Positions 1-64,000 of a DNA stretch of 64,000 nt are shown here, in pieces; within the stretch, counting starts at the first letter, position 1; each line of letters begins with the position of its first letter. Origin of the DNA: Sediminibacterium sp. (GTDB lineage Bacteria > Bacteroidota > Bacteroidia > Chitinophagales > Chitinophagaceae). Where the stretch lies: the NCBI RefSeq assembly GCF_030695065.1, contig NZ_JAUYTR010000009.1, positions 186,001 through 250,000 of the forward strand, written 5' to 3'. The notes under the pieces were generated by a model, which did no database searches, was not told the DNA's origin, and saw only the letters and a program-made list of their open reading frames with translations. The position numbers and the translations under genes were made by a program.

Positions 1-1165
1 ACCCCAATAAGGCAACAAATAATTTTTTCTCGTCTTTACTTAATGCTAATCCAAAAGGCAATAAACCCCTGAATTGATCAATGCTTGCACTTACTTTAAT
101 GGGTATATGGCGTACAATTTTTTGGCTTTCATAATCAATCACACTGATATTGTCATTGGTAGCATTAGAAATATATGCATACTTTTTTCCAACAGCAATA
201 GAGTTAGGACTTGCGCCACCCACTACTTCAATGTCTTCAATTAATTCACCTATTTGATGGCCAGTTTTTAATTTGCTCAACACTTTATTGGTATTCAAAT
301 CTATCACAAACACACTCATTGCTTCAGGTGAATTGGGGCTACCTACACCAGGGATTTTTTTCCCATCTATAACTGTTCCATTAATAGACTCATTGGTATT
401 ATCGCCATATGGGTGATGTGGTATCACTAATGAATCATAATTTTTTTCGGTCATACCTTCAACTAAAGGGTACGCATACATTCCCACATTAGCTACAAAC
501 GCAAACTGTTTATTTGGGCTTAAAGACAAACCAAAGGGGAGCCTTCCACAAGGAATAGATGCTTCAATTTGTTTGGTAGCAAGATTAAGCCGAACCATCC
601 TATAATTAGCCCTGTCTAAAACCAGCAACTCATTTTTTTCTTCATTAAATAATAAATCAGCAGTAAAACTATCTTCAAACAAATCCACTCCCACTTTTCC
701 ATTTAAAGAAATAGAATCCAAGCGCCTCATGGTATTGATATCATATACCAATACTGCGCCATTGTCTCCCCCACTCAAATAAACAATATTGGAAGCTTTT
801 CCAAAATCAACTCCTAAAAAAGATCCATTAGAAAAAGGAGAAGGAATTTTTTTATCATAAGAAGGCACCCTAGTATGGTCCATGGTTGCTAAGTCAATAA
901 TAGTAAACACACCATTGTGTAGGGTAACTGCTTTTTTACCATCTGGCGAAACACGCATCCCAAATGGATCATGCGTTATGCGAACCAAATCACCTGCAGG
1001 ACTTATATATCTACCACTGGGTAAAACCGAAATACCTTTTTCTTGAATTCGTGCATATTCAAATTTACCCGGTACTTCTAAAATAGGAATTAGCTTGGGC
1101 TGTTGCGCAGTTGTTTTAACAACAGTACAAAATGATATAAATAATAAAAAAACACAATTTCGCAT
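1..1165 (-). CDS. YncE-family beta-propeller protein, 3' end beyond window (possible YncE/alkaline phosphatase fusion)
   Basis: This gene is absent from the ORF track because its stop lies left of base 1. The reading frame is open for about 388 codons from an ATG that gives MRNCVFLLFISFCTVVKTTAQQ, a signal peptide. The mature part reads as repeated propeller blades with motifs such as SPDGKKAVTLHNG, LSPNKQFAFVANVG and VGKKYAYISNATNDNISVIDY, typical of YVTN/YncE repeats. The opening LPSGRYISPAGDLVRITHDPFG resembles Bacteroidota proteins annotated as YncE family/alkaline phosphatase fusions. If so, a phosphatase domain lies outside the window, which would fit the phosphonate locus upstream. That C-terminal domain is inference. 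The gene lies downstream of susD beyond a terminator, so it may have its own promoter. Confidence 0.8.
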   Translation of the reverse strand, partial: MRNCVFLLFISFCTVVKTTAQQPKLIPILEVPGKFEYARIQEKGISVLPSGRYISPAGDLVRITHDPFGMRVSPDGKKAVTLHNGVFTIIDLATMDHTRVPSYDKKIPSPFSNGSFLGVDFGKASNIVYLSGGDNGAVLVYDINTMRRLDSISLNGKVGVDLFEDSFTADLLFNEEKNELLVLDRANYRMVRLNLATKQIEASIPCGRLPFGLSLSPNKQFAFVANVGMYAYPLVEGMTEKNYDSLVIPHHPYGDNTNESINGTVIDGKKIPGVGSPNSPEAMSVFVIDLNTNKVLSKLKTGHQIGELIEDIEVVGGASPNSIAVGKKYAYISNATNDNISVIDYESQKIVRHIPIKVSASIDQFRGLLPFGLALSKDEKKLFVALLG

Positions 1166-1192
1166 GAGATAAAGTTAAAGGATAAAATAATA

Positions 1193-1224
1193 AATGAGGT
1201 GAATGCTATAGCATCCACCTCATT
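1193..1224 (-). terminator. Long hairpin terminator after susD
   Basis: AATGAGGTG pairs with CACCTCATT, enclosing the palindrome ATGCTATAGCAT with one mismatch between the two parts. The result is an almost continuous 32-base hairpin. On the minus strand it is followed by the T-rich tract TATTATTTTAT. It lies 27 bases after the susD stop and just before the next start, so it probably ends the susCD transcript. Confidence 0.7.
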
Positions 1225-1250
1225 GAATAAAAACTAAAACTGAGAAAAAG

Positions 1251-2777
1251 TTATTTAGCTATCCATACTAAGGTATTGATATCATCAGCACCCTGTCTTG
1301 TAACTGCTGCAGCTCTATTAGTTGCATTTAATGCTTGCTCAGCTAATGGATAAATGAATCTCACTGGTACTTTATTGTTGTTCAAATTATCTTGTCCTGG
1401 TACAATTACTGGTAAGCCAGTTCTTCTCCAATCAAACCAGCCTTCTAACCCGGTAAAAAACAATGACACCCATTTTTGAAGTGCAATCTTGCCCAACTTT
1501 TCAGTATTTGATCCAATATAGGCAACTGCTGGTTGTGTGTAGTAAGAAGCAGCAGGGGTTACATTAATTCCATATGCTGCCGGAACCATTGCAGCGTAGT
1601 AGGCAAAATTGGCTTGTATTCCATTTAAGTAATATGTTTCTGCTGTAGTGGATGAACTAATCATTCCCTTTTCAGCTGCTTCTGCCAAAATAAATTGCAA
1701 CTCTGCATAATTCATTATGATACCTCTAGCAACGTTGGGAAGTGGAGCAGCTTGACCATTGTCGTTACAAACCAAACATGCATAACTATAGCCAATCCTT
1801 GAAACACCTTGAGGACCACCATTATAATTTAAAGCAGCAACATCTCCCAATCCATTAGGAATTCCTTCAATTTTAGGATTACCAGCCGCAACAGAATTTT
1901 GAGAAGGTCTACCAAACACTGCTAATCTAGGATCATTTATTGCAGATAAGCGATCACTCAAAGTTTTACTAACCCTTATCTCATCTATTGATCCAACTCT
2001 TGACCCGTATAAAGGCCATTGATTTGCAGGAACATCTGCTAAATACTTCAATTCGGCATTGTCATCATTAGAAGTCATTAATGGATTCAAAGTGGCATTT
2101 GCAACAATTGCTTGCATATCTGCATTCACCGATTTCTTTTTAGACAAGCGCATGAGCAATCTTAATCTTAAAGAGTTAGCTAATTTCTTCCATTTTATCA
2201 CTGATCCATTAAATAAAATATCTCCTGAAATGGCTTCATTGCTTGTACCTAATATATCATTCGCTTTTTTAAGATCAGCCAATAACCCTGTATAAATTTG
2301 CTCTTGTGTATCGTATTTTGGCAAATAAATACCGTTTGTCTTTGCTTTTACTGCCTCAGAATAAGGAATATCTCCATAGGCATCAGTTGCCATAGAAAAC
2401 AACCAACTTTTTAAAACTAGTGCAACACCTAAATAGTTTTGCTGAACAGGTGCGCTTGAACTTGCTAGGTCAATAATGTTTTGAACATTACGCATATTGC
2501 CATAAACATTAGACCAAATACCATTTTTCTCTCCCCATAAATAACGGTCTTCATTTACAAATTGAATTTTTGCTGTGTATTGGACTAATAAATTTCCAGT
2601 TCCCCAAGCTTGTCCAACTTGCTCATTTACTGCACTCTTAATTACCCCAGATAACAACAAATTAGGTGTTACTTTGGTAGGAATATTTGGATTGGTATTT
2701 ACTTCTGTAAAGTCTTTGGTGCATGCATTCAGCAATAAAAGCGAAAATGCAGATAAGACTAAATATAATTTTTTCAT
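1251..2777 (-). CDS. SusD/RagB-like outer-membrane nutrient-binding lipoprotein
   Basis: The 508-residue product starts with a lipoprotein signal (LLLLNACTKDF; lipid-anchored Cys about residue 19) followed by EVNTNPNIPT, the usual opening of the SusD-like_2 type. SusD proteins are helical, TPR-containing surface lipoproteins that cap a SusC channel and capture ligand. The C-terminal segment GLEGWFDWRRTGLP is the conserved family motif. The gene lies 18 bases after susC on the same strand, the standard susC-susD order. The ligand cannot be read from sequence. The upstream genes suggest an organophosphonate rather than a glycan, because no glycoside hydrolase is nearby. Confidence 0.93.
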   Translation of the reverse strand: MKKLYLVLSAFSLLLLNACTKDFTEVNTNPNIPTKVTPNLLLSGVIKSAVNEQVGQAWGTGNLLVQYTAKIQFVNEDRYLWGEKNGIWSNVYGNMRNVQNIIDLASSSAPVQQNYLGVALVLKSWLFSMATDAYGDIPYSEAVKAKTNGIYLPKYDTQEQIYTGLLADLKKANDILGTSNEAISGDILFNGSVIKWKKLANSLRLRLLMRLSKKKSVNADMQAIVANATLNPLMTSNDDNAELKYLADVPANQWPLYGSRVGSIDEIRVSKTLSDRLSAINDPRLAVFGRPSQNSVAAGNPKIEGIPNGLGDVAALNYNGGPQGVSRIGYSYACLVCNDNGQAAPLPNVARGIIMNYAELQFILAEAAEKGMISSSTTAETYYLNGIQANFAYYAAMVPAAYGINVTPAASYYTQPAVAYIGSNTEKLGKIALQKWVSLFFTGLEGWFDWRRTGLPVIVPGQDNLNNNKVPVRFIYPLAEQALNATNRAAAVTRQGADDINTLVWIAK

Positions 2778-2795
2778 TGTTGTCTTTTTAAATTT

Positions 2796-5700
2796 TTAGA
2801 ATTTCAAACTAAGGTTAACACCATAGCTTCTTGAAGAAGGAATAGACATGTATTCAATACCAGGCAATGCAGTACCTCCAGTATAAGACATCACTTCAGG
2901 ATCAACATGTGGCACATTAGACCATAATGCTAAATTTCTTCCAACAAAACTTAAAGTAGCAGCTTTAAAAGGCGTTTTACTTAATAAAGTTGTTGGGAAA
3001 TTAAATCCAATCTGAAGTTCTCTTAGCTTTACAAATGAAGCATCATACATTACACCCTCAGCAATGGCTCTTCCTCCAGTCCAAGCAGTATGCCATTCTC
3101 TTGCGGTACGTTTAACATCATTTGCTACAAATTGCCCATTCACCAACATAACACCTTGACCAATTACTCCATTTCCTGGTTTAGTTAAATCGTATCCATC
3201 TGCACGACCCTCTAAGGTTTCTGCAATAATACCTCCTTCACGTCCAACTGTTTGTGTGTGTGAGTAAACATTACCACCCATTCTAATATCAAATAAGAAG
3301 CCCAATTTGAAATTTCCATAAGTAAATGTATTATTTATACCAGCTAACCAATCTGGATTATAATTACCCAATTTAATTCGATCTGTTGTTCTTACAGGCC
3401 TTCCATTACTAAATACCATTTGACCAACAAACTTGCCAGTACCATCATAATAAGCTCCATTTGGGTTGGTATTTTGTACGCGAGCAAAACCAATACCATA
3501 CATATCACCCATTCGTTCGCCAACTCTAGCTTCAATACTCACACTTCTACTAGCCATTACTAAATTGGATAACCCATCAGACAACTCAACCACCTTACTT
3601 CTATTGGTTGAAAAGTTTAAATCTACCGTCCAACGTAATCCATTCTTTTTTCCAACTACCGGAACCAAATTTAACATTGCTTCAAAACCATAGTTTCTAA
3701 TAAGCCCCGCATTAATAGATCTCGAAGTATAACCAGATGTTTGAGACAATGGGATATTAATAATCTGATTCTTGGTATTACTTTGATAAAAAGTTAAGTC
3801 TAAACCAATTCGATTATTCAACATTTTTATTTCTGTCCCAATTTCAAATGCAGTGCTAATTTCTGGCTTTAATGAAAGGTTGGCCAAACGATCTGTTTCA
3901 CCATAAATTTGTGCAGTACCAAACGCAGTACTTGGATTATACGCTTGTGTAAAAGTGAAAGGATCCGTATCATTACCCACTTGGGCCACACTTCCTCTAA
4001 CCTTAGCAAAATTAATTATAGAAGGTAATTGAACCATATCACTTACAACAGCACTTAACGCTGCAGATGAATAGAAAAATGAATTTTTCTCAGAACCTAG
4101 CGCTTTTAATTCTGCTGGCAATGTAAGAGCACTACTCCAATCATTTCTACCGGTTAGTTCTAAAAACAAATAGTTTTTATAAGAAACTTGTGCAGCACCA
4201 TATAAACTATTGACTCTTTTTTCAGTTAGTGTTTGAGCAATATCTACTGGAACTCTATTATTTGTAAGCTTATAAATTCCAGGAATGTTTAATTGACCTG
4301 CATTCACTTCATTAAAATCACTCTTCTGTCTAGTTTGATTACCTCCTAAAGATCCCGAAACAGTAAAGTCAGTATTAATTTTTTTATTCGCACTTAAAAG
4401 GAAATCGGTGTTTCTCTCTTCAGTAACAACCCTAGCTTCTCTATATTGTCCAAATGGAAAACGCTGGGTACTAAACCCTCTTTTGTAAGCTCTCAATTCA
4501 GATGCATAATCGGTAGCAGCTCTTAGCTGTAAGCTTAACCAACTTGCTAAGTCATATTTTAAAGTGATGTTCCCAAGAATACGATCAACTTGTTGACTAT
4601 TTGTGTTCTCATAAACTGTTAAATAAGGATTATCATGGTAGTTATAATTCCAACCAAATTGCTTAACCCCTTCTAAACCTGGCTGCCATAGTCTTTTCAT
4701 ATCAGCAATTCTAACAGACCTAGGGAACCAGCTCGTAAATAAATACATGATACTTTCAGTACCATAACTAATGGAAGGTCTATTACCACTATTACTTTTG
4801 ATATAAGATACAAATGCACGAGCAGAAAATTTATCTGTTAAATTGTATCCTCCGCTAAATGAAACGGTATTTCTTTTCAAGTCGGTATTTGGCACTATCC
4901 CAGTTTGATCTAAATTGGTATAAGACAACCTAAAATCACCTTCCTTATTGCTTCCTACAATCGCAACGTTATTGGTTATAGTTCTACCAGTTTCAAAGAA
5001 ATTAGCTACCCCGTCAATATCTGGTAACCAAGGAGTAGGTGTAATCACACTTCCAGCAGGTGCATTTAAATCGCCACCTAAAAATGGAATAACTTGTCCA
5101 TTTAAGGTTCTTGGAGAATTGTATTGAGGATACAGTTGCCCCTTAAAAGCAGGCCCCCAACCTTCATCAGTTCCATCAGTTAAACCAGCACCCCCTCCAT
5201 TCACAAACGCAAAAGCACCGCCATTCCCGTTTCCTTGTCCATATACATTTTGAAATTCAGGAAGCTTTAATGCATTTTCAAAAGTTAAGTTACTGTTCAC
5301 TTCTACACCAATACCCTTACTGCTTTTACCCGATTTAGTTTTAATTACAATTACACCATTTGCTGCCCTTGAACCATATAATGCAGATGCTGCTGGTCCT
5401 TTTAAAACGTTTATACTCTCTACATCATCTGGATTAATAAAACCAGCCCCATTGCCAAAATCTACTTCCATATTCCCTCTTCCACTTGCACCTACAATAG
5501 AATTACTAATAGGCACTCCATCTATTACATACAGTGGCTGATTTTTATTCATATCTACTGAGCGTTCACCTCTTATAGTTACCCTAGCAGAACCACCAAT
5601 ACCAGAATTACCCCCTACTACAGTAACGCCTGCAATTTTACCAGCAAGTTGACTTACCACGTTTGTTTCACGCGCAACAGTTAAACTTTCGCCTTTTAAC

Positions 5701-6083
5701 TCTTGAGAAGCATATCCCAATTTTTTCTTTTCTCTTTTAATACCCAAAGCAGTTACTACTACTTCATCTAACTCGGAAGTACTAGTATTCATTTGAATTT
5801 GTAAAAAGCCATTGGAAATGGTGAGTGTTTTATTACTATAGCCTACAGAACTTATGGTAATTTGATCTCCAACATTAGCATTTAAATTAAAATTACCTTG
5901 TTCATCAGATATAGTATTAAGCTTGGTTTTTATTACAGTAATTGTTGCCCCTACAATGCCATTGCCTGTAGTAGCGTCCACTACTCTACCTTTAATACTG
6001 TTCTGCGCATATGCAGAAAAATGAAAAAGCAATAATAACAAACTGTATAAAATTGCTTTAAAGAAATAGTTTTTTGTTTTCAT
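2796..6083 (-). CDS. SusC/RagA-family TonB-dependent outer-membrane transporter
   Basis: This 1095-residue protein has a signal peptide ending SAYAQ. A carboxypeptidase-like repeat domain follows (IKGRVVDATTGNGIVGATITV, about residues 30-105). Next come the TonB-box-like region TSELDEVVVTALGIKREKK, a plug domain (PLYVIDGVPI; ALYGSRAANGVIVIKTK) and a C-terminal beta-barrel ending in an aromatic-rich strand (GVNLSLKF). Length and domain order match the SusC/RagA family, which imports ligands across the outer membrane using TonB energy. It is followed directly by susD. It sits 84 bases after the FAD oxidoreductase and has its own candidate promoter and repeat operator. Confidence 0.96.
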   Translation of the reverse strand: MKTKNYFFKAILYSLLLLLFHFSAYAQNSIKGRVVDATTGNGIVGATITVIKTKLNTISDEQGNFNLNANVGDQITISSVGYSNKTLTISNGFLQIQMNTSTSELDEVVVTALGIKREKKKLGYASQELKGESLTVARETNVVSQLAGKIAGVTVVGGNSGIGGSARVTIRGERSVDMNKNQPLYVIDGVPISNSIVGASGRGNMEVDFGNGAGFINPDDVESINVLKGPAASALYGSRAANGVIVIKTKSGKSSKGIGVEVNSNLTFENALKLPEFQNVYGQGNGNGGAFAFVNGGGAGLTDGTDEGWGPAFKGQLYPQYNSPRTLNGQVIPFLGGDLNAPAGSVITPTPWLPDIDGVANFFETGRTITNNVAIVGSNKEGDFRLSYTNLDQTGIVPNTDLKRNTVSFSGGYNLTDKFSARAFVSYIKSNSGNRPSISYGTESIMYLFTSWFPRSVRIADMKRLWQPGLEGVKQFGWNYNYHDNPYLTVYENTNSQQVDRILGNITLKYDLASWLSLQLRAATDYASELRAYKRGFSTQRFPFGQYREARVVTEERNTDFLLSANKKINTDFTVSGSLGGNQTRQKSDFNEVNAGQLNIPGIYKLTNNRVPVDIAQTLTEKRVNSLYGAAQVSYKNYLFLELTGRNDWSSALTLPAELKALGSEKNSFFYSSAALSAVVSDMVQLPSIINFAKVRGSVAQVGNDTDPFTFTQAYNPSTAFGTAQIYGETDRLANLSLKPEISTAFEIGTEIKMLNNRIGLDLTFYQSNTKNQIINIPLSQTSGYTSRSINAGLIRNYGFEAMLNLVPVVGKKNGLRWTVDLNFSTNRSKVVELSDGLSNLVMASRSVSIEARVGERMGDMYGIGFARVQNTNPNGAYYDGTGKFVGQMVFSNGRPVRTTDRIKLGNYNPDWLAGINNTFTYGNFKLGFLFDIRMGGNVYSHTQTVGREGGIIAETLEGRADGYDLTKPGNGVIGQGVMLVNGQFVANDVKRTAREWHTAWTGGRAIAEGVMYDASFVKLRELQIGFNFPTTLLSKTPFKAATLSFVGRNLALWSNVPHVDPEVMSYTGGTALPGIEYMSIPSSRSYGVNLSLKF

Positions 6084-6105
6084 AATAAGTTTCCTGTTTG
6101 AGCAG

Positions 6106-6113
6106 CAAACCTA
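6106..6113 (-). promoter_or_regulatory. Bacteroidota -7 element upstream of susC
   Basis: On the minus strand the sequence TAGGTTTG matches the TAnnTTTG -7 consensus exactly and lies 22 bases before the susC ATG. I see no convincing -33 TTTG. The same octamer TAGGTTTG precedes the first gene of the locus at 9871-9878. Confidence 0.5.
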
Positions 6114-6120
6114 TCATTGC

Positions 6121-6152
6121 AATGTTAACTGAATGTATTGTTAATGTTAACT
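6121..6152 (-). repeat. Paired direct repeat AGTTAACATT, candidate susC operator
   Basis: Two exact copies of AGTTAACATT (minus-strand reading) lie at 6121-6130 and 6143-6152. They are 22 bp apart, about two helical turns, and immediately upstream of the susC -7 element. Their centres fall near -25 and -47 from the predicted start of transcription. This is the usual layout of a dimeric regulator site. No regulator gene is adjacent, so the binding protein is unknown. Confidence 0.4.
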
Positions 6153-6167
6153 CTATGTTTTGTTATT

Positions 6168-7292
6168 TCAAATTATTTTATCAATGAGTTTTTCAGCAAC
6201 ACCAAAACTCAAAGTCATACCTGCTCCGCCTAACCCATTCAACAAATAAACATCATCAATTGGCTCATTAAAATACCATGATGAACCATCTGTCATCTTC
6301 GGATAAACACCATTCCAAGTAGAACTTATTTCCCAATTAGACGCATTCATAAAACTGTTTAAATAATTTAGAATTAATTCATTTACATTATGATGGTCAA
6401 AGGGATCAAAAGTATACCCATACTCATGCGAATCGCCAACAGTTAAGTCTCCAAACTCATGTTGTGATACCATTACGTGAATTCCGTATTTAATATAATC
6501 TGGTATTTCGCAAATTAATTTATTGCGCAAAAGATCTAAAGAAGGAGCGCTTTTAAAACTAGTATAATGTAGTAAGGAAAGGCCGCCACATACAGAAGTT
6601 CCAATTAACTTATTGTTTGGCGCACTCATTCGAATCATTTGCAATTTGCACTTTACAATTGGCAATGAAATAAATGTTTCAGGGAAAAGTGTTTCAATAT
6701 CTTGACCACTGCAAATAACAATTTTATCTGCTTTTAATAATTTATTTCCAGACTTCACAAATCCCGTCCCAACTTCTTGTACTGTATGATTCCACAAAAA
6801 TTGAACACCAGAAAATGATTCTAGAAAATCACTAACATTTGCAACGGCAATTCTAGGATCAACAATCATTTCATCGGCCGAAAACAACCCACCGTATAAA
6901 TTATTCTGCTTAACAAGTGGGTACTTTATTGATATCTGACTTGGCGTTAACAGTGTTATTGGTCTACCTTCTTTTTCAAACTGGGCAAATAGCTCATTTA
7001 AAATTATCCACTCTTCACTTGAATATGCAACATGTAAACTTCCTGATTGATTGTACCACATTCCAACACTATTGGAAATATCCCTCCAAATTTGAGACGA
7101 TTTCTTTGCTAGCTGATACAATTCACCGTCGGGCTGACCAATTGGCCATACCATTCCGAAATTTCTAATAGACGCACCAACTGCACGTTGTGTTTTATCT
7201 AATACAGTCACATTAAACCCATTATTAGTTAGCGCCCTTGCAGTAGCAAGACCAACTATACCCGCACCAACTACGATAGCAGATTTTTTCAT
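6168..7292 (-). CDS. FAD-dependent oxidoreductase, TIGR03364 type (phosphonate-associated)
   Basis: The 374-residue protein opens with the dinucleotide-binding motif AIVVGAGIVGLATARAL and reads as a DAO/glycine-oxidase fold enzyme. The C-terminal LLNGLGGAGMTLSFGVAEKL is the second FAD-contacting segment. The neighbouring PhnX-like and PhnZ-like genes match the context of the TIGR03364 family, FAD enzymes recurring in phosphonate operons. Related enzymes oxidise aminophosphonates or their N-alkyl derivatives at the C-N bond, which could feed phosphonoacetaldehyde to the HAD hydrolase. The start overlaps the transporter stop by 4 bases, indicating translational coupling. The exact substrate is inference. 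Confidence 0.83.
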   Translation of the reverse strand: MKKSAIVVGAGIVGLATARALTNNGFNVTVLDKTQRAVGASIRNFGMVWPIGQPDGELYQLAKKSSQIWRDISNSVGMWYNQSGSLHVAYSSEEWIILNELFAQFEKEGRPITLLTPSQISIKYPLVKQNNLYGGLFSADEMIVDPRIAVANVSDFLESFSGVQFLWNHTVQEVGTGFVKSGNKLLKADKIVICSGQDIETLFPETFISLPIVKCKLQMIRMSAPNNKLIGTSVCGGLSLLHYTSFKSAPSLDLLRNKLICEIPDYIKYGIHVMVSQHEFGDLTVGDSHEYGYTFDPFDHHNVNELILNYLNSFMNASNWEISSTWNGVYPKMTDGSSWYFNEPIDDVYLLNGLGGAGMTLSFGVAEKLIDKII

Positions 7293-8593
7293 ATTACCTG
7301 TTTTGATAATTTAAAATACTTAAGATGTCCAACAAGAGTAAAAAGGACTAAGCATATTCCCCCAATAGCTGCAACAATAAATAATAAAGAGAAAAAAAAG
7401 ACCCAACTAAATTGAATTGAAATGAATTCCTTTACTAGCAAAACTATTACAGTGCCTAAATACCCAAAAGCGTCTGCTATATACATTACAAAGCCTACAT
7501 TACCTTTAATTTCATAACTCGAAATCATTCTTTCAAAATATAAGCAATTGAAAGGCAAGTAAGCTAAGTATAGCCCTGCTGTTGATAATATCATCCAATT
7601 GATTGGGTTTAACAATTGTTGATAAAACAATAGAGTTGATATCAGAGAAAGTAATAATCCTAGGATTACTAAAATATGAGAATAAACAAATGCTTTGAAA
7701 TTAGATTTAATGGTAAAAAAAGACCCGATAATAATGAGCACGAATATTGTTATCCATGTGCTAGTCCTAACAAAAATTCCGGCATCGGCAATATACCCAG
7801 TTTCCATCCATAACTCATTGGCAAAATCTTCACTAAAATCTCTAACAATAGTAAAAAGCATATAGCTAATAACAACAGGCAATAACAACCACCCAAATTG
7901 AGTAACAAATTTTTTTTGTTCCTTTAAGTTCATTGGAATGCGTTCTGACCTAACTAATACATCGGATGAACTTGGAATAGGCGTTTGTTTCAAAAGCCAC
8001 AATGCAAACAACAAAGGAATTAAAAATACACCCCCCGCAATAAAAGGCATCCAAAAATCATGAATATCAATATTAATTAAGAGCCATTTACCTACGGACT
8101 TTGCTAAACCAGATGCAAAAATGAAACTACTTACCAAAAAAGCACCCATTATTTCAGTTGTTTTTCTCCCTTCTAAAAAACCAAATACCAAACCAAAAAC
8201 CATCCCTAATGGCAGCCCATTTAAAAACATACAAAAAATATTGTAAGGTGCCGGAATAATAGCAAATAGGAATAATGCCACCCAAGCAGTTAAAATACAA
8301 ATCAATATTCCTTGTATTCGAAACTTTGGATCTATTGAAGCAATGATTCTAATTCCAATAAATTTACTAATCATATATCCTAAAACCTGAGCAATAACTA
8401 AGCAAACTTTATATGAAATACCCAAGAAAGTCCAATTTGTATATAAGCCAACAGTATAAGGTTTCCTAAAACCATACATGCCTGTATAAACAACAAATGC
8501 AGCAAATGAAACAACGAACAACAAAAATGCAGGTGAATTTTGCATTCTGTTATTTAGAAAATCATTATGCCGAATTTTAAAATAATGCATCAT
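7289..8593 (-). CDS. DUF5690 / major-facilitator-type inner-membrane transporter
   Basis: This 434-residue hydrophobic protein has about 11-12 predicted membrane segments and resembles the DUF5690 family of MFS-like proteins in Bacteroidota. Motifs include GMYGFRKPYTVGLY near residue 40 and GLVFGFLEGRKTTEIMGA, the latter at the place of the MFS loop. It lies inside the phosphonate gene set with 4-base overlaps on both sides, so it probably carries the imported substrate from periplasm to cytoplasm. The track start gives MMHYFKIRHNDF; an internal MQNSPAFLLF just before the first membrane helix is an alternative start. Confidence 0.78.
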   Translation of the reverse strand: MMHYFKIRHNDFLNNRMQNSPAFLLFVVSFAAFVVYTGMYGFRKPYTVGLYTNWTFLGISYKVCLVIAQVLGYMISKFIGIRIIASIDPKFRIQGILICILTAWVALFLFAIIPAPYNIFCMFLNGLPLGMVFGLVFGFLEGRKTTEIMGAFLVSSFIFASGLAKSVGKWLLINIDIHDFWMPFIAGGVFLIPLLFALWLLKQTPIPSSSDVLVRSERIPMNLKEQKKFVTQFGWLLLPVVISYMLFTIVRDFSEDFANELWMETGYIADAGIFVRTSTWITIFVLIIIGSFFTIKSNFKAFVYSHILVILGLLLSLISTLLFYQQLLNPINWMILSTAGLYLAYLPFNCLYFERMISSYEIKGNVGFVMYIADAFGYLGTVIVLLVKEFISIQFSWVFFFSLLFIVAAIGGICLVLFTLVGHLKYFKLSKQVI

Positions 8594-9270
8594 TCAATCA
8601 ATGAGATTATTTCATTTAAGCTATCAATAATATAGTCAGGATTAGATAATTGAAGCAAAGAGGCATTTTGTGCACCAGTGGTAATACCAATAGTTAGCCC
8701 ACATTGTGCATTTTTACCTTCTACTATATCAATAATTGAATCGCCTACTTTAATAACCATTCTTGCATCTGAGATTTCCATTTTTTGCATTGCCAAAAGA
8801 ATCATATCTGGCGCTGGCCTTCCATTAGCCACATCGGAAGCAGTAATTAATCCATCAATTTGTTCCCCTATATTCCAATAAAGCCTTTGAATTAAGTGAT
8901 GGGCTGTAGTACTGTCGTATCCTGTATTTAATACTACTTTTATTCCCATATTTTTAAGCATGGCAAAAACTTCACCTGCTCCTTCCATTGGCAAAATGGG
9001 AGCAGTTGCATAGGCAATTAGTAACTTTTCTTTAAACAATTCATGAAGTCGATCTGCTAATTTGTCTGGCGCAAATACACCAAGCTCAATTAAAACATCT
9101 CGAAAAGCCGACCGCTTTTCTTTACCAGCAGCAATTGAAAGCACTAAATCAAGACTACAATCATAGCCATCATCTATTAGTGTTTGATGCAATAATTTAT
9201 AAACTAAATTATCTTCATTAACTGTGGTGCCTGCCATATCAAATACCACTAATGCATATTTATTTTTCAT
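8590..9270 (-). CDS. PhnX-like (phosphonatase-like) HAD hydrolase
   Basis: The 226-residue HAD enzyme has motif I as DMAGTT (nucleophile Asp11), the phosphonatase form rather than the usual DxDxT. The position normally held by the loop-3 Lys reads GRPAPDM, with Arg as in phosphonatases. The acidic pair is in VGDSIIDIVEG. The cap segment GKEKRSAFR contains Lys50 and Lys52, candidates for the Schiff-base lysine that phosphonoacetaldehyde hydrolase uses to break the C-P bond. It matches the TIGR03351 PhnX-like clade better than classical PhnX. Expected products are an aldehyde and phosphate. It lies 1 base after the HD gene, in one operon. Confidence 0.85.
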   Translation of the reverse strand: MKNKYALVVFDMAGTTVNEDNLVYKLLHQTLIDDGYDCSLDLVLSIAAGKEKRSAFRDVLIELGVFAPDKLADRLHELFKEKLLIAYATAPILPMEGAGEVFAMLKNMGIKVVLNTGYDSTTAHHLIQRLYWNIGEQIDGLITASDVANGRPAPDMILLAMQKMEISDARMVIKVGDSIIDIVEGKNAQCGLTIGITTGAQNASLLQLSNPDYIIDSLNEIISLIE

Positions 9271-9271
9271 C

Positions 9272-9856
9272 TTATTCTATTTGACTTTTTTGCAAATGAC
9301 GAATAATCATTTGCTTATATGGCTCAAGATTTTGGGGCAATGGTTTATTTGGAATTTTTGCTTCTTCGTCAATTTTGCGAATAGCTAAAATGCTTTCTAA
9401 AAAAGGATTTTGCTCAAAAAGATTTGCTTCTTCTTCAGACATTGGACCACCTTGAAAAGAAAGCGTTTGCATACTTGCTTCTGATAATAATGCTAAATAT
9501 GCTGGGTGTTTATAACAGAGGTATCTTTTAGCAGGCACATGAAGTGCAACAGATTGAACTACCACATCTGCAAAACCTCTTGCTTGTAAAAAAGCTCCTC
9601 CCAATAGTTCATGGTCATGTAACCCAAGCCCTCCCATATTATTTTCCGAGGTTGTTGGCTCACAAATATGTCCAATATCATGCAATAGTGCAGCAATTAT
9701 CAACTCTTCTCCAAGACCTTTTTCAGCTGCAATTTCTGCACTCTGAACCATATGTTCCAACTTGGTTACAGGTTCCCCAATATATTCTGAACCGCCATTC
9801 GATAATAATAGTTGAATAATTTCTTCTGCAATTTCTGAAGCAATAAGTCTTTCCAT
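9272..9856 (-). CDS. PhnZ-like HD-domain mixed-valent diiron oxygenase
   Basis: This 194-residue HD protein matches the PhnZ/TmpB group, which oxidatively cleaves the C-P bond of 1-hydroxy-2-aminoethylphosphonates. Candidate metal ligands are His35, His59-Asp60 (LLHDIGH), His80 or His82 (LHDHELLG), His106 (HVPAKRYL) and Asp163 (RKIDEEAK). Lys110 could bind the phosphonate. Tyr25 and Glu28 (EYIGEPVTKLEH) fit the substrate-gating pair of PhnZ, and the numbering is nearly the same as in that enzyme. No 2-oxoglutarate dioxygenase partner (PhnY/TmpA) is present in the window. It is the first gene of the minus-strand locus. Confidence 0.85.
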   Translation of the reverse strand: MERLIASEIAEEIIQLLLSNGGSEYIGEPVTKLEHMVQSAEIAAEKGLGEELIIAALLHDIGHICEPTTSENNMGGLGLHDHELLGGAFLQARGFADVVVQSVALHVPAKRYLCYKHPAYLALLSEASMQTLSFQGGPMSEEEANLFEQNPFLESILAIRKIDEEAKIPNKPLPQNLEPYKQMIIRHLQKSQIE

Positions 9857-9870
9857 TAAGATTGTTTAAA

Positions 9871-9878
9871 CAAACCTA
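9871..9878 (-). promoter_or_regulatory. -7 element for the phosphonate operon, beside a palindrome
   Basis: On the minus strand TAGGTTTG matches TAnnTTTG exactly, 14 bases before the ATG of the HD gene. It overlaps the perfect 12-base palindrome TTGTTTAAACAA (9862-9873), which spans the predicted start of transcription and could be an operator. The same octamer precedes susC. Confidence 0.5.
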
Positions 9879-9944
9879 TTGAAGAGTTATTGCTCTAAGC
9901 GAATTTGATGATTAACAAAACATGAAGGAATTGTTAGCTTATTG

Positions 9945-11534
9945 TTACTGAACCAACTTAACCGCTTTGCCCACTAAAATATCTGCATCATTGGCTACCA
10001 CAAAATAGCCATTGGTTCTCCAGATTTGTCTGGCTATTAAAGCTTTAATTCTATTCAAAATAAAATCTTTGCTACGTGCATCTATTGCATTGAAATTCAA
10101 ACCATCCTTTGCAGCAAATTGAATAAAGCTTTTCCATTGTGTGTCGGACACCTTGAAATTTAAATTAAAATTAGAAGCATTATTATATGCCGTGTATTGA
10201 GCTCTATTGGTAACAAAATCATAATAAGCAAAATCATTCAATGTACTGGTCATTAACACTTGTAACACAGCTCTTGTGTACAATGATGAGTCAAATAATA
10301 CCGTGGTATCAGGTGTAATTCCTCCTCCGCCAAAAACCATTTTACCAGCAGGTGTTTTATATTTTTTTAACGAACGTGCTAAAGAATCCTTTTTGGCACT
10401 TGAATCTGTTTGATGAAAACGGCCCAGTAATTCGTCGTTATACTTATCTATTCCATCTGCATAAGACTTTTGAATATTTCTACCTAATGGAGTAAAATAC
10501 CTTGCAACAGTTAGGCGTACTGCCGATCCATCACTCAATTGAAATTGTTGTTGAACCAATCCCTTTCCAAAGGAACGACGCCCCATGATGGTTGCTCTGT
10601 CCCAATCTTGCAAAGCCCCAGCTAAAATTTCACTGGCAGAAGCAGAAGACTCATCAATTAATACGACCAACTTCCCTTTTTCGAAAAGCCCAGGACGTTT
10701 GGCAGTGAATTCTGTTCTTGGTGTATTTTCTCCCTCTGTATAAACAATCAACTTGTTGTCTTCTAAAAACTCATCTGCCATATCAACGGCTTCTTTCATT
10801 AACCCACCAGTATTTCCCCTTAAGTCTACAATCAGGCTCTCCATTTTTTGCGCCTGCAATTTTTCTAACTCGGTCATGAACTCTTCATAGGTTCTCTCAG
10901 CAAATTTATTCAAACGGATAAATCCCACTTTAGGCGCAATCATATATGCAGCGTCTACAGAGCTTACAGGAATATTGCCACGAGTTATGGTTACTTCTTG
11001 CATTTTACCTGCACGCAAATATTTCACTTTAACTTTTGAATCGGCAGGGCCTCTAAATAATTTCCGAATAGCCGTACCATTTAATTTTTTACCCGCAATT
11101 GATACACTATCATTTACAAATATCAATTGGTCGCCTACTATCAATCCCACTTTTTCAGCTGGTCCCCCTGGCATGATGCTCATTACATTTACCGTATCGT
11201 TTATTTGACGGAATTCAATTCCAATACCTTGGAAATTGCCCATAATGTCTTCATTGGCCGCAGAAAGGTCAGAAGATGGAATAAAAACCGAATGTGGATC
11301 TAAATGTTTCAATAATTCATTCGCCACTAATCCGTTAATGCTATCAGCCGAAACCTTATCAACGTACCTATTTTTAATTAATTCGGTCAATTCTTGTAAT
11401 GAGGATCGGCTTGAAGGACTAAAAAACATTGGAGACATGGTCTTTTCCTTCAACTGAAAGCCAATAACCATTCCCGAAATCATCACAATCGCAAATAAAA
11501 CCGGTAACCAAACCTGCAGTTTCTTAGAACCCAT
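9945..11534 (-). CDS. S41-family C-terminal processing peptidase (CtpA-like)
   Basis: The 529-residue protein has an N-terminal membrane anchor (LPVLFAIVMISGMVIGF). A helical segment ELIKNRYVDKVS is followed by a PDZ domain (IMPGGPAEKVGLIVGDQLIFVND, about residues 100-185) and then the S41 core. VDLRGNTGGL and IDESSASASEILAGAL hold the nucleophile (about Ser297), and RRSFGKGLVQ holds the general base (about Lys324), together the Ser-Lys dyad. Such proteases trim the C-termini of envelope proteins in the periplasm. A C-terminal extension of about 150 residues follows, common in Bacteroidota members. It is divergent from the GlcNAc-kinase-like operon. Confidence 0.92.
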   Translation of the reverse strand: MGSKKLQVWLPVLFAIVMISGMVIGFQLKEKTMSPMFFSPSSRSSLQELTELIKNRYVDKVSADSINGLVANELLKHLDPHSVFIPSSDLSAANEDIMGNFQGIGIEFRQINDTVNVMSIMPGGPAEKVGLIVGDQLIFVNDSVSIAGKKLNGTAIRKLFRGPADSKVKVKYLRAGKMQEVTITRGNIPVSSVDAAYMIAPKVGFIRLNKFAERTYEEFMTELEKLQAQKMESLIVDLRGNTGGLMKEAVDMADEFLEDNKLIVYTEGENTPRTEFTAKRPGLFEKGKLVVLIDESSASASEILAGALQDWDRATIMGRRSFGKGLVQQQFQLSDGSAVRLTVARYFTPLGRNIQKSYADGIDKYNDELLGRFHQTDSSAKKDSLARSLKKYKTPAGKMVFGGGGITPDTTVLFDSSLYTRAVLQVLMTSTLNDFAYYDFVTNRAQYTAYNNASNFNLNFKVSDTQWKSFIQFAAKDGLNFNAIDARSKDFILNRIKALIARQIWRTNGYFVVANDADILVGKAVKLVQ

Positions 11535-11605
11535 AAATACACATTAAATTATATGTCATGTAAGCATGCAAATATCTATATTTATTGCCGAATTAAACCT
11601 TTCCT

Positions 11606-12448
11606 ATGCCTGCCATATTAATTGCCGACAGCGGCTCTACCAAATGCGAATGGTGTTTGCTGGTAAACGGCAAGAAAAAAACCGTACTAACACCTGCTAT
11701 GAGCCCTTATTTTGTTTCTGGAGAAGAAATGATTCAGACCTTAAATAAGCTGCTAATCCCTAAAATAAAAAACACACCCATAGACCAACTCTATTTTTAT
11801 GGTACAGGTTTGGGCAACCCAACCAATGTGCTCATTATGAAAAAAGTTTTTAAACAACTTTTTCCAAAAACAAAGACAGAAATTAATACAGACTTATTGG
11901 GAATTGCACGCGCTTCGTGTGGAAACGAAAAAGGGGTTGCTTGCATATTAGGAACGGGCTCTAACGCTTGCTATTACAATGGTAAAAAAATTGTTTCCAT
12001 CAGCCCAGGCCTAGGTTATATTCTTGGCGATGAGGGTTCAGGCGCTTATTTAGGTAAAAAAGTAATTCAGTATTACCTGTATAAAACCTTTGATGAAGAC
12101 CTAATGTCTAGGTTTCAAAAACGATTTGGCGAAACACATGCCAGCATTTTAGAAAACGTTTATAAAAAACCCTTGGCCAACCGATATTTAGCTGAGTTTG
12201 CATTGTTTTTGGCTGAAAACAGAGGCCATTTCATGATAGAAAATATCATTGAAGACGGCCTAAACGACTTTTTTTTCACACATTTATACAAATTCAAAGA
12301 GAGCTGGACCCAACCCATCCATTTTGTGGGTAGTGTTGGATTTGGTTTTAGAGATGTTTTAAAAGAACTTTGTAACAGTTACGAGTTAGAATTGGGTAAA
12401 GTTTTAAAGACCCCTATGTCTGGATTATTGGCATATCATAAACAGTAA
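11606..12448 (+). CDS. BadF/BadG-type sugar kinase, GlcNAc/MurNAc kinase-like
   Basis: The 280-residue product is an ASKHA-fold kinase. ILIADSGSTKCEWCLL is the phosphate-1 loop, CILGTGSNACYY the phosphate-2 loop, LGDEGSGAYLGKKV an internal motif, and FVGSVGFGFRDVL the adenosine loop. Family members phosphorylate N-acetylglucosamine or N-acetylmuramic acid. The murQ gene starts 5 bases downstream, so MurNAc (or both amino sugars) is the likely substrate, producing MurNAc-6-phosphate for MurQ. This start is preferred over the overlapping 11566 ORF because it begins directly with the conserved strand. The sugar specificity is inferred from context only. Confidence 0.86.
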   Translation: MPAILIADSGSTKCEWCLLVNGKKKTVLTPAMSPYFVSGEEMIQTLNKLLIPKIKNTPIDQLYFYGTGLGNPTNVLIMKKVFKQLFPKTKTEINTDLLGIARASCGNEKGVACILGTGSNACYYNGKKIVSISPGLGYILGDEGSGAYLGKKVIQYYLYKTFDEDLMSRFQKRFGETHASILENVYKKPLANRYLAEFALFLAENRGHFMIENIIEDGLNDFFFTHLYKFKESWTQPIHFVGSVGFGFRDVLKELCNSYELELGKVLKTPMSGLLAYHKQ

Positions 12449-12453
12449 GTACC

Positions 12454-13275
12454 ATGGGTAATTTTATTAAGGTTACAGAACAAGCTTCTAGGTATAATGA
12501 CCTAGAAAAAATGAGTATTCAAGAAATATTAACCAATATTAACCAGGAAGATAAAACGGTTCCTGATGCAGTAGAGAAAGCAATTCCGCAAATAGAAAAA
12601 CTGGTTGCAGCAATAGCAGACAAAATGCTGCAAGGTGGTAGACTTTTTTATATGGGTGCTGGTACTAGTGGCAGATTGGGCATACTCGATGCAAGCGAAT
12701 GCCCGCCTACTTACGGGGTTCCGTATGGATTAGTGATTGGCTTAATTGCAGGTGGAGAAAAAGCCATTACTCAAGCAGTTGAATTTGCAGAAGACAGTGC
12801 AGATGAGGGTTGGAGCGATTTGCAAAAACATTTTATAAACGATAAAGACGTAGTGATAGGGCTTGCCGCAAGCGGAACAACTCCTTACGTTATAGGTGCT
12901 TTAAAAGAATGCAGAAAAAGAGGGATTATTACAGGCAGTATCAGCTGCAACCCCAACTCACCCATTTCCGATGCTGCTGATTTTCCTGTGGAAGTGGTGG
13001 TAGGCCCAGAATTCGTTACTGGTAGTACAAGAATGAAAAGTGGAACAGCGCAAAAATTGGTATTGAACATGATTTCTACGGCTATTATGATTCAATTGGG
13101 TCGTGTAGAAGACAATAAGATGGTGAATATGCAATTGAGCAATATCAAATTAGTAGACAGGGGCGTAAAAATGGTAATGGATAATTTGGGCTTAAGTGAT
13201 TATGAAAAAGCAAAAAACCTTTTATTAAAATACGGTAGCGTTAAAAAAGCAGTTGAATCGGTAGGAAGCGAATAG
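12454..13275 (+). CDS. murQ: N-acetylmuramic acid 6-phosphate etherase
   Basis: The 273-residue SIS-domain enzyme contains the MurQ signature GAGTSGRLGILDASECPPTYG near residues 65-90. Later conserved blocks are EDSADEGW, GLAASGTTPYVIGAL and GPEFVTGSTRMKSGTAQKLVLNM. MurQ removes the lactyl ether from MurNAc-6-phosphate, giving GlcNAc-6-phosphate and D-lactate in cell-wall recycling. It is slightly shorter than the roughly 300-residue Escherichia coli enzyme, mainly at the C-terminus. It forms an operon with the kinase upstream and a hypothetical gene 1 base downstream. A NamZ-like muramidase elsewhere in the window (20898-22103) could supply the free MurNAc. Confidence 0.96.
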   Translation: MGNFIKVTEQASRYNDLEKMSIQEILTNINQEDKTVPDAVEKAIPQIEKLVAAIADKMLQGGRLFYMGAGTSGRLGILDASECPPTYGVPYGLVIGLIAGGEKAITQAVEFAEDSADEGWSDLQKHFINDKDVVIGLAASGTTPYVIGALKECRKRGIITGSISCNPNSPISDAADFPVEVVVGPEFVTGSTRMKSGTAQKLVLNMISTAIMIQLGRVEDNKMVNMQLSNIKLVDRGVKMVMDNLGLSDYEKAKNLLLKYGSVKKAVESVGSE

Positions 13276-13276
13276 T

Positions 13277-13843
13277 ATGCATGAGATAGAACCATTTTTT
13301 AATTGGAGACATATTTATATTGCGGAAGAAGACAAACGCTCTCCTTTCTACGGACGCACTTATTCAGAGTTTGAATTCTCTCAAACGGTATACAATTATT
13401 TTATTCATCCACAATGGGACGATTTTGGGAGCAGAACTTTATACCTCAAAATCATTTATGTAGACTATGAATTACAGTTTGCCATCATAGAATTGATTGG
13501 AGAATGGAATGATGCCATAGAGAATGATATCATGGAACTCAAAAGAGAAATCATTGATTTATTGGAGAAAGAAGGTATTTATAAATTCATATTGATTGCC
13601 GAAAATGTGTTAAATTTCCATAGCAGCGACAAAGAATATTATCAGGAATGGTTTGAAGAAGTAACTGATGAAAATGGTTGGATTGTTGCATTAAATATGC
13701 CTGCAGCCACCCAACAAGATTTCAGAGGGAAGAAACTGAATTATTATATAGAGCTGATGGAATTACCAGAATGGAGGGTATACAAACCTTATCACCTTTT
13801 CAAAAAAATTGACGACGAATTAAATAAACGAATTGCTTTATGA
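13277..13843 (+). CDS. Conserved hypothetical protein in the murQ operon
   Basis: I do not recognise a named family for this 188-residue acidic, aromatic-rich soluble protein. It has no signal peptide or membrane segment. Visible features are NWRHIYIAEEDKRSPFYGR near the start, a central mixed strand/helix region (EIIDLLEKEGIYKFILIAENVLNFHS) and an LPEWRVYKPYHLFKKIDDEL tail. The gene starts 1 base after murQ and overlaps the following hydrolase by 4 bases (ATGA), so it is translated as part of the operon. Codon use looks like its neighbours. A role in cell-wall recycling would be a guess. Confidence 0.85.
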   Translation: MHEIEPFFNWRHIYIAEEDKRSPFYGRTYSEFEFSQTVYNYFIHPQWDDFGSRTLYLKIIYVDYELQFAIIELIGEWNDAIENDIMELKREIIDLLEKEGIYKFILIAENVLNFHSSDKEYYQEWFEEVTDENGWIVALNMPAATQQDFRGKKLNYYIELMELPEWRVYKPYHLFKKIDDELNKRIAL

Positions 13844-14691
13844 ATCAAGAAATTATTGACCTCTACGACGAGTACACCCATAAACCCTTAAGCAGACCTG
13901 AATTCATGAGTCGCTTGGCACTGTTAACAGGCGGAATGGCAGCAGCACTGAGTATATTACCAATGATTGAGGTAAATGCTGCCAAAGCTAATATTACCGC
14001 TGAAGACGACTTGGAAATAGAAACCATTACCTACGAAGGAGTCAATGGTACTATGAGTGCTTATGTGGCTAAACCTAAAGGGAAAAAGAAATTAGCAGCA
14101 GTAGTAGTGATTCATGAAAACAGGGGATTGAATGCCCATATAGAAGACGTTGCTAGAAGGGCCGCAAAAGCGGGCTACTTGGCCATAGCGCCCAATATAC
14201 TATCACCCTTGGGCGAATTGCCTAAAAACGACGACGAACTAAGAGCAAAATTTGCAACACTCAAAGCAGAAGAGAGTTTGCAAAATTTCATTCGCGCTTT
14301 TACTTATTTGAGTACGAGAAAAGATTGTAATGGTCAAATGGGTTGTGTAGGATTTTGTTGGGGTGGAGCAATGGCGAATAACTTAGCAGTGAATGTGACA
14401 AATTTAAAAGCAGCAGTGGCTTATTATGGTAGACAACCAGAAGCAGCCAAAGTTGCCCAAATTAAATCGGCTGTTATGTTGCACTATGGTGAATTAGACA
14501 CCCGAGTGAATGAAGGTATTCCAGCTTATGAAGCCGCACTAAAAGAAAATAAAATCGATTATGAGCTTTTTGTTTACGAAAAGGTGAACCATGCATTTCA
14601 CAATGATACAGCAGGCGCAAGATACAATGAAGCTGCAGCAAAACTTTCATGGGAAAGGACGCTCCGCTTTTTTGCGAAATACTTAAAATAA
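13840..14691 (+). CDS. Dienelactone hydrolase family protein
   Basis: The 283-residue alpha/beta hydrolase has the dienelactone-hydrolase triad. The Cys nucleophile lies in VGFCWGGAMANN, the Asp in YGELDTRVNEG and the His in KVNHAFHND. The stretch VVVIHENRGLNAHIEDVARRAAKAGY is the typical oxyanion and early-strand region. A hydrophobic segment (LALLTGGMAAALSILPMIE, residues 27-45) precedes the domain and may be an export signal or anchor. The preceding gene overlaps by 4 bases. The substrate is unknown; the family hydrolyses lactones or related esters. It ends 5 bases before a convergent gene. Confidence 0.9.
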   Translation: MNQEIIDLYDEYTHKPLSRPEFMSRLALLTGGMAAALSILPMIEVNAAKANITAEDDLEIETITYEGVNGTMSAYVAKPKGKKKLAAVVVIHENRGLNAHIEDVARRAAKAGYLAIAPNILSPLGELPKNDDELRAKFATLKAEESLQNFIRAFTYLSTRKDCNGQMGCVGFCWGGAMANNLAVNVTNLKAAVAYYGRQPEAAKVAQIKSAVMLHYGELDTRVNEGIPAYEAALKENKIDYELFVYEKVNHAFHNDTAGARYNEAAAKLSWERTLRFFAKYLK

Positions 14692-14696
14692 ATGAG

Positions 14697-15680
14697 TTAA
14701 GTAGTGGTTGGAGCAACTGTAACAAATACAATGTCGCCAGCATTAAATAGGAAGGCAGTGGTTCTTACTTTTATGATAAATCCATCCACCAACACTTCTA
14801 TTGAATAATAGGCACCAAAAAACAATACTTTCTGCACAACTCCTTCCACAAAATGGGGTTGTGCAGGTTTTACAACTGAGATAGCTAGTTGCTCAGGTCT
14901 AATTAAAGCTCGCTTTCCTCTAACGCCTTCTCCTAACAATTGTAAAAAGACTTCGTGAGTTTTGGTATTAATCAAGTTGTAATCACCCATTAAAGCTGCT
15001 ACATATTCATTCACGGGATGATGATACAATTGCTTGGGCGTTCCTTGCTGCACTACTTGCCCATCTTGCATGATAATAATACGATCGGCCCAAGACAATA
15101 AATCTGTTGCATCGTGCGAAACCAACAAACAAGTCACTTTTAAAGTAGTACAAATGTCTTCAATAACAGACCGAATCAATTCTTTATGAACACGATCTAA
15201 ATTAGAAAAGGGCTCATCTAACAACAATAATTTGGGGAATGAAGTCAATTGTTTAGCTAAAGCAATTCTTTGCTTTTCTCCACCAGACAATTCATCCGAC
15301 TTGCGCATCATTAAATGACTGATTCTACATACATCAAAAATTTGTTGGGCAGACCTTGCATCTAATTGATTCGTCATTTCAAGAAGCTCATGTACTTTGT
15401 AATTGTTACGCAACTCAAAATGTTGAGACAAATACGCAATTTTAGCATGGCCTGGCAACAATTGTTCTTCTGGTCCTAACACACGTAGTCCTTCAAAATA
15501 AACATTGCCTTCATCAGGCTGCAGCAGCCCAGCAATCAGCTTTAAAAAGGTAGATTTTCCAGAACCCGTTTCGCCAGCAATAGCAACCCGCTCTCCTTCT
15601 TGCATAGAAAAATGCAAGGGCTGAAGCACCGTATTACCCCTTTCATATTTTGAAACAGCTTGTAAATCCACAAAAACCAT
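14697..15680 (-). CDS. Orphan ABC transporter ATP-binding protein with TOBE-like C-terminus
   Basis: The 327-residue protein has Walker A GETGSGKST, signature LSGGEKQR, Walker B LLLLDEP, D-loop SNLDRVH and H-loop VSHDATD, so it should be a working ATPase. About 90 residues after the nucleotide domain (GKRALIRPEQLAISV and on) look like the TOBE regulatory domain of PotA/FbpC/ModC-type importers. No permease or binding protein gene is adjacent on either side, so its partner must be elsewhere or unknown. It lies between a convergent hydrolase gene and a divergent DUF1275 gene. Confidence 0.88.
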   Translation of the reverse strand: MVFVDLQAVSKYERGNTVLQPLHFSMQEGERVAIAGETGSGKSTFLKLIAGLLQPDEGNVYFEGLRVLGPEEQLLPGHAKIAYLSQHFELRNNYKVHELLEMTNQLDARSAQQIFDVCRISHLMMRKSDELSGGEKQRIALAKQLTSFPKLLLLDEPFSNLDRVHKELIRSVIEDICTTLKVTCLLVSHDATDLLSWADRIIIMQDGQVVQQGTPKQLYHHPVNEYVAALMGDYNLINTKTHEVFLQLLGEGVRGKRALIRPEQLAISVVKPAQPHFVEGVVQKVLFFGAYYSIEVLVDGFIIKVRTTAFLFNAGDIVFVTVAPTTT

Positions 15681-15728
15681 GACACAATTTACAAAATTGT
15701 ACCTTCAATTACTAATTAAGATACCCCA

Positions 15729-16448
15729 ATGTTTAGACACAGAATTGGTAAGAGAAGTTTAGAAACAAGTATTGCGCTTGCTTCTTTTCTTTCTTGTGTG
15801 GCAGGTATGGTAAATGTGGTTGGTTTTTTAGCCATCCAAAAATTAACTACGAATGTGACGGGGCATTTTGCCTTTTTTATAGAAGCATTTGACCAACTTA
15901 AATTTTGGGAAGGCCTGATTTATATTTACTATGTAATATTCTTTTTATTGGGCGCTTTTGTTTCTAATACAATCATTGAAATTGTGTATAGAAAAGCGAA
16001 AAGATACGCTTTTAGCATCCCCATATTATTAGAAATAACCTTGTTAGTTTGTGCAGGACTTTTCTTGCACCCATTTATTCATACATATCCAGATTTCATT
16101 GCGTTCATACTGTTGTTTACAATGGGACTTCAAAATGCATTGGTTACTAAAATTTCTTCCTCGGTTATTAGAACAACCCATTTGACCGGGCTATTTACCG
16201 ACTTAGGAATTGAGCTATCTCAATTGTTTTTTTACAACTCATCCGAACAAAAAAAACAATTAACCGACTCAATAAAATTAAAATTCACCATTATTTTCTC
16301 TTTTTTTATAGGCGGTATAATTGCTGGTTTATTCTACAATACATTCGCATTGAAAACGCTAATTATTGCAGCAGCAATATTATTTGTTGGATTAATATGG
16401 AAAAATATCAAACTCCTATTTTATGATTACCGAACAATTAAGAAATGA
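15729..16448 (+). CDS. DUF1275 (YoaK family) membrane protein
   Basis: The 239-residue protein has about six membrane segments and the DUF1275 marks: ALASFLSCVAGMVNVVGFLAI near the N-terminus, TNVTGHFAFF after it, MGLQNALVTKISSSVIRTTHLTGLFTDLGIEL in the middle, and a final membrane helix. The function of this family is not established; transport has been suggested. The next gene starts inside its last 26 bases in another frame, so the two are probably co-transcribed. The start is the first ATG after the divergent ABC gene. Confidence 0.87.
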   Translation: MFRHRIGKRSLETSIALASFLSCVAGMVNVVGFLAIQKLTTNVTGHFAFFIEAFDQLKFWEGLIYIYYVIFFLLGAFVSNTIIEIVYRKAKRYAFSIPILLEITLLVCAGLFLHPFIHTYPDFIAFILLFTMGLQNALVTKISSSVIRTTHLTGLFTDLGIELSQLFFYNSSEQKKQLTDSIKLKFTIIFSFFIGGIIAGLFYNTFALKTLIIAAAILFVGLIWKNIKLLFYDYRTIKK

Positions 16449-17598
16449 ATTTTTAGTAAGAAAAGACCTTACCTTTTTAAACTTTGGATCTTTTGGCGCT
16501 TGCCCTAAACCTATATTTGAAAGGTATCAACAATATCAGTTAGAACTGGAACAAGAGCCGGTTCTTTTTATTGTTAAAACTGGTTTAGATTATTTACAAC
16601 AATCTAGAGAAGCATTGGGTAAATTTTTACATGCTTCAGCAGACGATTTGGTTTACTTTATAAATCCATCACATGCAGTTAACCTAGTTGCAAAAAACTT
16701 TCCTTTGAAAGCGGGTGATGAAGTGCTAACCACCAATCTAGAATATGGGGCATGCGATAGAACTTGGGAATATTATTGCGCACAGGCTGGCGCATATTAT
16801 AAAAAGCAATCCATCAGCTTGCCTTTAACAACCAAAGAAATATTTGTAGAAGAATTTTTTAAAGGAGTAAATAATAGAACAAGATTAATTTTCATTAGTC
16901 ATATCACCAGCTCAACAGGATTAAGATTCCCAATAGAAGAAATATGCGCAAAAGCAAAGCAGATGGGCATCCCCACATTTATAGATGGCGCGCATGGACC
17001 AGCACAAGCTCCAATTAATTTAAATAGTTTAGGCGCAGATTTCTTTACAGGGGCTTGTCATAAATGGATGATGACACCAAAAGGAAGTACTTTTCTTTAC
17101 GTGAATAAAGCATATCAACGCTTGTTAGACCCTTTGGTAATTAGTTGGGGATTCAACAGTACTACACCTTCCCATTCTTCCTTTTTAGATTATCACCAAA
17201 CACAGGGTACCAGAGACTTTTCGGCCTTTTTGTGTATTCCAGAAGCTATTCAATTCATGAACAAATACAATTGGACTGAAGTATCAAAGGAATGTAGAGA
17301 CATGGTTAAATTGAACGCAATGAAATTTTGCGAGTTGTTAAATAGCCAACCATTGGCTCCACTAACCGATGATTTTATTTTACAACTATTCAGCATCCCT
17401 ATTAAGACCAACGACCCTATCCAGTTAAAGAATTGTTTGTTTGATCAATACAAAATTGAAATACCGGTTATGCCGCATGGAGATAGCGTTTTCTTAAGGT
17501 ATTCTATTCAGGCATTTAATACACAAGCGCATCTAGATACACTCTACGATGCGGTATCTAACATAATCAAAACAACCAACTTAATAGAAATAGATTAG
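16423..17598 (+). CDS. Class V aminotransferase (isopenicillin-N epimerase-like PLP enzyme)
   Basis: The 391-residue PLP enzyme shows [17 protein letters not shown] at the N-terminus, [11 protein letters not shown] and [13 protein letters not shown]. The Asp of [10 protein letters not shown] contacts the pyridinium nitrogen, and the Schiff-base Lys lies in [15 protein letters not shown]. The overall order fits the CefD/isopenicillin-N epimerase-like branch of class V enzymes. In environmental bacteria these often have unknown amino-acid substrates, so the name does not imply antibiotic synthesis. The start overlaps the DUF1275 gene by 26 bases. The stop codon overlaps the convergent VF530 gene by 4 bases. 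Confidence 0.85.
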
Positions 17599-17813
17599 AG
17601 TGTACTAATATAAAGGTCTTCCACTTTTTTACGAGCCCATGGAGTTTTTCGCAAAAAGGTTAGCGACGATTTAATACTCGGATTATTTTTGAAACAATTG
17701 ATATTAATCATTCTGGCAAGATCTTCCCAACCAAAATGCTTTACTAAATAAGTAAGAATCCACTCCAAGGTTTTCCCATGGAGTGGATCATTGGATATAA
17801 AGTTTTCAGACAT
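17595..17813 (-). CDS. VF530-family (DUF2132) small protein
   Basis: The 72-residue protein matches the VF530/DUF2132 family: [28 protein letters not shown], then [30 protein letters not shown]. Its helical, basic C-terminal half fits the proposed DNA-binding role, which is weakly established. Full length for the family. Its stop overlaps that of the convergent aminotransferase gene in a shared TTAG. It ends a minus-strand pair with the secreted protein upstream. Confidence 0.9.
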
Positions 17814-17821
17814 GCCGCAAT

Positions 17822-19066
17822 TTAATCATTGTTCCTGGTTGTGCCAGTTCCATTTCTGTTTCCTCTACCACTATTTCCAGGTCTAGCTTCTGGTACAGTT
17901 CGCTGAGGTGGATTAGGACGCACTACAGGGCGATTTGGTTGATTAGGCTGAGAAGGTCTTACTTCAGGACGCTGACGTTCCCGACCAGCAGGGCTAGTAC
18001 TTGGTCGCTCTACTCTATCCCGACCAGCAGGGCTAACTTCAGGAGTGGGCCTAGTTTGTGGTCTAGTTTCTTGAATAGGACGAGAAGGTCTGTTATTTAC
18101 CTCTGGTCTTGTATAAGGCCTTGTTCTGTCATTAATGGATGGCCTTGAATTTGGACGTTGGTTATTATAACTTGGCCTATTATTGGAAACTGAAACTGGT
18201 CGCATATTCATTGGTACCCGATCTCTTGAAACTCGGTATCCTTCTTGAAAAGATTGTGGCCTTGAATAGGTAGTTCTATATAATCCTTGCTGAGATCGAT
18301 TAATGTAAACCACCGACCTAGACCTCCAACCATTATTGCCATAATTCCAATTGTACCAATTCTTGTTTCTATAAAAAGAACCTCTTGAGTAATATCCGAA
18401 ATAGATATTGAAATAATTATAATGGTATCCAGAATACCAATGCCATGAATAAGGTCTCCATGGTCTCCACCAACCTGGATACCTATTCCAGCCCCAAATA
18501 GAAACCCAGGGACGATAGGTAGGAACATAAATATATTGTACAATTGGCCAAGTGGCTACTTCTACATAAGAAACAGTTCTTCTTTCTGCAGGAATATATT
18601 CGTCGTCAAAATCAGATTGAAAACCAGGATTAGGTGTTCCTTCAGAAGCATAATTGGGCTCAATAATGTAGTCTTTACCATATAAATCTTCATCTCCTAC
18701 TACTTGAATATACACCCGATTATTGGCCTCTTTTGTTACAACAAATACGGCAATATCTTGTTGCTCCCGGCTATTAATGTCTACTCGCAAAGTAATACTG
18801 TGAACATCATCTTTAACTTTATCTACCACAGTAATATAATCAATTTGATTATCGCCGTCTAAGTCGAGGTTATTGATTTTTTGATCGGGATCGTTAATGG
18901 TTTTCTCAAATTCTTCTAAGGTTTTTGATTCTTGAAAAACTTTAAGTGCGGCATATAAGTTTAAATTATCACCTGGCAAGCCCAACGATTTAGGTTGTGT
19001 AGACTGCGCTTGCAATTGTACTGCAACTGCAATGAGGAAGACCAATAAGCTAAAAGTCTTTTTCAT
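17822..19066 (-). CDS. Secreted protein, Trp/Tyr-rich centre and Arg-Pro-rich tail, unknown function
   Basis: The 414-residue product starts with a clear signal peptide ([21 protein letters not shown]). Residues about 25-165 form a folded domain with [20 protein letters not shown], an EF-hand-like Asp-rich loop. Residues about 175-245 are extremely rich in Trp, Tyr, Arg and Gly ([20 protein letters not shown]). The last 150 residues are low-complexity Arg/Pro/Asn repeats ([19 protein letters not shown]) and look disordered. Similar proteins are common but uncharacterised in Bacteroidota. The composition suggests a cell-envelope or matrix-associated role, which is inference. Confidence 0.82.
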
Positions 19067-19147
19067 AACTATCCATTTAGGCTATATAAAACAAATTACA
19101 TGCCAGCAATATGGTGGTATAAGAAAATTGACATTTATTTGCGGTTC

Positions 19148-20014
19148 ATGAGTTTACAAATTGCTTCTTTAAATTCAGGTTCTAACGGCAATTGCTATTA
19201 TGTAGGTAATAGCAACGATGCGGTTTTGGTGGATATTGGCCTCTCCTTAAGGGAAACTGAAATTAGGATGAAACAGCTGAATTTATCGGTAGATAAACTC
19301 AGAGCTATTTTTATTTCGCACGAACATACCGACCATATAAAAGGGGTTTCTACTTTTGCAAACAAATACAAAATACCTATTTATATAACACCTGAAACGG
19401 CAAAGGGTGGACCAAGGCTAATAAGACCATTGTCAAAAACTTTTGAGGCAAACCAACCAATTTGTATTGGTAAAGAAGCCAACCAGTCAGCTGAAGCTTC
19501 ATTAATTGTTACCCCTTTTTTAAAAGAGCATGATGCAGCAGATCCACATAGTTTTATTATTAGTTATCAAGGAATTCATGTAGGAGTAATCACAGATATT
19601 GGTATTGCATGTAATAATGTTACCCATTATTTTCAACAATGCCATGCCGCTTTTCTAGAATCTAATTACGACGAAGTATTGCTTAAAAATGGGCGTTATT
19701 CGCAACCATTAAAAGAAAGAATCTGTAATGGCAAGGGGCATATTTCTAATAGACAAGCATTGGAACTATTCAAAAATTATCGGCCAAAAAACATGAGCCA
19801 TTTGTTACTCGCCCATTTATCAAAAGAAAACAATAGTCCTGAATTGGCATTGCAAAACTTTCTACCGCATGCCAACCAAACAAAAATACTTGTAGCATCA
19901 AGATATGAACCCAGCCCATTAATAGAGATTGCCCCAATTCACAGATATGAATTGAATTTATTGCAAAAACCCAAGCCCCTTTTGAAAGCCACGCAAGGAA
20001 CTTTATTTGGTTAG
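19148..20014 (+). CDS. MBL-fold metallohydrolase, YycJ/WalJ-like
   Basis: I place the start at the internal ATG giving MSLQIASLNSGSNGNCYYVG, the family's usual N-terminus, not at the track start 48 bases upstream. The 288-residue protein has the metallo-beta-lactamase motif HEHTDH (in FISHEHTDHIKGVS), a downstream His in KEHDAADPHSF, and GVITDIGIAC with the bridging Asp. A later block, LLAHLSKENNSPELA, contains the C-terminal His typical of the YycJ group, which are probable DNA or nucleotide nucleases. It is followed 32 bases later by a ChaN-like gene that has its own -7 element. Confidence 0.88.
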   Translation: MSLQIASLNSGSNGNCYYVGNSNDAVLVDIGLSLRETEIRMKQLNLSVDKLRAIFISHEHTDHIKGVSTFANKYKIPIYITPETAKGGPRLIRPLSKTFEANQPICIGKEANQSAEASLIVTPFLKEHDAADPHSFIISYQGIHVGVITDIGIACNNVTHYFQQCHAAFLESNYDEVLLKNGRYSQPLKERICNGKGHISNRQALELFKNYRPKNMSHLLLAHLSKENNSPELALQNFLPHANQTKILVASRYEPSPLIEIAPIHRYELNLLQKPKPLLKATQGTLFG

Positions 20015-20022
20015 ATAATGGG

Positions 20023-20030
20023 TATATTTG
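20023..20030 (+). promoter_or_regulatory. -7 element upstream of the chaN-like gene
   Basis: TATATTTG matches TAnnTTTG exactly, 16 bases before the ATG at 20047 and 8 bases after the preceding stop. No clear -33 element is visible. Confidence 0.45.
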
Positions 20031-20046
20031 ATGAAATACCTACACC

Positions 20047-20901
20047 ATGAAAAAGTTATTAATTGTCTATTTGTTCTTTGCATTTGCAACAGCATTAAAT
20101 GCACAACAAAAAAGCCCTTATACCTTATTTGATGCGAAAGGCAGAAAAGTTTCATATACAAAAATGATTCGCCTACTAAAAGAAAAAGACATAGTTCTAT
20201 TTGGTGAATACCACAATAATGCAATTGCACACTGGCTTCAATTAACGGTAACGAAAGACTTACATGCCAAAAGGCAAATGGTTTTGGGGGCAGAAATGTT
20301 TGAAGCAGACAATCAAAGTGCATTAAATAATTATTTAGCTGGAAAACTGAGTGCAAAAGGATTGGACTCTAATGCACGTCTCTGGAAAAATTATCCAACC
20401 GATTATGCCCCATTAGTAAATTATGCAAAAGCAAATAACATCCCTTTTATTGCAACCAATATCCCCAGAAAATATGCAGCATTGGTAAACAAAGGAGGTT
20501 TTGGAAAATTAGATAGTTTAACCAGCGAAGAAAAAAAATGGATGGCTCCCCTACCAATGTCGTACGATGCCTCATTGCCTGGATATGTAAATATGATTAA
20601 AATGATGGGCGTTCATGCAACCGAAAATATGCCCAAAGCACAAGCAAGTAAAGACGCCACCATGGCACACTTTATATTAACCAACCATACCAACGGATCA
20701 CTCTTCTTGCATTACAATGGTGCATACCATTCTGATAATTTTGATGGAATCAATTGGTATTTAAAGCAACAAAAACCAAGTTTGAAAATAGGGACCATTT
20801 CTACCGTAAGTCAGGCCAATATAAAAAGTCTGCTCGCCGAAAATTTAGGCAAAGCAGACTTTATAATTTGTGTAGATATAGATATGACCAATACTTACTA
20901 A
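20047..20901 (+). CDS. ChaN-family (DUF399) putative haem-binding exported protein
   Basis: The 284-residue protein has a signal peptide (LLIVYLFFAFATALNAQ) without a lipobox Cys. The ChaN/DUF399 core follows: KEKDIVLFGEYHNNAIAHWLQLTV (the family's GExHDN-like motif), LGAEMFEADNQSALNNYL, IPFIATNIPRKYAALV and FLHYNGAYHSD. ChaN of Campylobacter is an iron-regulated lipoprotein that binds haem; whether this one does is inference. Its stop overlaps that of the convergent muramidase gene by 4 bases (CTAA). Confidence 0.87.
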   Translation: MKKLLIVYLFFAFATALNAQQKSPYTLFDAKGRKVSYTKMIRLLKEKDIVLFGEYHNNAIAHWLQLTVTKDLHAKRQMVLGAEMFEADNQSALNNYLAGKLSAKGLDSNARLWKNYPTDYAPLVNYAKANNIPFIATNIPRKYAALVNKGGFGKLDSLTSEEKKWMAPLPMSYDASLPGYVNMIKMMGVHATENMPKAQASKDATMAHFILTNHTNGSLFLHYNGAYHSDNFDGINWYLKQQKPSLKIGTISTVSQANIKSLLAENLGKADFIICVDIDMTNTY

Positions 20902-22103
20902 GGGTATAGTAAATATTTTTTTCGCATAGTTTTATACTCAGCTAATCCAGGTTCCCAAGAAGCGTAAATTTCTTCTACCGATTTTCCTTCTGCAACTTGT
21001 TTGCGAAATGTATCGTTGCCAATTAATTTATTGATGTCTCCTATTTGGTTACTCTGAGAGCGATCAAAAAATTGATCCTTAGCAGGGAACTTATTATAGA
21101 GGTCAATCATCCATTGAATTTGAATGCGATTTTTCTTTTTCAAATCTGCGATATTTACATTGCGAAGATCTAAACCATAACATTCCTTATTCATATGCAA
21201 TGGCGTTTCAGCCATGCCTTTGATGCTAATGGGGGTAAATGAAAAATCATAAATGCCTTTGTACAAAGGACTTCCAAAAATGGTAAAAGGGAACATAGTA
21301 CCTCTGCCATGATTCAATACCGTTCCTTCAAACAAACAAGTAGTTGGATACAATAGTATACTTTGCTGTGTATTCAAATTAGGTGAAGGCTTAACGGGCA
21401 AAGTATAATCCATATCATGCGCATAATTGGCTACTTTAATGATTTTCAATTTGGCCTGCATTTTATTGGGCAACCATCCTTCGCCATTAATCATTTGAGC
21501 AAACTCTGCAATGGTCATACCATGTGCAATGGGTATAGGAAACATACCAATGCCCGACTTAAATTTCATGTCTAATATTGGGCCATCCACTAAGTATCCG
21601 TTGGGATTGGGCCTGTCTAAAATCAATAGTTCTTTACCATTTTCTGCACAGGCTTCCATAATATGACTCAACACATTAATATAGGTGTAGAACCTACATC
21701 CTACGTCTTGAATATCGAATATCATAAGATCTACATCGGCCATGTCTTCTTTAGAAGGCTTTCTCTTAGGCCCATACAAAGACACTACTTTTACCCCGCT
21801 GGTAGGGTCTACTTCGTCTGCTACTTTTATACCAGCACTGGCATTGCCTCTGAACCCATGTTCTGGACCAAATACTTTAACAATATTTATGCCCTTCTTT
21901 AACATGCTGTCTACAAAATGCTTATCGCCAACAATAGTAGTTGGATTAGCTAATAATGCTACTCGCTTGCCTTTTAAATAAGACAAATATTTATCTGTTT
22001 GATCTGCCCCTGTTTTAATGGGTTTGTCTTTAATTGGGGTTCCTGCAATAGCAACAGTTGCAATCAACCCAATCAATAAAAAAGGTAATATTATTCTTTT
22101 CAT
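20898..22103 (-). CDS. namZ: DUF1343 exo-beta-N-acetylmuramidase (NamZ-like)
   Basis: The 401-residue exported protein (signal ending TVAIAG) carries the DUF1343 core. Motifs are KRVALLANPTTIV, GPEHGFRGNASAGIKV, LMIFDIQDVGCRFYTYI, LLILDRPNPNGYLVDGP, IPIAHGMTIAEFAQMINGE and PSPNLNTQQSILLYPTTCLFEGT. This family was shown to be exo-acting N-acetylmuramidases (NamZ, GH171) releasing MurNAc from non-reducing ends of peptidoglycan fragments. The kinase-murQ operon at 11.6-13.3 kb could use that MurNAc. It lies 23 bases after the M28 peptidase gene, probably the same transcript. Confidence 0.9.
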   Translation of the reverse strand: MKRIILPFLLIGLIATVAIAGTPIKDKPIKTGADQTDKYLSYLKGKRVALLANPTTIVGDKHFVDSMLKKGINIVKVFGPEHGFRGNASAGIKVADEVDPTSGVKVVSLYGPKRKPSKEDMADVDLMIFDIQDVGCRFYTYINVLSHIMEACAENGKELLILDRPNPNGYLVDGPILDMKFKSGIGMFPIPIAHGMTIAEFAQMINGEGWLPNKMQAKLKIIKVANYAHDMDYTLPVKPSPNLNTQQSILLYPTTCLFEGTVLNHGRGTMFPFTIFGSPLYKGIYDFSFTPISIKGMAETPLHMNKECYGLDLRNVNIADLKKKNRIQIQWMIDLYNKFPAKDQFFDRSQSNQIGDINKLIGNDTFRKQVAEGKSVEEIYASWEPGLAEYKTMRKKYLLYP

Positions 22104-22126
22104 ATTTAGGAAATTGGCTTTAAAAC

Positions 22127-23698
22127 TTAATTATCATAACCACCAGCACGCTTGGCTTTGGTTTGTGTTGGCCATGTTTGTGGACCACGAGGACCTGCAG
22201 GCAATTCCGCTTTATCGGTTGGCATACGCTCAGGATCTTCACAAGCCATGTATACCAAAATGGCCGTTAAAATGGCGTTATTGCGAACATCATCAAAAAC
22301 AATTTTATCGTAAGTGTCTCTATTGGTATGCCAAGTATAATTAAAATAAGACCAGTTTAATGCGCCTAATGAAAAGGCAGGTGCACCAACTGCAATAAAT
22401 GATGCATTATCAGAGCCCCCACCAGCTGGAGAACCAGGGAAACTAGTCTTAACCGTATCCTTAATATAGGAAGGTGCTGCTGCTAACCAACGAGTAATAA
22501 AATCTTTTGCATACTTAAATCCGGCACCACCTAAATTAACCACACGACCAGTACCATTGTCTTGATTAAATAATGCTTGCAAATTTTTAACCACTTCAGG
22601 ATGGTCTTCTACATATGCACGTGAACCATTTAGCCCTTGTTCTTCTGAACCCCAATGGCCTACTAAAATTGTTCTTTTGGGATTGGGATACACTGCTTTT
22701 AAAATACGCATTGCTTCCATCATTACCAAAGTACCTGTTCCATTATCCGTAGCACCGGTACCACCATCCCATGAATCAAAGTGTGCAGATAACATCACAT
22801 ATTCATTGGGTTTTTCTGTTCCTTTTATTTCTGCCAATGTATTGAAAGTAGGTACTACGCCTAATTCTTTAGATTGTGCAAACACCGATATTTTTGGTGC
22901 TTGACCAGATTCGGTTAACCTAAACAACAACGCATAATCTTCTAATGCAATGTCAATAGTGGGCACTTTTTTGGTATTGGCTGCAAAAATTTTGTTTACG
23001 CCAAAACCATTGCTCCATAAGCTTCCTACCACTCCTACGGCTCCTGCGTTTTCTAAAGCTTGTGCTAATTTAGCAGCACTCAAACCAGTTTTGCTTATGC
23101 GTTTGCGCCAAGCATCGGTAGCTTCAGCGCGCTCTTTCTTCATTTTATCTATTGATGCTTTAGAACCAAAGTCGGCCCAGTTATAATCTGGACGTCCGGT
23201 TGGCTGTGGCATTGATATCAATACAAATTTTCCTTTAACATTGGGTAACCATGCTTGAAATGCCAATGAGTCTGCAACATCAGCCAATACAATGGTTTCT
23301 GCAGTTACTGGCTTTTTAGTAGCTGGGCTAAATGCCAATTGCGTGCCTTCTAAAGATTTGGTCCATGGAGCTACCATATCAATATGGGTTACGCCTCTAT
23401 CCCATCCTCTCCAAGTTCCATAATTTTCCCTCTTTGCTTCAATGCCCCAATTTTTATATTGTGCAATAGCCCAATCACTTGCTTGAACCATTTTAGAAGA
23501 ACCTACTAAGCGCGGTCCTACTCCATCCATTAACTCATGACCCAATCTTTGTAATTGAGAATTGGTATTGGCTTCTTTAATAATGGCTTCTACAGTAGGG
23601 TTTAACTTCTCCTGAGCCACAACGGGCAAAGCTATTAACCCCAGACCCACCACTAGTAGGCTGAAAGGTTTGTTTAATTTTTGCATCATATTTTTCAT
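22127..23698 (-). CDS. Exported M28-family zinc aminopeptidase
   Basis: I prefer the ATG at 23698 (MKNMMQKLNKPFSLLVV...) over the track start 15 bases upstream because it begins directly with the signal peptide, ending VAQEKL. The roughly 523-residue protein has a PA-like insertion (residues about 120-250) and an M28 core. YVMLSAHFDSWDGGTGATDNGTGTLVMMEA gives the first metal ligands and the Asp bridge, HWGSEEQGLNGSRAY the Glu pair, LFNQDNGTG a further Asp, and FNYTWHTNRDTYDKI the last His. It likely trims peptides in the periplasm. It precedes the NamZ-like gene, suggesting joint envelope or peptide turnover. Confidence 0.9.
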   Translation of the reverse strand: MKNMMQKLNKPFSLLVVGLGLIALPVVAQEKLNPTVEAIIKEANTNSQLQRLGHELMDGVGPRLVGSSKMVQASDWAIAQYKNWGIEAKRENYGTWRGWDRGVTHIDMVAPWTKSLEGTQLAFSPATKKPVTAETIVLADVADSLAFQAWLPNVKGKFVLISMPQPTGRPDYNWADFGSKASIDKMKKERAEATDAWRKRISKTGLSAAKLAQALENAGAVGVVGSLWSNGFGVNKIFAANTKKVPTIDIALEDYALLFRLTESGQAPKISVFAQSKELGVVPTFNTLAEIKGTEKPNEYVMLSAHFDSWDGGTGATDNGTGTLVMMEAMRILKAVYPNPKRTILVGHWGSEEQGLNGSRAYVEDHPEVVKNLQALFNQDNGTGRVVNLGGAGFKYAKDFITRWLAAAPSYIKDTVKTSFPGSPAGGGSDNASFIAVGAPAFSLGALNWSYFNYTWHTNRDTYDKIVFDDVRNNAILTAILVYMACEDPERMPTDKAELPAGPRGPQTWPTQTKAKRAGGYDN

Positions 23699-23767
23699 AA
23701 GGTAATAATACAAAACTTCTGTAAGAGTTCGGTATGATTCGGCTGTATTATGATGGATGGGTGAAAC

Positions 23768-25453
23768 TTATATTCCTAAATTAAATTGAGCTGCAGTTGC
23801 TTTGGCAATTTCATATCCTGCATCGGCATGTCTTATTACACCCATACCTGGATCATTGCGTAAAACCCTTGCCAGTCTTGCAGCAGCATCATCTGTTCCG
23901 TCTGCTACAATTACCATTCCAGCATGAATAGAATACCCCATTCCAACGCCACCTCCATGATGAAGAGAAACCCAACTGGCGCCTCCTGCTGTATTTACTA
24001 AGGCATTTAATACTGGCCAATCGGCTACCGCATCTGAACCATCTAGCATGGCTTCGGTTTCTCTATTAGGAGATGCAACAGAGCCTGTATCTAAATGATC
24101 TCTTCCTATTACTATTGGGGCTTTTACTTTTCCGGTTCTCACCAATTCATTAAATGCCAATCCTGCTTTTTCTCTTTCACCTTGCCCTAACCAACATATT
24201 CGCGCAGGCAATCCTTGAAACGCAATTTTTTCCTTGGCCATTTTCATCCAACGTTGCATGCTTTTATTTTCAGGAAAAAGATTTTGTATTACTTCATCTG
24301 TTACAGCAATATCTGATGGATCTCCACTTAAAGCAGCCCATCTAAAAGGCCCCTTACCTTCACAAAACAACGGGCGTATATAGGCGGGCACAAAGCCCGG
24401 AAAATCAAATGACCTTCCGAGGGCATAGGTTAATACATTACCATTTGTTTGTTGCTGTTCTTCGTATTCTTTTGCCCTTGCTCTAATATTGTTTCCATAA
24501 TCAAACGTAATGGTCCCTTTATCCATTAATTGCAACATCAATTGAACATGTAAATACATGCTTTCATAACTTTTAGCAATATATTTTTCTGGATCAGCCG
24601 CTCTCATTGCAGTAGCTTCTGCATTACTTAACAGATGCGGTATATAACCAATCAATGGATCGTGTGCAGATGTTTGATCGGTTAGCGTATCGGGTATAAT
24701 ATTTCTATTTAGCAAGGCTTGCAATAAATCAATTGCATTGCACAACACGCCAATACTTTTGGCTTTACCTGCTTCTTTGTAAATTAATGCTTGGTCAATG
24801 GCCGCATCAATGTCAACAAATTTTTCATCAAGGTATTTGGTTTCTATTCTTTTGTCAATGCGCCATTCTTCTACTTCGGCAATTAATGCAACGCCTTCGT
24901 TCATGGTAATAGCCAGCGGCTGTGCTCCACCCATACCGCCTAAACCTGCTGTAACATTTAATATGCCTTTTAAACTTCCATTAAAATGTTTGTCGGCTAA
25001 AGCGGCATAGGTTTCAAAAGTACCTTGCACAATTCCTTGCGAACCTATATAGATCCAACTACCCGCAGTCATTTGGCCATACATCATTAAACCCTTCTGC
25101 TCTAACTCAGAAAAATGCTTCCAATTGGCCCAATTGGGCACCAACTGAGAATTGCTCAACAAAACCCTTGGAGCGTCTTTATGGGTTCGCATTATTCCAA
25201 CGGGCTTACCACTTTGAATCAACAGGGTTTCGTTGTCTTCTAATGATTTTAATGATTCAATAATTTTATCTAATGCTTCAAAATTTCGCGCAGCTTTACC
25301 TCTACCTCCATATACAATTAGGTCTTCAGGTCTTTCTGCTACCGCAGGATCAAGGTTGTTCAACAACATTCTTAACGCTGCTTCTTGCACCCACCCTTTA
25401 CAATTTAATTGAGTTCCTATTGGGGTCTTGTATTTTTGGTAATCGTAAGACAT
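23768..25453 (-). CDS. hutU: Urocanate hydratase
   Basis: The protein of about 561 residues from the ATG at 25453 ([21 protein letters not shown]) has the HutU fold. Motifs are [49 protein letters not shown]-like, [19 protein letters not shown] (NAD-binding), the [12 protein letters not shown] block and the family hallmark [15 protein letters not shown]. HutU converts urocanate to imidazolone propionate in histidine breakdown, using NAD as an electrophile. The other hut genes are not in the window. The TPR gene ends 23 bases upstream on the same strand. Confidence 0.96.
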
Positions 25454-25476
25454 AATCGGCAATTTTAATGATATCG

Positions 25477-25788
25477 TTAGTAAGCTAAGTCTTCGTAGGC
25501 AGATTGCAATTCATTATAGGAATGCTGGTCTTTTGCAGCTTTGGCTGCTTCCATTCCCTTTTCGTACCATTGAATAGCTGAAGCTGTTTCCCCTACTCGT
25601 TCTAATAATTTGGCTAAATGATAATAGGAACCAATATAAGTGGGATCTTCTGTTAAAATGGCTTCAAATAACTCCTTGGCATCTGCATCATTGCCAATCT
25701 TAATCCATTCTAATGCCAATGCGTGGCGCAAAAAGGGATCTTTTGGATTTGATAGCAACATTTCTTGAATTCGAGCAATTCTATTCAT
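25477..25788 (-). CDS. Small tetratricopeptide-repeat protein
   Basis: The 103-residue soluble protein consists of about two and a half TPR units: [64 protein letters not shown] and a terminal helix. There is no signal peptide, so it is probably a cytoplasmic protein-interaction module. It precedes hutU on the same strand with a 23-base gap, but a role in histidine catabolism is not implied by its sequence. Confidence 0.85.
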
Positions 25789-25837
25789 CGGGCTAAAGTA
25801 TGAAATTCCTTACTTTTACTGTGTGGAAAAAGACAAT

Positions 25838-25993
25838 ATGAAAGACGAGGAAAAGGAATTGGACAATGCCCTCTCCAACGAAGCCCTGTCTAAAATGGAA
25901 AACAATATAACGAACGCAGAATTAGCTGCTTTGGCTTCTTTTTTTGCAAAAGAAATGAAGAAGGGAAACGACCAGCCAATAGCAGATGAATAG
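25838..25993 (+). CDS. Short acidic hypothetical ORF (51 aa)
   Basis: This ORF is too short for the track. ATG AAA GAC GAG begins a 51-residue, highly charged helical peptide (MKDEEKELDNALSNEALSKMENN..., ending NDQPIADE). An in-frame GTG lies 15 bases upstream. It occupies the gap between the divergent TPR gene and etfB. Its compositional order (acidic start, LAALASFFAKEMKK near the end) looks like a real small protein, but I recognise no family. Confidence 0.5.
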   Translation: MKDEEKELDNALSNEALSKMENNITNAELAALASFFAKEMKKGNDQPIADE

Positions 25994-26052
25994 TCCCCGA
26001 AACTTTTTGGTTATTTTTTGGTTAAATACAAACAGTTATTAGTTTCACTCAG

Positions 26053-26060
26053 TATATTTG
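26053..26060 (+). promoter_or_regulatory. -7 element upstream of etfB
   Basis: TATATTTG matches TAnnTTTG exactly. It lies 44 bases before the etfB ATG, leaving a leader of roughly 38 bases. No -33 TTTG is found at the usual distance. Confidence 0.5.
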
Positions 26061-26104
26061 CAATAGTTGCATAAACAACTATTTAATAGATAAACCATAA
26101 CCAT

Positions 26105-26848
26105 ATGAAGATTTTAGTTTGTGTAAGTAAAACACCAGACACTACTTCTAAAATTGCCTTTACCGATGGCAATACCAAATTTGATGAAGCAGGTGTACAA
26201 TGGATCATCAATCCCTACGATGAATGGTATTCATTGGTGAGAGCCATTGAATTAAAAGAAGCTAACCCTGCAGCAACAATTCATTTAGTAACGGTGGGTA
26301 ATGCAGACGCAGAACCAATTATAAGAAAAGCGTTGGCATTAGGTGGAGATGAAGCAATTAGAGTAAATACCGACAATAGTGATGCTTATTTTATTGCAGC
26401 ACAAATTGCGGAAGTAGCTAAACAAGGCGGGTATGATCTCATCTTTACCGGAAAGGAAACCATTGATTACAATGGATCTTCTATTGGTGGCATGGTTGCC
26501 GAATTAGTTGATGCCCCTTATATTTCATTGGCTACCAAATTCGATTTAAATGGAACCACTGCAACAGTTGTTCGTGAAATTGATGGTGGCGAAGAAACTG
26601 CTGAAGTAGCTTTACCGGTAGTGGTAAGTTGCCAAAAAGGAATGGCTGAGCAACGTATTCCAAATATGCGTGGTATTATGGCTGCAAGAACAAAGCCACT
26701 AAAAGTGGTTGACCCCATTGCAATAGATGCCCTTACTAGCATACATAGCTTTGAATTACCACCTGCAAAAGCCGGTGTTAAATTAGTAGCTCCGGATAAT
26801 GTTGCCGAGTTGGTAAGATTACTGCACGAAGAAGCAAAAGCCATCTAA
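26105..26848 (+). CDS. etfB: Electron transfer flavoprotein, beta subunit
   Basis: The 247-residue protein has the ETF-beta pattern: MKILVCVSKTPDTTSKIAFTDG, NPYDEWYSLVRAIELKE, the nucleotide-binding region IFTGKETIDYNGSSIGGMVAELVDAPYISLA, and GMAEQRIPNMRGIMAARTKPLKVV. With the alpha subunit it carries electrons from acyl-CoA and other dehydrogenases towards the quinone pool. The alpha gene starts 49 bases downstream. No ETF-quinone oxidoreductase or acyl-CoA dehydrogenase is adjacent. Confidence 0.96.
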   Translation: MKILVCVSKTPDTTSKIAFTDGNTKFDEAGVQWIINPYDEWYSLVRAIELKEANPAATIHLVTVGNADAEPIIRKALALGGDEAIRVNTDNSDAYFIAAQIAEVAKQGGYDLIFTGKETIDYNGSSIGGMVAELVDAPYISLATKFDLNGTTATVVREIDGGEETAEVALPVVVSCQKGMAEQRIPNMRGIMAARTKPLKVVDPIAIDALTSIHSFELPPAKAGVKLVAPDNVAELVRLLHEEAKAI

Positions 26849-26897
26849 TTTTTCAAAGCGTTTTGCAACGTTTTATTAACTACTCAAATTTTTAAAA

Positions 26898-27863
26898 ATG
26901 TCTGTTTTAATATTTATTGATCAATCAGAAGGTGTTGTAAAAAAATCTTCTTTAGAAGCACTTACTTATGGTGCAGATTTAGCAAAACAATTGGGTACAA
27001 GTGCCGAAGGAATTGTGCTAGGAACAGTTAGCGATGACTTAGCTGCTTTAGGTAAATACGGAGTAAGTAAAATTCATCAAGTTAATAACGCTTCACTTAA
27101 TAATGTAGATGCACAAGTTTATGCAAGTGTATTAAGCGAAGCAGCTACTATTGCTGGAGCAACTGTATTGGTATTTTCTCATAACCAAACGGGTAAAGCA
27201 GTAGCTGCTAGAGTGGCTGCAAAACTAAAAGCAGGATTGGTTGCAGGTGCTTGTGCATTGCCAGATACCAGTAATGGTTTTTCTGTTAAGAAAACGGTAT
27301 TCTCTGGTAAAGCATTTGCTCATGTGAATATACTATCTGCAACAAAAGTGATTTCGTTAAACCCGAATTCATATAAAACTGTTGCAACAGAAGGTACTGC
27401 TGTTGTTGAAGCATTGGCTGTAACAGTAAGTGAACCAAAAGTAAAAGTAACTGCAGTGAATAAAATCACTGGAGAGGTCCCATTAACTGAAGCAGATATA
27501 GTAGTAAGCGGAGGTCGTGGATTAAAAGGCCCAGAACACTGGGGTATTTTATTAGACCTTGCCAAAGAATTGGGAGCTGCTACTGCATGTAGTAGACCAG
27601 TTGGTGATGCGCATTGGAGACCACACCACGAACACGTTGGACAAACAGGGGTACAAGTTGCGCCTAACTTGTACATAGCCATTGGTATATCTGGTGCTAT
27701 TCAACACTTAGCTGGTGTAAATAGATCTAAAGTGATTGTTGTCATCAATAAAGATCCTGAAGCTCCGTTCTTTAAAGCAGCCGACTACGGTATTGTAGGA
27801 GATGCATTTGAAGTAGTGCCTCAGTTAACTGCTGCTATTCAAAAAATGAAAGCAGGTGCTTAA
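26898..27863 (+). CDS. etfA: Electron transfer flavoprotein, alpha subunit
   Basis: The 321-residue protein has an N-terminal ETF domain and the C-terminal FAD-binding domain. The latter contains VVSGGRGLKGPEHWGILLDLAKELGAATACSRPVGDAHWRPHHEHVGQTGVQVAPNLYIAIGISGAIQHLAGVNRSKVIVVINKDPEAPFFKAADYGIVGD, the classical ETF-alpha signature. It pairs with the preceding beta subunit. Its stop overlaps the stop of the convergent cupin gene in TTAA. Confidence 0.97.
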   Translation: MSVLIFIDQSEGVVKKSSLEALTYGADLAKQLGTSAEGIVLGTVSDDLAALGKYGVSKIHQVNNASLNNVDAQVYASVLSEAATIAGATVLVFSHNQTGKAVAARVAAKLKAGLVAGACALPDTSNGFSVKKTVFSGKAFAHVNILSATKVISLNPNSYKTVATEGTAVVEALAVTVSEPKVKVTAVNKITGEVPLTEADIVVSGGRGLKGPEHWGILLDLAKELGAATACSRPVGDAHWRPHHEHVGQTGVQVAPNLYIAIGISGAIQHLAGVNRSKVIVVINKDPEAPFFKAADYGIVGDAFEVVPQLTAAIQKMKAGA

Positions 27864-28204
27864 CCTAAATTAATTCCACCTTTTTCTCGATAGTCTTCAC
27901 GCAATGGCGTGAAGACGTCGAGTATAAAACAGTCGGTTATAGCAAGTCCACTATGCATGGTATTAGAAGGGATAACAAAAACCTGCCCCGGTTCTAATAC
28001 ATGTTTTACTCCCTCAACAGTTAATTCAAAAGTACCATCTAAAATATAAGACACTTGTTCCTGCGGATGCGAATGTGTTGGTAGTACTGCATCTGCTTTC
28101 GCTTTTACATGAGAATAGGTTGCATTGGCAGTATGAATAAACTGCGCATCATATCCTGCTATTAAATTGCAGGAAGGAATTTCATGAATATTAAACAAAG
28201 GCAT
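27860..28204 (-). CDS. Small cupin-domain protein
   Basis: I place the start at the ATG giving MPLFNIHEIPSCNLIAGYD (about 114 residues); the longer track start adds an implausible Cys-rich leader that overlaps the divergent gene. The single cupin barrel shows motif 1 as LPTHSHPQEQVSYILDGTFEL and motif 2 as PGQVFVIPSNTMHSGLA, with metal-binding His/Gln/His residues. The substrate is unknown. Such proteins bind a metal and small carbohydrate-like ligands or act as sensors. It is convergent with etfA. Confidence 0.85.
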   Translation of the reverse strand: MPLFNIHEIPSCNLIAGYDAQFIHTANATYSHVKAKADAVLPTHSHPQEQVSYILDGTFELTVEGVKHVLEPGQVFVIPSNTMHSGLAITDCFILDVFTPLREDYREKGGINLG

Positions 28205-28244
28205 AGTAGCTGTTTTAGCCACACAATTTGCACATAAAATTTGG

Positions 28245-28252
28245 TAGTTTTG
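28245..28252 (+). promoter_or_regulatory. -7 element upstream of DUF3817 gene
   Basis: TAGTTTTG matches TAnnTTTG exactly and lies only 5 bases before the ATG at 28258, so the transcript would be nearly leaderless. A TTTG at 28227-28230 is too close (14 bases) for a standard -33. Confidence 0.4.
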
Positions 28253-28257
28253 CATCT

Positions 28258-28563
28258 ATGCAAAAATCGTCTTCTAATGCCCTTTCTTTTTTTAGAACAA
28301 TTGGATATGCCGAGGGAATTTCTTTATTGATTTTATTAGGAATAGCCATGCCACTGAAATATCTAGCGGGTTACCCATTGGCAGTAAAATATACGGGTTG
28401 GGCACATGGACTTTTATTTGTTGCGTATTTATCTTTGGCTTTATGGGTAAAAGAGCAAGAAAACTGGCCTTTTAAATATTTGATTAATGCTTTTTTAGCA
28501 GCCTTTTTCCCATTTGGAACTTTCCTTTTCGACAAATGGCTGAAGAAACATGGCCAAGCATGA
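28258..28563 (+). CDS. DUF3817 integral membrane protein
   Basis: From the ATG at 28258 (MQKSSSNALSFFRTIGYAEG) the protein has 101 residues and three membrane segments. It matches DUF3817: RTIGYAEGISLLILLGIAMPLKYLAG, then TGWAHGLLFVAYLSLA, then a final helix (INAFLAAFFPFGTFLFDKWLKK). The track start 30 bases earlier adds a leader that overlaps the promoter element, so I reject it. The function of this family is unknown. It is divergent from the cupin gene. Confidence 0.88.
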   Translation: MQKSSSNALSFFRTIGYAEGISLLILLGIAMPLKYLAGYPLAVKYTGWAHGLLFVAYLSLALWVKEQENWPFKYLINAFLAAFFPFGTFLFDKWLKKHGQA

Positions 28564-28598
28564 TTCATTCGTATTTTTAAGTTAATTTAGCACACAAT

Positions 28599-29192
28599 AT
28601 GAAGAAGATTGAATTGGAAATTGTAGCGCTTTCTCACAGCATTACACAAACCCACTCTTACGCTGTTGTATTGGGTGAAATAAATGGATTACGAAGACTT
28701 CCCATTGTAATTGGAGGGTTTGAAGCGCAAGCCATTGCGGTAGCATTAGAGAATATGCACCCCAGTCGACCACTCACCCACGACCTCATGAAAAACTTCA
28801 TGAATGCTTTTGGCGTTGAATTGCAAGAAATCATTATCAACGATTTACAAGAAGGAATTTTCTATTCAAAATTAGTTTGCTATACCGATAACGACACTGT
28901 TGAAATAGATAGTAGAACCAGCGATGCATTGGCATTAGCAGTAAGATTTGGTTGCCCTATTTATACCTATGATAATATTTTAGAAAGTGCAGGCATTGCC
29001 ATGGAAGAAGGAGGTACTGCAAAACCCAAAATGGAAGCAGTAGGCTCAGAAGAGCCTGCAGGTAGTAGCGAGCGTTCAGACCTAAGTTCACTCAATATTG
29101 AAGAGCTGAATAATTTATTAAATGAAGTATTAGACCAAGAAGATTATATCAGAGCTATTGCCATTCGTGACGAGTTGAAAAAAAGAAAATAG
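28599..29192 (+). CDS. DUF151 bifunctional nuclease family protein with UVR motif
   Basis: The 197-residue protein has an N-terminal DUF151 domain (GEINGLRRLPIVIGGFEAQAIAVALENMHPSRPLTHDLM; DSRTSDALALAVRFGCPIYTYDNIL; residues about 5-135). After an acidic Ser-rich linker comes a UvrB/UvrC motif (LNIEELNNLLNEVLDQEDYIRAIAIRDELKKRK). This fusion is standard in Bacteroidota. DUF151 members have been linked to nuclease activity and stress responses in plants and bacteria; the cellular role here is not known. ispE follows 18 bases downstream. Confidence 0.92.
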   Translation: MKKIELEIVALSHSITQTHSYAVVLGEINGLRRLPIVIGGFEAQAIAVALENMHPSRPLTHDLMKNFMNAFGVELQEIIINDLQEGIFYSKLVCYTDNDTVEIDSRTSDALALAVRFGCPIYTYDNILESAGIAMEEGGTAKPKMEAVGSEEPAGSSERSDLSSLNIEELNNLLNEVLDQEDYIRAIAIRDELKKRK

Positions 29193-29210
29193 TGCTTTGC
29201 ACAAAAGCCC

Positions 29211-30020
29211 ATGGTCATTTTTCCCAACTGTAAAATTAATTTAGGACTGCATATCACCGGAAAAAGACCGGATGGTTTTCATGAATTAGAAACCGTATTT
29301 TACCCTGTTCAATTAAAGGACATATTAGAAGTAGTGACTTCCACTACACAGCATTTTCAATCTACCGGATTAGACATTCCAGGTAATACTGAAACCAATC
29401 TTTGTTTAAAAGCCTACCACTTATTAAAGCAAGATTTTCCAGACTTACCCAGCGTTCACATGCACTTGCACAAATTGATTCCTATGGGTGCAGGATTAGG
29501 AGGAGGAAGTGCTGATGGTGCATTTGCTTTGCGTTTACTAAACGAAAAATATAAATTAAATATTACTAACCAACAATTGATTGAATATGCTGCAAAGCTG
29601 GGAAGTGACTGTCCTTTTTTCATCATGAATACCGCTTGTTATGCAACTGGTAGAGGCGAAAAATTGAACCCAATTCAACTTGATTTATCTAACTATCATT
29701 TTGTGTTAGTAAACCCAGGGATTCATGTAAATACAAAGTGGGCTTTTGAACAAATAACGCCAACCCCATCTAGAAAAAATCTAGTCTCCATACTTGAACA
29801 GCCCATTGAAGAATGGCCCAATCATTTGTTCAATGATTTTGAAGCCCCAATAAGTAAAGCTTATCCTGAAATTGAACATATTAAAACGCTGCTATATCAG
29901 CAAGGAGCAAGCTATGCCGCCATGAGTGGAAGCGGCTCTACTGTATTTGGAATATTTAAAACAAGACCCTCCAACAATATTCATTCGGCATTTAATGGTA
30001 GCGTCTTTATCACAGCTTAA
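29211..30020 (+). CDS. ispE: 4-diphosphocytidyl-2-C-methyl-D-erythritol kinase
   Basis: The 269-residue GHMP kinase shows FPNCKINLGLHITGKRPDGFHELETVFYP at the N-terminus, the ATP-binding loop PMGAGLGGGSADGAFALRLLN, SDCPFFI and the C-terminal MSGSGSTVFGIF. IspE phosphorylates CDP-methylerythritol in the MEP route to isoprenoids. Family length and motif spacing are normal. It lies 18 bases after the DUF151 gene and is followed by an AT-rich hairpin. Confidence 0.96.
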   Translation: MVIFPNCKINLGLHITGKRPDGFHELETVFYPVQLKDILEVVTSTTQHFQSTGLDIPGNTETNLCLKAYHLLKQDFPDLPSVHMHLHKLIPMGAGLGGGSADGAFALRLLNEKYKLNITNQQLIEYAAKLGSDCPFFIMNTACYATGRGEKLNPIQLDLSNYHFVLVNPGIHVNTKWAFEQITPTPSRKNLVSILEQPIEEWPNHLFNDFEAPISKAYPEIEHIKTLLYQQGASYAAMSGSGSTVFGIFKTRPSNNIHSAFNGSVFITA

Positions 30021-30052
30021 TATTTATCTAAAATTATATTTATTTTATTAGA

Positions 30053-30088
30053 TAATATTTAAACTTACAACCATTAGTTTAAATATTA
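30053..30088 (+). terminator. AT-rich inverted repeat between ispE and gltB
   Basis: TAATATTTAAACT and AGTTTAAATATTA form a perfect 13-bp stem with a 10-base loop, followed by TTTTC. It lies 32 bases after ispE. It may be a terminator, although the stem has only one G-C pair. Its AGTTTAAA core recurs as the palindrome AGTTTAAACT at 30147-30156, just before gltB, so an operator role is also possible. Confidence 0.4.
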
Positions 30089-30163
30089 TTTTCAATTACT
30101 CGCTTTTTTTATTAATTTAGTTCAGATTGCCGCCATTATTAACCCAAGTTTAAACTGGACTAA

Positions 30164-33100
30164 ATGTTTAGTAACCAAAACAATGGAGGCCTCTATAATC
30201 CCCAATTTGAGCACGATGCCTGCGGTATTGGATTTGTTGCCAATATCAATGGACACAAGAACCACCAATATATATCGGATGCTTTAACCGTATTAGAAAA
30301 TATGGAACACCGAGGCGCATGTGGATGCGAAGTAAATACAGGAGATGGCGCTGGTATTCTAATTCAAATTCCACATGAATTCTTCTTCGATGAATGTATT
30401 CAATTAGGGAAACATTTACCCGATGCAGGAAAGTATGGTGTGGGAATGATTTTTTTTCCAAAATCGGTTGGTCTGCGTGAAGAATGTAGAGATATTTTTA
30501 ATCGCGCAGCAGAAAAATTAGGATTAGAAATAATTGCATACAGAAAGGTACCAGTAAACAAATTGGATATAGGCCCAACTGCTTTGTCGGTAGAACCTTG
30601 TATGGAACAAGTTTTCATTGCTTGTCCCGACCATATTCAAGACCAAGAAGCTTTTGAACGAAAATTGTTTATCCTACGCAATTATGCTTCACATACTATT
30701 AATAATACCATCCGAAAAGATGAAATTGGGTTTTATATTGTTTCGCTTTCATCTAGAACCATTATTTATAAAGGGCAACTAACCAGTCATCAGGTTCGCA
30801 ACTATTTTACCGATTTGTCTAACAAGAGAATGGTATCGGCATTTGGATTAGTTCATTCAAGGTTTGCTACCAATACTTTCCCTTCCTGGAAATTGGCACA
30901 GCCCTTTAGGTATATTGCACATAACGGAGAAATCAATACCCTTCAAGGAAATTTAAACTGGTTAAGATCAAGCGAAAAAGGATTCACTACTCCAGCATTT
31001 ACCAAAGAAGAATTAGACATGATTCTTCCTATTGTTACCAATGGGCAATCGGATTCAGCATGTTTAGATAATATGATTGAATTACTCACATTAACTGGGC
31101 GCTCATTGCCGCATGTAATGATGATGTTGATTCCTGAAGCTTGGGATGGCAACAGCAGCATGGACCCTATTAAAAAAGCTTTTTACGAGTACCATGCCTG
31201 TTTAATGGAACCATGGGATGGTCCGGCTTCCATTTCCTTTACTAATGGACAAATGATAGGCGCAACACTAGATAGAAATGGGTTAAGGCCTTCTAGATAT
31301 ACCATTACACACGATAACAGAGTAATCATGGCTTCCGAAACAGGTGTGCTTCCTATAGACCCTGCTAACGTAAAAGAAAAAGGCCGATTACAGCCAGGCA
31401 AAATGTTTGTGGTAGACATGAGTGAGGGCAGAATTGTTTCTGATGATGAATTAAAAGAAAAAATTTGTTCGCAAAAGCCTTATGCGGAATGGTTGAACAA
31501 ATACAAAATTCGATTAGAAGAATTGCCTGAGCCCCGGGTGATGTTTACGCATTTAGAACACGATCAAGTATTTAAATACCAAAAAGCTTTTGGTTATACA
31601 ACAGAAGATTTAGACACTATTATTGCCCCAATGGCCATTGACGGCAAAGAACCAATTGGATCAATGGGCAATGACGCACCATTGGCCATTTTAAGTAACC
31701 AACCTCAACATTTAAGCGCTTATTTTAAACAGCTTTTTGCTCAAGTAACCAATCCGCCAATTGATCCCATTCGTGAAAAAATGGTCATGTCGTTGGCCAC
31801 ATTTGCAGGCAGCAATGGAAATTTATTGGTAGAAGAACCCACTGCATGTCATAGTGTAGCATTGCAACATCCTATTTTAAACAACCATGAGTTAGAAAAA
31901 ATAAGAAGTATTGATACAGGTGTTTTTCAAGCAAAAACTTTACAAACTTATTTTAGAGCAGATGGCAAAACGGGCTCTTTAAAAGCAGGCATAGATAGAC
32001 TATGTAGATATGCGGTTGATGCAGTTCAAGATGGATTTGAAGTGATTATATTAACAGACCGAGCCATCGATTCGGACCACGCCCCTATCCCCTCTTTATT
32101 AGCAACTGCTGCGGTTCATCATCACTTAATTAAGAAAGGGTACAGAGGTCAGGTGGGTTTAATTATTGAAGCTGGAGATGTTTGGGAAACCCATCATTTT
32201 GCTTGCTTAGTAGGATTTGGCGCTACCGCTATTAATCCATATTTGGCTTTATCTTCTATTAGAGACATGAAAATTTCTAATAAAATAGACAGCCCATTAG
32301 ATGTTGAACAGCTCAAGAAAAATTATATAAAAGCGGTGAATGATGGCTTGTTAAAAGTGTTTTCGAAAATGGGCATTTCCACTTTGCAAAGTTACCAGGG
32401 TGCACAAATATTTGAAATCATTGGAATCAATAGTAATGTTGTTGATCAATACTTTACAGGGGCCACATCAAGAATAGAAGGAATGGGATTAGATGAAATT
32501 GCCAGAGAAACATTGGCTAAACATTTTTTTGCTTTCAGTAAGAAAAATAAAACCATTGATAGATTACCCGTTGGAGGGGTATACCAATGGAAAAGAAAAG
32601 GGGAATTTCATTTATTCAATCCACAAACCATTCACTTGTTGCAAAATGCAACTAAGAGAAACGACTATTCAACTTTCAAAAAATATTCGTCATTAATTAA
32701 TAACCAAAGCGAACAAGCATGTACACTTAGAAGTCAACTTGATTTTAAAAGCAATCGACCTTCTATTTCAATAGATGAAGTAGAGCCAGCAGAAAATATT
32801 TATAAACGATTTGCAACCGGCGCTATGTCGTTTGGATCTGTTTCTTGGGAAGCACATACTACACTAGCTATTGCCATGAATAGACTAGGTGGCAAAAGCA
32901 ACACCGGTGAAGGGGGTGAAGATGAAATAAGGTATACCCCACTACCGAATGGAGATTCTATGCGTTCTGCAATTAAACAAGTAGCTTCTGCAAGATTTGG
33001 TGTTACTGCACTTTACTTAACCGAGGCAGATGAAATTCAAATTAAAATGGCGCAGGGCGCCAAGCCTGGAGAGGGCGGGCAATTGCCAGGTCATAAAGTA

Positions 33101-34690
33101 GATGATTGGATTGGAAGAACAAGACACGCCACCCCAGGTGTTGGATTAATTTCACCTCCACCCCATCATGATATTTACTCCATTGAAGATTTAGCCCAAT
33201 TAATATTTGATTTAAAAAATGCCAATCGCACTGCACGTATTAATGTGAAATTGGTTTCTAAAGCTGGGGTTGGTACCATTGCGGCGGGGGTGGTAAAAGG
33301 AAAAGCGGATGTTGTTTTAATTGCAGGTCACGACGGTGGTACTGGTGCTTCACCTGTTAGTTCGGTTAAACATGCCGGACTACCTTGGGAATTAGGCTTA
33401 GCAGAAACCCATCAAACCTTGGTAAAAAATAAATTACGCTCAAGAGTAATTGTACAGGCAGATGGTCAAATGAAAACAGGCAGAGATATAGCTATGGCTG
33501 CATTATTGGGTGCAGAAGAATGGGGTGTTGCAACTGCAGCATTAATTGTAGAAGGCTGTATTATGATGCGAAAATGCCACTTAAATACCTGCCCAGTAGG
33601 TGTTGCAACACAAGACGAAACTTTGCGTAAACGTTTTACAGGAGACCCCAATCATGTGGTGAATTTTTTCAAATTTATTACACAGGAATTGCGCGAAATA
33701 ATGGCTGAATTAGGTTTTAGAACCGTTAATGAAATGATTGGTCAAACAGACTATTTACAACAAAGACCAGCTATTCATCATTGGAAATACACCCATTTAG
33801 ATTTATCAAAAATATTGTATAAGGAACCTGCAGATGCAAATACGGGTTTATATGCCCAGGAATTACAAGACCATGGTTTAACAGAAGTACTTGATTGGAA
33901 ATTATTGGCTACTGCAAAATCAGCTATTGAAAAAGGTGAAAAAGCATATGGAGCGTTCCCGTTAATTAATACAGATAGAACAGTGGGTACCATTGTATCC
34001 AATGAAATTACTAAGCTTTACAAAAGCAAAGGCTTGCCCGAAGACAGCATTCATTTTAAATTCAAAGGAACCGCTGGACAAAGCTTTGGTGCTTTCAATA
34101 CTTGTGGACTAAAATTAGAATTAGAAGGAGACGCCAATGATTACTTTGGCAAAGGACTTAGCGGAGCTAAATTGATTGTTTATCCAGCTGCTTCCGCACA
34201 ATTTATTGCAGAACAAAATAGCATTATTGGAAATGTTGCACTATACGGAGCAACAAGCGGTGAGGCTTATATAAGAGGAAAAGCTGGTGAACGATTTGCA
34301 GTTAGAAATTCAGGCGCCAAAGTTGTAGTAGAAGGAATTGGAGATCATGGCTGCGAATACATGACTGGAGGCATTGCAGTTATTCTAGGTAAAACAGGAA
34401 GAAATTTTGCTGCTGGAATGAGTGGTGGTATTGCATACATATATGATACCGCCAATGAATTTGCAGCCAATTGCAATCTTGAAATGGTTGAGCTAGATCC
34501 ACTAGATGAAACAGACTCCATTCAACTAAAAGCATTAATTCAACAACACTTCAATTACACAAACAGTAGTGTTGCAGCATTCATTTTAAAAGATTTTGAA
34601 AACCAATTAGCCCATTTTATAAAAGTGTTCCCTACAGACTATAAAAAAGTATTGGCTAAAAAAAATCAACACACCACTGTTTTAAAATAA
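30164..34690 (+). CDS. gltB: Glutamate synthase, large (alpha) subunit
   Basis: The 1508-residue protein has the full class-II glutaminase/FMN/FeS layout. A short propeptide ends before Cys20 (EHDACGIGFVANINGHKNH), the amidotransferase nucleophile. The central FMN-binding barrel includes KPGEGGQLPGHKV and AGHDGGTGASPVSS. A cluster region CIMMRKCHLNTCPVGVATQ binds the 3Fe-4S centre. The C-terminal GXGXG beta-helix (GDANDYFGKGLSGAKLIVYP, GGIAVILGKTGRNFAAGMSGG) completes it. It converts glutamine and 2-oxoglutarate to two glutamates, with electrons from the small subunit encoded 5 bases downstream. Confidence 0.98.
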   Translation: MFSNQNNGGLYNPQFEHDACGIGFVANINGHKNHQYISDALTVLENMEHRGACGCEVNTGDGAGILIQIPHEFFFDECIQLGKHLPDAGKYGVGMIFFPKSVGLREECRDIFNRAAEKLGLEIIAYRKVPVNKLDIGPTALSVEPCMEQVFIACPDHIQDQEAFERKLFILRNYASHTINNTIRKDEIGFYIVSLSSRTIIYKGQLTSHQVRNYFTDLSNKRMVSAFGLVHSRFATNTFPSWKLAQPFRYIAHNGEINTLQGNLNWLRSSEKGFTTPAFTKEELDMILPIVTNGQSDSACLDNMIELLTLTGRSLPHVMMMLIPEAWDGNSSMDPIKKAFYEYHACLMEPWDGPASISFTNGQMIGATLDRNGLRPSRYTITHDNRVIMASETGVLPIDPANVKEKGRLQPGKMFVVDMSEGRIVSDDELKEKICSQKPYAEWLNKYKIRLEELPEPRVMFTHLEHDQVFKYQKAFGYTTEDLDTIIAPMAIDGKEPIGSMGNDAPLAILSNQPQHLSAYFKQLFAQVTNPPIDPIREKMVMSLATFAGSNGNLLVEEPTACHSVALQHPILNNHELEKIRSIDTGVFQAKTLQTYFRADGKTGSLKAGIDRLCRYAVDAVQDGFEVIILTDRAIDSDHAPIPSLLATAAVHHHLIKKGYRGQVGLIIEAGDVWETHHFACLVGFGATAINPYLALSSIRDMKISNKIDSPLDVEQLKKNYIKAVNDGLLKVFSKMGISTLQSYQGAQIFEIIGINSNVVDQYFTGATSRIEGMGLDEIARETLAKHFFAFSKKNKTIDRLPVGGVYQWKRKGEFHLFNPQTIHLLQNATKRNDYSTFKKYSSLINNQSEQACTLRSQLDFKSNRPSISIDEVEPAENIYKRFATGAMSFGSVSWEAHTTLAIAMNRLGGKSNTGEGGEDEIRYTPLPNGDSMRSAIKQVASARFGVTALYLTEADEIQIKMAQGAKPGEGGQLPGHKVDDWIGRTRHATPGVGLISPPPHHDIYSIEDLAQLIFDLKNANRTARINVKLVSKAGVGTIAAGVVKGKADVVLIAGHDGGTGASPVSSVKHAGLPWELGLAETHQTLVKNKLRSRVIVQADGQMKTGRDIAMAALLGAEEWGVATAALIVEGCIMMRKCHLNTCPVGVATQDETLRKRFTGDPNHVVNFFKFITQELREIMAELGFRTVNEMIGQTDYLQQRPAIHHWKYTHLDLSKILYKEPADANTGLYAQELQDHGLTEVLDWKLLATAKSAIEKGEKAYGAFPLINTDRTVGTIVSNEITKLYKSKGLPEDSIHFKFKGTAGQSFGAFNTCGLKLELEGDANDYFGKGLSGAKLIVYPAASAQFIAEQNSIIGNVALYGATSGEAYIRGKAGERFAVRNSGAKVVVEGIGDHGCEYMTGGIAVILGKTGRNFAAGMSGGIAYIYDTANEFAANCNLEMVELDPLDETDSIQLKALIQQHFNYTNSSVAAFILKDFENQLAHFIKVFPTDYKKVLAKKNQHTTVLK

Positions 34691-34695
34691 TTACC

Positions 34696-36174
34696 ATGGG
34701 TAAACCAACTGGATTTTTAGAATTTGACCGACTGATTCCATCAAAGCAGTCTACCAAGGAAAGAATTACTCATTATAAAGAATTTGTTGCCCCATTAACA
34801 GAGCAAGCATTAAACCAACAAAGTGCAAGGTGCATGAATTGTGGTGTTCCATTCTGCCACAATGGTTGCCCTTTAGGAAATATCATTCCAGAATTTAACG
34901 ATGCAGTATACAAAAAAAACTGGGCAGAAGCTTATGAAATTCTTTCTTCTACCAACAACTTCCCTGAATTTACTGGAAGAATTTGCCCTGCCCCATGCGA
35001 GTCTGCATGTGTGTTGGGTATTAATCAACCTCCTGTCACCATTGAAGAAATAGAAAAGCATATTATTGAAATTGCCTTTGAAAAAGGATTAGTCTTACCT
35101 AATAAGCCAATAACAAGAACAGGTAAAACCATTGCTGTTATAGGATCTGGACCGGCAGGTCTTGCTGCAGCAGCCCAATTGAATTATGCAGGCCATCTGG
35201 TAACAGTATTTGAAAGAGATGAAGCACCAGGGGGCTTACTAAGATATGGCATCCCAGACTTTAAATTAGAGAAATGGGTAATTGATAGAAGAATTCAATT
35301 AATGGAAGAAGAAGGCGTTATTTTCAAATGCAATGCAAATGTGGGCGTAACCATTAGCATCAACGATTTATTGCGCGAATACAGTGCAATTGTATTGGCC
35401 GGAGGGTCTACTATTCCTAGAGACTTAAATATAGAAGGCCGTCTACTGAATGGGGTCCATTTTGCAATGGATTACTTAAAACAACAAAACAAAAGAGTTG
35501 CATCTATTCATTTTGACGAAAGTCCATTACTAGCTACCAATAAAAATGTGGTGGTGATTGGTGGTGGAGATACTGGAAGTGATTGCATTGGTACTGCCAA
35601 TAGACAAAAAGCCGCCAGTATAACGCAATTTGAACTAATGCCCCAACCCCCAGTTTCAAGAAACAGCCATATGCCTTGGCCACAATATCCATTTATATTA
35701 AAAACCACTTCTTCGCATGAAGAGGGTGCACAAAGAGAATGGGCAATTGCAACTAAAAAATTCATTGGAGATGCAAATGGCAATTTGAAATCGTTGGTGA
35801 CAGTGCAATTGGAATGGGAAATTACCCAAGACGGAAAAACTGCTGGATTTGTAGAAATAGCCGGAACCGAAAAAGAAATTCCTTGTGAATTGGCCTTATT
35901 GGCAATGGGATTTGTGAGCCCCCAAAAAGAAGGGCTATTAAATAAATTAGAAATTGAACTAGATGAAAAAGGTAATGTAAAAGCAAATGAAAAGCAGTAC
36001 CAAACCAATATACAAAAAGTATTTGCTGCAGGCGATATGCGCAGAGGACAAAGCTTAGTAGTTTGGGCCATTAGTGAAGGCAGAGAATGCGCTAGAAAAG
36101 TAGATGAATATTTAATGGGCAGTTCTTTATTAGAATCAAAAGACATAAACACTGTAATGAGTGCCTACCTATGA
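34696..36174 (+). CDS. gltD: Glutamate synthase, small (beta) subunit
   Basis: The 492-residue flavoprotein has N-terminal cysteine clusters for 4Fe-4S centres (CMNCGVPFCHNGCPLGNIIPEFND; GRICPAPCESACVLGINQPPVTIEEIE). An FAD motif (IAVIGSGPAGLAAAAQL), an NAD(P)H motif (VVVIGGGDTGSDCIGTANRQ) and the C-terminal FAD-closing block VFAAGDMRRGQSLVVWAISEGRECA follow. It passes NAD(P)H electrons to GltB. The ATG lies 5 bases after the gltB stop, and the pair is complete and standard. Confidence 0.97.
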   Translation: MGKPTGFLEFDRLIPSKQSTKERITHYKEFVAPLTEQALNQQSARCMNCGVPFCHNGCPLGNIIPEFNDAVYKKNWAEAYEILSSTNNFPEFTGRICPAPCESACVLGINQPPVTIEEIEKHIIEIAFEKGLVLPNKPITRTGKTIAVIGSGPAGLAAAAQLNYAGHLVTVFERDEAPGGLLRYGIPDFKLEKWVIDRRIQLMEEEGVIFKCNANVGVTISINDLLREYSAIVLAGGSTIPRDLNIEGRLLNGVHFAMDYLKQQNKRVASIHFDESPLLATNKNVVVIGGGDTGSDCIGTANRQKAASITQFELMPQPPVSRNSHMPWPQYPFILKTTSSHEEGAQREWAIATKKFIGDANGNLKSLVTVQLEWEITQDGKTAGFVEIAGTEKEIPCELALLAMGFVSPQKEGLLNKLEIELDEKGNVKANEKQYQTNIQKVFAAGDMRRGQSLVVWAISEGRECARKVDEYLMGSSLLESKDINTVMSAYL

Positions 36175-36240
36175 CGATTTATTGATTAGCTAATTCATTT
36201 TTTTGGTGATAGCCCAACTGTTTAATATCTTTTGAGCGCT

Positions 36241-36999
36241 ATGGCGCTTTTTAAAAAGATTGGCTTATTCTTATTTACTATTTATGCCCTTATCACTTTT
36301 GTGATGGCTATGTTACTGGTATTCCCGTTTGCTATGTTGGCCATTACCGCCGGAAAAGTAAGAGGAGGAAATTTAGTATATCGTTGTTGTAGAATTTGGG
36401 CACAGCTTTGGTATTATACTATTGGCGTTACACATAAAGAAATATACGAGTACCCACACGATGCTAGCAAGCAATATATTTTTGTTGCCAATCATATTTC
36501 TTATATGGATATTCCGCCTATTGTATTAGCCATCCACCAACCCATACGTGCGCTAGGAAAATATGAAATGGTTAAAGTGCCTATTTTTGGATGGATCTAT
36601 AGAGCAGCAGTAATTTTGGTTGATAGAAAGAATGCTGAAACCAGAGCAAAGAGTGTTCGTGCGCTCAAAGCAGCAATCAAAAACCATATCTCCATTATTA
36701 TTTTTCCAGAAGGCACTTTTAATGAAACAAGGCAGCCGTTAAAAAACTTTTTTGATGGCGCTTTTAGAATTGCCATTGAAACACAAACCCCTATTAAACC
36801 ATTGCTTTTAGTAGATACACTAAAAAGGATGCATTATCGATCACTTTTTGAATTAAATCCTGGCGAGAACAGAGTTGTTTACTTAGATGAAGTGCCAGTA
36901 AGTGGACTTACCCCAAAAGACATACCCTTATTAAAAGAAAAAGTGAATAAAATCATGGAGGAAGGATTGAAACGTTATATTTCTTATCCCACTCCTTAA
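36241..36999 (+). CDS. plsC: 1-acyl-sn-glycerol-3-phosphate acyltransferase
   Basis: The track start at 36232 is a TTG; the ATG at 36241 (MALFKKIGLFLFTIYALITF) is a better start directly before the membrane helix. The 252-residue enzyme has the acyltransferase blocks FVANHISYMDIPPI (an NHxxxxD box: His and Asp catalytic), GWIYRAAVILVDRKN, IIIFPEGTFNETRQPLKNFFDGAFRIA and a downstream TPIKPLLL block. It adds the second acyl chain to lysophosphatidate at the inner membrane. priA follows 25 bases later. Confidence 0.9.
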   Translation: MALFKKIGLFLFTIYALITFVMAMLLVFPFAMLAITAGKVRGGNLVYRCCRIWAQLWYYTIGVTHKEIYEYPHDASKQYIFVANHISYMDIPPIVLAIHQPIRALGKYEMVKVPIFGWIYRAAVILVDRKNAETRAKSVRALKAAIKNHISIIIFPEGTFNETRQPLKNFFDGAFRIAIETQTPIKPLLLVDTLKRMHYRSLFELNPGENRVVYLDEVPVSGLTPKDIPLLKEKVNKIMEEGLKRYISYPTP

Positions 37000-37002
37000 A
37001 CG

Positions 37003-37010
37003 TATTTTTG
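37003..37010 (+). promoter_or_regulatory. -7 element upstream of priA
   Basis: TATTTTTG matches TAnnTTTG exactly, starting 3 bases after the plsC stop and ending 14 bases before the proposed TTG start of priA. Confidence 0.45.
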
Positions 37011-37024
37011 TTTAAAATCTCAAT

Positions 37025-39469
37025 TTGTTTGTTGAAGTAATTATACCATTGGCATTGCCTAAAAATTATACCTGGCAAGTTCCGGAGCAGATGCAGTTGG
37101 CAATTGCTCCTGGAATTAGAGTGGAAGTTGCTTTAAGAAAAAACAAAAAGTATGCTGGCATTGTAAAGAGAATCGTAAAAGAAATTCCAGCACAATTTAC
37201 CCCATCTCCTATTTTAAATATTTTAGATAGTACTCCTGTCGTAAATGAAATCCAATTAAAATTATGGGAATGGATTGCACAATATTATATGTGCACCGAG
37301 GGGGAAGTTATGCAAGCAGCCATTCCTGCGAATTTAAAATTGTCTAGCGAAAGTGTTTTGCAGTGGAACGAAGAGCGAACTTTAGACTTTAGTGATTTAA
37401 GCGATTCAGAATTTATTATAGCAGAAGCATTAGAGATTAAAGGAGAACTTAAAATTAGTGAAGTACAGCAATTACTAGACATCAACAACACTTACCCTGT
37501 TATAAAAAAACTGGTTGAAAAGGGCGTCTGTTTTGTTTGGGAGGAATTGAAAGAAAAATACAAGCAAAAAACAGAGAATTATATTCTACTTCATCCGAAG
37601 TATGCTCAAGAAAACGAATTAGAACAATTATTAAATAATTGGAGCAGGGCACCAAAGCAAATGGAATTGCTCTTGGCATATTTACACTTAAAAAACACCA
37701 TTGGCGTTGTAACCCAACCCGACTTATTAAAAAAAGCCAATGCAAGTGCTGCTCAACTAAAAGGTTTAATAGAAAAAGGCATCTTAATTGCAGAAAGAAG
37801 AAATACCGATCGACTACCTAGTTTACCCAAATTACTCAGTTTAGATTTTACACTTTCTGCAGCGCAGCTTAGCGCCTTGGCTTCCATTAAACAAATATTT
37901 GAATCTAAAACAGTATGCTTATTGCATGGTATAACCGCTAGTGGTAAAACCCAAGTGTACATGAAATTAATTGAAGAGCAAATTCAATTAGGGAAACAAG
38001 TATTATACCTGCTACCTGAAATTGCCCTTACTGCACAAATGATTCGGAGGTTGCAAAAAAGCCTGGGCGGTCATATTGCTATTTATCATTCAAAGTTCAA
38101 CCCTAATGAACGAGTAGAAATTTGGAATAAAATAAATTCTGGCGAAACCAAAGTAGTTTTAGGCGCTAGATCTGCTTTGTTTTTACCATTCAATAACCTG
38201 GGTTTAATTATTTGCGATGAAGAACACGATGCTTCATACAAACAACAAGAACCTGCACCCCGTTATCATAGTAGAGATGCAGCCATTTATTATGCATCAT
38301 TATTTAAGACAAAAGTTTTATTAGGCTCAGCAACCCCATCAATAGAAACTTACTTTAATGTTCAACAAAATAAATATGGGTTAGTAGAACTATTAGAAAG
38401 ATATGGGGATGTTGCTATGCCAGCAATTGAGTTAATAGACTTAAAACAAATACCTGCCAAACAAAGAAGTGAAACCCCTTTGTCGCCTGCCCTCTTAAAA
38501 GGGATTCAAGAAACTTTAGATGCCAAAAAACAAATCATTCTATTCCAAAATAGAAGAGGTTATGCCCCTTACATGATTTGTGATACTTGTGGATGGATTC
38601 CACATTGTAATCATTGTGATGTAACCCTCACTTTTCATAAAGGGAAACAGAAATTGTCTTGTCACTATTGTGGTACCACTTACCCTATTTTACAAACCTG
38701 TATGGCTTGCGGTAACCATCATTTTGTTCAGAAAAATTTTGGCACCGAAAAAATAGAAGAATTGGTATCAGAAGCATTTCCACAAGCCGTAATTGCCCGA
38801 ATGGATTACGATAGCGTGAAAGGCAAGCACGACCACGACAACCTAATCAAAATATTTGAACAACATCGTATTGATATTTTAGTGGGTACGCAAATGGTAG
38901 TGAAAGGTTTAGATTTTGAGAAGGTAAGTTTAGTGGGGATTATAGACGCCGATGGCATCCTAAACTTTACCGACTTCAGGGTAAACGAGCGCGCTTACCA
39001 ATTAATGGAACAGGTAAGTGGCAGAGCCGGAAGAAAAGACGGATTAGGAAAAGTAATGGTTCAAGTGAGTAATTTAAAGCACCCTGTATTGCAGTTTGTG
39101 CAACAACACAATTACCAAGCATTGTATCAGTTTGAAATAGAGAATAGACAACAATTTCATTACCCCCCATTCACTAGATTAATACAGGTCATTTTTAAAC
39201 ACAAAGACAAGCATGTTGCCGAAGAAGCAGCCAATATTATGCAGCAAGGGTTATCCAAACAGTTTGGGGCTTATTTAAACGGTCCTTCACAGCCCATTGT
39301 AGACAGAATTAGGAATCAATTTATATGGGAAATTTTATTGAAGCTGCCAAAAGACAGCCATATCGTAAATAACTGTAAAATAGCCATCCACCAACAAATG
39401 GTCATTATACAAACGAATAAGAGATATAGATCGGTACATATTATTCCTAATGCAGATCCCATATATTAA
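37025..39469 (+). CDS. priA: Primosomal protein N' (replication restart helicase), TTG start
   Basis: The 814-residue PriA has the N-terminal DNA-binding domain (FVEVIIPLALPKNYTWQVP) and helicase motifs GITASGKTQVYM (Walker A), ICDEEHDASYKQQ (DEEH) and LLGSATPSIETY. A zinc-binding insert (CDTCGWIPHCNHCDVTLTFH...CHYCGTTYPILQTCMACG; eight Cys) and the C-terminal ISGRAGRKDG-type motif (VSGRAGRKDGLGKV) follow. It reloads the replisome at stalled forks. The start is a TTG: no in-frame ATG lies upstream before the plsC stop, and the residues after it match the family N-terminus. The murB ATG overlaps the stop by 1 base (TAATG). Confidence 0.95.
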   Translation: MFVEVIIPLALPKNYTWQVPEQMQLAIAPGIRVEVALRKNKKYAGIVKRIVKEIPAQFTPSPILNILDSTPVVNEIQLKLWEWIAQYYMCTEGEVMQAAIPANLKLSSESVLQWNEERTLDFSDLSDSEFIIAEALEIKGELKISEVQQLLDINNTYPVIKKLVEKGVCFVWEELKEKYKQKTENYILLHPKYAQENELEQLLNNWSRAPKQMELLLAYLHLKNTIGVVTQPDLLKKANASAAQLKGLIEKGILIAERRNTDRLPSLPKLLSLDFTLSAAQLSALASIKQIFESKTVCLLHGITASGKTQVYMKLIEEQIQLGKQVLYLLPEIALTAQMIRRLQKSLGGHIAIYHSKFNPNERVEIWNKINSGETKVVLGARSALFLPFNNLGLIICDEEHDASYKQQEPAPRYHSRDAAIYYASLFKTKVLLGSATPSIETYFNVQQNKYGLVELLERYGDVAMPAIELIDLKQIPAKQRSETPLSPALLKGIQETLDAKKQIILFQNRRGYAPYMICDTCGWIPHCNHCDVTLTFHKGKQKLSCHYCGTTYPILQTCMACGNHHFVQKNFGTEKIEELVSEAFPQAVIARMDYDSVKGKHDHDNLIKIFEQHRIDILVGTQMVVKGLDFEKVSLVGIIDADGILNFTDFRVNERAYQLMEQVSGRAGRKDGLGKVMVQVSNLKHPVLQFVQQHNYQALYQFEIENRQQFHYPPFTRLIQVIFKHKDKHVAEEAANIMQQGLSKQFGAYLNGPSQPIVDRIRNQFIWEILLKLPKDSHIVNNCKIAIHQQMVIIQTNKRYRSVHIIPNADPIY

Positions 39470-40491
39470 TGATTCAAATACAAGAAAATATTTCCCTTAA
39501 ACCTTATAATAGCTTTGGCATTCATGCATTAGCCAAATCGTTTTGCAGTGTTTCTTCTATTATTGAAATGCAAGAATTATTAGAATGGAATAAAATACAA
39601 AATAATCCATTACTCATTTTAGGAGGAGGCAGCAACTTACTTTTTACCAAAGATTATAATGGGCTGGTTTTACAGAATGCACTAAAGGGCATTGAGCTAA
39701 TAAGAGAAGACCATGAAAATTATTATGTAAAAGCAATGGCTGGTGAAAACTGGCATCAATTTGTATGTTATTGTGTTCAAATGCAATACCAGGGAATTGA
39801 AAATATGAGTTTAATTCCTGGCAATGTAGGCGCATCTCCTATGCAAAATATAGGCGCTTATGGAGTAGAAATAAAAGATGTCTTTGAATCTTTAGAGGCA
39901 ATACAAATTAGTGATGGCGCTGTGGTAACTTTTAACAATTCAGCTTGTGAATTCGGCTATAGAGAAAGTATATTCAAACGCCTATTACGCAATCAATTTA
40001 TTATTCTATCTGTGGTGTTCAAATTACGAAAAACACCCGTATACAATACCAGTTATGGCAATATTGAGCAGGAATTGATCAATATGAAAGAACAGCAGCC
40101 CAATATCCAATCTATTGCCGAAGCGGTAATTCGTATTAGGCAAAGAAAATTGCCCGATCCTTCCAAAATTGGAAATGCAGGTAGCTTTTTTAAGAACCCA
40201 ATTATTCTTACTGCATTGTATGAAGAGCTAAAAAAAGAAAACAAGAACATCCCTGGTTTTGCTGTTAATAATGGAGACTACACCAAAGTTCCTGCAGCCT
40301 GGCTTATTGAACAAACTGGCTGGAAAGGTTTTAGAGTTGGTGATGCAGGATGTTATCCTTTACAACCATTGGTTTTGGTTAATTATGGAAATGCAACGGG
40401 TGCTGAAATTTTTGATTTAAGTGCACAAATCATTAAAAAAGTGCAAGCTCATTTTGGCATTCTATTAGAAAGAGAGGTAAACATTTATTAA
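39469..40491 (+). CDS. murB: UDP-N-acetylenolpyruvoylglucosamine reductase
   Basis: The 340-residue FAD enzyme has LILGGGSNLLFTKDYNGLVLQN, IPGNVGASPMQNIGAYGVEI (FAD-binding), FGYRESIFKR, KLPDPSKIGNAGSFFKNPI (the catalytic Ser region) and the C-terminal WLIEQTGWKGFRVGDAG with LEREVNIY. The length and the extra C-terminal region place it in type I (Escherichia coli-like) MurB. It reduces UDP-GlcNAc-enolpyruvate to UDP-MurNAc. Translation is likely coupled to priA through TAATG. Confidence 0.95.
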   Translation: MIQIQENISLKPYNSFGIHALAKSFCSVSSIIEMQELLEWNKIQNNPLLILGGGSNLLFTKDYNGLVLQNALKGIELIREDHENYYVKAMAGENWHQFVCYCVQMQYQGIENMSLIPGNVGASPMQNIGAYGVEIKDVFESLEAIQISDGAVVTFNNSACEFGYRESIFKRLLRNQFIILSVVFKLRKTPVYNTSYGNIEQELINMKEQQPNIQSIAEAVIRIRQRKLPDPSKIGNAGSFFKNPIILTALYEELKKENKNIPGFAVNNGDYTKVPAAWLIEQTGWKGFRVGDAGCYPLQPLVLVNYGNATGAEIFDLSAQIIKKVQAHFGILLEREVNIY

Positions 40492-40501
40492 CTCAATATT
40501 T

Positions 40502-41431
40502 TTATCCTAAAATTTTCTGTATCGCTTCTTCTATAGAGTGTTCGGCCATATTGATCCATTTGAATTCAGGGTCTTTTTTAAACCAAGTCATTTGGCGTTT
40601 GGCATATTGGCGTGTATGGTGTTTAATTTGTAGTATAGCTTGTTCTTTCGAAATATTTCCATCTAAATAATCAAATACTTCTTTATATCCAACAGTTTGC
40701 AAAGCAGGCTTATTTCTATATTGAAGCACTGATTGTACTTCTTCAATTAATCCATCTTGAATCATCTGGTCTACTCGCAAATTAATTCGATTAGTCAATT
40801 GATCCATTGGCATTTCTAATCCAATTTTAATAATACTAAAAGGCCTTTGTTTTTTTTGAGCAGTTCTAAAATGGAGAATAGAATGACGAGTAGCATAAAA
40901 CACTTCTAAAGCACGCATCAATCTTTGCGGATTAGACTGTTCGGCAATTTTCCAAAATGCAGGATCTTTATGTTTCAATTCAGATTGTAACCAAATTAAT
41001 CCCTTTAACTGATAGTTAGATACAACAAATTCTCTGATCCACGCGGGTATTTCTGGCATAGGATCAATCCCATCACAAAAAGCGCGAATATACAAACCAG
41101 TTCCACCTACCATAACCAACTGATTTTTTTGAGTAAAAACCTGTTCTGTTTTGTCTAATGCAAATTTTTCAAAATAACCTGCATTAATATCTGTTTCAAC
41201 AGAATGATCTGCAATAAAATAATGTTCTACAGCAGCTAATTCAGCTTCACTTGGCCTTGCAACACCTATTGATAATTCGGTAAAACATTGTCTTGAATCC
41301 GCAGAAATAATTTCGGTATTGAGTGCTTTAGCTAATGCTATGGACACAGCAGTTTTGCCCACTGCGGTGGGGCCTGCAAGAATATAAATAGTAGGATTAA
41401 TCTTCAAAATCGTCTCTTTGTTCTTCACCAC
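40502..41431 (-). CDS. miaA: tRNA dimethylallyltransferase
   Basis: The 309-residue protein carries the MiaA P-loop YILAGPTAVGKTAVSIALA, the conserved DSRQCFTELSIGVARPS, GGTGLYIRAFCDGID, the PQRLMRALEVFYAT block and TVGYKEVFDYLDG. MiaA prenylates A37 of tRNAs reading UNN codons. The start overlaps the upstream gene by 35 bases, because no later ATG precedes the P-loop. The first residues (MVKNKETILKINPT) are family-variable, so a non-ATG start nearer the P-loop is possible. Confidence 0.94.
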   Translation of the reverse strand: MVKNKETILKINPTIYILAGPTAVGKTAVSIALAKALNTEIISADSRQCFTELSIGVARPSEAELAAVEHYFIADHSVETDINAGYFEKFALDKTEQVFTQKNQLVMVGGTGLYIRAFCDGIDPMPEIPAWIREFVVSNYQLKGLIWLQSELKHKDPAFWKIAEQSNPQRLMRALEVFYATRHSILHFRTAQKKQRPFSIIKIGLEMPMDQLTNRINLRVDQMIQDGLIEEVQSVLQYRNKPALQTVGYKEVFDYLDGNISKEQAILQIKHHTRQYAKRQMTWFKKDPEFKWINMAEHSIEEAIQKILG

Positions 41432-41975
41432 CTATGCCATCATCGTCCCCGTCTGCTTCACTTGGAGCTTCTTCCCCTTCCTCACCAAATCCATCTGACG
41501 CTTCATTTAAATCGTATTTCTCTTCAATGTCGGCAAACTTATCGCCCAGTAAACTTTTTGTACCATATTGCTGAGGGCCAATACCTTCCACTCTTGAAAC
41601 AGCTGGATAAGTTAATTTAGGGTTGGCCTCCTTATTTACGCTGATTAGTGCTACTAAAAAGACCCATCCTTTTGCAAAATCGTATTCGTAAATGAATTTT
41701 TGATTTACGTCTTGTATTTCTGAGCCAATAGTAGTTTCAGCCATTAACAATGGATCTACCTTATAAGGCTTATCGTATTTTTCACAACTAATTTCCCTTC
41801 CACGCAACCAGTTATCATTGCTTCTGAAAAAAGTGGCTTGATGCTTAGAATCAAATTCAAACGACTTCAAAATAGCAAAATGCAAGTCTAAAAAGAATTG
41901 GTTATGCTTAATAACAATATCGCGATAAACCGCGTCGTCCTCTTCTAAATATATTCTGAACTTTAAAACAGCCAT
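41397..41975 (-). CDS. Plasmid pRiA4b ORF-3-like family protein
   Basis: The 192-residue protein matches the pRiA4b ORF-3/IS1096-type domain: FRIYLEEDDAVYRDIVIKHNQFFLDLHFAILKSFEFDSKHQATFF, then FIYEYDFAKGWVFLVAL. The final 40 residues are very acidic (EEGEEAPSEADGDDDGIGGEEQRDDFED), probably disordered. Despite the family name there is no transposon nearby; in Bacteroidota this is an ordinary chromosomal gene of unknown function. Its 3' end overlaps miaA by 35 bases. Confidence 0.82.
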   Translation of the reverse strand: MAVLKFRIYLEEDDAVYRDIVIKHNQFFLDLHFAILKSFEFDSKHQATFFRSNDNWLRGREISCEKYDKPYKVDPLLMAETTIGSEIQDVNQKFIYEYDFAKGWVFLVALISVNKEANPKLTYPAVSRVEGIGPQQYGTKSLLGDKFADIEEKYDLNEASDGFGEEGEEAPSEADGDDDGIGGEEQRDDFED

Positions 41976-42012
41976 CCCTCCAAGATTTAATGATTGAGAT
42001 GCAAAATAGCGA

Positions 42013-43431
42013 TTATTTAACGGGTTTTAGATTCAATTCTACCCCTTTTTCTAACATATATTGATATGCCAATTCATATTGGTTCGGAATAATTCCATCC
42101 AATATGGCTTCTCGTATAGCATCTTTAATTATCCCAACATTTCTTCCTGGGGTAAGACCAAATACTTCCATAATTAATTCTCCACTAATAGGTGGCTGCC
42201 AATTCCTCAATTGGTCTTGGGTTTCAACGGCTTGCATTCGCTCTTTAACCATTTCAAAATTCTGCAAATACCGATTCACTTTTTGTTTATTCTTACTCGT
42301 AATATCAGCAGCACATAAAGTCATTAAATCGTCAATATCTTCCCCAGCATCAAACAGCAGCCTTCTTACTGCACTATCAGTTATATTTTCTTTGGTTAAG
42401 CTAATAGGACGTAAATGCAATAGAACCAGTTTTTGAACATATTTCATAGGCTCATGCAATGGTAATTTCAACTTCGAGAATATTTTGGGCACCATCCTAG
42501 CACCCACCACTTCATGTCCATGAAAAGTCCAGCCATGCCCTTCTTCAAATTTTTTTGTAGCCGGCTTGCCAATATCATGTAACAATGCAGCCCACCTAAG
42601 CCAAAGGTTTTGGGTATTTGGCACAATATTATCTAATACTTGAAGGGTATGGTAAAAATTATCTTTATGCCCCTTCCCGTCAATATATACGGCCCCATGC
42701 AAGTCTACCATTTGAGGAAAAATCAACTTCAGCAAACCAGATTTATACAGCAAATCCCACCCAATAGATGGCTTTGAACATAGCATGATTTTATTTAACT
42801 CATCGGTTATTCTTTCCTGACTTACTATTTTCATTCGATGTACGTTCTCCCCTATTGCCTTAAACGTATTTTCCTCAATTACAAAATTTAATTGAGCTGC
42901 AAATCGGATAGCTCTCAACATACGCAAGGGGTCGTCACTAAAAGTTTGCACTGGTTCTAATGGCGTTTGAATTCTTTTATCTTCAATTGCTTGAATACCG
43001 TTAAATGGATCCAATAGTTGGCCAAATTGTGCTTTATTTAAACCAACTGCTAAAGCATTGATGGTAAAATCTCTTCTGTTTTGATCATCGGCTAATGTAC
43101 CCTGTTCAACCTGGGGTTTTCTGCTTTCTTGCTGGTAACTCTCTTTTCTAGCTCCTACAAATTCAATTTCGAATTCATCCAATTTTATTTGAGCTGTTCC
43201 AAAATTTTTAAAATACGCTACAATGGGTTTTGGACTTAATTCATTGGCATAGGCATGAGCAAGCTCAATGCCATCTCCTAAACAAACAATATCTGCGTCT
43301 TTGGTATTTCGTCCTATGATTTTATCTCTTACAAAACCGCCAATTAAATAGCAGGGCATATTCATTTTATCGGCTACTGCCCCTATTTGTTTAAATATTG
43401 CCTCTTCCTTATCGCTAAACTGAATGGTCAT
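42013..43431 (-). CDS. cca: CCA-adding/poly(A) polymerase-type nucleotidyltransferase with HD domain
   Basis: I start at the ATG giving MTIQFSDKEEAIFKQIG (about 472 residues); the track start adds a poor leader that overlaps the next gene. The N-terminal polymerase core shows CYLIGGFVRDKIIGRNTKDADIVCLGDG (metal-binding DxD), RRDFTINALAVGL, DPLRMLRAIRFAAQLNF and VSQERITDELNKIM. A C-terminal HD domain contains LRWAALLHDIGKPATKKF and FHGHEVVGARM. It probably repairs or adds tRNA 3' CCA ends; a pure A-adding role cannot be excluded. Confidence 0.9.
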   Translation of the reverse strand: MTIQFSDKEEAIFKQIGAVADKMNMPCYLIGGFVRDKIIGRNTKDADIVCLGDGIELAHAYANELSPKPIVAYFKNFGTAQIKLDEFEIEFVGARKESYQQESRKPQVEQGTLADDQNRRDFTINALAVGLNKAQFGQLLDPFNGIQAIEDKRIQTPLEPVQTFSDDPLRMLRAIRFAAQLNFVIEENTFKAIGENVHRMKIVSQERITDELNKIMLCSKPSIGWDLLYKSGLLKLIFPQMVDLHGAVYIDGKGHKDNFYHTLQVLDNIVPNTQNLWLRWAALLHDIGKPATKKFEEGHGWTFHGHEVVGARMVPKIFSKLKLPLHEPMKYVQKLVLLHLRPISLTKENITDSAVRRLLFDAGEDIDDLMTLCAADITSKNKQKVNRYLQNFEMVKERMQAVETQDQLRNWQPPISGELIMEVFGLTPGRNVGIIKDAIREAILDGIIPNQYELAYQYMLEKGVELNLKPVK

Positions 43432-43454
43432 TGCTACAAATGTAAGATTGTTTA

Positions 43455-44450
43455 TTATGAAGCGGGCAAGCAACGCATTAATTGCGCAATTTCAATTTTA
43501 TATCCACAATCAAAATGCCCCTCAGGACATTGATTTTTTCCATGTAAGCCACAGGGTCTACAAGCAAGGTCCCGATTAATTTGAACGATAAAACTTTTTG
43601 TACTCAACGGACCATATCCAAACCCAGGAATAGTAGAGCAGTAAATAGCAGTAACAGGCGCATTAACCGAAGAACAAAAATGCATAGGTGCTGAATCATT
43701 CACATAATTCATTAATGCATCTTTCATTAATGCAGCTGATTGCAAAAAATTGCATTTGCCAGCTAAATTAACAGATTGCTTATGACCGCTTTGGTCAATT
43801 ATATCTTGACATAAAGCATAATCGCTTGGGCCACCCAATGCATAAACTTGAATATTAGGAGGTAACTGTTGCAAAAAAGCAATCCATTTTTCAGGAGGAA
43901 ACTGCTTGGTCATCCAAACAGAAGAAGGTGCAAAACAAATATATTTCCCAGTTTTAAATTGTTCAACAAAATGGATATCGCTTTCCGCTGGATACAATTT
44001 TGGCAAAGAAAGTTTGGTCTCTGGCCAATGTAATAACAACTGATTTCGCTCAATTTCATGCAATCCAGTACTGCTAGCCATCTGGTGATGTATCACTTTT
44101 GTAAATAATGAACTGAGTGGATTTTTATCAAACCCGATTTTTTCTTTTGCACCTGAAAAAGCTGTTAAAAAACCGGTTGCAGCATATCGTTGCAAATTAA
44201 TAACCGCATCATATTGGTTCTTTCTAATTTGAGTCAGCAATTGCCAGAGATGCCTGTATTTATCTTTTTGCTTATTCCAAACCAAGGTGTTATGCAAATA
44301 GGGATGCCCAATAAATAAAGATTCGTTTCCCTTACGAACTAAAATATCTAATTCAACAGTTGGATAGGCTTGATGCAAGGATTCTAACATTGCGCTTGCT
44401 AAAACCACATCCCCTATAAAAGCCGTTTGAATTATCAGCATCCTTTGCAT
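43455..44450 (-). CDS. Glycosyltransferase family 9 (heptosyltransferase-like)
   Basis: The 331-residue GT-B enzyme opens with LIIQTAFIGDVVLASAMLESLHQAYP, the GT9 donor-loop pattern. It contains INLQRYAATGFLTAFSGAKEKIGF, YICFAPSSVWMTKQFPPEKW and VNDSAPMHFCSSVNAPVTAIYCSTIPGFGYGP, with the conserved Asp-Ser-Ala-Pro block. GT9 members transfer heptose or similar sugars to lipopolysaccharide core. A Cys-rich tail (CRPCGLHGKNQCPEGHFDCGY) is common in this Bacteroidota subgroup. The acceptor is unknown. Confidence 0.88.
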   Translation of the reverse strand: MQRMLIIQTAFIGDVVLASAMLESLHQAYPTVELDILVRKGNESLFIGHPYLHNTLVWNKQKDKYRHLWQLLTQIRKNQYDAVINLQRYAATGFLTAFSGAKEKIGFDKNPLSSLFTKVIHHQMASSTGLHEIERNQLLLHWPETKLSLPKLYPAESDIHFVEQFKTGKYICFAPSSVWMTKQFPPEKWIAFLQQLPPNIQVYALGGPSDYALCQDIIDQSGHKQSVNLAGKCNFLQSAALMKDALMNYVNDSAPMHFCSSVNAPVTAIYCSTIPGFGYGPLSTKSFIVQINRDLACRPCGLHGKNQCPEGHFDCGYKIEIAQLMRCLPAS

Positions 44451-44510
44451 TCAACAAAACTAAGGATATGCATTAAATCATTCTCATTCAATTAAAAAAG
44501 GTAAATATTG

Positions 44511-44518
44511 TACTTTTG
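44511..44518 (+). promoter_or_regulatory. -7 element upstream of dapD
   Basis: TACTTTTG matches TAnnTTTG exactly, 14 bases before the dapD ATG, in the divergent gap with the GT9 gene. Confidence 0.5.
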
Positions 44519-44532
44519 CTAAAATTTAAAAT

Positions 44533-45342
44533 ATGTCGCAAGAATTAGTGTTAGAAGCATGGAATAATAGAGATCTTTTAAAGGAAGCAAAGTATATTGA
44601 TGCAGTAAAACAGGTAATTGAAGCTGTTGATAAGGGTCAACTAAGGGTAGCAAGCCCTGAAGCAAACGGATGGGTAGTGAATGAATGGGTTAAAAAAGCA
44701 ATCCTACTATATTTTGGAATACAACAAATGCAAACCTGGGAAATGCCCCCGTTTGAGTTTTACGATAAGATGCTTTTAAAAACCAATTATAAAGAATTGG
44801 GTGTTAGAGCAGTTCCACCTGCCACAGCTAGGTACGGGGCTTATATTGCCAAAAATGTTGTTTTGATGCCTAGTTATGTAAATATTGGTGCTTATGTAGA
44901 CGAGGGTACCATGGTAGACACTTGGGCTACTGTTGGAAGCTGCGCTCAAATAGGTAAAAACGTTCATTTAAGCGGAGGTGTTGGAATTGGTGGCGTACTA
45001 GAGCCTTTACAAGCTAGCCCGGTAATTATTGAAGATGGTTGTTTTATTGGTAGCCGTTGTATTGTTGTGGAAGGAGTAATTGTAGAAAAAGAAGCCGTAT
45101 TAGGAGCAAACGTAGTATTAACACAATCTACCAAAATCATAGATGTGAGCGGATCAGAGCCTATTGAAATGAAAGGTCGAGTTCCTGCTCGTAGTGTAGT
45201 AATACCAGGCAGCTATACCAAAAAGTTTAATGCCGGAGAATACCAGGTTAGTTGCGCCTTAATCATTGGACAACGCAAGCCAAGCACCGATTTAAAAACC
45301 AGTTTAAACGACGCGCTCAGAGACTTTAATGTAAGTGTTTAA
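44533..45342 (+). CDS. dapD: Tetrahydrodipicolinate N-succinyltransferase
   Basis: The 269-residue protein has an N-terminal helical domain and a left-handed beta-helix. Blocks are EANGWVVNEWVKKAILLYFGI, MPSYVNIGAYVDEGTMVDTWATVGSCAQIGKNVHLSGGVGIGGVLEPLQASPVIIEDGCFIGSRC and a C-terminal DLKTSLNDALRDF. This is the DapD pattern. The enzyme succinylates tetrahydrodipicolinate on the way to diaminopimelate and lysine. The EamA gene follows 2 bases after the stop. Confidence 0.96.
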   Translation: MSQELVLEAWNNRDLLKEAKYIDAVKQVIEAVDKGQLRVASPEANGWVVNEWVKKAILLYFGIQQMQTWEMPPFEFYDKMLLKTNYKELGVRAVPPATARYGAYIAKNVVLMPSYVNIGAYVDEGTMVDTWATVGSCAQIGKNVHLSGGVGIGGVLEPLQASPVIIEDGCFIGSRCIVVEGVIVEKEAVLGANVVLTQSTKIIDVSGSEPIEMKGRVPARSVVIPGSYTKKFNAGEYQVSCALIIGQRKPSTDLKTSLNDALRDFNVSV

Positions 45343-45344
45343 CA

Positions 45345-46271
45345 ATGAATGGGTCCAAACGCTCATCCTTGTTTTTAAGTGGCTTTTTACTAAGCATTGG
45401 CGGAGCTATTTTATTTTCAACCAAAGCCATTTGGGTAAAATTGGCTTTTCGTAATACAGGTGTAGATGCATTAACGCTGCTAAGTTTACGAATGCTATTG
45501 GCACTCCCATTTTATTTAGTAGTCGCGTGGTTTTCAGGTAAAAAAGAATCTGCCATTCCACTTAGTAAAAAAGATTGGTTTTGGATTATTACTTTAGGGG
45601 TGTTGGGTTACTACATAAGTAGCTTATTCGATTTCATAGGCTTACAATATATTTCTGCTGGATTAGAACGCTTAATTTTATTTTTGTACCCCACATTTGC
45701 TGTATTGTTGAATACGTGGGTTTTTAAAAGCACTATTTCAAAAATTCAACTTTTTGCACTCGCAATTACTTATACAGGAATTGGCATTGCTTATTACGCA
45801 GAATTAGGTACAATTCAACACAATGAACATTTCTATTTTGGATCATTCATGGTTTTTTTATGTGCTGTAACTTATTCATTTTATTTGGTTGGAACAGGAA
45901 AAATGGTTGTGAAAGTGGGTGCTACTAGGTATACTGCTTATGCTATGCTTGCTGCAACTGCTGGAGTATTTATCCATTTCATAACACAAGCACAATGGGA
46001 AAAAGTAAATATGTCTAGCCAACTTTGGTGGTATAGTATTGCTTTGGCAATCATTGCAACGGTTATCCCTTCTTTTCTAATGAGCAGTGGCATGAAAAAG
46101 ATAGGCAGCAATAACGCTTCAATTATAACTAGTATAGGTCCGGTATCAACTATTATTCAAGCAGCCATTTTTTTAAATGAGCCCATTTTAATGGAACAAA
46201 TAGTAGGCACATTCTTGGTCATTATAGGCGTAGTACTAATTGGATGGCAAACAACCAGACCAATCAATTAA
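45345..46271 (+). CDS. EamA/DMT-family membrane transporter
   Basis: The 308-residue protein has about ten membrane segments in two EamA repeats. The first includes GAILFSTKAIWVKLAFRNTGVDALTLLSLRMLLALPFYL and GLQYISAGLERLILFLYPTFAVLL. The second includes FGSFMVFLCAVTYSFYLVGTGKM and GSNNASIITSIGPVSTIIQAAIFLNEPI. These proteins export or import small metabolites; the substrate is unknown. It is 2 bases after dapD, so it could be co-expressed. Its stop overlaps the convergent PAS/REC gene in TTAA. Confidence 0.88.
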   Translation: MNGSKRSSLFLSGFLLSIGGAILFSTKAIWVKLAFRNTGVDALTLLSLRMLLALPFYLVVAWFSGKKESAIPLSKKDWFWIITLGVLGYYISSLFDFIGLQYISAGLERLILFLYPTFAVLLNTWVFKSTISKIQLFALAITYTGIGIAYYAELGTIQHNEHFYFGSFMVFLCAVTYSFYLVGTGKMVVKVGATRYTAYAMLAATAGVFIHFITQAQWEKVNMSSQLWWYSIALAIIATVIPSFLMSSGMKKIGSNNASIITSIGPVSTIIQAAIFLNEPILMEQIVGTFLVIIGVVLIGWQTTRPIN

Positions 46272-48085
46272 TGTACCAATACATTTTCCATTTCACTTAA
46301 TCTTTCAAATTGCTCAATCGTTAGTGGCTTAGTAATGAAATGCGTAACGTTTAAAAATTTCTTTGATCGTTCGTAATCTACATGGTCTATTGAAGAAGTT
46401 AATACTACTACTGGCCATGGTTGTCCTAATTTTTCATACTCGTGCAAAAAATCCCATCCCGACCTTCCCGAAAAATTAAGATCCAAGAAAATTTTTCTCT
46501 TTGTGTTTGGATTCTCTTTTACATACTCCAATGCAGTATCTACATGATCAAATGTATGCACTGGCATACTAGGCATTACGTTTCTAATAATAAGCTCATT
46601 TAATTTATTTACTAAATGATCGTCGTCTACTAAACATATTTCCTCAATTGCTTGATTTAGCAAATATTTATTTAATGAAATACTATTTGATGAAGCAAAA
46701 TTAATTTGATCGTTTAGCTTGAAAATTGCATCGTTCATCAAATTAGCAGAGTGCTCAATATCAGTAAATATTTGGGAATAAGTGGCTACATTATGGTCCT
46801 GAAATTTAGCTGTTTGTAGTAATTGTAAAATTTTAGAAAACTCATGTCGCAATTCGTGAGAAGTTATAAAAGAGATTTTTTTAAGATGACTCATTTGTTC
46901 TAAAACTTCTTTTTCTGAAATTTTTTTGAGCGTGATGTCTTTTTGAATGGTAATATACCCTGTAACAGCTCCTTCTTTATCAAATAGTGTTTCAATCATT
47001 AAATCGAGCCATATTCTAGCACCTGATTTGGTGTAATACAATATCTCTGTTCTAATACCTTTTCCCAACTCTATCACTTTTCTAATTCTATCTAGCGTTT
47101 CTTTACTTGTTTCTGCCCCTTTTAGAAAGCTACCCGGCGTTTTACCGCAGACTTCTTTTAAAGTATATCCAGTTGTTTTTACAAATGCATCGTTTACCCA
47201 AGTTATTCTGTTATCGCTATTGCACATGATAATAATACTACCAATTTTTTGTGCAATCTTAGTGAACTTCCCAAATTCAATTTTAGTACTTTCCATCAAC
47301 TCTTGTTGCCTTCTAATTTGAATTTGAGCTTCTTTAACTGGCGTAATATCTAAAGCAGTTCCAGCATACCCTTTAAAAATTCCGGCATCGGTATAAATTG
47401 GATTCCCTTTCATATTCATCCACCTATAAGAGCCATCATGTTTTTTAAATCGAAAAGTGATTGAATAGGGTTGTTGAATTACAAATGCCTGCCTTCTCTC
47501 CTGTAATACCTGCTCTTTATCTTCAGGATGTACATGCTGCAACCAACCATTATCCATTTCTTCCTCTAACAAAACACCTCTAAAATTCAACCAAGCAGTA
47601 TTCGCAAAAATTAACTGATGGTGTTTATCTGTTACCCACATTAAATCGGCTATATGATTGGCTAACTCAGAAAAACATACGCTCGTAATATTAATCTCCG
47701 TATTGGTCAAATGATTTGATGTTTGTTTAATCAAATGATCTTTTAAAACTACTCCTATTACAACACCTTTACTATTACAAACGCCATTCATAAAACATTC
47801 GTACAAATCAAATTCACTACCTGGTTTCTTAAATTTCAACTTCTCGGTATGGAGTTTATTCTTTGCACATTTCAGTAATGCATTTTTGAATAAGCCAGCT
47901 TCTGCACTATTTAAAATTGAATCAATAGACAGCCCCTTCACCTTCGTCCCCTTTAATTGATATGATTTAACAAACAATTCATGGCAGAATGTAATATTAC
48001 CATCCAAATCTGTTGCTAATAAAAAATCATCTGAAAATGCGTTGGCACTTTTCAAATCTTTATCAATTATAAAGGGGAATTGCAT
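46268..48085 (-). CDS. PAS/H-box-like/REC hybrid without kinase ATPase domain (paralogue A, 605 aa)
   Basis: The soluble 605-residue protein has three PAS-like domains (about 15-115, 140-250, 270-390; WLNFRGVLLEEEMDNGWLQHVHPED and ITWVNDAFVKTTGYTLKEV are typical). A helical segment KKISFITSHELRHEFSKILQLLQTAKF follows, with His410 in the place of a kinase H-box. The C-terminal receiver has IEEICLVDDDH, phosphoacceptor Asp535 in KIFLDLNFSGRSGWDF, Thr563 and Lys586 (FITKPLT). No N, G1 or G2 boxes of a HATPase_c domain occur between the H-box and REC, where only about 65 residues lie. It cannot be a self-sufficient histidine kinase. It overlaps the REC-only gene by 19 bases. Confidence 0.9.
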   Translation of the reverse strand: MQFPFIIDKDLKSANAFSDDFLLATDLDGNITFCHELFVKSYQLKGTKVKGLSIDSILNSAEAGLFKNALLKCAKNKLHTEKLKFKKPGSEFDLYECFMNGVCNSKGVVIGVVLKDHLIKQTSNHLTNTEINITSVCFSELANHIADLMWVTDKHHQLIFANTAWLNFRGVLLEEEMDNGWLQHVHPEDKEQVLQERRQAFVIQQPYSITFRFKKHDGSYRWMNMKGNPIYTDAGIFKGYAGTALDITPVKEAQIQIRRQQELMESTKIEFGKFTKIAQKIGSIIIMCNSDNRITWVNDAFVKTTGYTLKEVCGKTPGSFLKGAETSKETLDRIRKVIELGKGIRTEILYYTKSGARIWLDLMIETLFDKEGAVTGYITIQKDITLKKISEKEVLEQMSHLKKISFITSHELRHEFSKILQLLQTAKFQDHNVATYSQIFTDIEHSANLMNDAIFKLNDQINFASSNSISLNKYLLNQAIEEICLVDDDHLVNKLNELIIRNVMPSMPVHTFDHVDTALEYVKENPNTKRKIFLDLNFSGRSGWDFLHEYEKLGQPWPVVVLTSSIDHVDYERSKKFLNVTHFITKPLTIEQFERLSEMENVLVH

Positions 48086-48489
48086 AAACTAGAGTTTGGG
48101 GGGTTAAACTTAAAAAAATAGGAATCAAGAATTTCTGGTAATACCAAAAAATCTCTTGATTTATCTAAAAAAAAATTTGCCCCTTTGCTTAAACATGCGT
48201 GTTTATAAATTGCATGGGGCATATTGGTCAAAATAATTATCAAAGGACTTGCTAACGGATAGTCCTGTTTAATTTTATTCAATAAATCTATTCCACTAAT
48301 ACCTGGTAACTTAATATCTAAAATAAACACATCAGGAAAAGACTTATCAACTAGTTCCAACCCAAGTTCTGCTGAATTCGCTGATCTAATATTATACGAT
48401 GAATTTTTATCAGATAAGAGAATCCGAAGTTGATGAACTATAATATCTGCATCTTCTATAATTAATATGTTTAAACTTGCTGAAGTCAT
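48067..48489 (-). CDS. REC-only response regulator (140 aa)
   Basis: The protein is a single receiver domain: LNILIIEDADIIVHQLRILL (acidic pair), FPDVFILDIKLPGISGIDLL (phosphoacceptor Asp58), LIIILTNMPH (Thr) and ANFFLDKSRDF (Lys). It has no output domain, like CheY- or Spo0F-type relays. The coding region overlaps the start of paralogue A by 19 bases, so the two are made together and may act in one phosphorelay. A -7 element lies 16 bases upstream, just after the terminator of the NarL-type gene. Confidence 0.9.
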   Translation of the reverse strand: MTSASLNILIIEDADIIVHQLRILLSDKNSSYNIRSANSAELGLELVDKSFPDVFILDIKLPGISGIDLLNKIKQDYPLASPLIIILTNMPHAIYKHACLSKGANFFLDKSRDFLVLPEILDSYFFKFNPPNSSLCNSPL

Positions 48490-48505
48490 ATCATGTATAC
48501 TTATC

Positions 48506-48513
48506 CAAATTTA
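48506..48513 (-). promoter_or_regulatory. -7 element for the REC/paralogue-A operon
   Basis: On the minus strand TAAATTTG matches TAnnTTTG exactly, 16 bases before the ATG at 48489. The upstream inverted repeat at 48559-48576 is centred near -65 from the predicted start of transcription, a normal activator position. Confidence 0.5.
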
Positions 48514-48519
48514 ATCATC

Positions 48520-48558
48520 AAAAAAAGAAAGCTTTGTAGGGCAAGCCTACAAAGCTTT
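48520..48558 (-). terminator. Intrinsic terminator of the NarL-type regulator gene
   Basis: AAAGCTTTGTAGG and CCTACAAAGCTTT form a perfect 13-bp stem (48528-48558) with a 5-base loop. On the minus strand the stem is followed by CTTTTTTT. It lies 158 bases after the response-regulator stop and separates it from the downstream REC gene. A TTTT tract on the plus side is weak. Confidence 0.75.
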
Positions 48559-48576
48559 TGTAGTGCGGACACTACA
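48559..48576. promoter_or_regulatory. Inverted repeat TGTAGTG-N4-CACTACA, copy 1
   Basis: TGTAGTGCGGACACTACA is a perfect 7-bp inverted repeat with a 4-base spacer. The same half-sites and spacer length recur at 48703-48720, and both copies are followed by ATT. It lies about 65 bases upstream of the predicted start of the REC operon. The layout suggests a dimer-binding operator. Confidence 0.5.
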
Positions 48577-48702
48577 ATTGGTTTTTCAGGAATTTGAATT
48601 TTAAAATCAACACAGAAGTGTTTCAAATAACAAAACTAATTCAACTGAATAACTTCACTTGTAGTTGCATTTAACAAAAAAAGGGGTGATTACACGACAG
48701 TC

Positions 48703-48720
48703 TGTAGTGATATCACTACA
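48703..48720. promoter_or_regulatory. Inverted repeat TGTAGTG-N4-CACTACA, copy 2
   Basis: TGTAGTGATATCACTACA is a perfect 18-bp palindrome with the same half-sites and spacer length as copy 1. It overlaps the stop codon of the NarL-type regulator gene. The centres of the two copies are 144 bp apart. Confidence 0.5.
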
Positions 48721-49348
48721 ATTCAGAAATCTTATGTTCAATGGCGTATCGAATTAGATCGGCATTGCTCTTTAATCCCATTTTATCTAAAATTCGAGCG
48801 CGGTAAGTACTGATAGTATTAATGTTCAACGATAGCATTTCACTTATTTCTGATACGGATTTTCCTTCAACCAACTTTTTTAACACTTCAAACTCCCTAT
48901 CCGACAAGTTTTCATGGGGTAATTTTGTGGTATCTGTTTCTAAAGAACTGGCTAGCACTTCGGCTACCCTATTAGTAATATACTTTCTTCCGCTTAGGAT
49001 TTGCTGAACAGCGGTAACTAACTCATAAGGAGCGCTCTCTTTGGTTAAATAACCAGAAGCTCCCGCTTTTATAGCCCTAACTGCGTATTGTTCTGGCGAA
49101 TGCATACTCAACATTAAAACAGGAGTATTTGGTACATGCGTCTTAATTTGTTTAAGAATTTCAATACCAGAAAATCCAGGCATACTAATATCTGAAATAA
49201 TAATATCCCATTTTTCCTTGATTGATTTTTTAAATAATTCCGCAGAATCAGACACATCATGTACTTCGGCTTCAGGAAGTGACTCAAGCAGAATCTTCTT
49301 TAATCCTTCTCTAATTAAACCATGATCATCAGCAATGAGTATTCGCAT
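48716..49348 (-). CDS. NarL/FixJ-type response regulator
   Basis: The 210-residue protein has a receiver domain (MRILIADDHGLIREGLKKIL; phosphoacceptor Asp53 in IIISDISMPGFSG; Lys in GYLTKESAPYEL). A LuxR-type helix-turn-helix lies at residues about 145-205 (LSDREFEVLKKLVEGKSVSEISEMLSLNINTISTYRARILDKMGLKSNADLIRYA). It is a typical DNA-binding two-component output. It lies 66 bases after paralogue B on the same strand and is followed by a strong terminator. It is a candidate to bind the TGTAGTG inverted repeats nearby. Confidence 0.95.
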   Translation of the reverse strand: MRILIADDHGLIREGLKKILLESLPEAEVHDVSDSAELFKKSIKEKWDIIISDISMPGFSGIEILKQIKTHVPNTPVLMLSMHSPEQYAVRAIKAGASGYLTKESAPYELVTAVQQILSGRKYITNRVAEVLASSLETDTTKLPHENLSDREFEVLKKLVEGKSVSEISEMLSLNINTISTYRARILDKMGLKSNADLIRYAIEHKISEL

Positions 49349-49414
49349 ATTTTATTACTTACAGCTTTGCACACCAATTATAATATTAAAGATAAGGAAA
49401 CAGATTAATATGAA

Positions 49415-50503
49415 CTATAACTGATTATCAAGCTTTGCCGATTCCAAATCCGCAAAAAAGGACTTGACAAAATCAAAGGAAAGCGGTTTAGTAACATAAT
49501 CTATTACTGAAGTATAGCTTCTTGCTTTCTCTCTATCCCGATTATCTATGGAAGAGGAAAGTACAATTACATTAGATGCCTCAGAAATGGTTGCATAATC
49601 ATCTAAAAACTCCCAGCCACCCCTTCCAGGGAAATTAATGTCTAAAAAAATGAGGGTTTGATGCATTTTACCCATATTTCTGATATCAGCTAAAGCATCA
49701 TCTATGTCTATGTAAACCTCTACAGGCATTTCGGGCATTAAAGCTTGAACAATTTTCCTATTCAACACATTCGTTAGCACATCGTCGTCTATCATTAATA
49801 TTTTGCTGAATTTTTCTGCTTCTTTATTCATGTTAAAAAATTCATCTTGTTGATTAAAAGAAAGTTTATGATTTAATTTAAAAATGGAAGAATTGATTAA
49901 TTGAATAGACTTTTTGGCTTCCCCTATCAATTCAACTCTTTCAGTATCCGAAATAAACTTATTGTCCATCAAATTAACAATTGACTGTATTTTGGCATAT
50001 TCATGGCGCATTTCATGAGAGGTAATAAACGAAAGTTCTTGCAAACGATTTTTGAATAACTGACTTTGTTGCTCAATTTTCTTTCTCTCAGAAATATTTT
50101 GAGCAATTCCAATTAAATGAACAACTTCATTACCCAACTTCTCAAATACCGATAACCTGGCATTAAAATACTGGTATTGTTGAAACTTATCTAAACACCT
50201 ACATTCTATTTCTACATTTTGCTTTTCTAGACTCTCCAACTGTTGCATAGCATTTTGTAAGGGTTTCCAATCTTCGGAATGAATGAGTGACCTAAGTGAA
50301 ATACAATTGATTTCTTGATCTTTTAGGTGCTCAAAACCCAACATATCATCTAAAGCGGGGTTTCTCAAAACAAATCTCCTTTCTTTAACATTGAAAATAA
50401 AAATCATGTCTGGCAGCTTATTGTAAATGGCTTCCAATAAAGCAGACAAACTAACAAAAGAAGGTAAAACAGTAAATGTTGATACTTGAGCTTCCATCAC
50501 CAA
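49415..50503 (-). CDS. PAS/H-box-like/REC hybrid without kinase ATPase domain (paralogue B, 362 aa)
   Basis: This shorter relative of paralogue A has one PAS domain (about residues 20-140; IYNKLPDMIFIFNVKERRFVLRNPALDDMLGF). The segment LQELSFITSHEMRHEYAKIQSIVNLMD has His163 in the H-box position and His167 after it. A C-terminal receiver follows (ILMIDDDVLTNVLNRKI; Asp288 in LIFLDINFPGRGGWEFL; VIDYVTKPLSFDF). No HATPase_c motifs are present. MEAQVSTF two codons later is an alternative start. A sigma-54-like -24/-12 element and TTTTGGGA repeats lie upstream in the gap shared with the sigma-54 activator gene. Confidence 0.9.
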   Translation of the reverse strand: MVMEAQVSTFTVLPSFVSLSALLEAIYNKLPDMIFIFNVKERRFVLRNPALDDMLGFEHLKDQEINCISLRSLIHSEDWKPLQNAMQQLESLEKQNVEIECRCLDKFQQYQYFNARLSVFEKLGNEVVHLIGIAQNISERKKIEQQSQLFKNRLQELSFITSHEMRHEYAKIQSIVNLMDNKFISDTERVELIGEAKKSIQLINSSIFKLNHKLSFNQQDEFFNMNKEAEKFSKILMIDDDVLTNVLNRKIVQALMPEMPVEVYIDIDDALADIRNMGKMHQTLIFLDINFPGRGGWEFLDDYATISEASNVIVLSSSIDNRDREKARSYTSVIDYVTKPLSFDFVKSFFADLESAKLDNQL

Positions 50504-50519
50504 TTATTTATAAGACTAA

Positions 50520-50535
50520 TGTAAAAACAATGCCA
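50520..50535 (-). promoter_or_regulatory. Sigma-54-like promoter upstream of paralogue B
   Basis: On the minus strand TGGCAT-N5-TTACA resembles the sigma-54 consensus TGGCAC-N5-TTGCA with correct spacing: 5 of 6 bases match at -24 and 4 of 5 at -12, though the usual -13 G is an A. The transcript would start near 50509, close to the ATG. TGGGA-type half-sites lie about 70-115 bases upstream, where an NtrC-type activator would bind. Confidence 0.4.
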
Positions 50536-50579
50536 TCTATTTAACAAACTAAAAATCAACGACTTGCATAAATAGACCA

Positions 50580-50623
50580 TCCCAGAATAGGCCATTTTTG
50601 GGACGAATATTCCCCTTTTGGGA
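50580..50623. repeat. TTTTGGGA half-site cluster in the divergent control region
   Basis: The 44-base stretch holds TCCCA (50580-50584, inverted), TTTTGGGA (50596-50603) and TTTTGGGA (50616-50623). The two direct copies are exactly 20 bp apart, and both continue with a Y-N-A-A-type tail (CGAATA, TTAAAA). The gap separates paralogue B from the sigma-54 activator gene. A similar TCCCAAAA/TGGGA pair lies ahead of the gene at 54571. Confidence 0.45.
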
Positions 50624-50681
50624 TTAAAATCAATTATTCGGCAGAAAATATCATTAAATTGTAATGCTTTAAAAAAATCCA

Positions 50682-52046
50682 ATGAAGCCTTCAAAACCGC
50701 TAAAAATCTTCATTTTAGAAGACGATCTCTGGTATGGTACCATGCTTGAGCACTATCTGTCTTTAAACCCAGACTATCAAGTTCAAAGGTTTGAAACTGA
50801 AAAGTCATTTTTCCAAAAAATACATGAACAACCAGATGTAGTTACACTTGACTATACATTAGCAGAGGGAGATGCAGATGGTAGTAAAGTATTAAAAAAA
50901 ATAAAAGAATTCAATGCCGATATTGAAGTCATCATTATTTCTGGTCAAGATCAAATAAGTACTGCAGTAGAATTATTGAAATCAGGTGCATTTGATTATT
51001 TGGTAAAAGATGAAGATACAAAAGATCGACTTTGGAATGTCTTGCTTCACTTACAAGAAATAAAAGGTCTCAAAAAAGAGGTAGAAACATTGAAAGATGC
51101 ACTCAAAAAAAATTTCGATTTTTCTAAAGTCATCATAGGACAAAGTGAAGCAATTAATTCCGTATTTAAACTAATAGAAAAAGCCGCAAAAACAAATATC
51201 ACTGTTTCAATTACTGGTGAAACAGGAACTGGCAAAGAAATGGTAGCCAAAGCCATACACTACAATTCGAGTAAACATAAATATCCATTTGTTGCATTAA
51301 ATGTTGCTGCTATACCGCCAGATTTGTTAGAGAGTGAACTATTTGGCTACGAGAAAGGAGCATTTACAGGGGCAAATGGTAAACGGATAGGAAAATTTGA
51401 AGAAGCAAATAAAGGAACAATATTTTTAGATGAAATAGCCGAAATGGATTTGCATTTACAAGCAAAGATTTTACGGGTATTACAAGAAAGAGAAATTACC
51501 AGAATTGGTGGCAATACCACTGTAACACTAGATGTTAGAATCATTGTTGCTACACACAAAAATTTATTAAAGGAAGTTCAAAATAAAACTTTTAGAGAAG
51601 ACTTGTATTATAGGCTTTTAGGTCTCACAATTGAATTACCCCCATTAAGAGAAAGAGGAAACGATTATCTTATTTTAGCTAAGCACTTTATGCAAAGCTT
51701 CTGTAGCGATAATAGATTGCCAATAAAAACATTGAGTGCAGAAGCTATTTCGAAATTAAAACAATATGATTTTCCCGGTAATATTAGAGAACTAAAATCA
51801 ATTATAGAATTAGCGATTGTAATGGCAGAAAAAGAAGTAATTCTAGCAGCTGACATTAATATTGATAACAGTGAACATATTGGCAATCTATTAAATAAGG
51901 AAACAAGTCTAAAAGAATATGAAAGACAAATCATTCAGTTTTTTTTAAACAAGTATAACCAAGATGTTATAATGGTTTCAAAAAAATTAAATATTGGAAA
52001 ATCTACCCTATACAGAATGATGCAAAAGGGTGAAATTTCTAAGTAA
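50682..52046 (+). CDS. Sigma-54-dependent response regulator (NtrC family)
   Basis: The 454-residue protein has a receiver domain (IFILEDDLWYGTMLEHYL; Asp57 in VVTLDYTLAEGDADG; Lys in FDYLVKDED). A central AAA+ domain follows with Walker A GETGTGKEMVAKAI (about 179), ESELFGYEKGAFTGA (intact sigma-54-contacting GAFTGA, about 226-231), IFLDEIAEMDLHLQAKILRVLQE and an R-finger region. A short C-terminal HTH follows (NQDVIMVSKKLNIGKSTLYRMMQK). It should activate sigma-54 promoters when phosphorylated. The hybrid kinase gene starts 5 bases downstream and is its likely partner. Confidence 0.96.
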   Translation: MKPSKPLKIFILEDDLWYGTMLEHYLSLNPDYQVQRFETEKSFFQKIHEQPDVVTLDYTLAEGDADGSKVLKKIKEFNADIEVIIISGQDQISTAVELLKSGAFDYLVKDEDTKDRLWNVLLHLQEIKGLKKEVETLKDALKKNFDFSKVIIGQSEAINSVFKLIEKAAKTNITVSITGETGTGKEMVAKAIHYNSSKHKYPFVALNVAAIPPDLLESELFGYEKGAFTGANGKRIGKFEEANKGTIFLDEIAEMDLHLQAKILRVLQEREITRIGGNTTVTLDVRIIVATHKNLLKEVQNKTFREDLYYRLLGLTIELPPLRERGNDYLILAKHFMQSFCSDNRLPIKTLSAEAISKLKQYDFPGNIRELKSIIELAIVMAEKEVILAADINIDNSEHIGNLLNKETSLKEYERQIIQFFLNKYNQDVIMVSKKLNIGKSTLYRMMQKGEISK

Positions 52047-52051
52047 AAAAT

Positions 52052-54439
52052 ATGTTAAGTAATAGCCCTTCATATGATAAAAACAAATTAACTAACCCCT
52101 ATTTAGGGGGAAATTTAATTGATACTATAACCAATCATATAAATCTAGGCATTTTAATAGAAGATGAATCTGGATTAGTTGTATCGGTTAATAAGGAGTT
52201 TTGTAACATTTTTAATATTGATACCCCAATTGAAAAATTAATTGGAACAGACTTGCTATTGAATAGCAGTATTGATTTAACAGTATTAGAAAATCAATAC
52301 TATTTTATACAAAGAACAAATGAAATACTAAGTGATAGAGTACAAATAAATAATGATGCCATAGAATTAAAAAATGGAAATTATTTAGAAAGAGATTATA
52401 TGCCCATTTTAGATGGGAATATATACCAGGGTCATATTTGGTATTATAAAAATGCAACAGAAAAAATATTAGTTGAAAAGAAACTTGAAAAAATAAAAAA
52501 AGCGTACAGTGAGCTTTTCAATCATCTACCCAATGACATTGCTGTACTTGATCCAGAATACTCAGATTTATTTCTTAATCCAATTGCAGTAAAAGACACT
52601 GAACTAAGAAAATACATTTTAGAATGGATGATTAATCAAAATAATCCAGTTCAAGGTAATTCGATTATTTCTAATAAAACTATCAATAATTATCAAGATT
52701 TATTTACACAAGTAGTAGCAAATAAAGCGGAAGGCACAATAGAAGAAAAGCAAGTAAATGAAATTGGTGAAACGAGAGTTTATTTAAGAAATATAAAACC
52801 AATATTAGATGAAACTGGTAAACTCAATATGATAATTGGGTCAAATACAGACATTACTGAACGAGTAAAAACAGAAGAAAAATTAAAAAAAGCTAAATTA
52901 TTAACAGAAGAAATTGCAAAAGCTAAAGAATTATTTCTTGCAAATATTAGCCATGAAATTAGAACACCCTTAAATGGAATCTTAGGCGTAGTAAATTTAA
53001 TTAACAAAACAGAATTAACCCAACAACAAAGAAAAATGGCTTTAATGATTAATGAAGCCGCCAATAATTTATTAGTTATAGTAAACGATATTCTGAATTT
53101 AGAAAAGATTTCTTCTGGTGAAATTGCATTTGAAGAAATTCCATTTTCATTAGAAAATCAAATTCAAACAATTGTAGAAAGCTTTCAATATAAAGCAGAA
53201 GAAAAAAAATTATTATTAAAATTTGAAAATGAAATAGAAAAAAATCAATTGGTATTGGGAGACCCTTATAGAATATCACAAATATTAAATAATCTAATTA
53301 GCAATGCCATCAAGTTTTCTGAAAAAGGTTGTGTCGCAATTAAACTTAGCTGTATATCGGAAACGGAAAATTTAATTTGGTGCAAACTTGCAGTAAAAGA
53401 CGCTGGAATTGGGATAGAAGCAAATCAAATAGATCAAATATTCGAGCCTTTTAAACAAGCAGACAGCTCTATTACAAGAAGGTATGGAGGCACAGGATTA
53501 GGCTTAGGAATTTGTAAAAAATTAATAGAAAATATGGGTGGTAGAATTGCCGTAGAAAGCACACCCCAAAAAGGCTCAACATTTAGTTGCATCCTACCAA
53601 TTAAGAAGAATATTAAAGTTTTTACTCCAGCAGTTATTAAACCTAATTATGAAAAATTAAAAGGTTGTAGAATACTCTTAGCAGAAGACGTAGAAATGAA
53701 TCAGTTTATCACAAGGTCGCTTTTAGAAGAAAAAGGTGTTTATGTAAGTGTTGCTATGAATGGAAAAGAAGCAGTTGAAAAAGTAACAAATTATCAGTAC
53801 GATTTAATATTAATGGATATTTCTATGCCATATATAGATGGAATACAAGCAACATCTATCATTAGAAGCATGAGTGATTTAACAAAGAAAAATATTCCTA
53901 TTATAGCAATGACAGCCAATGCATTTAAAAAAGATGAAATCAAATACAGAGCCAATGGAATGAATGGTTATTTAAGTAAACCATTTCATGAAGAACAATT
54001 ATTAACTGCTATACTAGAAGTTCTAGACAATATGCCATTCGTAATACACGATGACCAAATTGAAAACGCTGTTACACTCAACCACAAACTTTATAATGAA
54101 GATTTAATTATGGGAATGGGAAAGGGGAAGCAAGAATTTATTCAAAAAATGGTGGGCTTATTTTTAAAAACTATGCCAACTGATATGGAATTATTAGTAA
54201 AGTCTGCCTCCAAAAATGAGTGGAAGACTGTAGAAAAAACTGCGCATCGAATGAAATCTGCTTTAAGAGGTATGGGCATTAAAGCAATAGCAAGTAAAGT
54301 GAAACTTATAGAAGAAATGGCAATGGCCGATCAATTTGACCAATCTATTCATACATATATAAGAGAAGTAAATGAAACTTTAAAACAAGTATTAACTCAA
54401 TTAAAGGATGATTACCCTAACACTTTTGTCCCAAAATAA
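52052..54439 (+). CDS. Soluble hybrid histidine kinase (PAS-PAS-HisKA-HATPase-REC-Hpt)
   Basis: The 795-residue protein has no membrane segment. Order: PAS-like (about 20-140), PAS (about 150-270), HisKA with His301 (LFLANISHEIRTPLNGILGVV), and HATPase_c with N-box ISQILNNLISNAIKFS, G1 VKDAGIGIEANQ and G2 RYGGTGLGLGICKKL. A receiver with Asp589 follows (YDLILMDISMPYIDG; MTANAFKKDE; YLSKPF), then a C-terminal Hpt domain with His732 (TAHRMKSALRGMG). This is a complete His-Asp-His relay that can phosphorylate a separate regulator, most simply the sigma-54 activator encoded 5 bases upstream. It is the only active-looking kinase in the island. Confidence 0.95.
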   Translation: MLSNSPSYDKNKLTNPYLGGNLIDTITNHINLGILIEDESGLVVSVNKEFCNIFNIDTPIEKLIGTDLLLNSSIDLTVLENQYYFIQRTNEILSDRVQINNDAIELKNGNYLERDYMPILDGNIYQGHIWYYKNATEKILVEKKLEKIKKAYSELFNHLPNDIAVLDPEYSDLFLNPIAVKDTELRKYILEWMINQNNPVQGNSIISNKTINNYQDLFTQVVANKAEGTIEEKQVNEIGETRVYLRNIKPILDETGKLNMIIGSNTDITERVKTEEKLKKAKLLTEEIAKAKELFLANISHEIRTPLNGILGVVNLINKTELTQQQRKMALMINEAANNLLVIVNDILNLEKISSGEIAFEEIPFSLENQIQTIVESFQYKAEEKKLLLKFENEIEKNQLVLGDPYRISQILNNLISNAIKFSEKGCVAIKLSCISETENLIWCKLAVKDAGIGIEANQIDQIFEPFKQADSSITRRYGGTGLGLGICKKLIENMGGRIAVESTPQKGSTFSCILPIKKNIKVFTPAVIKPNYEKLKGCRILLAEDVEMNQFITRSLLEEKGVYVSVAMNGKEAVEKVTNYQYDLILMDISMPYIDGIQATSIIRSMSDLTKKNIPIIAMTANAFKKDEIKYRANGMNGYLSKPFHEEQLLTAILEVLDNMPFVIHDDQIENAVTLNHKLYNEDLIMGMGKGKQEFIQKMVGLFLKTMPTDMELLVKSASKNEWKTVEKTAHRMKSALRGMGIKAIASKVKLIEEMAMADQFDQSIHTYIREVNETLKQVLTQLKDDYPNTFVPK

Positions 54440-54460
54440 ATTTTTATTCCAATTATGGGA
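54429..54460. repeat. TCCCAAAA / TGGGA half-site pair upstream of the 54571 gene
   Basis: TCCCAAAA (54429-54436, the complement of TTTTGGGA; partly coding, overlapping the kinase stop) and TGGGA (54456-54460) form an inverted pair. They lie about 65-95 bases upstream of the sigma-54-like -24 element at 54525, in the usual range for an enhancer. Confidence 0.35.
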
Positions 54461-54524
54461 ATTGATTTACAAATAGAAATATTCTAAATAATTGATAATC
54501 AATATAAAACATTCAAAATTGAAT

Positions 54525-54540
54525 TGGCACTGAATTGGAA
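54525..54540 (+). promoter_or_regulatory. Sigma-54-like promoter upstream of the 54571 gene
   Basis: TGGCAC-N5-TGGAA matches the sigma-54 -24 box perfectly (TGGCAC). The -12 box is partial (TTGCA expected), keeping the -13 G at the correct spacing. The predicted start of transcription is near 54551, 20 bases before the ATG. A sigma-54 activator gene lies 2.5 kb upstream. Confidence 0.4.
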
Positions 54541-54570
54541 GAATACAATTGAATACCTAAATTCAATGTG

Positions 54571-55173
54571 ATGAATGTAAATGTGTATATAAAAGAACAG
54601 CTATCGGAAATATCGCATAAATTATTAAGCGATCATTGTAATCATGAAATCATTCAAACAAAGGATCATACTTTATTTCCTTTCTTATATGGCAAATATG
54701 CATTGATGATTACTGAACCGGATCCGGAAAATGACATTCATATTGTATTTGATGGTTTTGAAAAGTTTAATCAATATCCAATTATTGCAGTGGGAAATTG
54801 GAAAGCAAACGCATATGGCCAAGCACTTTTTGAACGTTATCAAAAAAGCTATTTAATTAAACTGATAGATCCGCAAATTCAATTAAGAACATTGAATATG
54901 CTCAGAACAAATTGCTTTATATATATAGATTCTCATCACCAAGAAGACAATTCTGCATCACTAATAGAAGCTATGTATATGCAACTGCCCATTGTTGCCT
55001 ATGCTTCAGATTACAATAAAGCAATCACCCAAGATAACGCCATGCTTTTTAAACATTCAACTGAACTTATTGAAATACTTCACTCACTTCACCCTACCAA
55101 AGCGGCCAATAATGGCGTTTTAATGAAACAATCTATTAGTTCCCAACTGGAGAAGCTTCGTCTAATGCGCTAA
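54571..55173 (+). CDS. Glycosyltransferase-4 C-terminal-half-like protein (partial fold)
   Basis: The ATG at 54571 is preferred over the in-frame GTG at 54568. The 200-residue product matches only the C-terminal (donor-binding) half of GT4 enzymes of the DUF1972/rhamnosyltransferase-like group. AVGNWKANAYGQALFERYQ, IKLIDPQIQLRTLNMLRTNCFIYIDSHHQEDNSASLIEAMYMQLPIVAYASDYNKAI and the closing helix are visible; the usual HSxGGTNPSLVEAM core is degenerate. The N-terminal acceptor half is missing, so it may be non-catalytic or act with a partner. It has a sigma-54-like promoter and overlaps the convergent paralogue C gene by 38 bases. Confidence 0.7.
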   Translation: MNVNVYIKEQLSEISHKLLSDHCNHEIIQTKDHTLFPFLYGKYALMITEPDPENDIHIVFDGFEKFNQYPIIAVGNWKANAYGQALFERYQKSYLIKLIDPQIQLRTLNMLRTNCFIYIDSHHQEDNSASLIEAMYMQLPIVAYASDYNKAITQDNAMLFKHSTELIEILHSLHPTKAANNGVLMKQSISSQLEKLRLMR

Positions 55174-56995
55174 GTTCTTCAAATTGAGGTACTGTTAGGG
55201 GCTTAGTAATAAAATGGGTTACATTAGAATATTTTTTAGACTTCTCGTAATCATTGTGATCAATGGAAGAAGTCAATATGATAACTGGCCATGGTTGGTT
55301 CATCTTTTCATATTCTTCTAAAAAGTCCCATCCGTTTCTTCCCATGAAATTTAAGTCTAAAAATATTTTCCTTTTCAAAGTTGGATTTCCTTTTAAATAG
55401 GCAATGGCATCATCTATATTATCAAACACAGTTACAGTCATATTTGGAATTACATTCCTAATAATAACTGAATTTAGTTTATTAATCATATGGTCATCAT
55501 CTACCAATATTATTTCTTCTATTGCCTGATTTAATAAGAATTTATTTAATGCTATATTACTATTAGATGCAAAACTAACTTCATCGGAAATTTTCAGAAT
55601 TGCCTGATTCATTGTGTTTGCTGAGGATTCTATATCCAATAAAATCTGTTGAAACCCCTGCAGCGTGTTTTGTTGAAACTTGGCAGTTTGCAAAATTTGT
55701 AAGATTTTAGAAAATTCATGCCTTAACTCAAAAGATGCAATGTCTGAAATTTGCTTAAGGTGAGCCATTTGCTCTTCAACATCTTTTTCAGTCATTTTCT
55801 TTTTAGTAATATCATTTTGGATAGTCAAATAGCCAATAATATTTCCTTGCTTATCAAACAAAGTTTCCATTTTTAAATCCAACCAAATCTTGTTCCCGTT
55901 TTTAGCATAGAACACAATTTCAGTTCTTAAGCTTTTCCCCTGCTCAATCGCTTTTTTTAATTTATCCAATGAATCAGCAGCGGTGTCAGAACCCGACAAA
56001 ATAGCAATTGGCTCTTTACCATTAACCTCTCGTAAGGGGAAGCCTGTTAATTTCACAAAGCTGTCATTTACCCAAGTAATCCTATATCCAGGATCACATA
56101 AAATAATTACCACATTAATCCTTTGAGCAATTTTAGTGAACTTTGCAAATTCAACTTTAGATACATCCAACATCTCTTTTTGCCTATTCAATTGCAATTG
56201 TAACTCTTTCATATTGGTTACATCTTGCAGCGTACCAGCATAACCAACAAAATCTCCTAAATGAGAATACATAGGACTGCCTTGCATTTCTACCCATCTA
56301 TACGTTGCATCAAATTTTCTATACCTAAACTGGATTGTATAATCTGATTTTGTATGATATGCTGTATTTTGCTCCTCTGTTACTTTGTATTTATCCTCCG
56401 AATAAATACCATCCATCCACCCTTTGCCAGATTCATTTTCTAAAGAAACTCCTCTAAACTTTAGCCAGGCTTTGTTAACAAAATTGATTTGATGTTGGTG
56501 ATCGCTCATCCACATCATCTCCTTCATATAGTCTGCTATTTCACGAAACCATTCTCTATTTTGACCTGAGATTCCAGTTCCACCTGCACTTATTGCCGAG
56601 GAAGTATTAAACTGAACAGTAGAAGCAGCAGCAGATTTACCAACTAGTAAAAAAGCAACAGGGTAAGACCTACGATCATTTACTACAGTAAATTCATACT
56701 GTATGCAAGATTCTGTAGTATTTACTCCAGGGTGTTTTAATTTTAAATTTATTGAACCAGTAGACTTTGTTAGCAAAGCCTGATGTATAGCATCTTTAAT
56801 TAGCCCGGCATCAACTGAGTTAATTAATGAGTCAATATTCACTCCAACTACTGATTCACCAACTATTTGATAAATCCTTTGAAAAGCGTCATTACAAAAT
56901 GTAATATTTGCCTCTAGATCTGTTGTGAAAACAAAATGGTCGTTAGAAGAAATTTGGTCTAACAATCTTCTTTCAACACTATAAGGATAACGCAT
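55136..56995 (-). CDS. PAS/H-box-like/REC hybrid without kinase ATPase domain, H-box His replaced by Phe (paralogue C, 619 aa)
   Basis: The protein is closely related to paralogue A over its full length: three PAS-like domains (about 15-120, 145-260, 280-400), then LKQISDIASFELRHEFSKILQILQTAKF, then a receiver (IEEIILVDDDHMINKL; Asp547 in KIFLDLNFMGRNGWDFL; ILTSSID; Lys598 in FITKPLT). The H-box position is Phe422 (SFELRHE), where A and B have His (SHELRHE, SHEMRHE). The RHE motif after it is kept in all three. No HATPase_c motifs are present. It converges with the 54571 gene. Confidence 0.9.
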   Translation of the reverse strand: MRYPYSVERRLLDQISSNDHFVFTTDLEANITFCNDAFQRIYQIVGESVVGVNIDSLINSVDAGLIKDAIHQALLTKSTGSINLKLKHPGVNTTESCIQYEFTVVNDRRSYPVAFLLVGKSAAASTVQFNTSSAISAGGTGISGQNREWFREIADYMKEMMWMSDHQHQINFVNKAWLKFRGVSLENESGKGWMDGIYSEDKYKVTEEQNTAYHTKSDYTIQFRYRKFDATYRWVEMQGSPMYSHLGDFVGYAGTLQDVTNMKELQLQLNRQKEMLDVSKVEFAKFTKIAQRINVVIILCDPGYRITWVNDSFVKLTGFPLREVNGKEPIAILSGSDTAADSLDKLKKAIEQGKSLRTEIVFYAKNGNKIWLDLKMETLFDKQGNIIGYLTIQNDITKKKMTEKDVEEQMAHLKQISDIASFELRHEFSKILQILQTAKFQQNTLQGFQQILLDIESSANTMNQAILKISDEVSFASNSNIALNKFLLNQAIEEIILVDDDHMINKLNSVIIRNVIPNMTVTVFDNIDDAIAYLKGNPTLKRKIFLDLNFMGRNGWDFLEEYEKMNQPWPVIILTSSIDHNDYEKSKKYSNVTHFITKPLTVPQFEELSALDEASPVGN

Positions 56996-57318
56996 CTTAC
57001 TTCTTTAATTTATTAGTATAACTCAAAATACTCGTACTATAAATTAGCCAAATTGTTTTAAAGTACCTAACCAGGTTTTAATATAATTATAAAGCCATAG
57101 TATCAAGTAAGCGTAAATAATGACTTTCAATATGAACCACTTGATATTGTGGATGGAAAAAATTCTACCTAGCCAATATAAAAATTGGCCTATCAGTAGT
57201 AAAAAATAAGCGAAAAATATAGAACTGGAAGTTAGTTCACGCCACTTCATAGGTAATTCGTTGTATAATTTAAATATACTGTATTTTCATTCTGGAATAA
57301 ATAAATGCAGAATTTCTT
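56996..57318. other. 323-base gap with one possible small membrane ORF
   Basis: No confident gene lies between paralogue C and the GT4 gene. It holds a minus-strand ORF for a 68-residue two-helix peptide (57044-57250) and a weak TGGCTA-N5-TAGTA element (about 57035-57050) upstream of paralogue C. A further TGGAAT...TGCA pair at 57293-57309 has 1 base too much spacing for sigma-54. The rest is AT-rich without visible repeats or RNA structure. Confidence 0.6.
57044..57250 (-). CDS. Possible small membrane protein (68 aa)
   Basis: The ORF encodes two hydrophobic segments (SIFFAYFLLLIGQFLYWLGRI and WFILKVIIYAYLILWLYNYI) joined by a short basic loop. TATATTTA, one base from the -7 consensus, lies upstream on the minus strand. 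No family is recognised, and the ORF is in a gap that could equally be regulatory, so its reality is uncertain. Confidence 0.4.
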   Translation of the reverse strand: MKWRELTSSSIFFAYFLLLIGQFLYWLGRIFSIHNIKWFILKVIIYAYLILWLYNYIKTWLGTLKQFG

Positions 57319-58446
57319 ATGGAAATAATACATATGGTTTTTGCACGAAAAGCAAAAGAAAAAATAAACCAGTTGGTAGACATTGCTAACCAATTAGCAA
57401 CAGAGCAAATAAAATTGGGGCATACTGTTCAGGTTTGGGGAATTGGTTCGGGCACTTTAGATCAATTACAACAAAAGCCGTATAAAGTCATATGCTTTAG
57501 CACAAGCTTATTTATGTGGAATACCATAGACAATATGAAGAAAGCCATCAGTTTAATTAAGCCTGGCACAATCATTCATGTTCATGGAGGAATTATTCCA
57601 ATTTTTTACCCAATCATATTTCATCTTCATAAAAACAATTGTCCATTCATATTGTCACCTCACGGTAGATATAATACCAATACATTAAAATCTGCAAGCT
57701 TTTTAAAACGCAAACATTTCGAAAATTTTGACACAAATATTATTAATTGGGCTAGTGCTATTCATTTTGTTAGTGAGTTCGAAAGAAAAGAGCTTTTAGC
57801 TTGTTGCCCATTCGACTTACAAAAGTCATATATAATACCGAATGGATTAATTGACAACAATATTAATATTGCCCCTAAAATCATGAAACATGATGAAATT
57901 ATTTATTGCTTCTATGGAGAGCTAAATATGATTAATATGGGTATTGATATTTTACTAAACGCATTTTCCATATTTAAAAAAACAAATAGTAATAACGCTG
58001 TCCTCTGGATTATGGGAAATGGCAAAGACAGAAACACCATTTTGAAATCAATCAAAAAATTAGGGCTACATAAATATGTATTTGTAAAGCCAATGGTTTA
58101 TGGTGCACTGAAATTTGAACAGCTCAGTAAAATTGATATCATGGTAAGGCCTTCCAGACTAGACTACTCCCCTTTTGTAGTGTTAGAAAGCGCTTCTATG
58201 TCTATCCCTTCCATTGTTTCTAATGAAACTTATTTTGCAGAACTAATCAAAAATGCCAATGCTGGCTATACCTTAAAAGAAAATTCTGTAGAAGCACTTA
58301 CTCAAACTTTTATAGAAAGCATGAACGATATTGATTCAGTTCAATGGAATAGAAAAAAAATGAACGCCAGACAAATGGTCATTGATTATTGTGCCTGGAA
58401 CAAAATTGCCAGAGAACAAATAGCAGTATATCAAACAATTGTATAA
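57319..58446 (+). CDS. Glycosyltransferase family 4 protein
   Basis: The 375-residue GT-B enzyme shows an N-terminal acceptor domain (MEIIHMVFARKAKEKINQLVDIANQLATEQIKLGHTVQVWGIG; HVHGGIIPIFYPIIFHL; ILSPHGRYNTNTL) and a C-terminal donor domain. The latter includes IPNGLIDNN, YCFYGELNMINMGIDILLNAF, and MVRPSRLDYSPFVVLESASMSIPSIVSNETYFAELI, with the Glu of the EX7E-like motif. It probably adds a sugar to a surface glycan or lipid. No polysaccharide cluster surrounds it, so the product is unknown. The ATG follows a 68-base gap after the possible small ORF. Confidence 0.88.
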   Translation: MEIIHMVFARKAKEKINQLVDIANQLATEQIKLGHTVQVWGIGSGTLDQLQQKPYKVICFSTSLFMWNTIDNMKKAISLIKPGTIIHVHGGIIPIFYPIIFHLHKNNCPFILSPHGRYNTNTLKSASFLKRKHFENFDTNIINWASAIHFVSEFERKELLACCPFDLQKSYIIPNGLIDNNINIAPKIMKHDEIIYCFYGELNMINMGIDILLNAFSIFKKTNSNNAVLWIMGNGKDRNTILKSIKKLGLHKYVFVKPMVYGALKFEQLSKIDIMVRPSRLDYSPFVVLESASMSIPSIVSNETYFAELIKNANAGYTLKENSVEALTQTFIESMNDIDSVQWNRKKMNARQMVIDYCAWNKIAREQIAVYQTIV

Positions 58447-58460
58447 CCGAGCTTTTGAAT

Positions 58461-59444
58461 CTATAATACCAGCAAACTACATCCACGAATGTCTGCATGA
58501 TCCATTCTGCCAAGCACTTCAAAACTCCCATCTTCATATAGTTTCCCTATATCTTGGGTTGCAATAAAAGAGCAGCTGAAAATATTTGCCAGGTCAACAA
58601 TTTGTATAAGCCCTGTTCCCTCAGTTAATAACTCAAATGGGTCATCTTCTTTTCGAACAAATACTTTCATCCACGGTGGACAATAGTACCTCCCCATACC
58701 TTTAGAATAAGCTTGGCTAAGTAATTCGGTCATTCCGTATTCGGCATGAATATTTTTGAGTCCTAACCTACCAATAAGTGTTTTGTGTAATTCTAGACGG
58801 GTCAGTTCCCTCCCTCTCCCTTTCATTCCACCTGTTTCCATAACCACTGTATGTTTTAATTGTAAAGGAAACTGCGCTGAAAAATCAAGTAATGCAAATG
58901 TGACCCCCAACAATAAAGTGGGCTGACCTAGTAATTCCAATTCAGTTAACTTAGACGCCAATTCAGCGTAATTGTACAAATAAAAACCACTTTCTGCATG
59001 ATTACTCATTGCAATCATTTTATTGGCCATATATACCAAGGAAGAATTTTCTCTTTCTAAATAGGCAGGCAACAATGCCAATACACACCAGTTTTGAATT
59101 GAACCATATTGACGCTCAAATCCTTGAATAAAGGCCTGCTCGTAGATGGCTAAATCGGCCAAATAATGCCTGCTGGTTACCATTCCTGTTGTTCCACTGC
59201 TTTCAAAAACTTTCTGCTCTTGCCAATTTCCTGTTGTCACCCGCTGCTCTTTGAAAAATGAAATAGGCAACGCCGGTATGTTTTGTGGTATCTTTCGTTT
59301 AGTTGGCAATGAATCAATGAGGTCGACCCATTTGTGGTAAATTGGGTTGTATTGGTACTGAAATTGAAAAACAGTATTGCATAAATCATCAAAACTGGAT
59401 TCATTCACAGAAAAAATATTGTTAATATCAAAGGGTAGTACCAA
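58461..59444 (-). CDS. LuxE-like acyl-protein synthetase / acyltransferase
   Basis: The 327-residue protein resembles the LuxE/PaaK-like adenylate-forming branch. FESSGTTGMVTSRHYL is the phosphate loop, LLALLPAYLERENSSLVYMANKMI follows, then HTVVMETGGMKGRGRELTRLELH, IHAEYGMTELLSQAYS (the adenine/acyl-binding block) and GTGLIQIVDLANIFSCSFIATQDIGKLY. In Bacteroidota these are annotated as acyltransferases of uncertain function; they probably activate a carboxylate. It converges with the GT4 gene (14-base gap) and is divergent from the lipoprotein gene. Confidence 0.82.
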   Translation of the reverse strand: MVLPFDINNIFSVNESSFDDLCNTVFQFQYQYNPIYHKWVDLIDSLPTKRKIPQNIPALPISFFKEQRVTTGNWQEQKVFESSGTTGMVTSRHYLADLAIYEQAFIQGFERQYGSIQNWCVLALLPAYLERENSSLVYMANKMIAMSNHAESGFYLYNYAELASKLTELELLGQPTLLLGVTFALLDFSAQFPLQLKHTVVMETGGMKGRGRELTRLELHKTLIGRLGLKNIHAEYGMTELLSQAYSKGMGRYYCPPWMKVFVRKEDDPFELLTEGTGLIQIVDLANIFSCSFIATQDIGKLYEDGSFEVLGRMDHADIRGCSLLVL

Positions 59445-59465
59445 CCTTATTTGTATTGTTTTAAC

Positions 59466-59473
59466 TAAATTTG
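59466..59473 (+). promoter_or_regulatory. -7 element upstream of the 59490 lipoprotein operon
   Basis: TAAATTTG matches TAnnTTTG exactly, 16 bases before the ATG. A TTTG at 59450-59453 is closer than the normal -33 distance. Confidence 0.45.
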
Positions 59474-59489
59474 AATAGAAAGTAACCTG

Positions 59490-59942
59490 ATGAGTACAAA
59501 ATTATTAATCCTGCTGACAATTACGGTCTTTTTTTACGGATGTAAAAAAGATGAATTTAATACAAAGCCTACCCTTGAGTTTGGTGAAGTAAATTCCAGA
59601 GAACTCAGACAAGGCAATTTGCTCATTTTCAGTTTAAACTTTACAGATAAAGAAGGTGATATTCAAGATACACTTTGGGTGCAAAAAATTTCTAAAACCT
59701 GTCCAACCACCCCAGGTGTTCAGTTTATCAGCCCTAACAAAGTGCCCGATTTTACAGGAACACCTAATTTAAAGGGTAAATTAGAAATCACTTTTGTATA
59801 CAATGCAAATGTACCTGGAACCCCTTCAATAGTTGGATGTAACAACAGAAATGACACATCTTATTTTAGATTTTGGTTAAAAGACAAAGCCAATAATAGA
59901 AGTGATACCATTAACTCCCCTGACATTATCCTAATCAGGTAA
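59490..59942 (+). CDS. Small putative lipoprotein, unknown function
   Basis: The 150-residue product has a lipoprotein signal (LLILLTITVFFYGCKKDEF; lipobox Cys about residue 17). It then forms a beta-rich domain with DKEGDIQDTLWVQKI and a C-terminal DTSYFRFWLKDKANNRSDTINSPDIIL, resembling an immunoglobulin-like or Bacteroidota envelope domain. No enzymatic motif is seen. The next gene starts on the last base of its stop (TAATG), indicating coupling. Confidence 0.8.
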   Translation: MSTKLLILLTITVFFYGCKKDEFNTKPTLEFGEVNSRELRQGNLLIFSLNFTDKEGDIQDTLWVQKISKTCPTTPGVQFISPNKVPDFTGTPNLKGKLEITFVYNANVPGTPSIVGCNNRNDTSYFRFWLKDKANNRSDTINSPDIILIR

Positions 59943-60859
59943 TGAAAGCAATAGGGTTTATAAAAAGTATTTTTTACGGCAACTATTTCTATGCAATTTG
60001 TGCCGTGTCTCTTTCAATTGAATGCTCCTTACAATTAGGACTACCACTTAACAATATCTTTTATTATTTATTAATAGGCTTTGCAACTGTACTTTATTAT
60101 ACCCATGCCTATTACATTGAAATCAAGCGAAATCCAATAAATTTAAATGATAGAACTGCCTGGTATTTAAGAAATAAAAAAAAAATAGAAGGGTCTCAAT
60201 TATTGCTAACTTTTTTGATAGCAGTCATTTCTATTTTATTAGTGAATGGACTCCAACCCCATTTTTCTAAAGTAAACTTTAAAAGTTGGATTATATTATT
60301 TGCTACTTTACTAATAGGGATGGCTTATTATAAACAATTGCATCCATTTTGGGGGAATTGGGGATTAAGAAACAACGGCCTTCTTAAGCCATTAATTATT
60401 GGTTTGGTTTGGGCTGGAACAGTCTCATTTTCTCCTGTTTTTTTTTACGACTTGAGCTATCCTGGCCTAGATAAAAGCCTAGAACCATTAACATGGCTTT
60501 TATTCATTAAAAACTGGTTGTTTATTAGTATCCTTTGCATCCTCTTTGATATAAAAGATTACGCAAATGATGCCAACCAACAATTAAAAACTTGGGTGGT
60601 TCAATTTGGACTTAAAAAAACATTGTATTGGGTTATTTACCCGATGACCATTTTAAGCATTCTGGCTTACTGGATTTTTGCAATTAGGCAAGAATTTTCG
60701 CTTTTTAGCATACTATTCAACAGTATTCCCTATGTATTGTTGATAACTGTTTGCACCTTTATGCACCAACGTAAAAGCATTCTCTATTATCTTGCAATCA
60801 TTGACGGATTGATGCTGGTAAAAGCAGTTTGTGGCATAACCGGAATGTTGGGAAATTAA
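59942..60859 (+). CDS. UbiA-like prenyltransferase-fold membrane protein
   Basis: The 305-residue protein has about eight membrane segments. The second UbiA Asp-rich motif is visible as LFDIKDYANDANQQLKTWVVQFGLKKTL. The first motif (NxxxDxxxD-type) is not recognisable at the expected place, where YTHAYYIEIKRNPINLND is found. It may be a UbiA-like protein of a divergent or non-catalytic kind, as reported for several Bacteroidota members. It is coupled to the lipoprotein gene by TAATG and precedes the M42 gene by 10 bases. Confidence 0.72.
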   Translation: MKAIGFIKSIFYGNYFYAICAVSLSIECSLQLGLPLNNIFYYLLIGFATVLYYTHAYYIEIKRNPINLNDRTAWYLRNKKKIEGSQLLLTFLIAVISILLVNGLQPHFSKVNFKSWIILFATLLIGMAYYKQLHPFWGNWGLRNNGLLKPLIIGLVWAGTVSFSPVFFYDLSYPGLDKSLEPLTWLLFIKNWLFISILCILFDIKDYANDANQQLKTWVVQFGLKKTLYWVIYPMTILSILAYWIFAIRQEFSLFSILFNSIPYVLLITVCTFMHQRKSILYYLAIIDGLMLVKAVCGITGMLGN

Positions 60860-60869
60860 ACTTTTAACA

Positions 60870-61982
60870 ATGGCCAAAGCAAAAACAACCAAGACTAAGT
60901 CGGTAGTGACCGAAAAGTCAATGAATTTTTTAAAAACGTATATCAATACTCCATCCCCCGTAGGATTTGAAAGCGGTGGACAAAAATTATGGATGGACTA
61001 TATAAAACCCTTTGTAGATACAATGTTTACAGATCCCTATGGCACTGCTGTAGGTGTTGTAAATCCTACTGCTCCATTTAAAGTAGTGATTGAAGCTCAT
61101 TGTGATGAAATCAGCTGGTTTGTCAATTACATTAACGATCAAGGGCTCATTTATTTGAAAAGGAACGGAGGAGTAGATCACCAAATTGCTCCGGCAAAGC
61201 GAGTATTGATTCATGGCAAAAAAGGTCCTGTAAAAGCCGTATTTGGATGGCCTGCTATTCATACGCGTTTAAGCAATCCAGAACAAAAAGAGCCATCTCC
61301 TAAAATTGAAAACCTTTGTTTGGATTGTGGCGCCAGAAATAAAAAGGAAGTAGAAGCATTAGGGATTCGAATTGGCGCTGTTGTTACTTACGAAGAGGGT
61401 TACGACGAATTAGCTTACGACTTTATCATTGGACGCGCATTTGACAATAGAGTTGGGGGATTTATGATTGCAGAAGTAGCCAGGTTGCTCAAAGAAAACA
61501 AAAAGCAATTACCATTTGGACTTTATGTGGTAAACGCAGTTCAAGAAGAAATTGGGTTAAGAGGTGCTGAAATGATTGCACGTAGAATTAAACCCAATAT
61601 TGCTATTATTACCGATGTAACACACGATACAAGCACCCCAATGATTAGTAAGATTATTGAAGGCGATATCCAATGCGGTAAGGGGCCTTCACTTGCATTT
61701 GCTCCTGCAATACACAATAAATTACTTGCTGTTGTAGAAACAGTTGCGGAAAAGAACAAAATTCCAGTTCAAATGCGAACCCTAAGCAGAAGTACAGGAA
61801 CAGACACAGACAGTTTTGCTTATGCAAACGATGGCTGTCCATCGGTTTTAATTTCTATCCCTTTAAGATATATGCATACCACAGTTGAAATGCTGCATAA
61901 AAAAGATATTGAAGACACCATCAAATTAATGTATGAAACCTTATTAACATTAACACCTAAGACAAATCTTAGCTATTTATAA
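60870..61982 (+). CDS. M42-family cytosolic aminopeptidase
   Basis: The 370-residue metallopeptidase begins with a basic tail (MAKAKTTKTKSVV). FLKTYINTPSPVGFE, VVIEAHCDEISWFV (metal His), GRAFDNRVGGFMIAEV (bridging Asp), NAVQEEIGLRGAEM (Glu pair), IITDVTHDTSTP and the last metal His in PLRYMHTTVEML follow. Family members are large cytosolic complexes that finish peptide breakdown. The next gene starts 2 bases after its stop. Confidence 0.93.
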   Translation: MAKAKTTKTKSVVTEKSMNFLKTYINTPSPVGFESGGQKLWMDYIKPFVDTMFTDPYGTAVGVVNPTAPFKVVIEAHCDEISWFVNYINDQGLIYLKRNGGVDHQIAPAKRVLIHGKKGPVKAVFGWPAIHTRLSNPEQKEPSPKIENLCLDCGARNKKEVEALGIRIGAVVTYEEGYDELAYDFIIGRAFDNRVGGFMIAEVARLLKENKKQLPFGLYVVNAVQEEIGLRGAEMIARRIKPNIAIITDVTHDTSTPMISKIIEGDIQCGKGPSLAFAPAIHNKLLAVVETVAEKNKIPVQMRTLSRSTGTDTDSFAYANDGCPSVLISIPLRYMHTTVEMLHKKDIEDTIKLMYETLLTLTPKTNLSYL

Positions 61983-61984
61983 GC

Positions 61985-62824
61985 ATGGTAACACCCAGTA
62001 AAACAACTTACAAGGTAGCCATACTTGACCTTTATGAAGGTCAGGCTAACGAAGGAATGCGTTGTATAAGAGCAATAATTGCCGAATGGAGTTCTAAAAA
62101 TAATATTCAGATTCATTTAGATGAATTTAATGTTCGTCAACATTTAGCTGTACCAAATTTAGACTATGATATATATATATCCAGTGGTGGGCCTGGCTCT
62201 CCGTTGGATACAGTTGATACTGAATGGGAGGCTGCTTATTTTAATTGGTTAAAACAGCTTGAACTATGGAATAATAGTGCAGATTGTTTCCCAAAGAAAA
62301 ATGCTTTCTTTATTTGCCATAGCTTTCAATTACTGTGTAGGCATTATGAAATCGGCAATGTGTGTAAACGAAAATCTACCTCCTTTGGTGTTTTCCCGGT
62401 ACATATGATGGAAGATGGCCACCATGAATTGGTATTTAATGGACTACATGACCCATTCTATTGCGTTGACAGCAGAGACTACCAAGTAATTGAACCCAAT
62501 CACGAAAAAATCAGGAAATTAGGCGGAGCCATTTTAGCCATTGAAAAGAACAGGCCGCACGTCCCTTTTGAGAGGGCCATAATGGCACTTCGTTTTAATG
62601 AATATTTCATGGGCACACAGTTTCATCCAGAAGCAGATGCAATTGGTATGGCCATGTATTTACAAAGGGAAGATAAAAAGAATGTTGTAATTGAAGCACA
62701 TGGGTTGGCAAAGTGGGAAAGCATGGTAGAACAATTAATGGATCCTGGAAAAATCATGTGGACCTACAATCATATTCTTCCTAACTTCCTACATGAAGCC
62801 ACTAAAGAATTGGTTACACTTTAG
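61985..62824 (+). CDS. Class I glutamine amidotransferase-like protein
   Basis: The 279-residue protein has the GATase fold. YDIYISSGGPGSPLDTVD is the oxyanion loop, AFFICHSFQLLCRHY carries the putative nucleophile Cys (the usual GxCxGxQ reads FICHSFQ), and FMGTQFHPEADAIGM holds the His and Glu of the triad. It lacks a synthase domain, so it must work with a partner or act on a small substrate. It is 2 bases after the M42 gene, and an ATP-grasp-like gene follows 16 bases later. Confidence 0.87.
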   Translation: MVTPSKTTYKVAILDLYEGQANEGMRCIRAIIAEWSSKNNIQIHLDEFNVRQHLAVPNLDYDIYISSGGPGSPLDTVDTEWEAAYFNWLKQLELWNNSADCFPKKNAFFICHSFQLLCRHYEIGNVCKRKSTSFGVFPVHMMEDGHHELVFNGLHDPFYCVDSRDYQVIEPNHEKIRKLGGAILAIEKNRPHVPFERAIMALRFNEYFMGTQFHPEADAIGMAMYLQREDKKNVVIEAHGLAKWESMVEQLMDPGKIMWTYNHILPNFLHEATKELVTL

Positions 62825-62840
62825 TTCAAAATAAAATTTT

Positions 62841-64000
62841 ATGGTTCCTGCTATCAGAAAACAGTTCAATGAAACATATACTGATGCTGGGTATCAACAA
62901 TACCTTGCATTACTAAATGAAAAATTTAATGACGCTATAGAATTTAGGGTTGCAGAAACACCTGTGTTTATTGATAAAATTTTTAAAGAAAAAATACTTT
63001 CAGCTTGCGAGTCTATTGTTGACTTAATTATACAACCCAACTTCATTGAATTAACTAATAATTCAATCCAATCTAATGTATTGGTTCCCAATCAAAATGA
63101 ACATACTCATTTTATTGCTTTTGACTTTGGCATATGTGAAAATGAACATGGCGAATTGGAACCGCAACTAATTGAAATGCAAGGATTCCCAACTTTATTT
63201 GCATATCAAATATGGCAAGATCAAATTTGCAGAAAACAATATCAAATACCAACAAACTACAGCTGTTACTTAAATGGTTTTACAGCAGAATCATACACTT
63301 CATTACTCAATGAAATAATTATTGGAAAATATTCCCCGGATGAAGTAGTACTATTAGAATTATTTCCACATGAACAAAAAACAAAAATTGACTTTTATTT
63401 TACAGCTGAATATTCAGGCATTTCAGTAGTTTGTTTAACTGAATTAATCAAAGAGGGAAAGGACCTTTTCTATATTAAAGCCAATAAGAAAATTCAAATT
63501 AAACGTATTTATAACAGGATTATTTTTGATGATTTACAACAACAGAAAAAAGACATTCAAGAGATAGGTAAAATACTTTTCGAAGAATTAAATGTTGAAT
63601 GGGTTCCCCACCCAAATTGGTTCTACAGAATTAGCAAATATACTTTACCATTTATTCATCACCCATATGTTCCTACTACTTGGTTTTTAAATGATCTGAA
63701 AGAAGTTCCACAAGACTTGGAAAATTACGTTTTAAAACCATTGTTCTCTTTTGCAGGTCAAGGTGTAGTAATAGATGTAACAGCAAAAGATATAGAGTTA
63801 GTTAAAGACCCAGAAAATTGGATCCTCCAAAAAAAGGTTCAATATGCAGCAGTAATTAATACCCCTAATGAACCCGCCAAAGCAGAGATTAGAATTTTTT
63901 ATTTTTGGAAAGAGGGAGATGAAAGGCCTGTTGCAACCAACAACTTAGCCCGACTAAGTAAAGGTAAAATGATTGGGGTTAGATACAACCAAGACAAAGA
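62841..64000 (+). CDS. Possible ATP-grasp-type ligase, 3' end beyond window
   Basis: This gene is not in the ORF track because no stop occurs before the window ends. The frame is open for about 386 codons from the ATG giving MVPAIRKQFNETYTDAGYQQYL. Segments such as FIAFDFGICENEHGELEPQLIEMQGFP, VEWVPHPNWFYRISKYTLPFIHH and LENYVLKPLFSFAGQGVVIDV with AKAEIRIFYFW resemble the ATP-binding half of ATP-grasp ligases (possibly a permuted type). The pairing with a class I amidotransferase suggests joint formation of an amide or peptide product. The family assignment is inference. Confidence 0.6.
   Translation, partial: MVPAIRKQFNETYTDAGYQQYLALLNEKFNDAIEFRVAETPVFIDKIFKEKILSACESIVDLIIQPNFIELTNNSIQSNVLVPNQNEHTHFIAFDFGICENEHGELEPQLIEMQGFPTLFAYQIWQDQICRKQYQIPTNYSCYLNGFTAESYTSLLNEIIIGKYSPDEVVLLELFPHEQKTKIDFYFTAEYSGISVVCLTELIKEGKDLFYIKANKKIQIKRIYNRIIFDDLQQQKKDIQEIGKILFEELNVEWVPHPNWFYRISKYTLPFIHHPYVPTTWFLNDLKEVPQDLENYVLKPLFSFAGQGVVIDVTAKDIELVKDPENWILQKKVQYAAVINTPNEPAKAEIRIFYFWKEGDERPVATNNLARLSKGKMIGVRYNQDK

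Follow-up and report, generated by a model that had tools for sequence, protein, structure and literature searches.

Two exact inverted repeats lie between the genes of a NarL/GerE-type response regulator and a stand-alone receiver protein in a 64,000-nucleotide stretch of a Sediminibacterium genome (the window). The best explanation, with a probability of about 0.7, is that the dyad is the operator of this regulator and drives a small RNA from a promoter P1, and that dyad 2 would serve both as the second hairpin (hairpin 2) of this RNA and, within the home clade, as the operator of a second promoter, P2. The evidence is comparative throughout and comprises conservation, a spacer rule, joint occurrence of dyad and regulator, the geometry of the promoters and paired hairpins. 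New in this analysis are the small RNA predicted from the promoter that dyad 1 faces, the assignment of dyad 2 as its putative hairpin 2 and the apparent fit of dyad 2 to the promoter of the receiver (REC) gene. The features are listed in Table 1.

Table 1. Observed and predicted elements around the two dyads (window positions)
Feature	Position	Strand	Basis or remark
NarL/GacA-type response regulator, proposed dyad binder	48716..49348	-	Response_reg + GerE
Dyad 1 (predicted operator O1), TGTAGTGATATCACTACA	48703..48720	-	centre about -85.5 of P1; 36/53 gaps, regulator co-occurrence
Promoter-proximal half-site ACTAC	48661..48665	-	about -35 to -39 of P1; +43/44 peak in relatives, CTAY-N26-TTTG rule
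P1 -7 box, TAGTTTTG (TAnnTTTG)	48631..48638	-	predicted start near 48626
Predicted small RNA, about 107 nt, three hairpins	48520..48626	-	fold z, covariation, standalone and unlinked copies
Hairpin 1, AACAC-UUCU-GUGUU	48609..48622	-	4 nt from predicted 5' end; other paired letters in relatives
Conserved unpaired box, TTCCTGAAAAACC	48580..48592	-	alignment A2
Dyad 2, predicted RNA hairpin 2 and candidate operator O2	48559..48576	-	centre about -66.5 of P2; compensatory changes; home-clade letters
Intrinsic terminator, 13-bp stem, then CTTTTTTT	48528..48558	-	3' arm with CCTAC; covariation
P2 -7 box, TAAATTTG	48506..48513	-	predicted start near 48501; CTAC-N26-TTTG layout conserved in L058-L065
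Stand-alone receiver (REC) gene, predicted target	48067..48489	-	overlapped by PAS-PAS-REC gene
PAS-PAS-REC gene	46268..48085	-	overlaps and follows REC

Conservation of the dyad and its link to the regulator gene

An earlier note on this DNA had described two copies of TGTAGTG-N4-CACTACA, one of them overlapping the regulator stop codon. Both copies, dyad 1 and dyad 2 (TGTAGTGCGGACACTACA), were confirmed as exact inverted repeats with a start-to-start distance of 144 bp, and dyad 1 does overlap the stop codon of the regulator gene (narL). They were the only perfect ones among six matches with at most three mismatches in the window, where 1.84 were expected. The 7-4-7 motif is exact in the window but was rejected as the conserved unit; the G..C flanking the spacer varies among relatives, and the core kept in orthologous gaps is GTAGT-N6-ACTAC, commonly TGTAGT-N6-ACTACA.

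Conservation was evaluated in 53 loci of Chitinophagaceae type in which the regulator has an orthologue (identity of at least 62%), and a perfect GTAGT-N6-ACTAC was counted when it lay at most 300 bp from the regulator stop codon. The dyad, whose absence from orthologous gaps the earlier note had linked to chance or an RNA-structure role, was present in 36 of the 53. Any other spacer from 0 to 20 occurred in at most two loci each, and when all 1024 five-base half-sites were compared, the next best dyad was found in three. The gap accounts for 5% of the sequence and contained 44 of the 57 dyad hits in these loci, which are related sequences and hence not independent trials. A rigid spacer with free letters had previously been taken as a sign of protein binding, and the spacer and half-site counts bear this out; it is a requirement of a protein dimer on DNA and not of an RNA loop, and therefore supports the operator reading. 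An operator function of dyad 1 is very likely.

The regulator has a receiver domain and a GerE (LuxR-type) DNA-binding domain. Its closest curated profiles were MctR and then UvrY/SirA/GacA, and for this second-best family it scored 153.8 bits, which does not reach the NCBIfam cut-off (NF007018, 280 bits). Among 61 Sediminibacterium genomes, in which the regulator was called at E <= 1e-40, the dyad was present in 20 of 22 genomes with the regulator and in 3 of 39 without it (Fisher, 6e-11, an optimistic value with lineage and genome size as confounders, the regulator-free genomes being small and perhaps of one or few lineages). The reversed control pattern occurred in 4 of 22 and 8 of 39 genomes, respectively, and displayed no link (Fisher, 1). 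Two genomes, G003 and G060, carried the regulator without the dyad. Gap conservation, co-occurrence and the non-coding location together make the NarL-type regulator the best candidate for the binder, as had been proposed, and the dyad with its fixed spacer, linked to the regulator gene, appears operator-like.

Promoter layout and sites away from the locus

A CTAY half-site recurred 22 to 24 or 43 to 44 bp downstream of the dyad, corresponding to about two or four helix turns. CTAY-N26-TTTG was found in 24 of the 53 stretches and the N25 form in 6 (30 of 53 together), and any other spacing occurred in at most 4. The Bacteroidota -7 box, TAnnTTTG, spans -12 to -5 (PMC9723704). Dyad, CTAY half-site, N26 and TTTG formed one shared promoter layout. 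The ACTAC half-site of P1, at a distance of 43 bp from these letters in dyad 1, is part of the same element. At P2, the half-site CCTAC (48536-48540, at -35 to -39) lies inside the 3' arm of the terminator, and the predicted start is 12 nt ahead of the REC start codon. The position of dyad 2 relative to this start agrees with the value of -65 given earlier. P1 and P2 share the -7 box with Bacteroidota housekeeping promoters; however, the expected place of the -33 box is occupied by a CTAY half-site that lies 30 bp before TTTG. This placement, together with the dyad-promoter geometry, suggests activator dependence, so that the regulator would activate rather than repress.

The earlier note had proposed a search of intergenic regions and regarded wide occurrence inside coding regions as a mark of chance. 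One further perfect copy of the palindrome was found elsewhere in the 3.3 Mb genome, sites away from narL were nearly all intergenic (three inside genes), and the dyad was almost absent from coding regions. The off-locus dyads were mostly located 78-122 bp upstream of a start codon. A hybrid kinase gene with an upstream dyad was kept in four species (G000, G011, G017, and G053); its product has GAF, HisKA, HATPase and two REC domains, and its best curated match was BarA at a score far below the BarA cut-off. A gene for a secreted protein also had an upstream dyad; the protein has Por_Secre_tail in G000, and in G017 and G053 the dyad lies equally far from genes for similar proteins. Other neighbours included receiver proteins, NarL-type paralogues, a sigma-54 type regulator and an integrase-like gene. 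The dyad in front of BarA-like hybrid kinase, receiver and secreted-protein genes therefore marks a candidate regulon. Outside G000, a relaxed genome scan with two mismatches did not exceed the reversed control, and was therefore left out of the regulon calls.

Several smaller groups of sites were also observed. In two genomes, the dyad lies 114-115 bp ahead of a conserved gene that begins MNRIA[ED]SELIINNRGAVYHLDLRPE (L201 in G066 and L206 in G063). In two close species, it lies 89-91 bp upstream of the integrase-like gene, MN[KN]GQRRTATGKKINKK (G000:C15:186030, L005; and L196 in G011), of which the tested fragment had no Pfam match. In three genomes, it is located at or just past a transaldolase stop codon (L009 at G000:C19:85368, L194 in G053, and L219 in G076), and the gene downstream of the G000 copy encodes a protein that is probably secreted.

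Predicted small RNA and the two roles proposed for dyad 2

On the minus strand from P1, the order of elements is hairpin 1, an unpaired conserved stretch with TTTTAAAATTCA and the conserved box, hairpin 2 (dyad 2) and the terminator. The fold of the 107 nt had a z of -5.7. In 25 aligned 3' ends, 98% of the cells of the terminator helix were paired and 9 of its 12 pairs were double-changed; the whole structure had 65 double-changed cells, compared to 25.6 in shuffled and 10-26 in slid alignments. In hairpin 2, L073 has the arms TTGCAGC..GCTGTAA and L076-L078 have TTACAGC..GCTGTA in place of the TTGTAGT..ACTACAA arms found here, and L080-L088 do not retain the hairpin. The arms of hairpin 1, near the predicted 5' end, are AACAC/GUGUU here, AAGCU/AGCUU in L063, GGAUG/CAUCC in L064 and L065, and CGGUA/UACUG-like in L114. 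RNAalifold on alignment A3 did not return hairpin 1, a consequence of its unaligned columns. Folded singly, most relatives tried displayed it, with the exception of L113, where pairing is possible by eye and the best fold differs.

Five unlinked RNA copies (L258-L262), which may be mutually related, each had an upstream dyad with 1-2 mismatches of 10, located 177-205 bp before the conserved box, and the next best dyad position had 3-4 mismatches. Hits of at least 48 bits to the RNA model, itself built from genomes with the regulator, occurred only in such genomes, and some regulator genomes had no clear RNA (e.g., G021 and G043). Hits below about 45 bits were not counted, since many were ordinary terminators matched on both strands; nor were those in G044 and G009, which lie behind a receptor-like gene without a dyad. 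In the Rfam search, no family reached its gathering score, CsrB/CsrC/RsmX/Y/Z included. The unit has a predicted promoter of its own, a structured noncoding stretch and an intrinsic terminator, and it is kept without a coding neighbour. We infer that positions 48520-48626 are transcribed as a previously undescribed small RNA.

AUCC was enriched in the set of RNAs, with 59 occurrences compared to 17.5 in shuffles (sd 4.0), the sequences being related and the home clade having only 0-2. Up to five AUCC(U) repeats were observed in the predicted small RNAs of many relatives (L258-L262 and the gaps of L072-L091). Furthermore, two RNA-like 3' ends with box, hairpin 2 and terminator lie in tandem in the narL-REC gap of L082/L265 (G049:C284), and hairpin 2 of the second one forms a near-dyad at the REC promoter.

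In all eight loci of the home clade (L058-L065), dyad 2 has exact letters, the N6 spacer and the P2 box behind it. In L069/L070, the sole dyad sits at the dyad 2 position relative to the terminator and REC. The operator placement was seen only in these loci, and more distant species keep the place only as an RNA hairpin; the hairpin role is therefore more probable than the operator role. Dyad 2 is probably an RNA hairpin, with good confidence, and for its function as an operator the evidence leans in favour. The RNA-structure role, which the earlier note had set against protein binding, thus appears to apply to dyad 2, and the operator role holds for dyad 1. Among the neighbouring genes, three paralogous PAS...REC proteins (46268-48085, 49415-50503, and 55136-56995, minus strand) have an H-box-like stretch (HExRHEFxK / HEMRHEYAK), and Pfam found no HATPase domain in them.

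Proposed mechanism, alternatives and known systems

In the proposed mechanism, a dimer of the activated regulator would occupy dyad 1 together with the half-site near -37 and bring RNA polymerase to P1, whose -7 box is of the TAnnTTTG type. Transcription from P1 would yield the small RNA of about 107 nt ending at the terminator, with dyad 2 folded as hairpin 2. In the home clade, dyad 2 would also be the operator of P2 and drive the REC/PAS operon. A DNA loop between the dyads, previously considered possible, would be unnecessary; it was rejected, since numerous relatives carry only the narL-proximal site and the home-clade sites lie at two different promoter-like elements.

Alternatively, the unit could be a cis-acting attenuator leader of the REC operon, in which read-through from P1 is switched by hairpin 2, the terminator and a competing pairing between the two (CTACAAA-AGC-TTTGTAG). 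Hairpin 2 lies directly against the terminator, and the sequence contains the letters for this mutually exclusive pairing; in L072-L078, REC directly follows the RNA behind a weak terminator, no second promoter is evident, and the unit there may therefore be a leader. However, L113/L114 keep the unit without a same-direction gene behind it, no co-directional operon lies behind the unlinked copies in L258 and L261, and in the home clade P2 is present as a second predicted promoter, which makes attenuation unlikely as the general explanation.

A little less probable still is a different transcription factor that binds the dyad and merely co-occurs with the NarL-type gene. Co-occurrence in one genus does not single out one regulator among many, and the genome encodes 37 related regulators. 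However, the site stays beside the NarL-type gene across species while the other neighbours change, and its size and symmetry fit a NarL-family dimer, with the GacA box following the same plan. The NarL-type regulator is thus the preferred binder.

A mere terminator or processing hairpin of the narL transcript would explain why, in many species, dyad 1 comes directly after narL, and the dyad can fold as a short hairpin. Depending on the species, however, dyad 1 overlaps the stop codon or lies 7-30 bp behind it, and in L103-L110 it lies downstream of a separate strong terminator, so that neither the coding frame nor termination explains it. In addition, an RNA loop would tolerate lengths other than six bases, and the off-locus copies sit in promoters. 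This reading is very improbable and was rejected, since separate terminators are present and dyad 1 is not followed by a conserved run of U. Chance is the least credible of all: short A/T-rich palindromes arise randomly, and some single-genome sites and the three in-gene sites may be of this kind, but two exact copies share one gap, and conservation of the dyad across dozens of species refutes chance for these two sites.

The closest known likeness is the BarA/UvrY (GacS/GacA) system, in which the GacA box TGTAAG-N6-CTTACA lies upstream of small-RNA genes (PMC3171408). The regulator here is near UvrY/SirA/GacA, the hybrid kinase is nearest to BarA among curated profiles, and the dyad is likewise 18 bp long with TGTA..TACA ends and an N6 spacer, ahead of a predicted small-RNA gene. 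Sibling copies of the predicted RNA in several genomes are a further feature in common with this system. In contrast, the inner letters are AGT/ACT instead of AAG/CTT, and TGTAAG-N6-CTTACA does not occur at these sites; regulator and kinase score far below the curated cut-offs; the predicted RNA is unrelated in Rfam and enriched in AUCC instead of GGA; and the dyad fronts protein-coding genes too. CsrA/RsmA was found in none of ten genomes, whereas the control search detected CsrA in E. coli, B. subtilis and T. maritima. The sub-cut-off scores, the differing inner letters and the lack of CsrA in these ten genomes are the reasons that the system was not assigned to the BarA/UvrY-GacS/GacA family. 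Operators of NarL/FixJ-type regulators (NarL, DevR, VraR, and EvgA) are likewise inverted half-sites of about 16-18 bp overall for a REC-GerE protein, and solved relatives of the regulator were identified by sequence. In the open-access literature, to which the search was confined, no published site with the dyad sequence was found.

Tentatively, the system could be a CsrA-free counterpart of Gac/Rsm in Chitinophagaceae, in which a GacA-like regulator drives sibling small RNAs with AUCC repeats in many species. These RNAs might act by base pairing with mRNAs or by sequestering an RNA-binding protein, and one of the operators would double as an RNA hairpin. If true, a GacA-like layout without CsrA raises the question of the target of the RNA. 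Few regulator-sRNA circuits have been worked out in the phylum Bacteroidota, and for one response regulator the analysis supplies an operator that can be tested, a promoter layout and a candidate family of small RNAs. Outside Chitinophagaceae, a one-mismatch dyad (TTGTAGAATAATTACTACAA) was observed in Daejeonella oryzae (L134), 16 bp past the gene of a regulator with 53% identity, which suggests an older origin.
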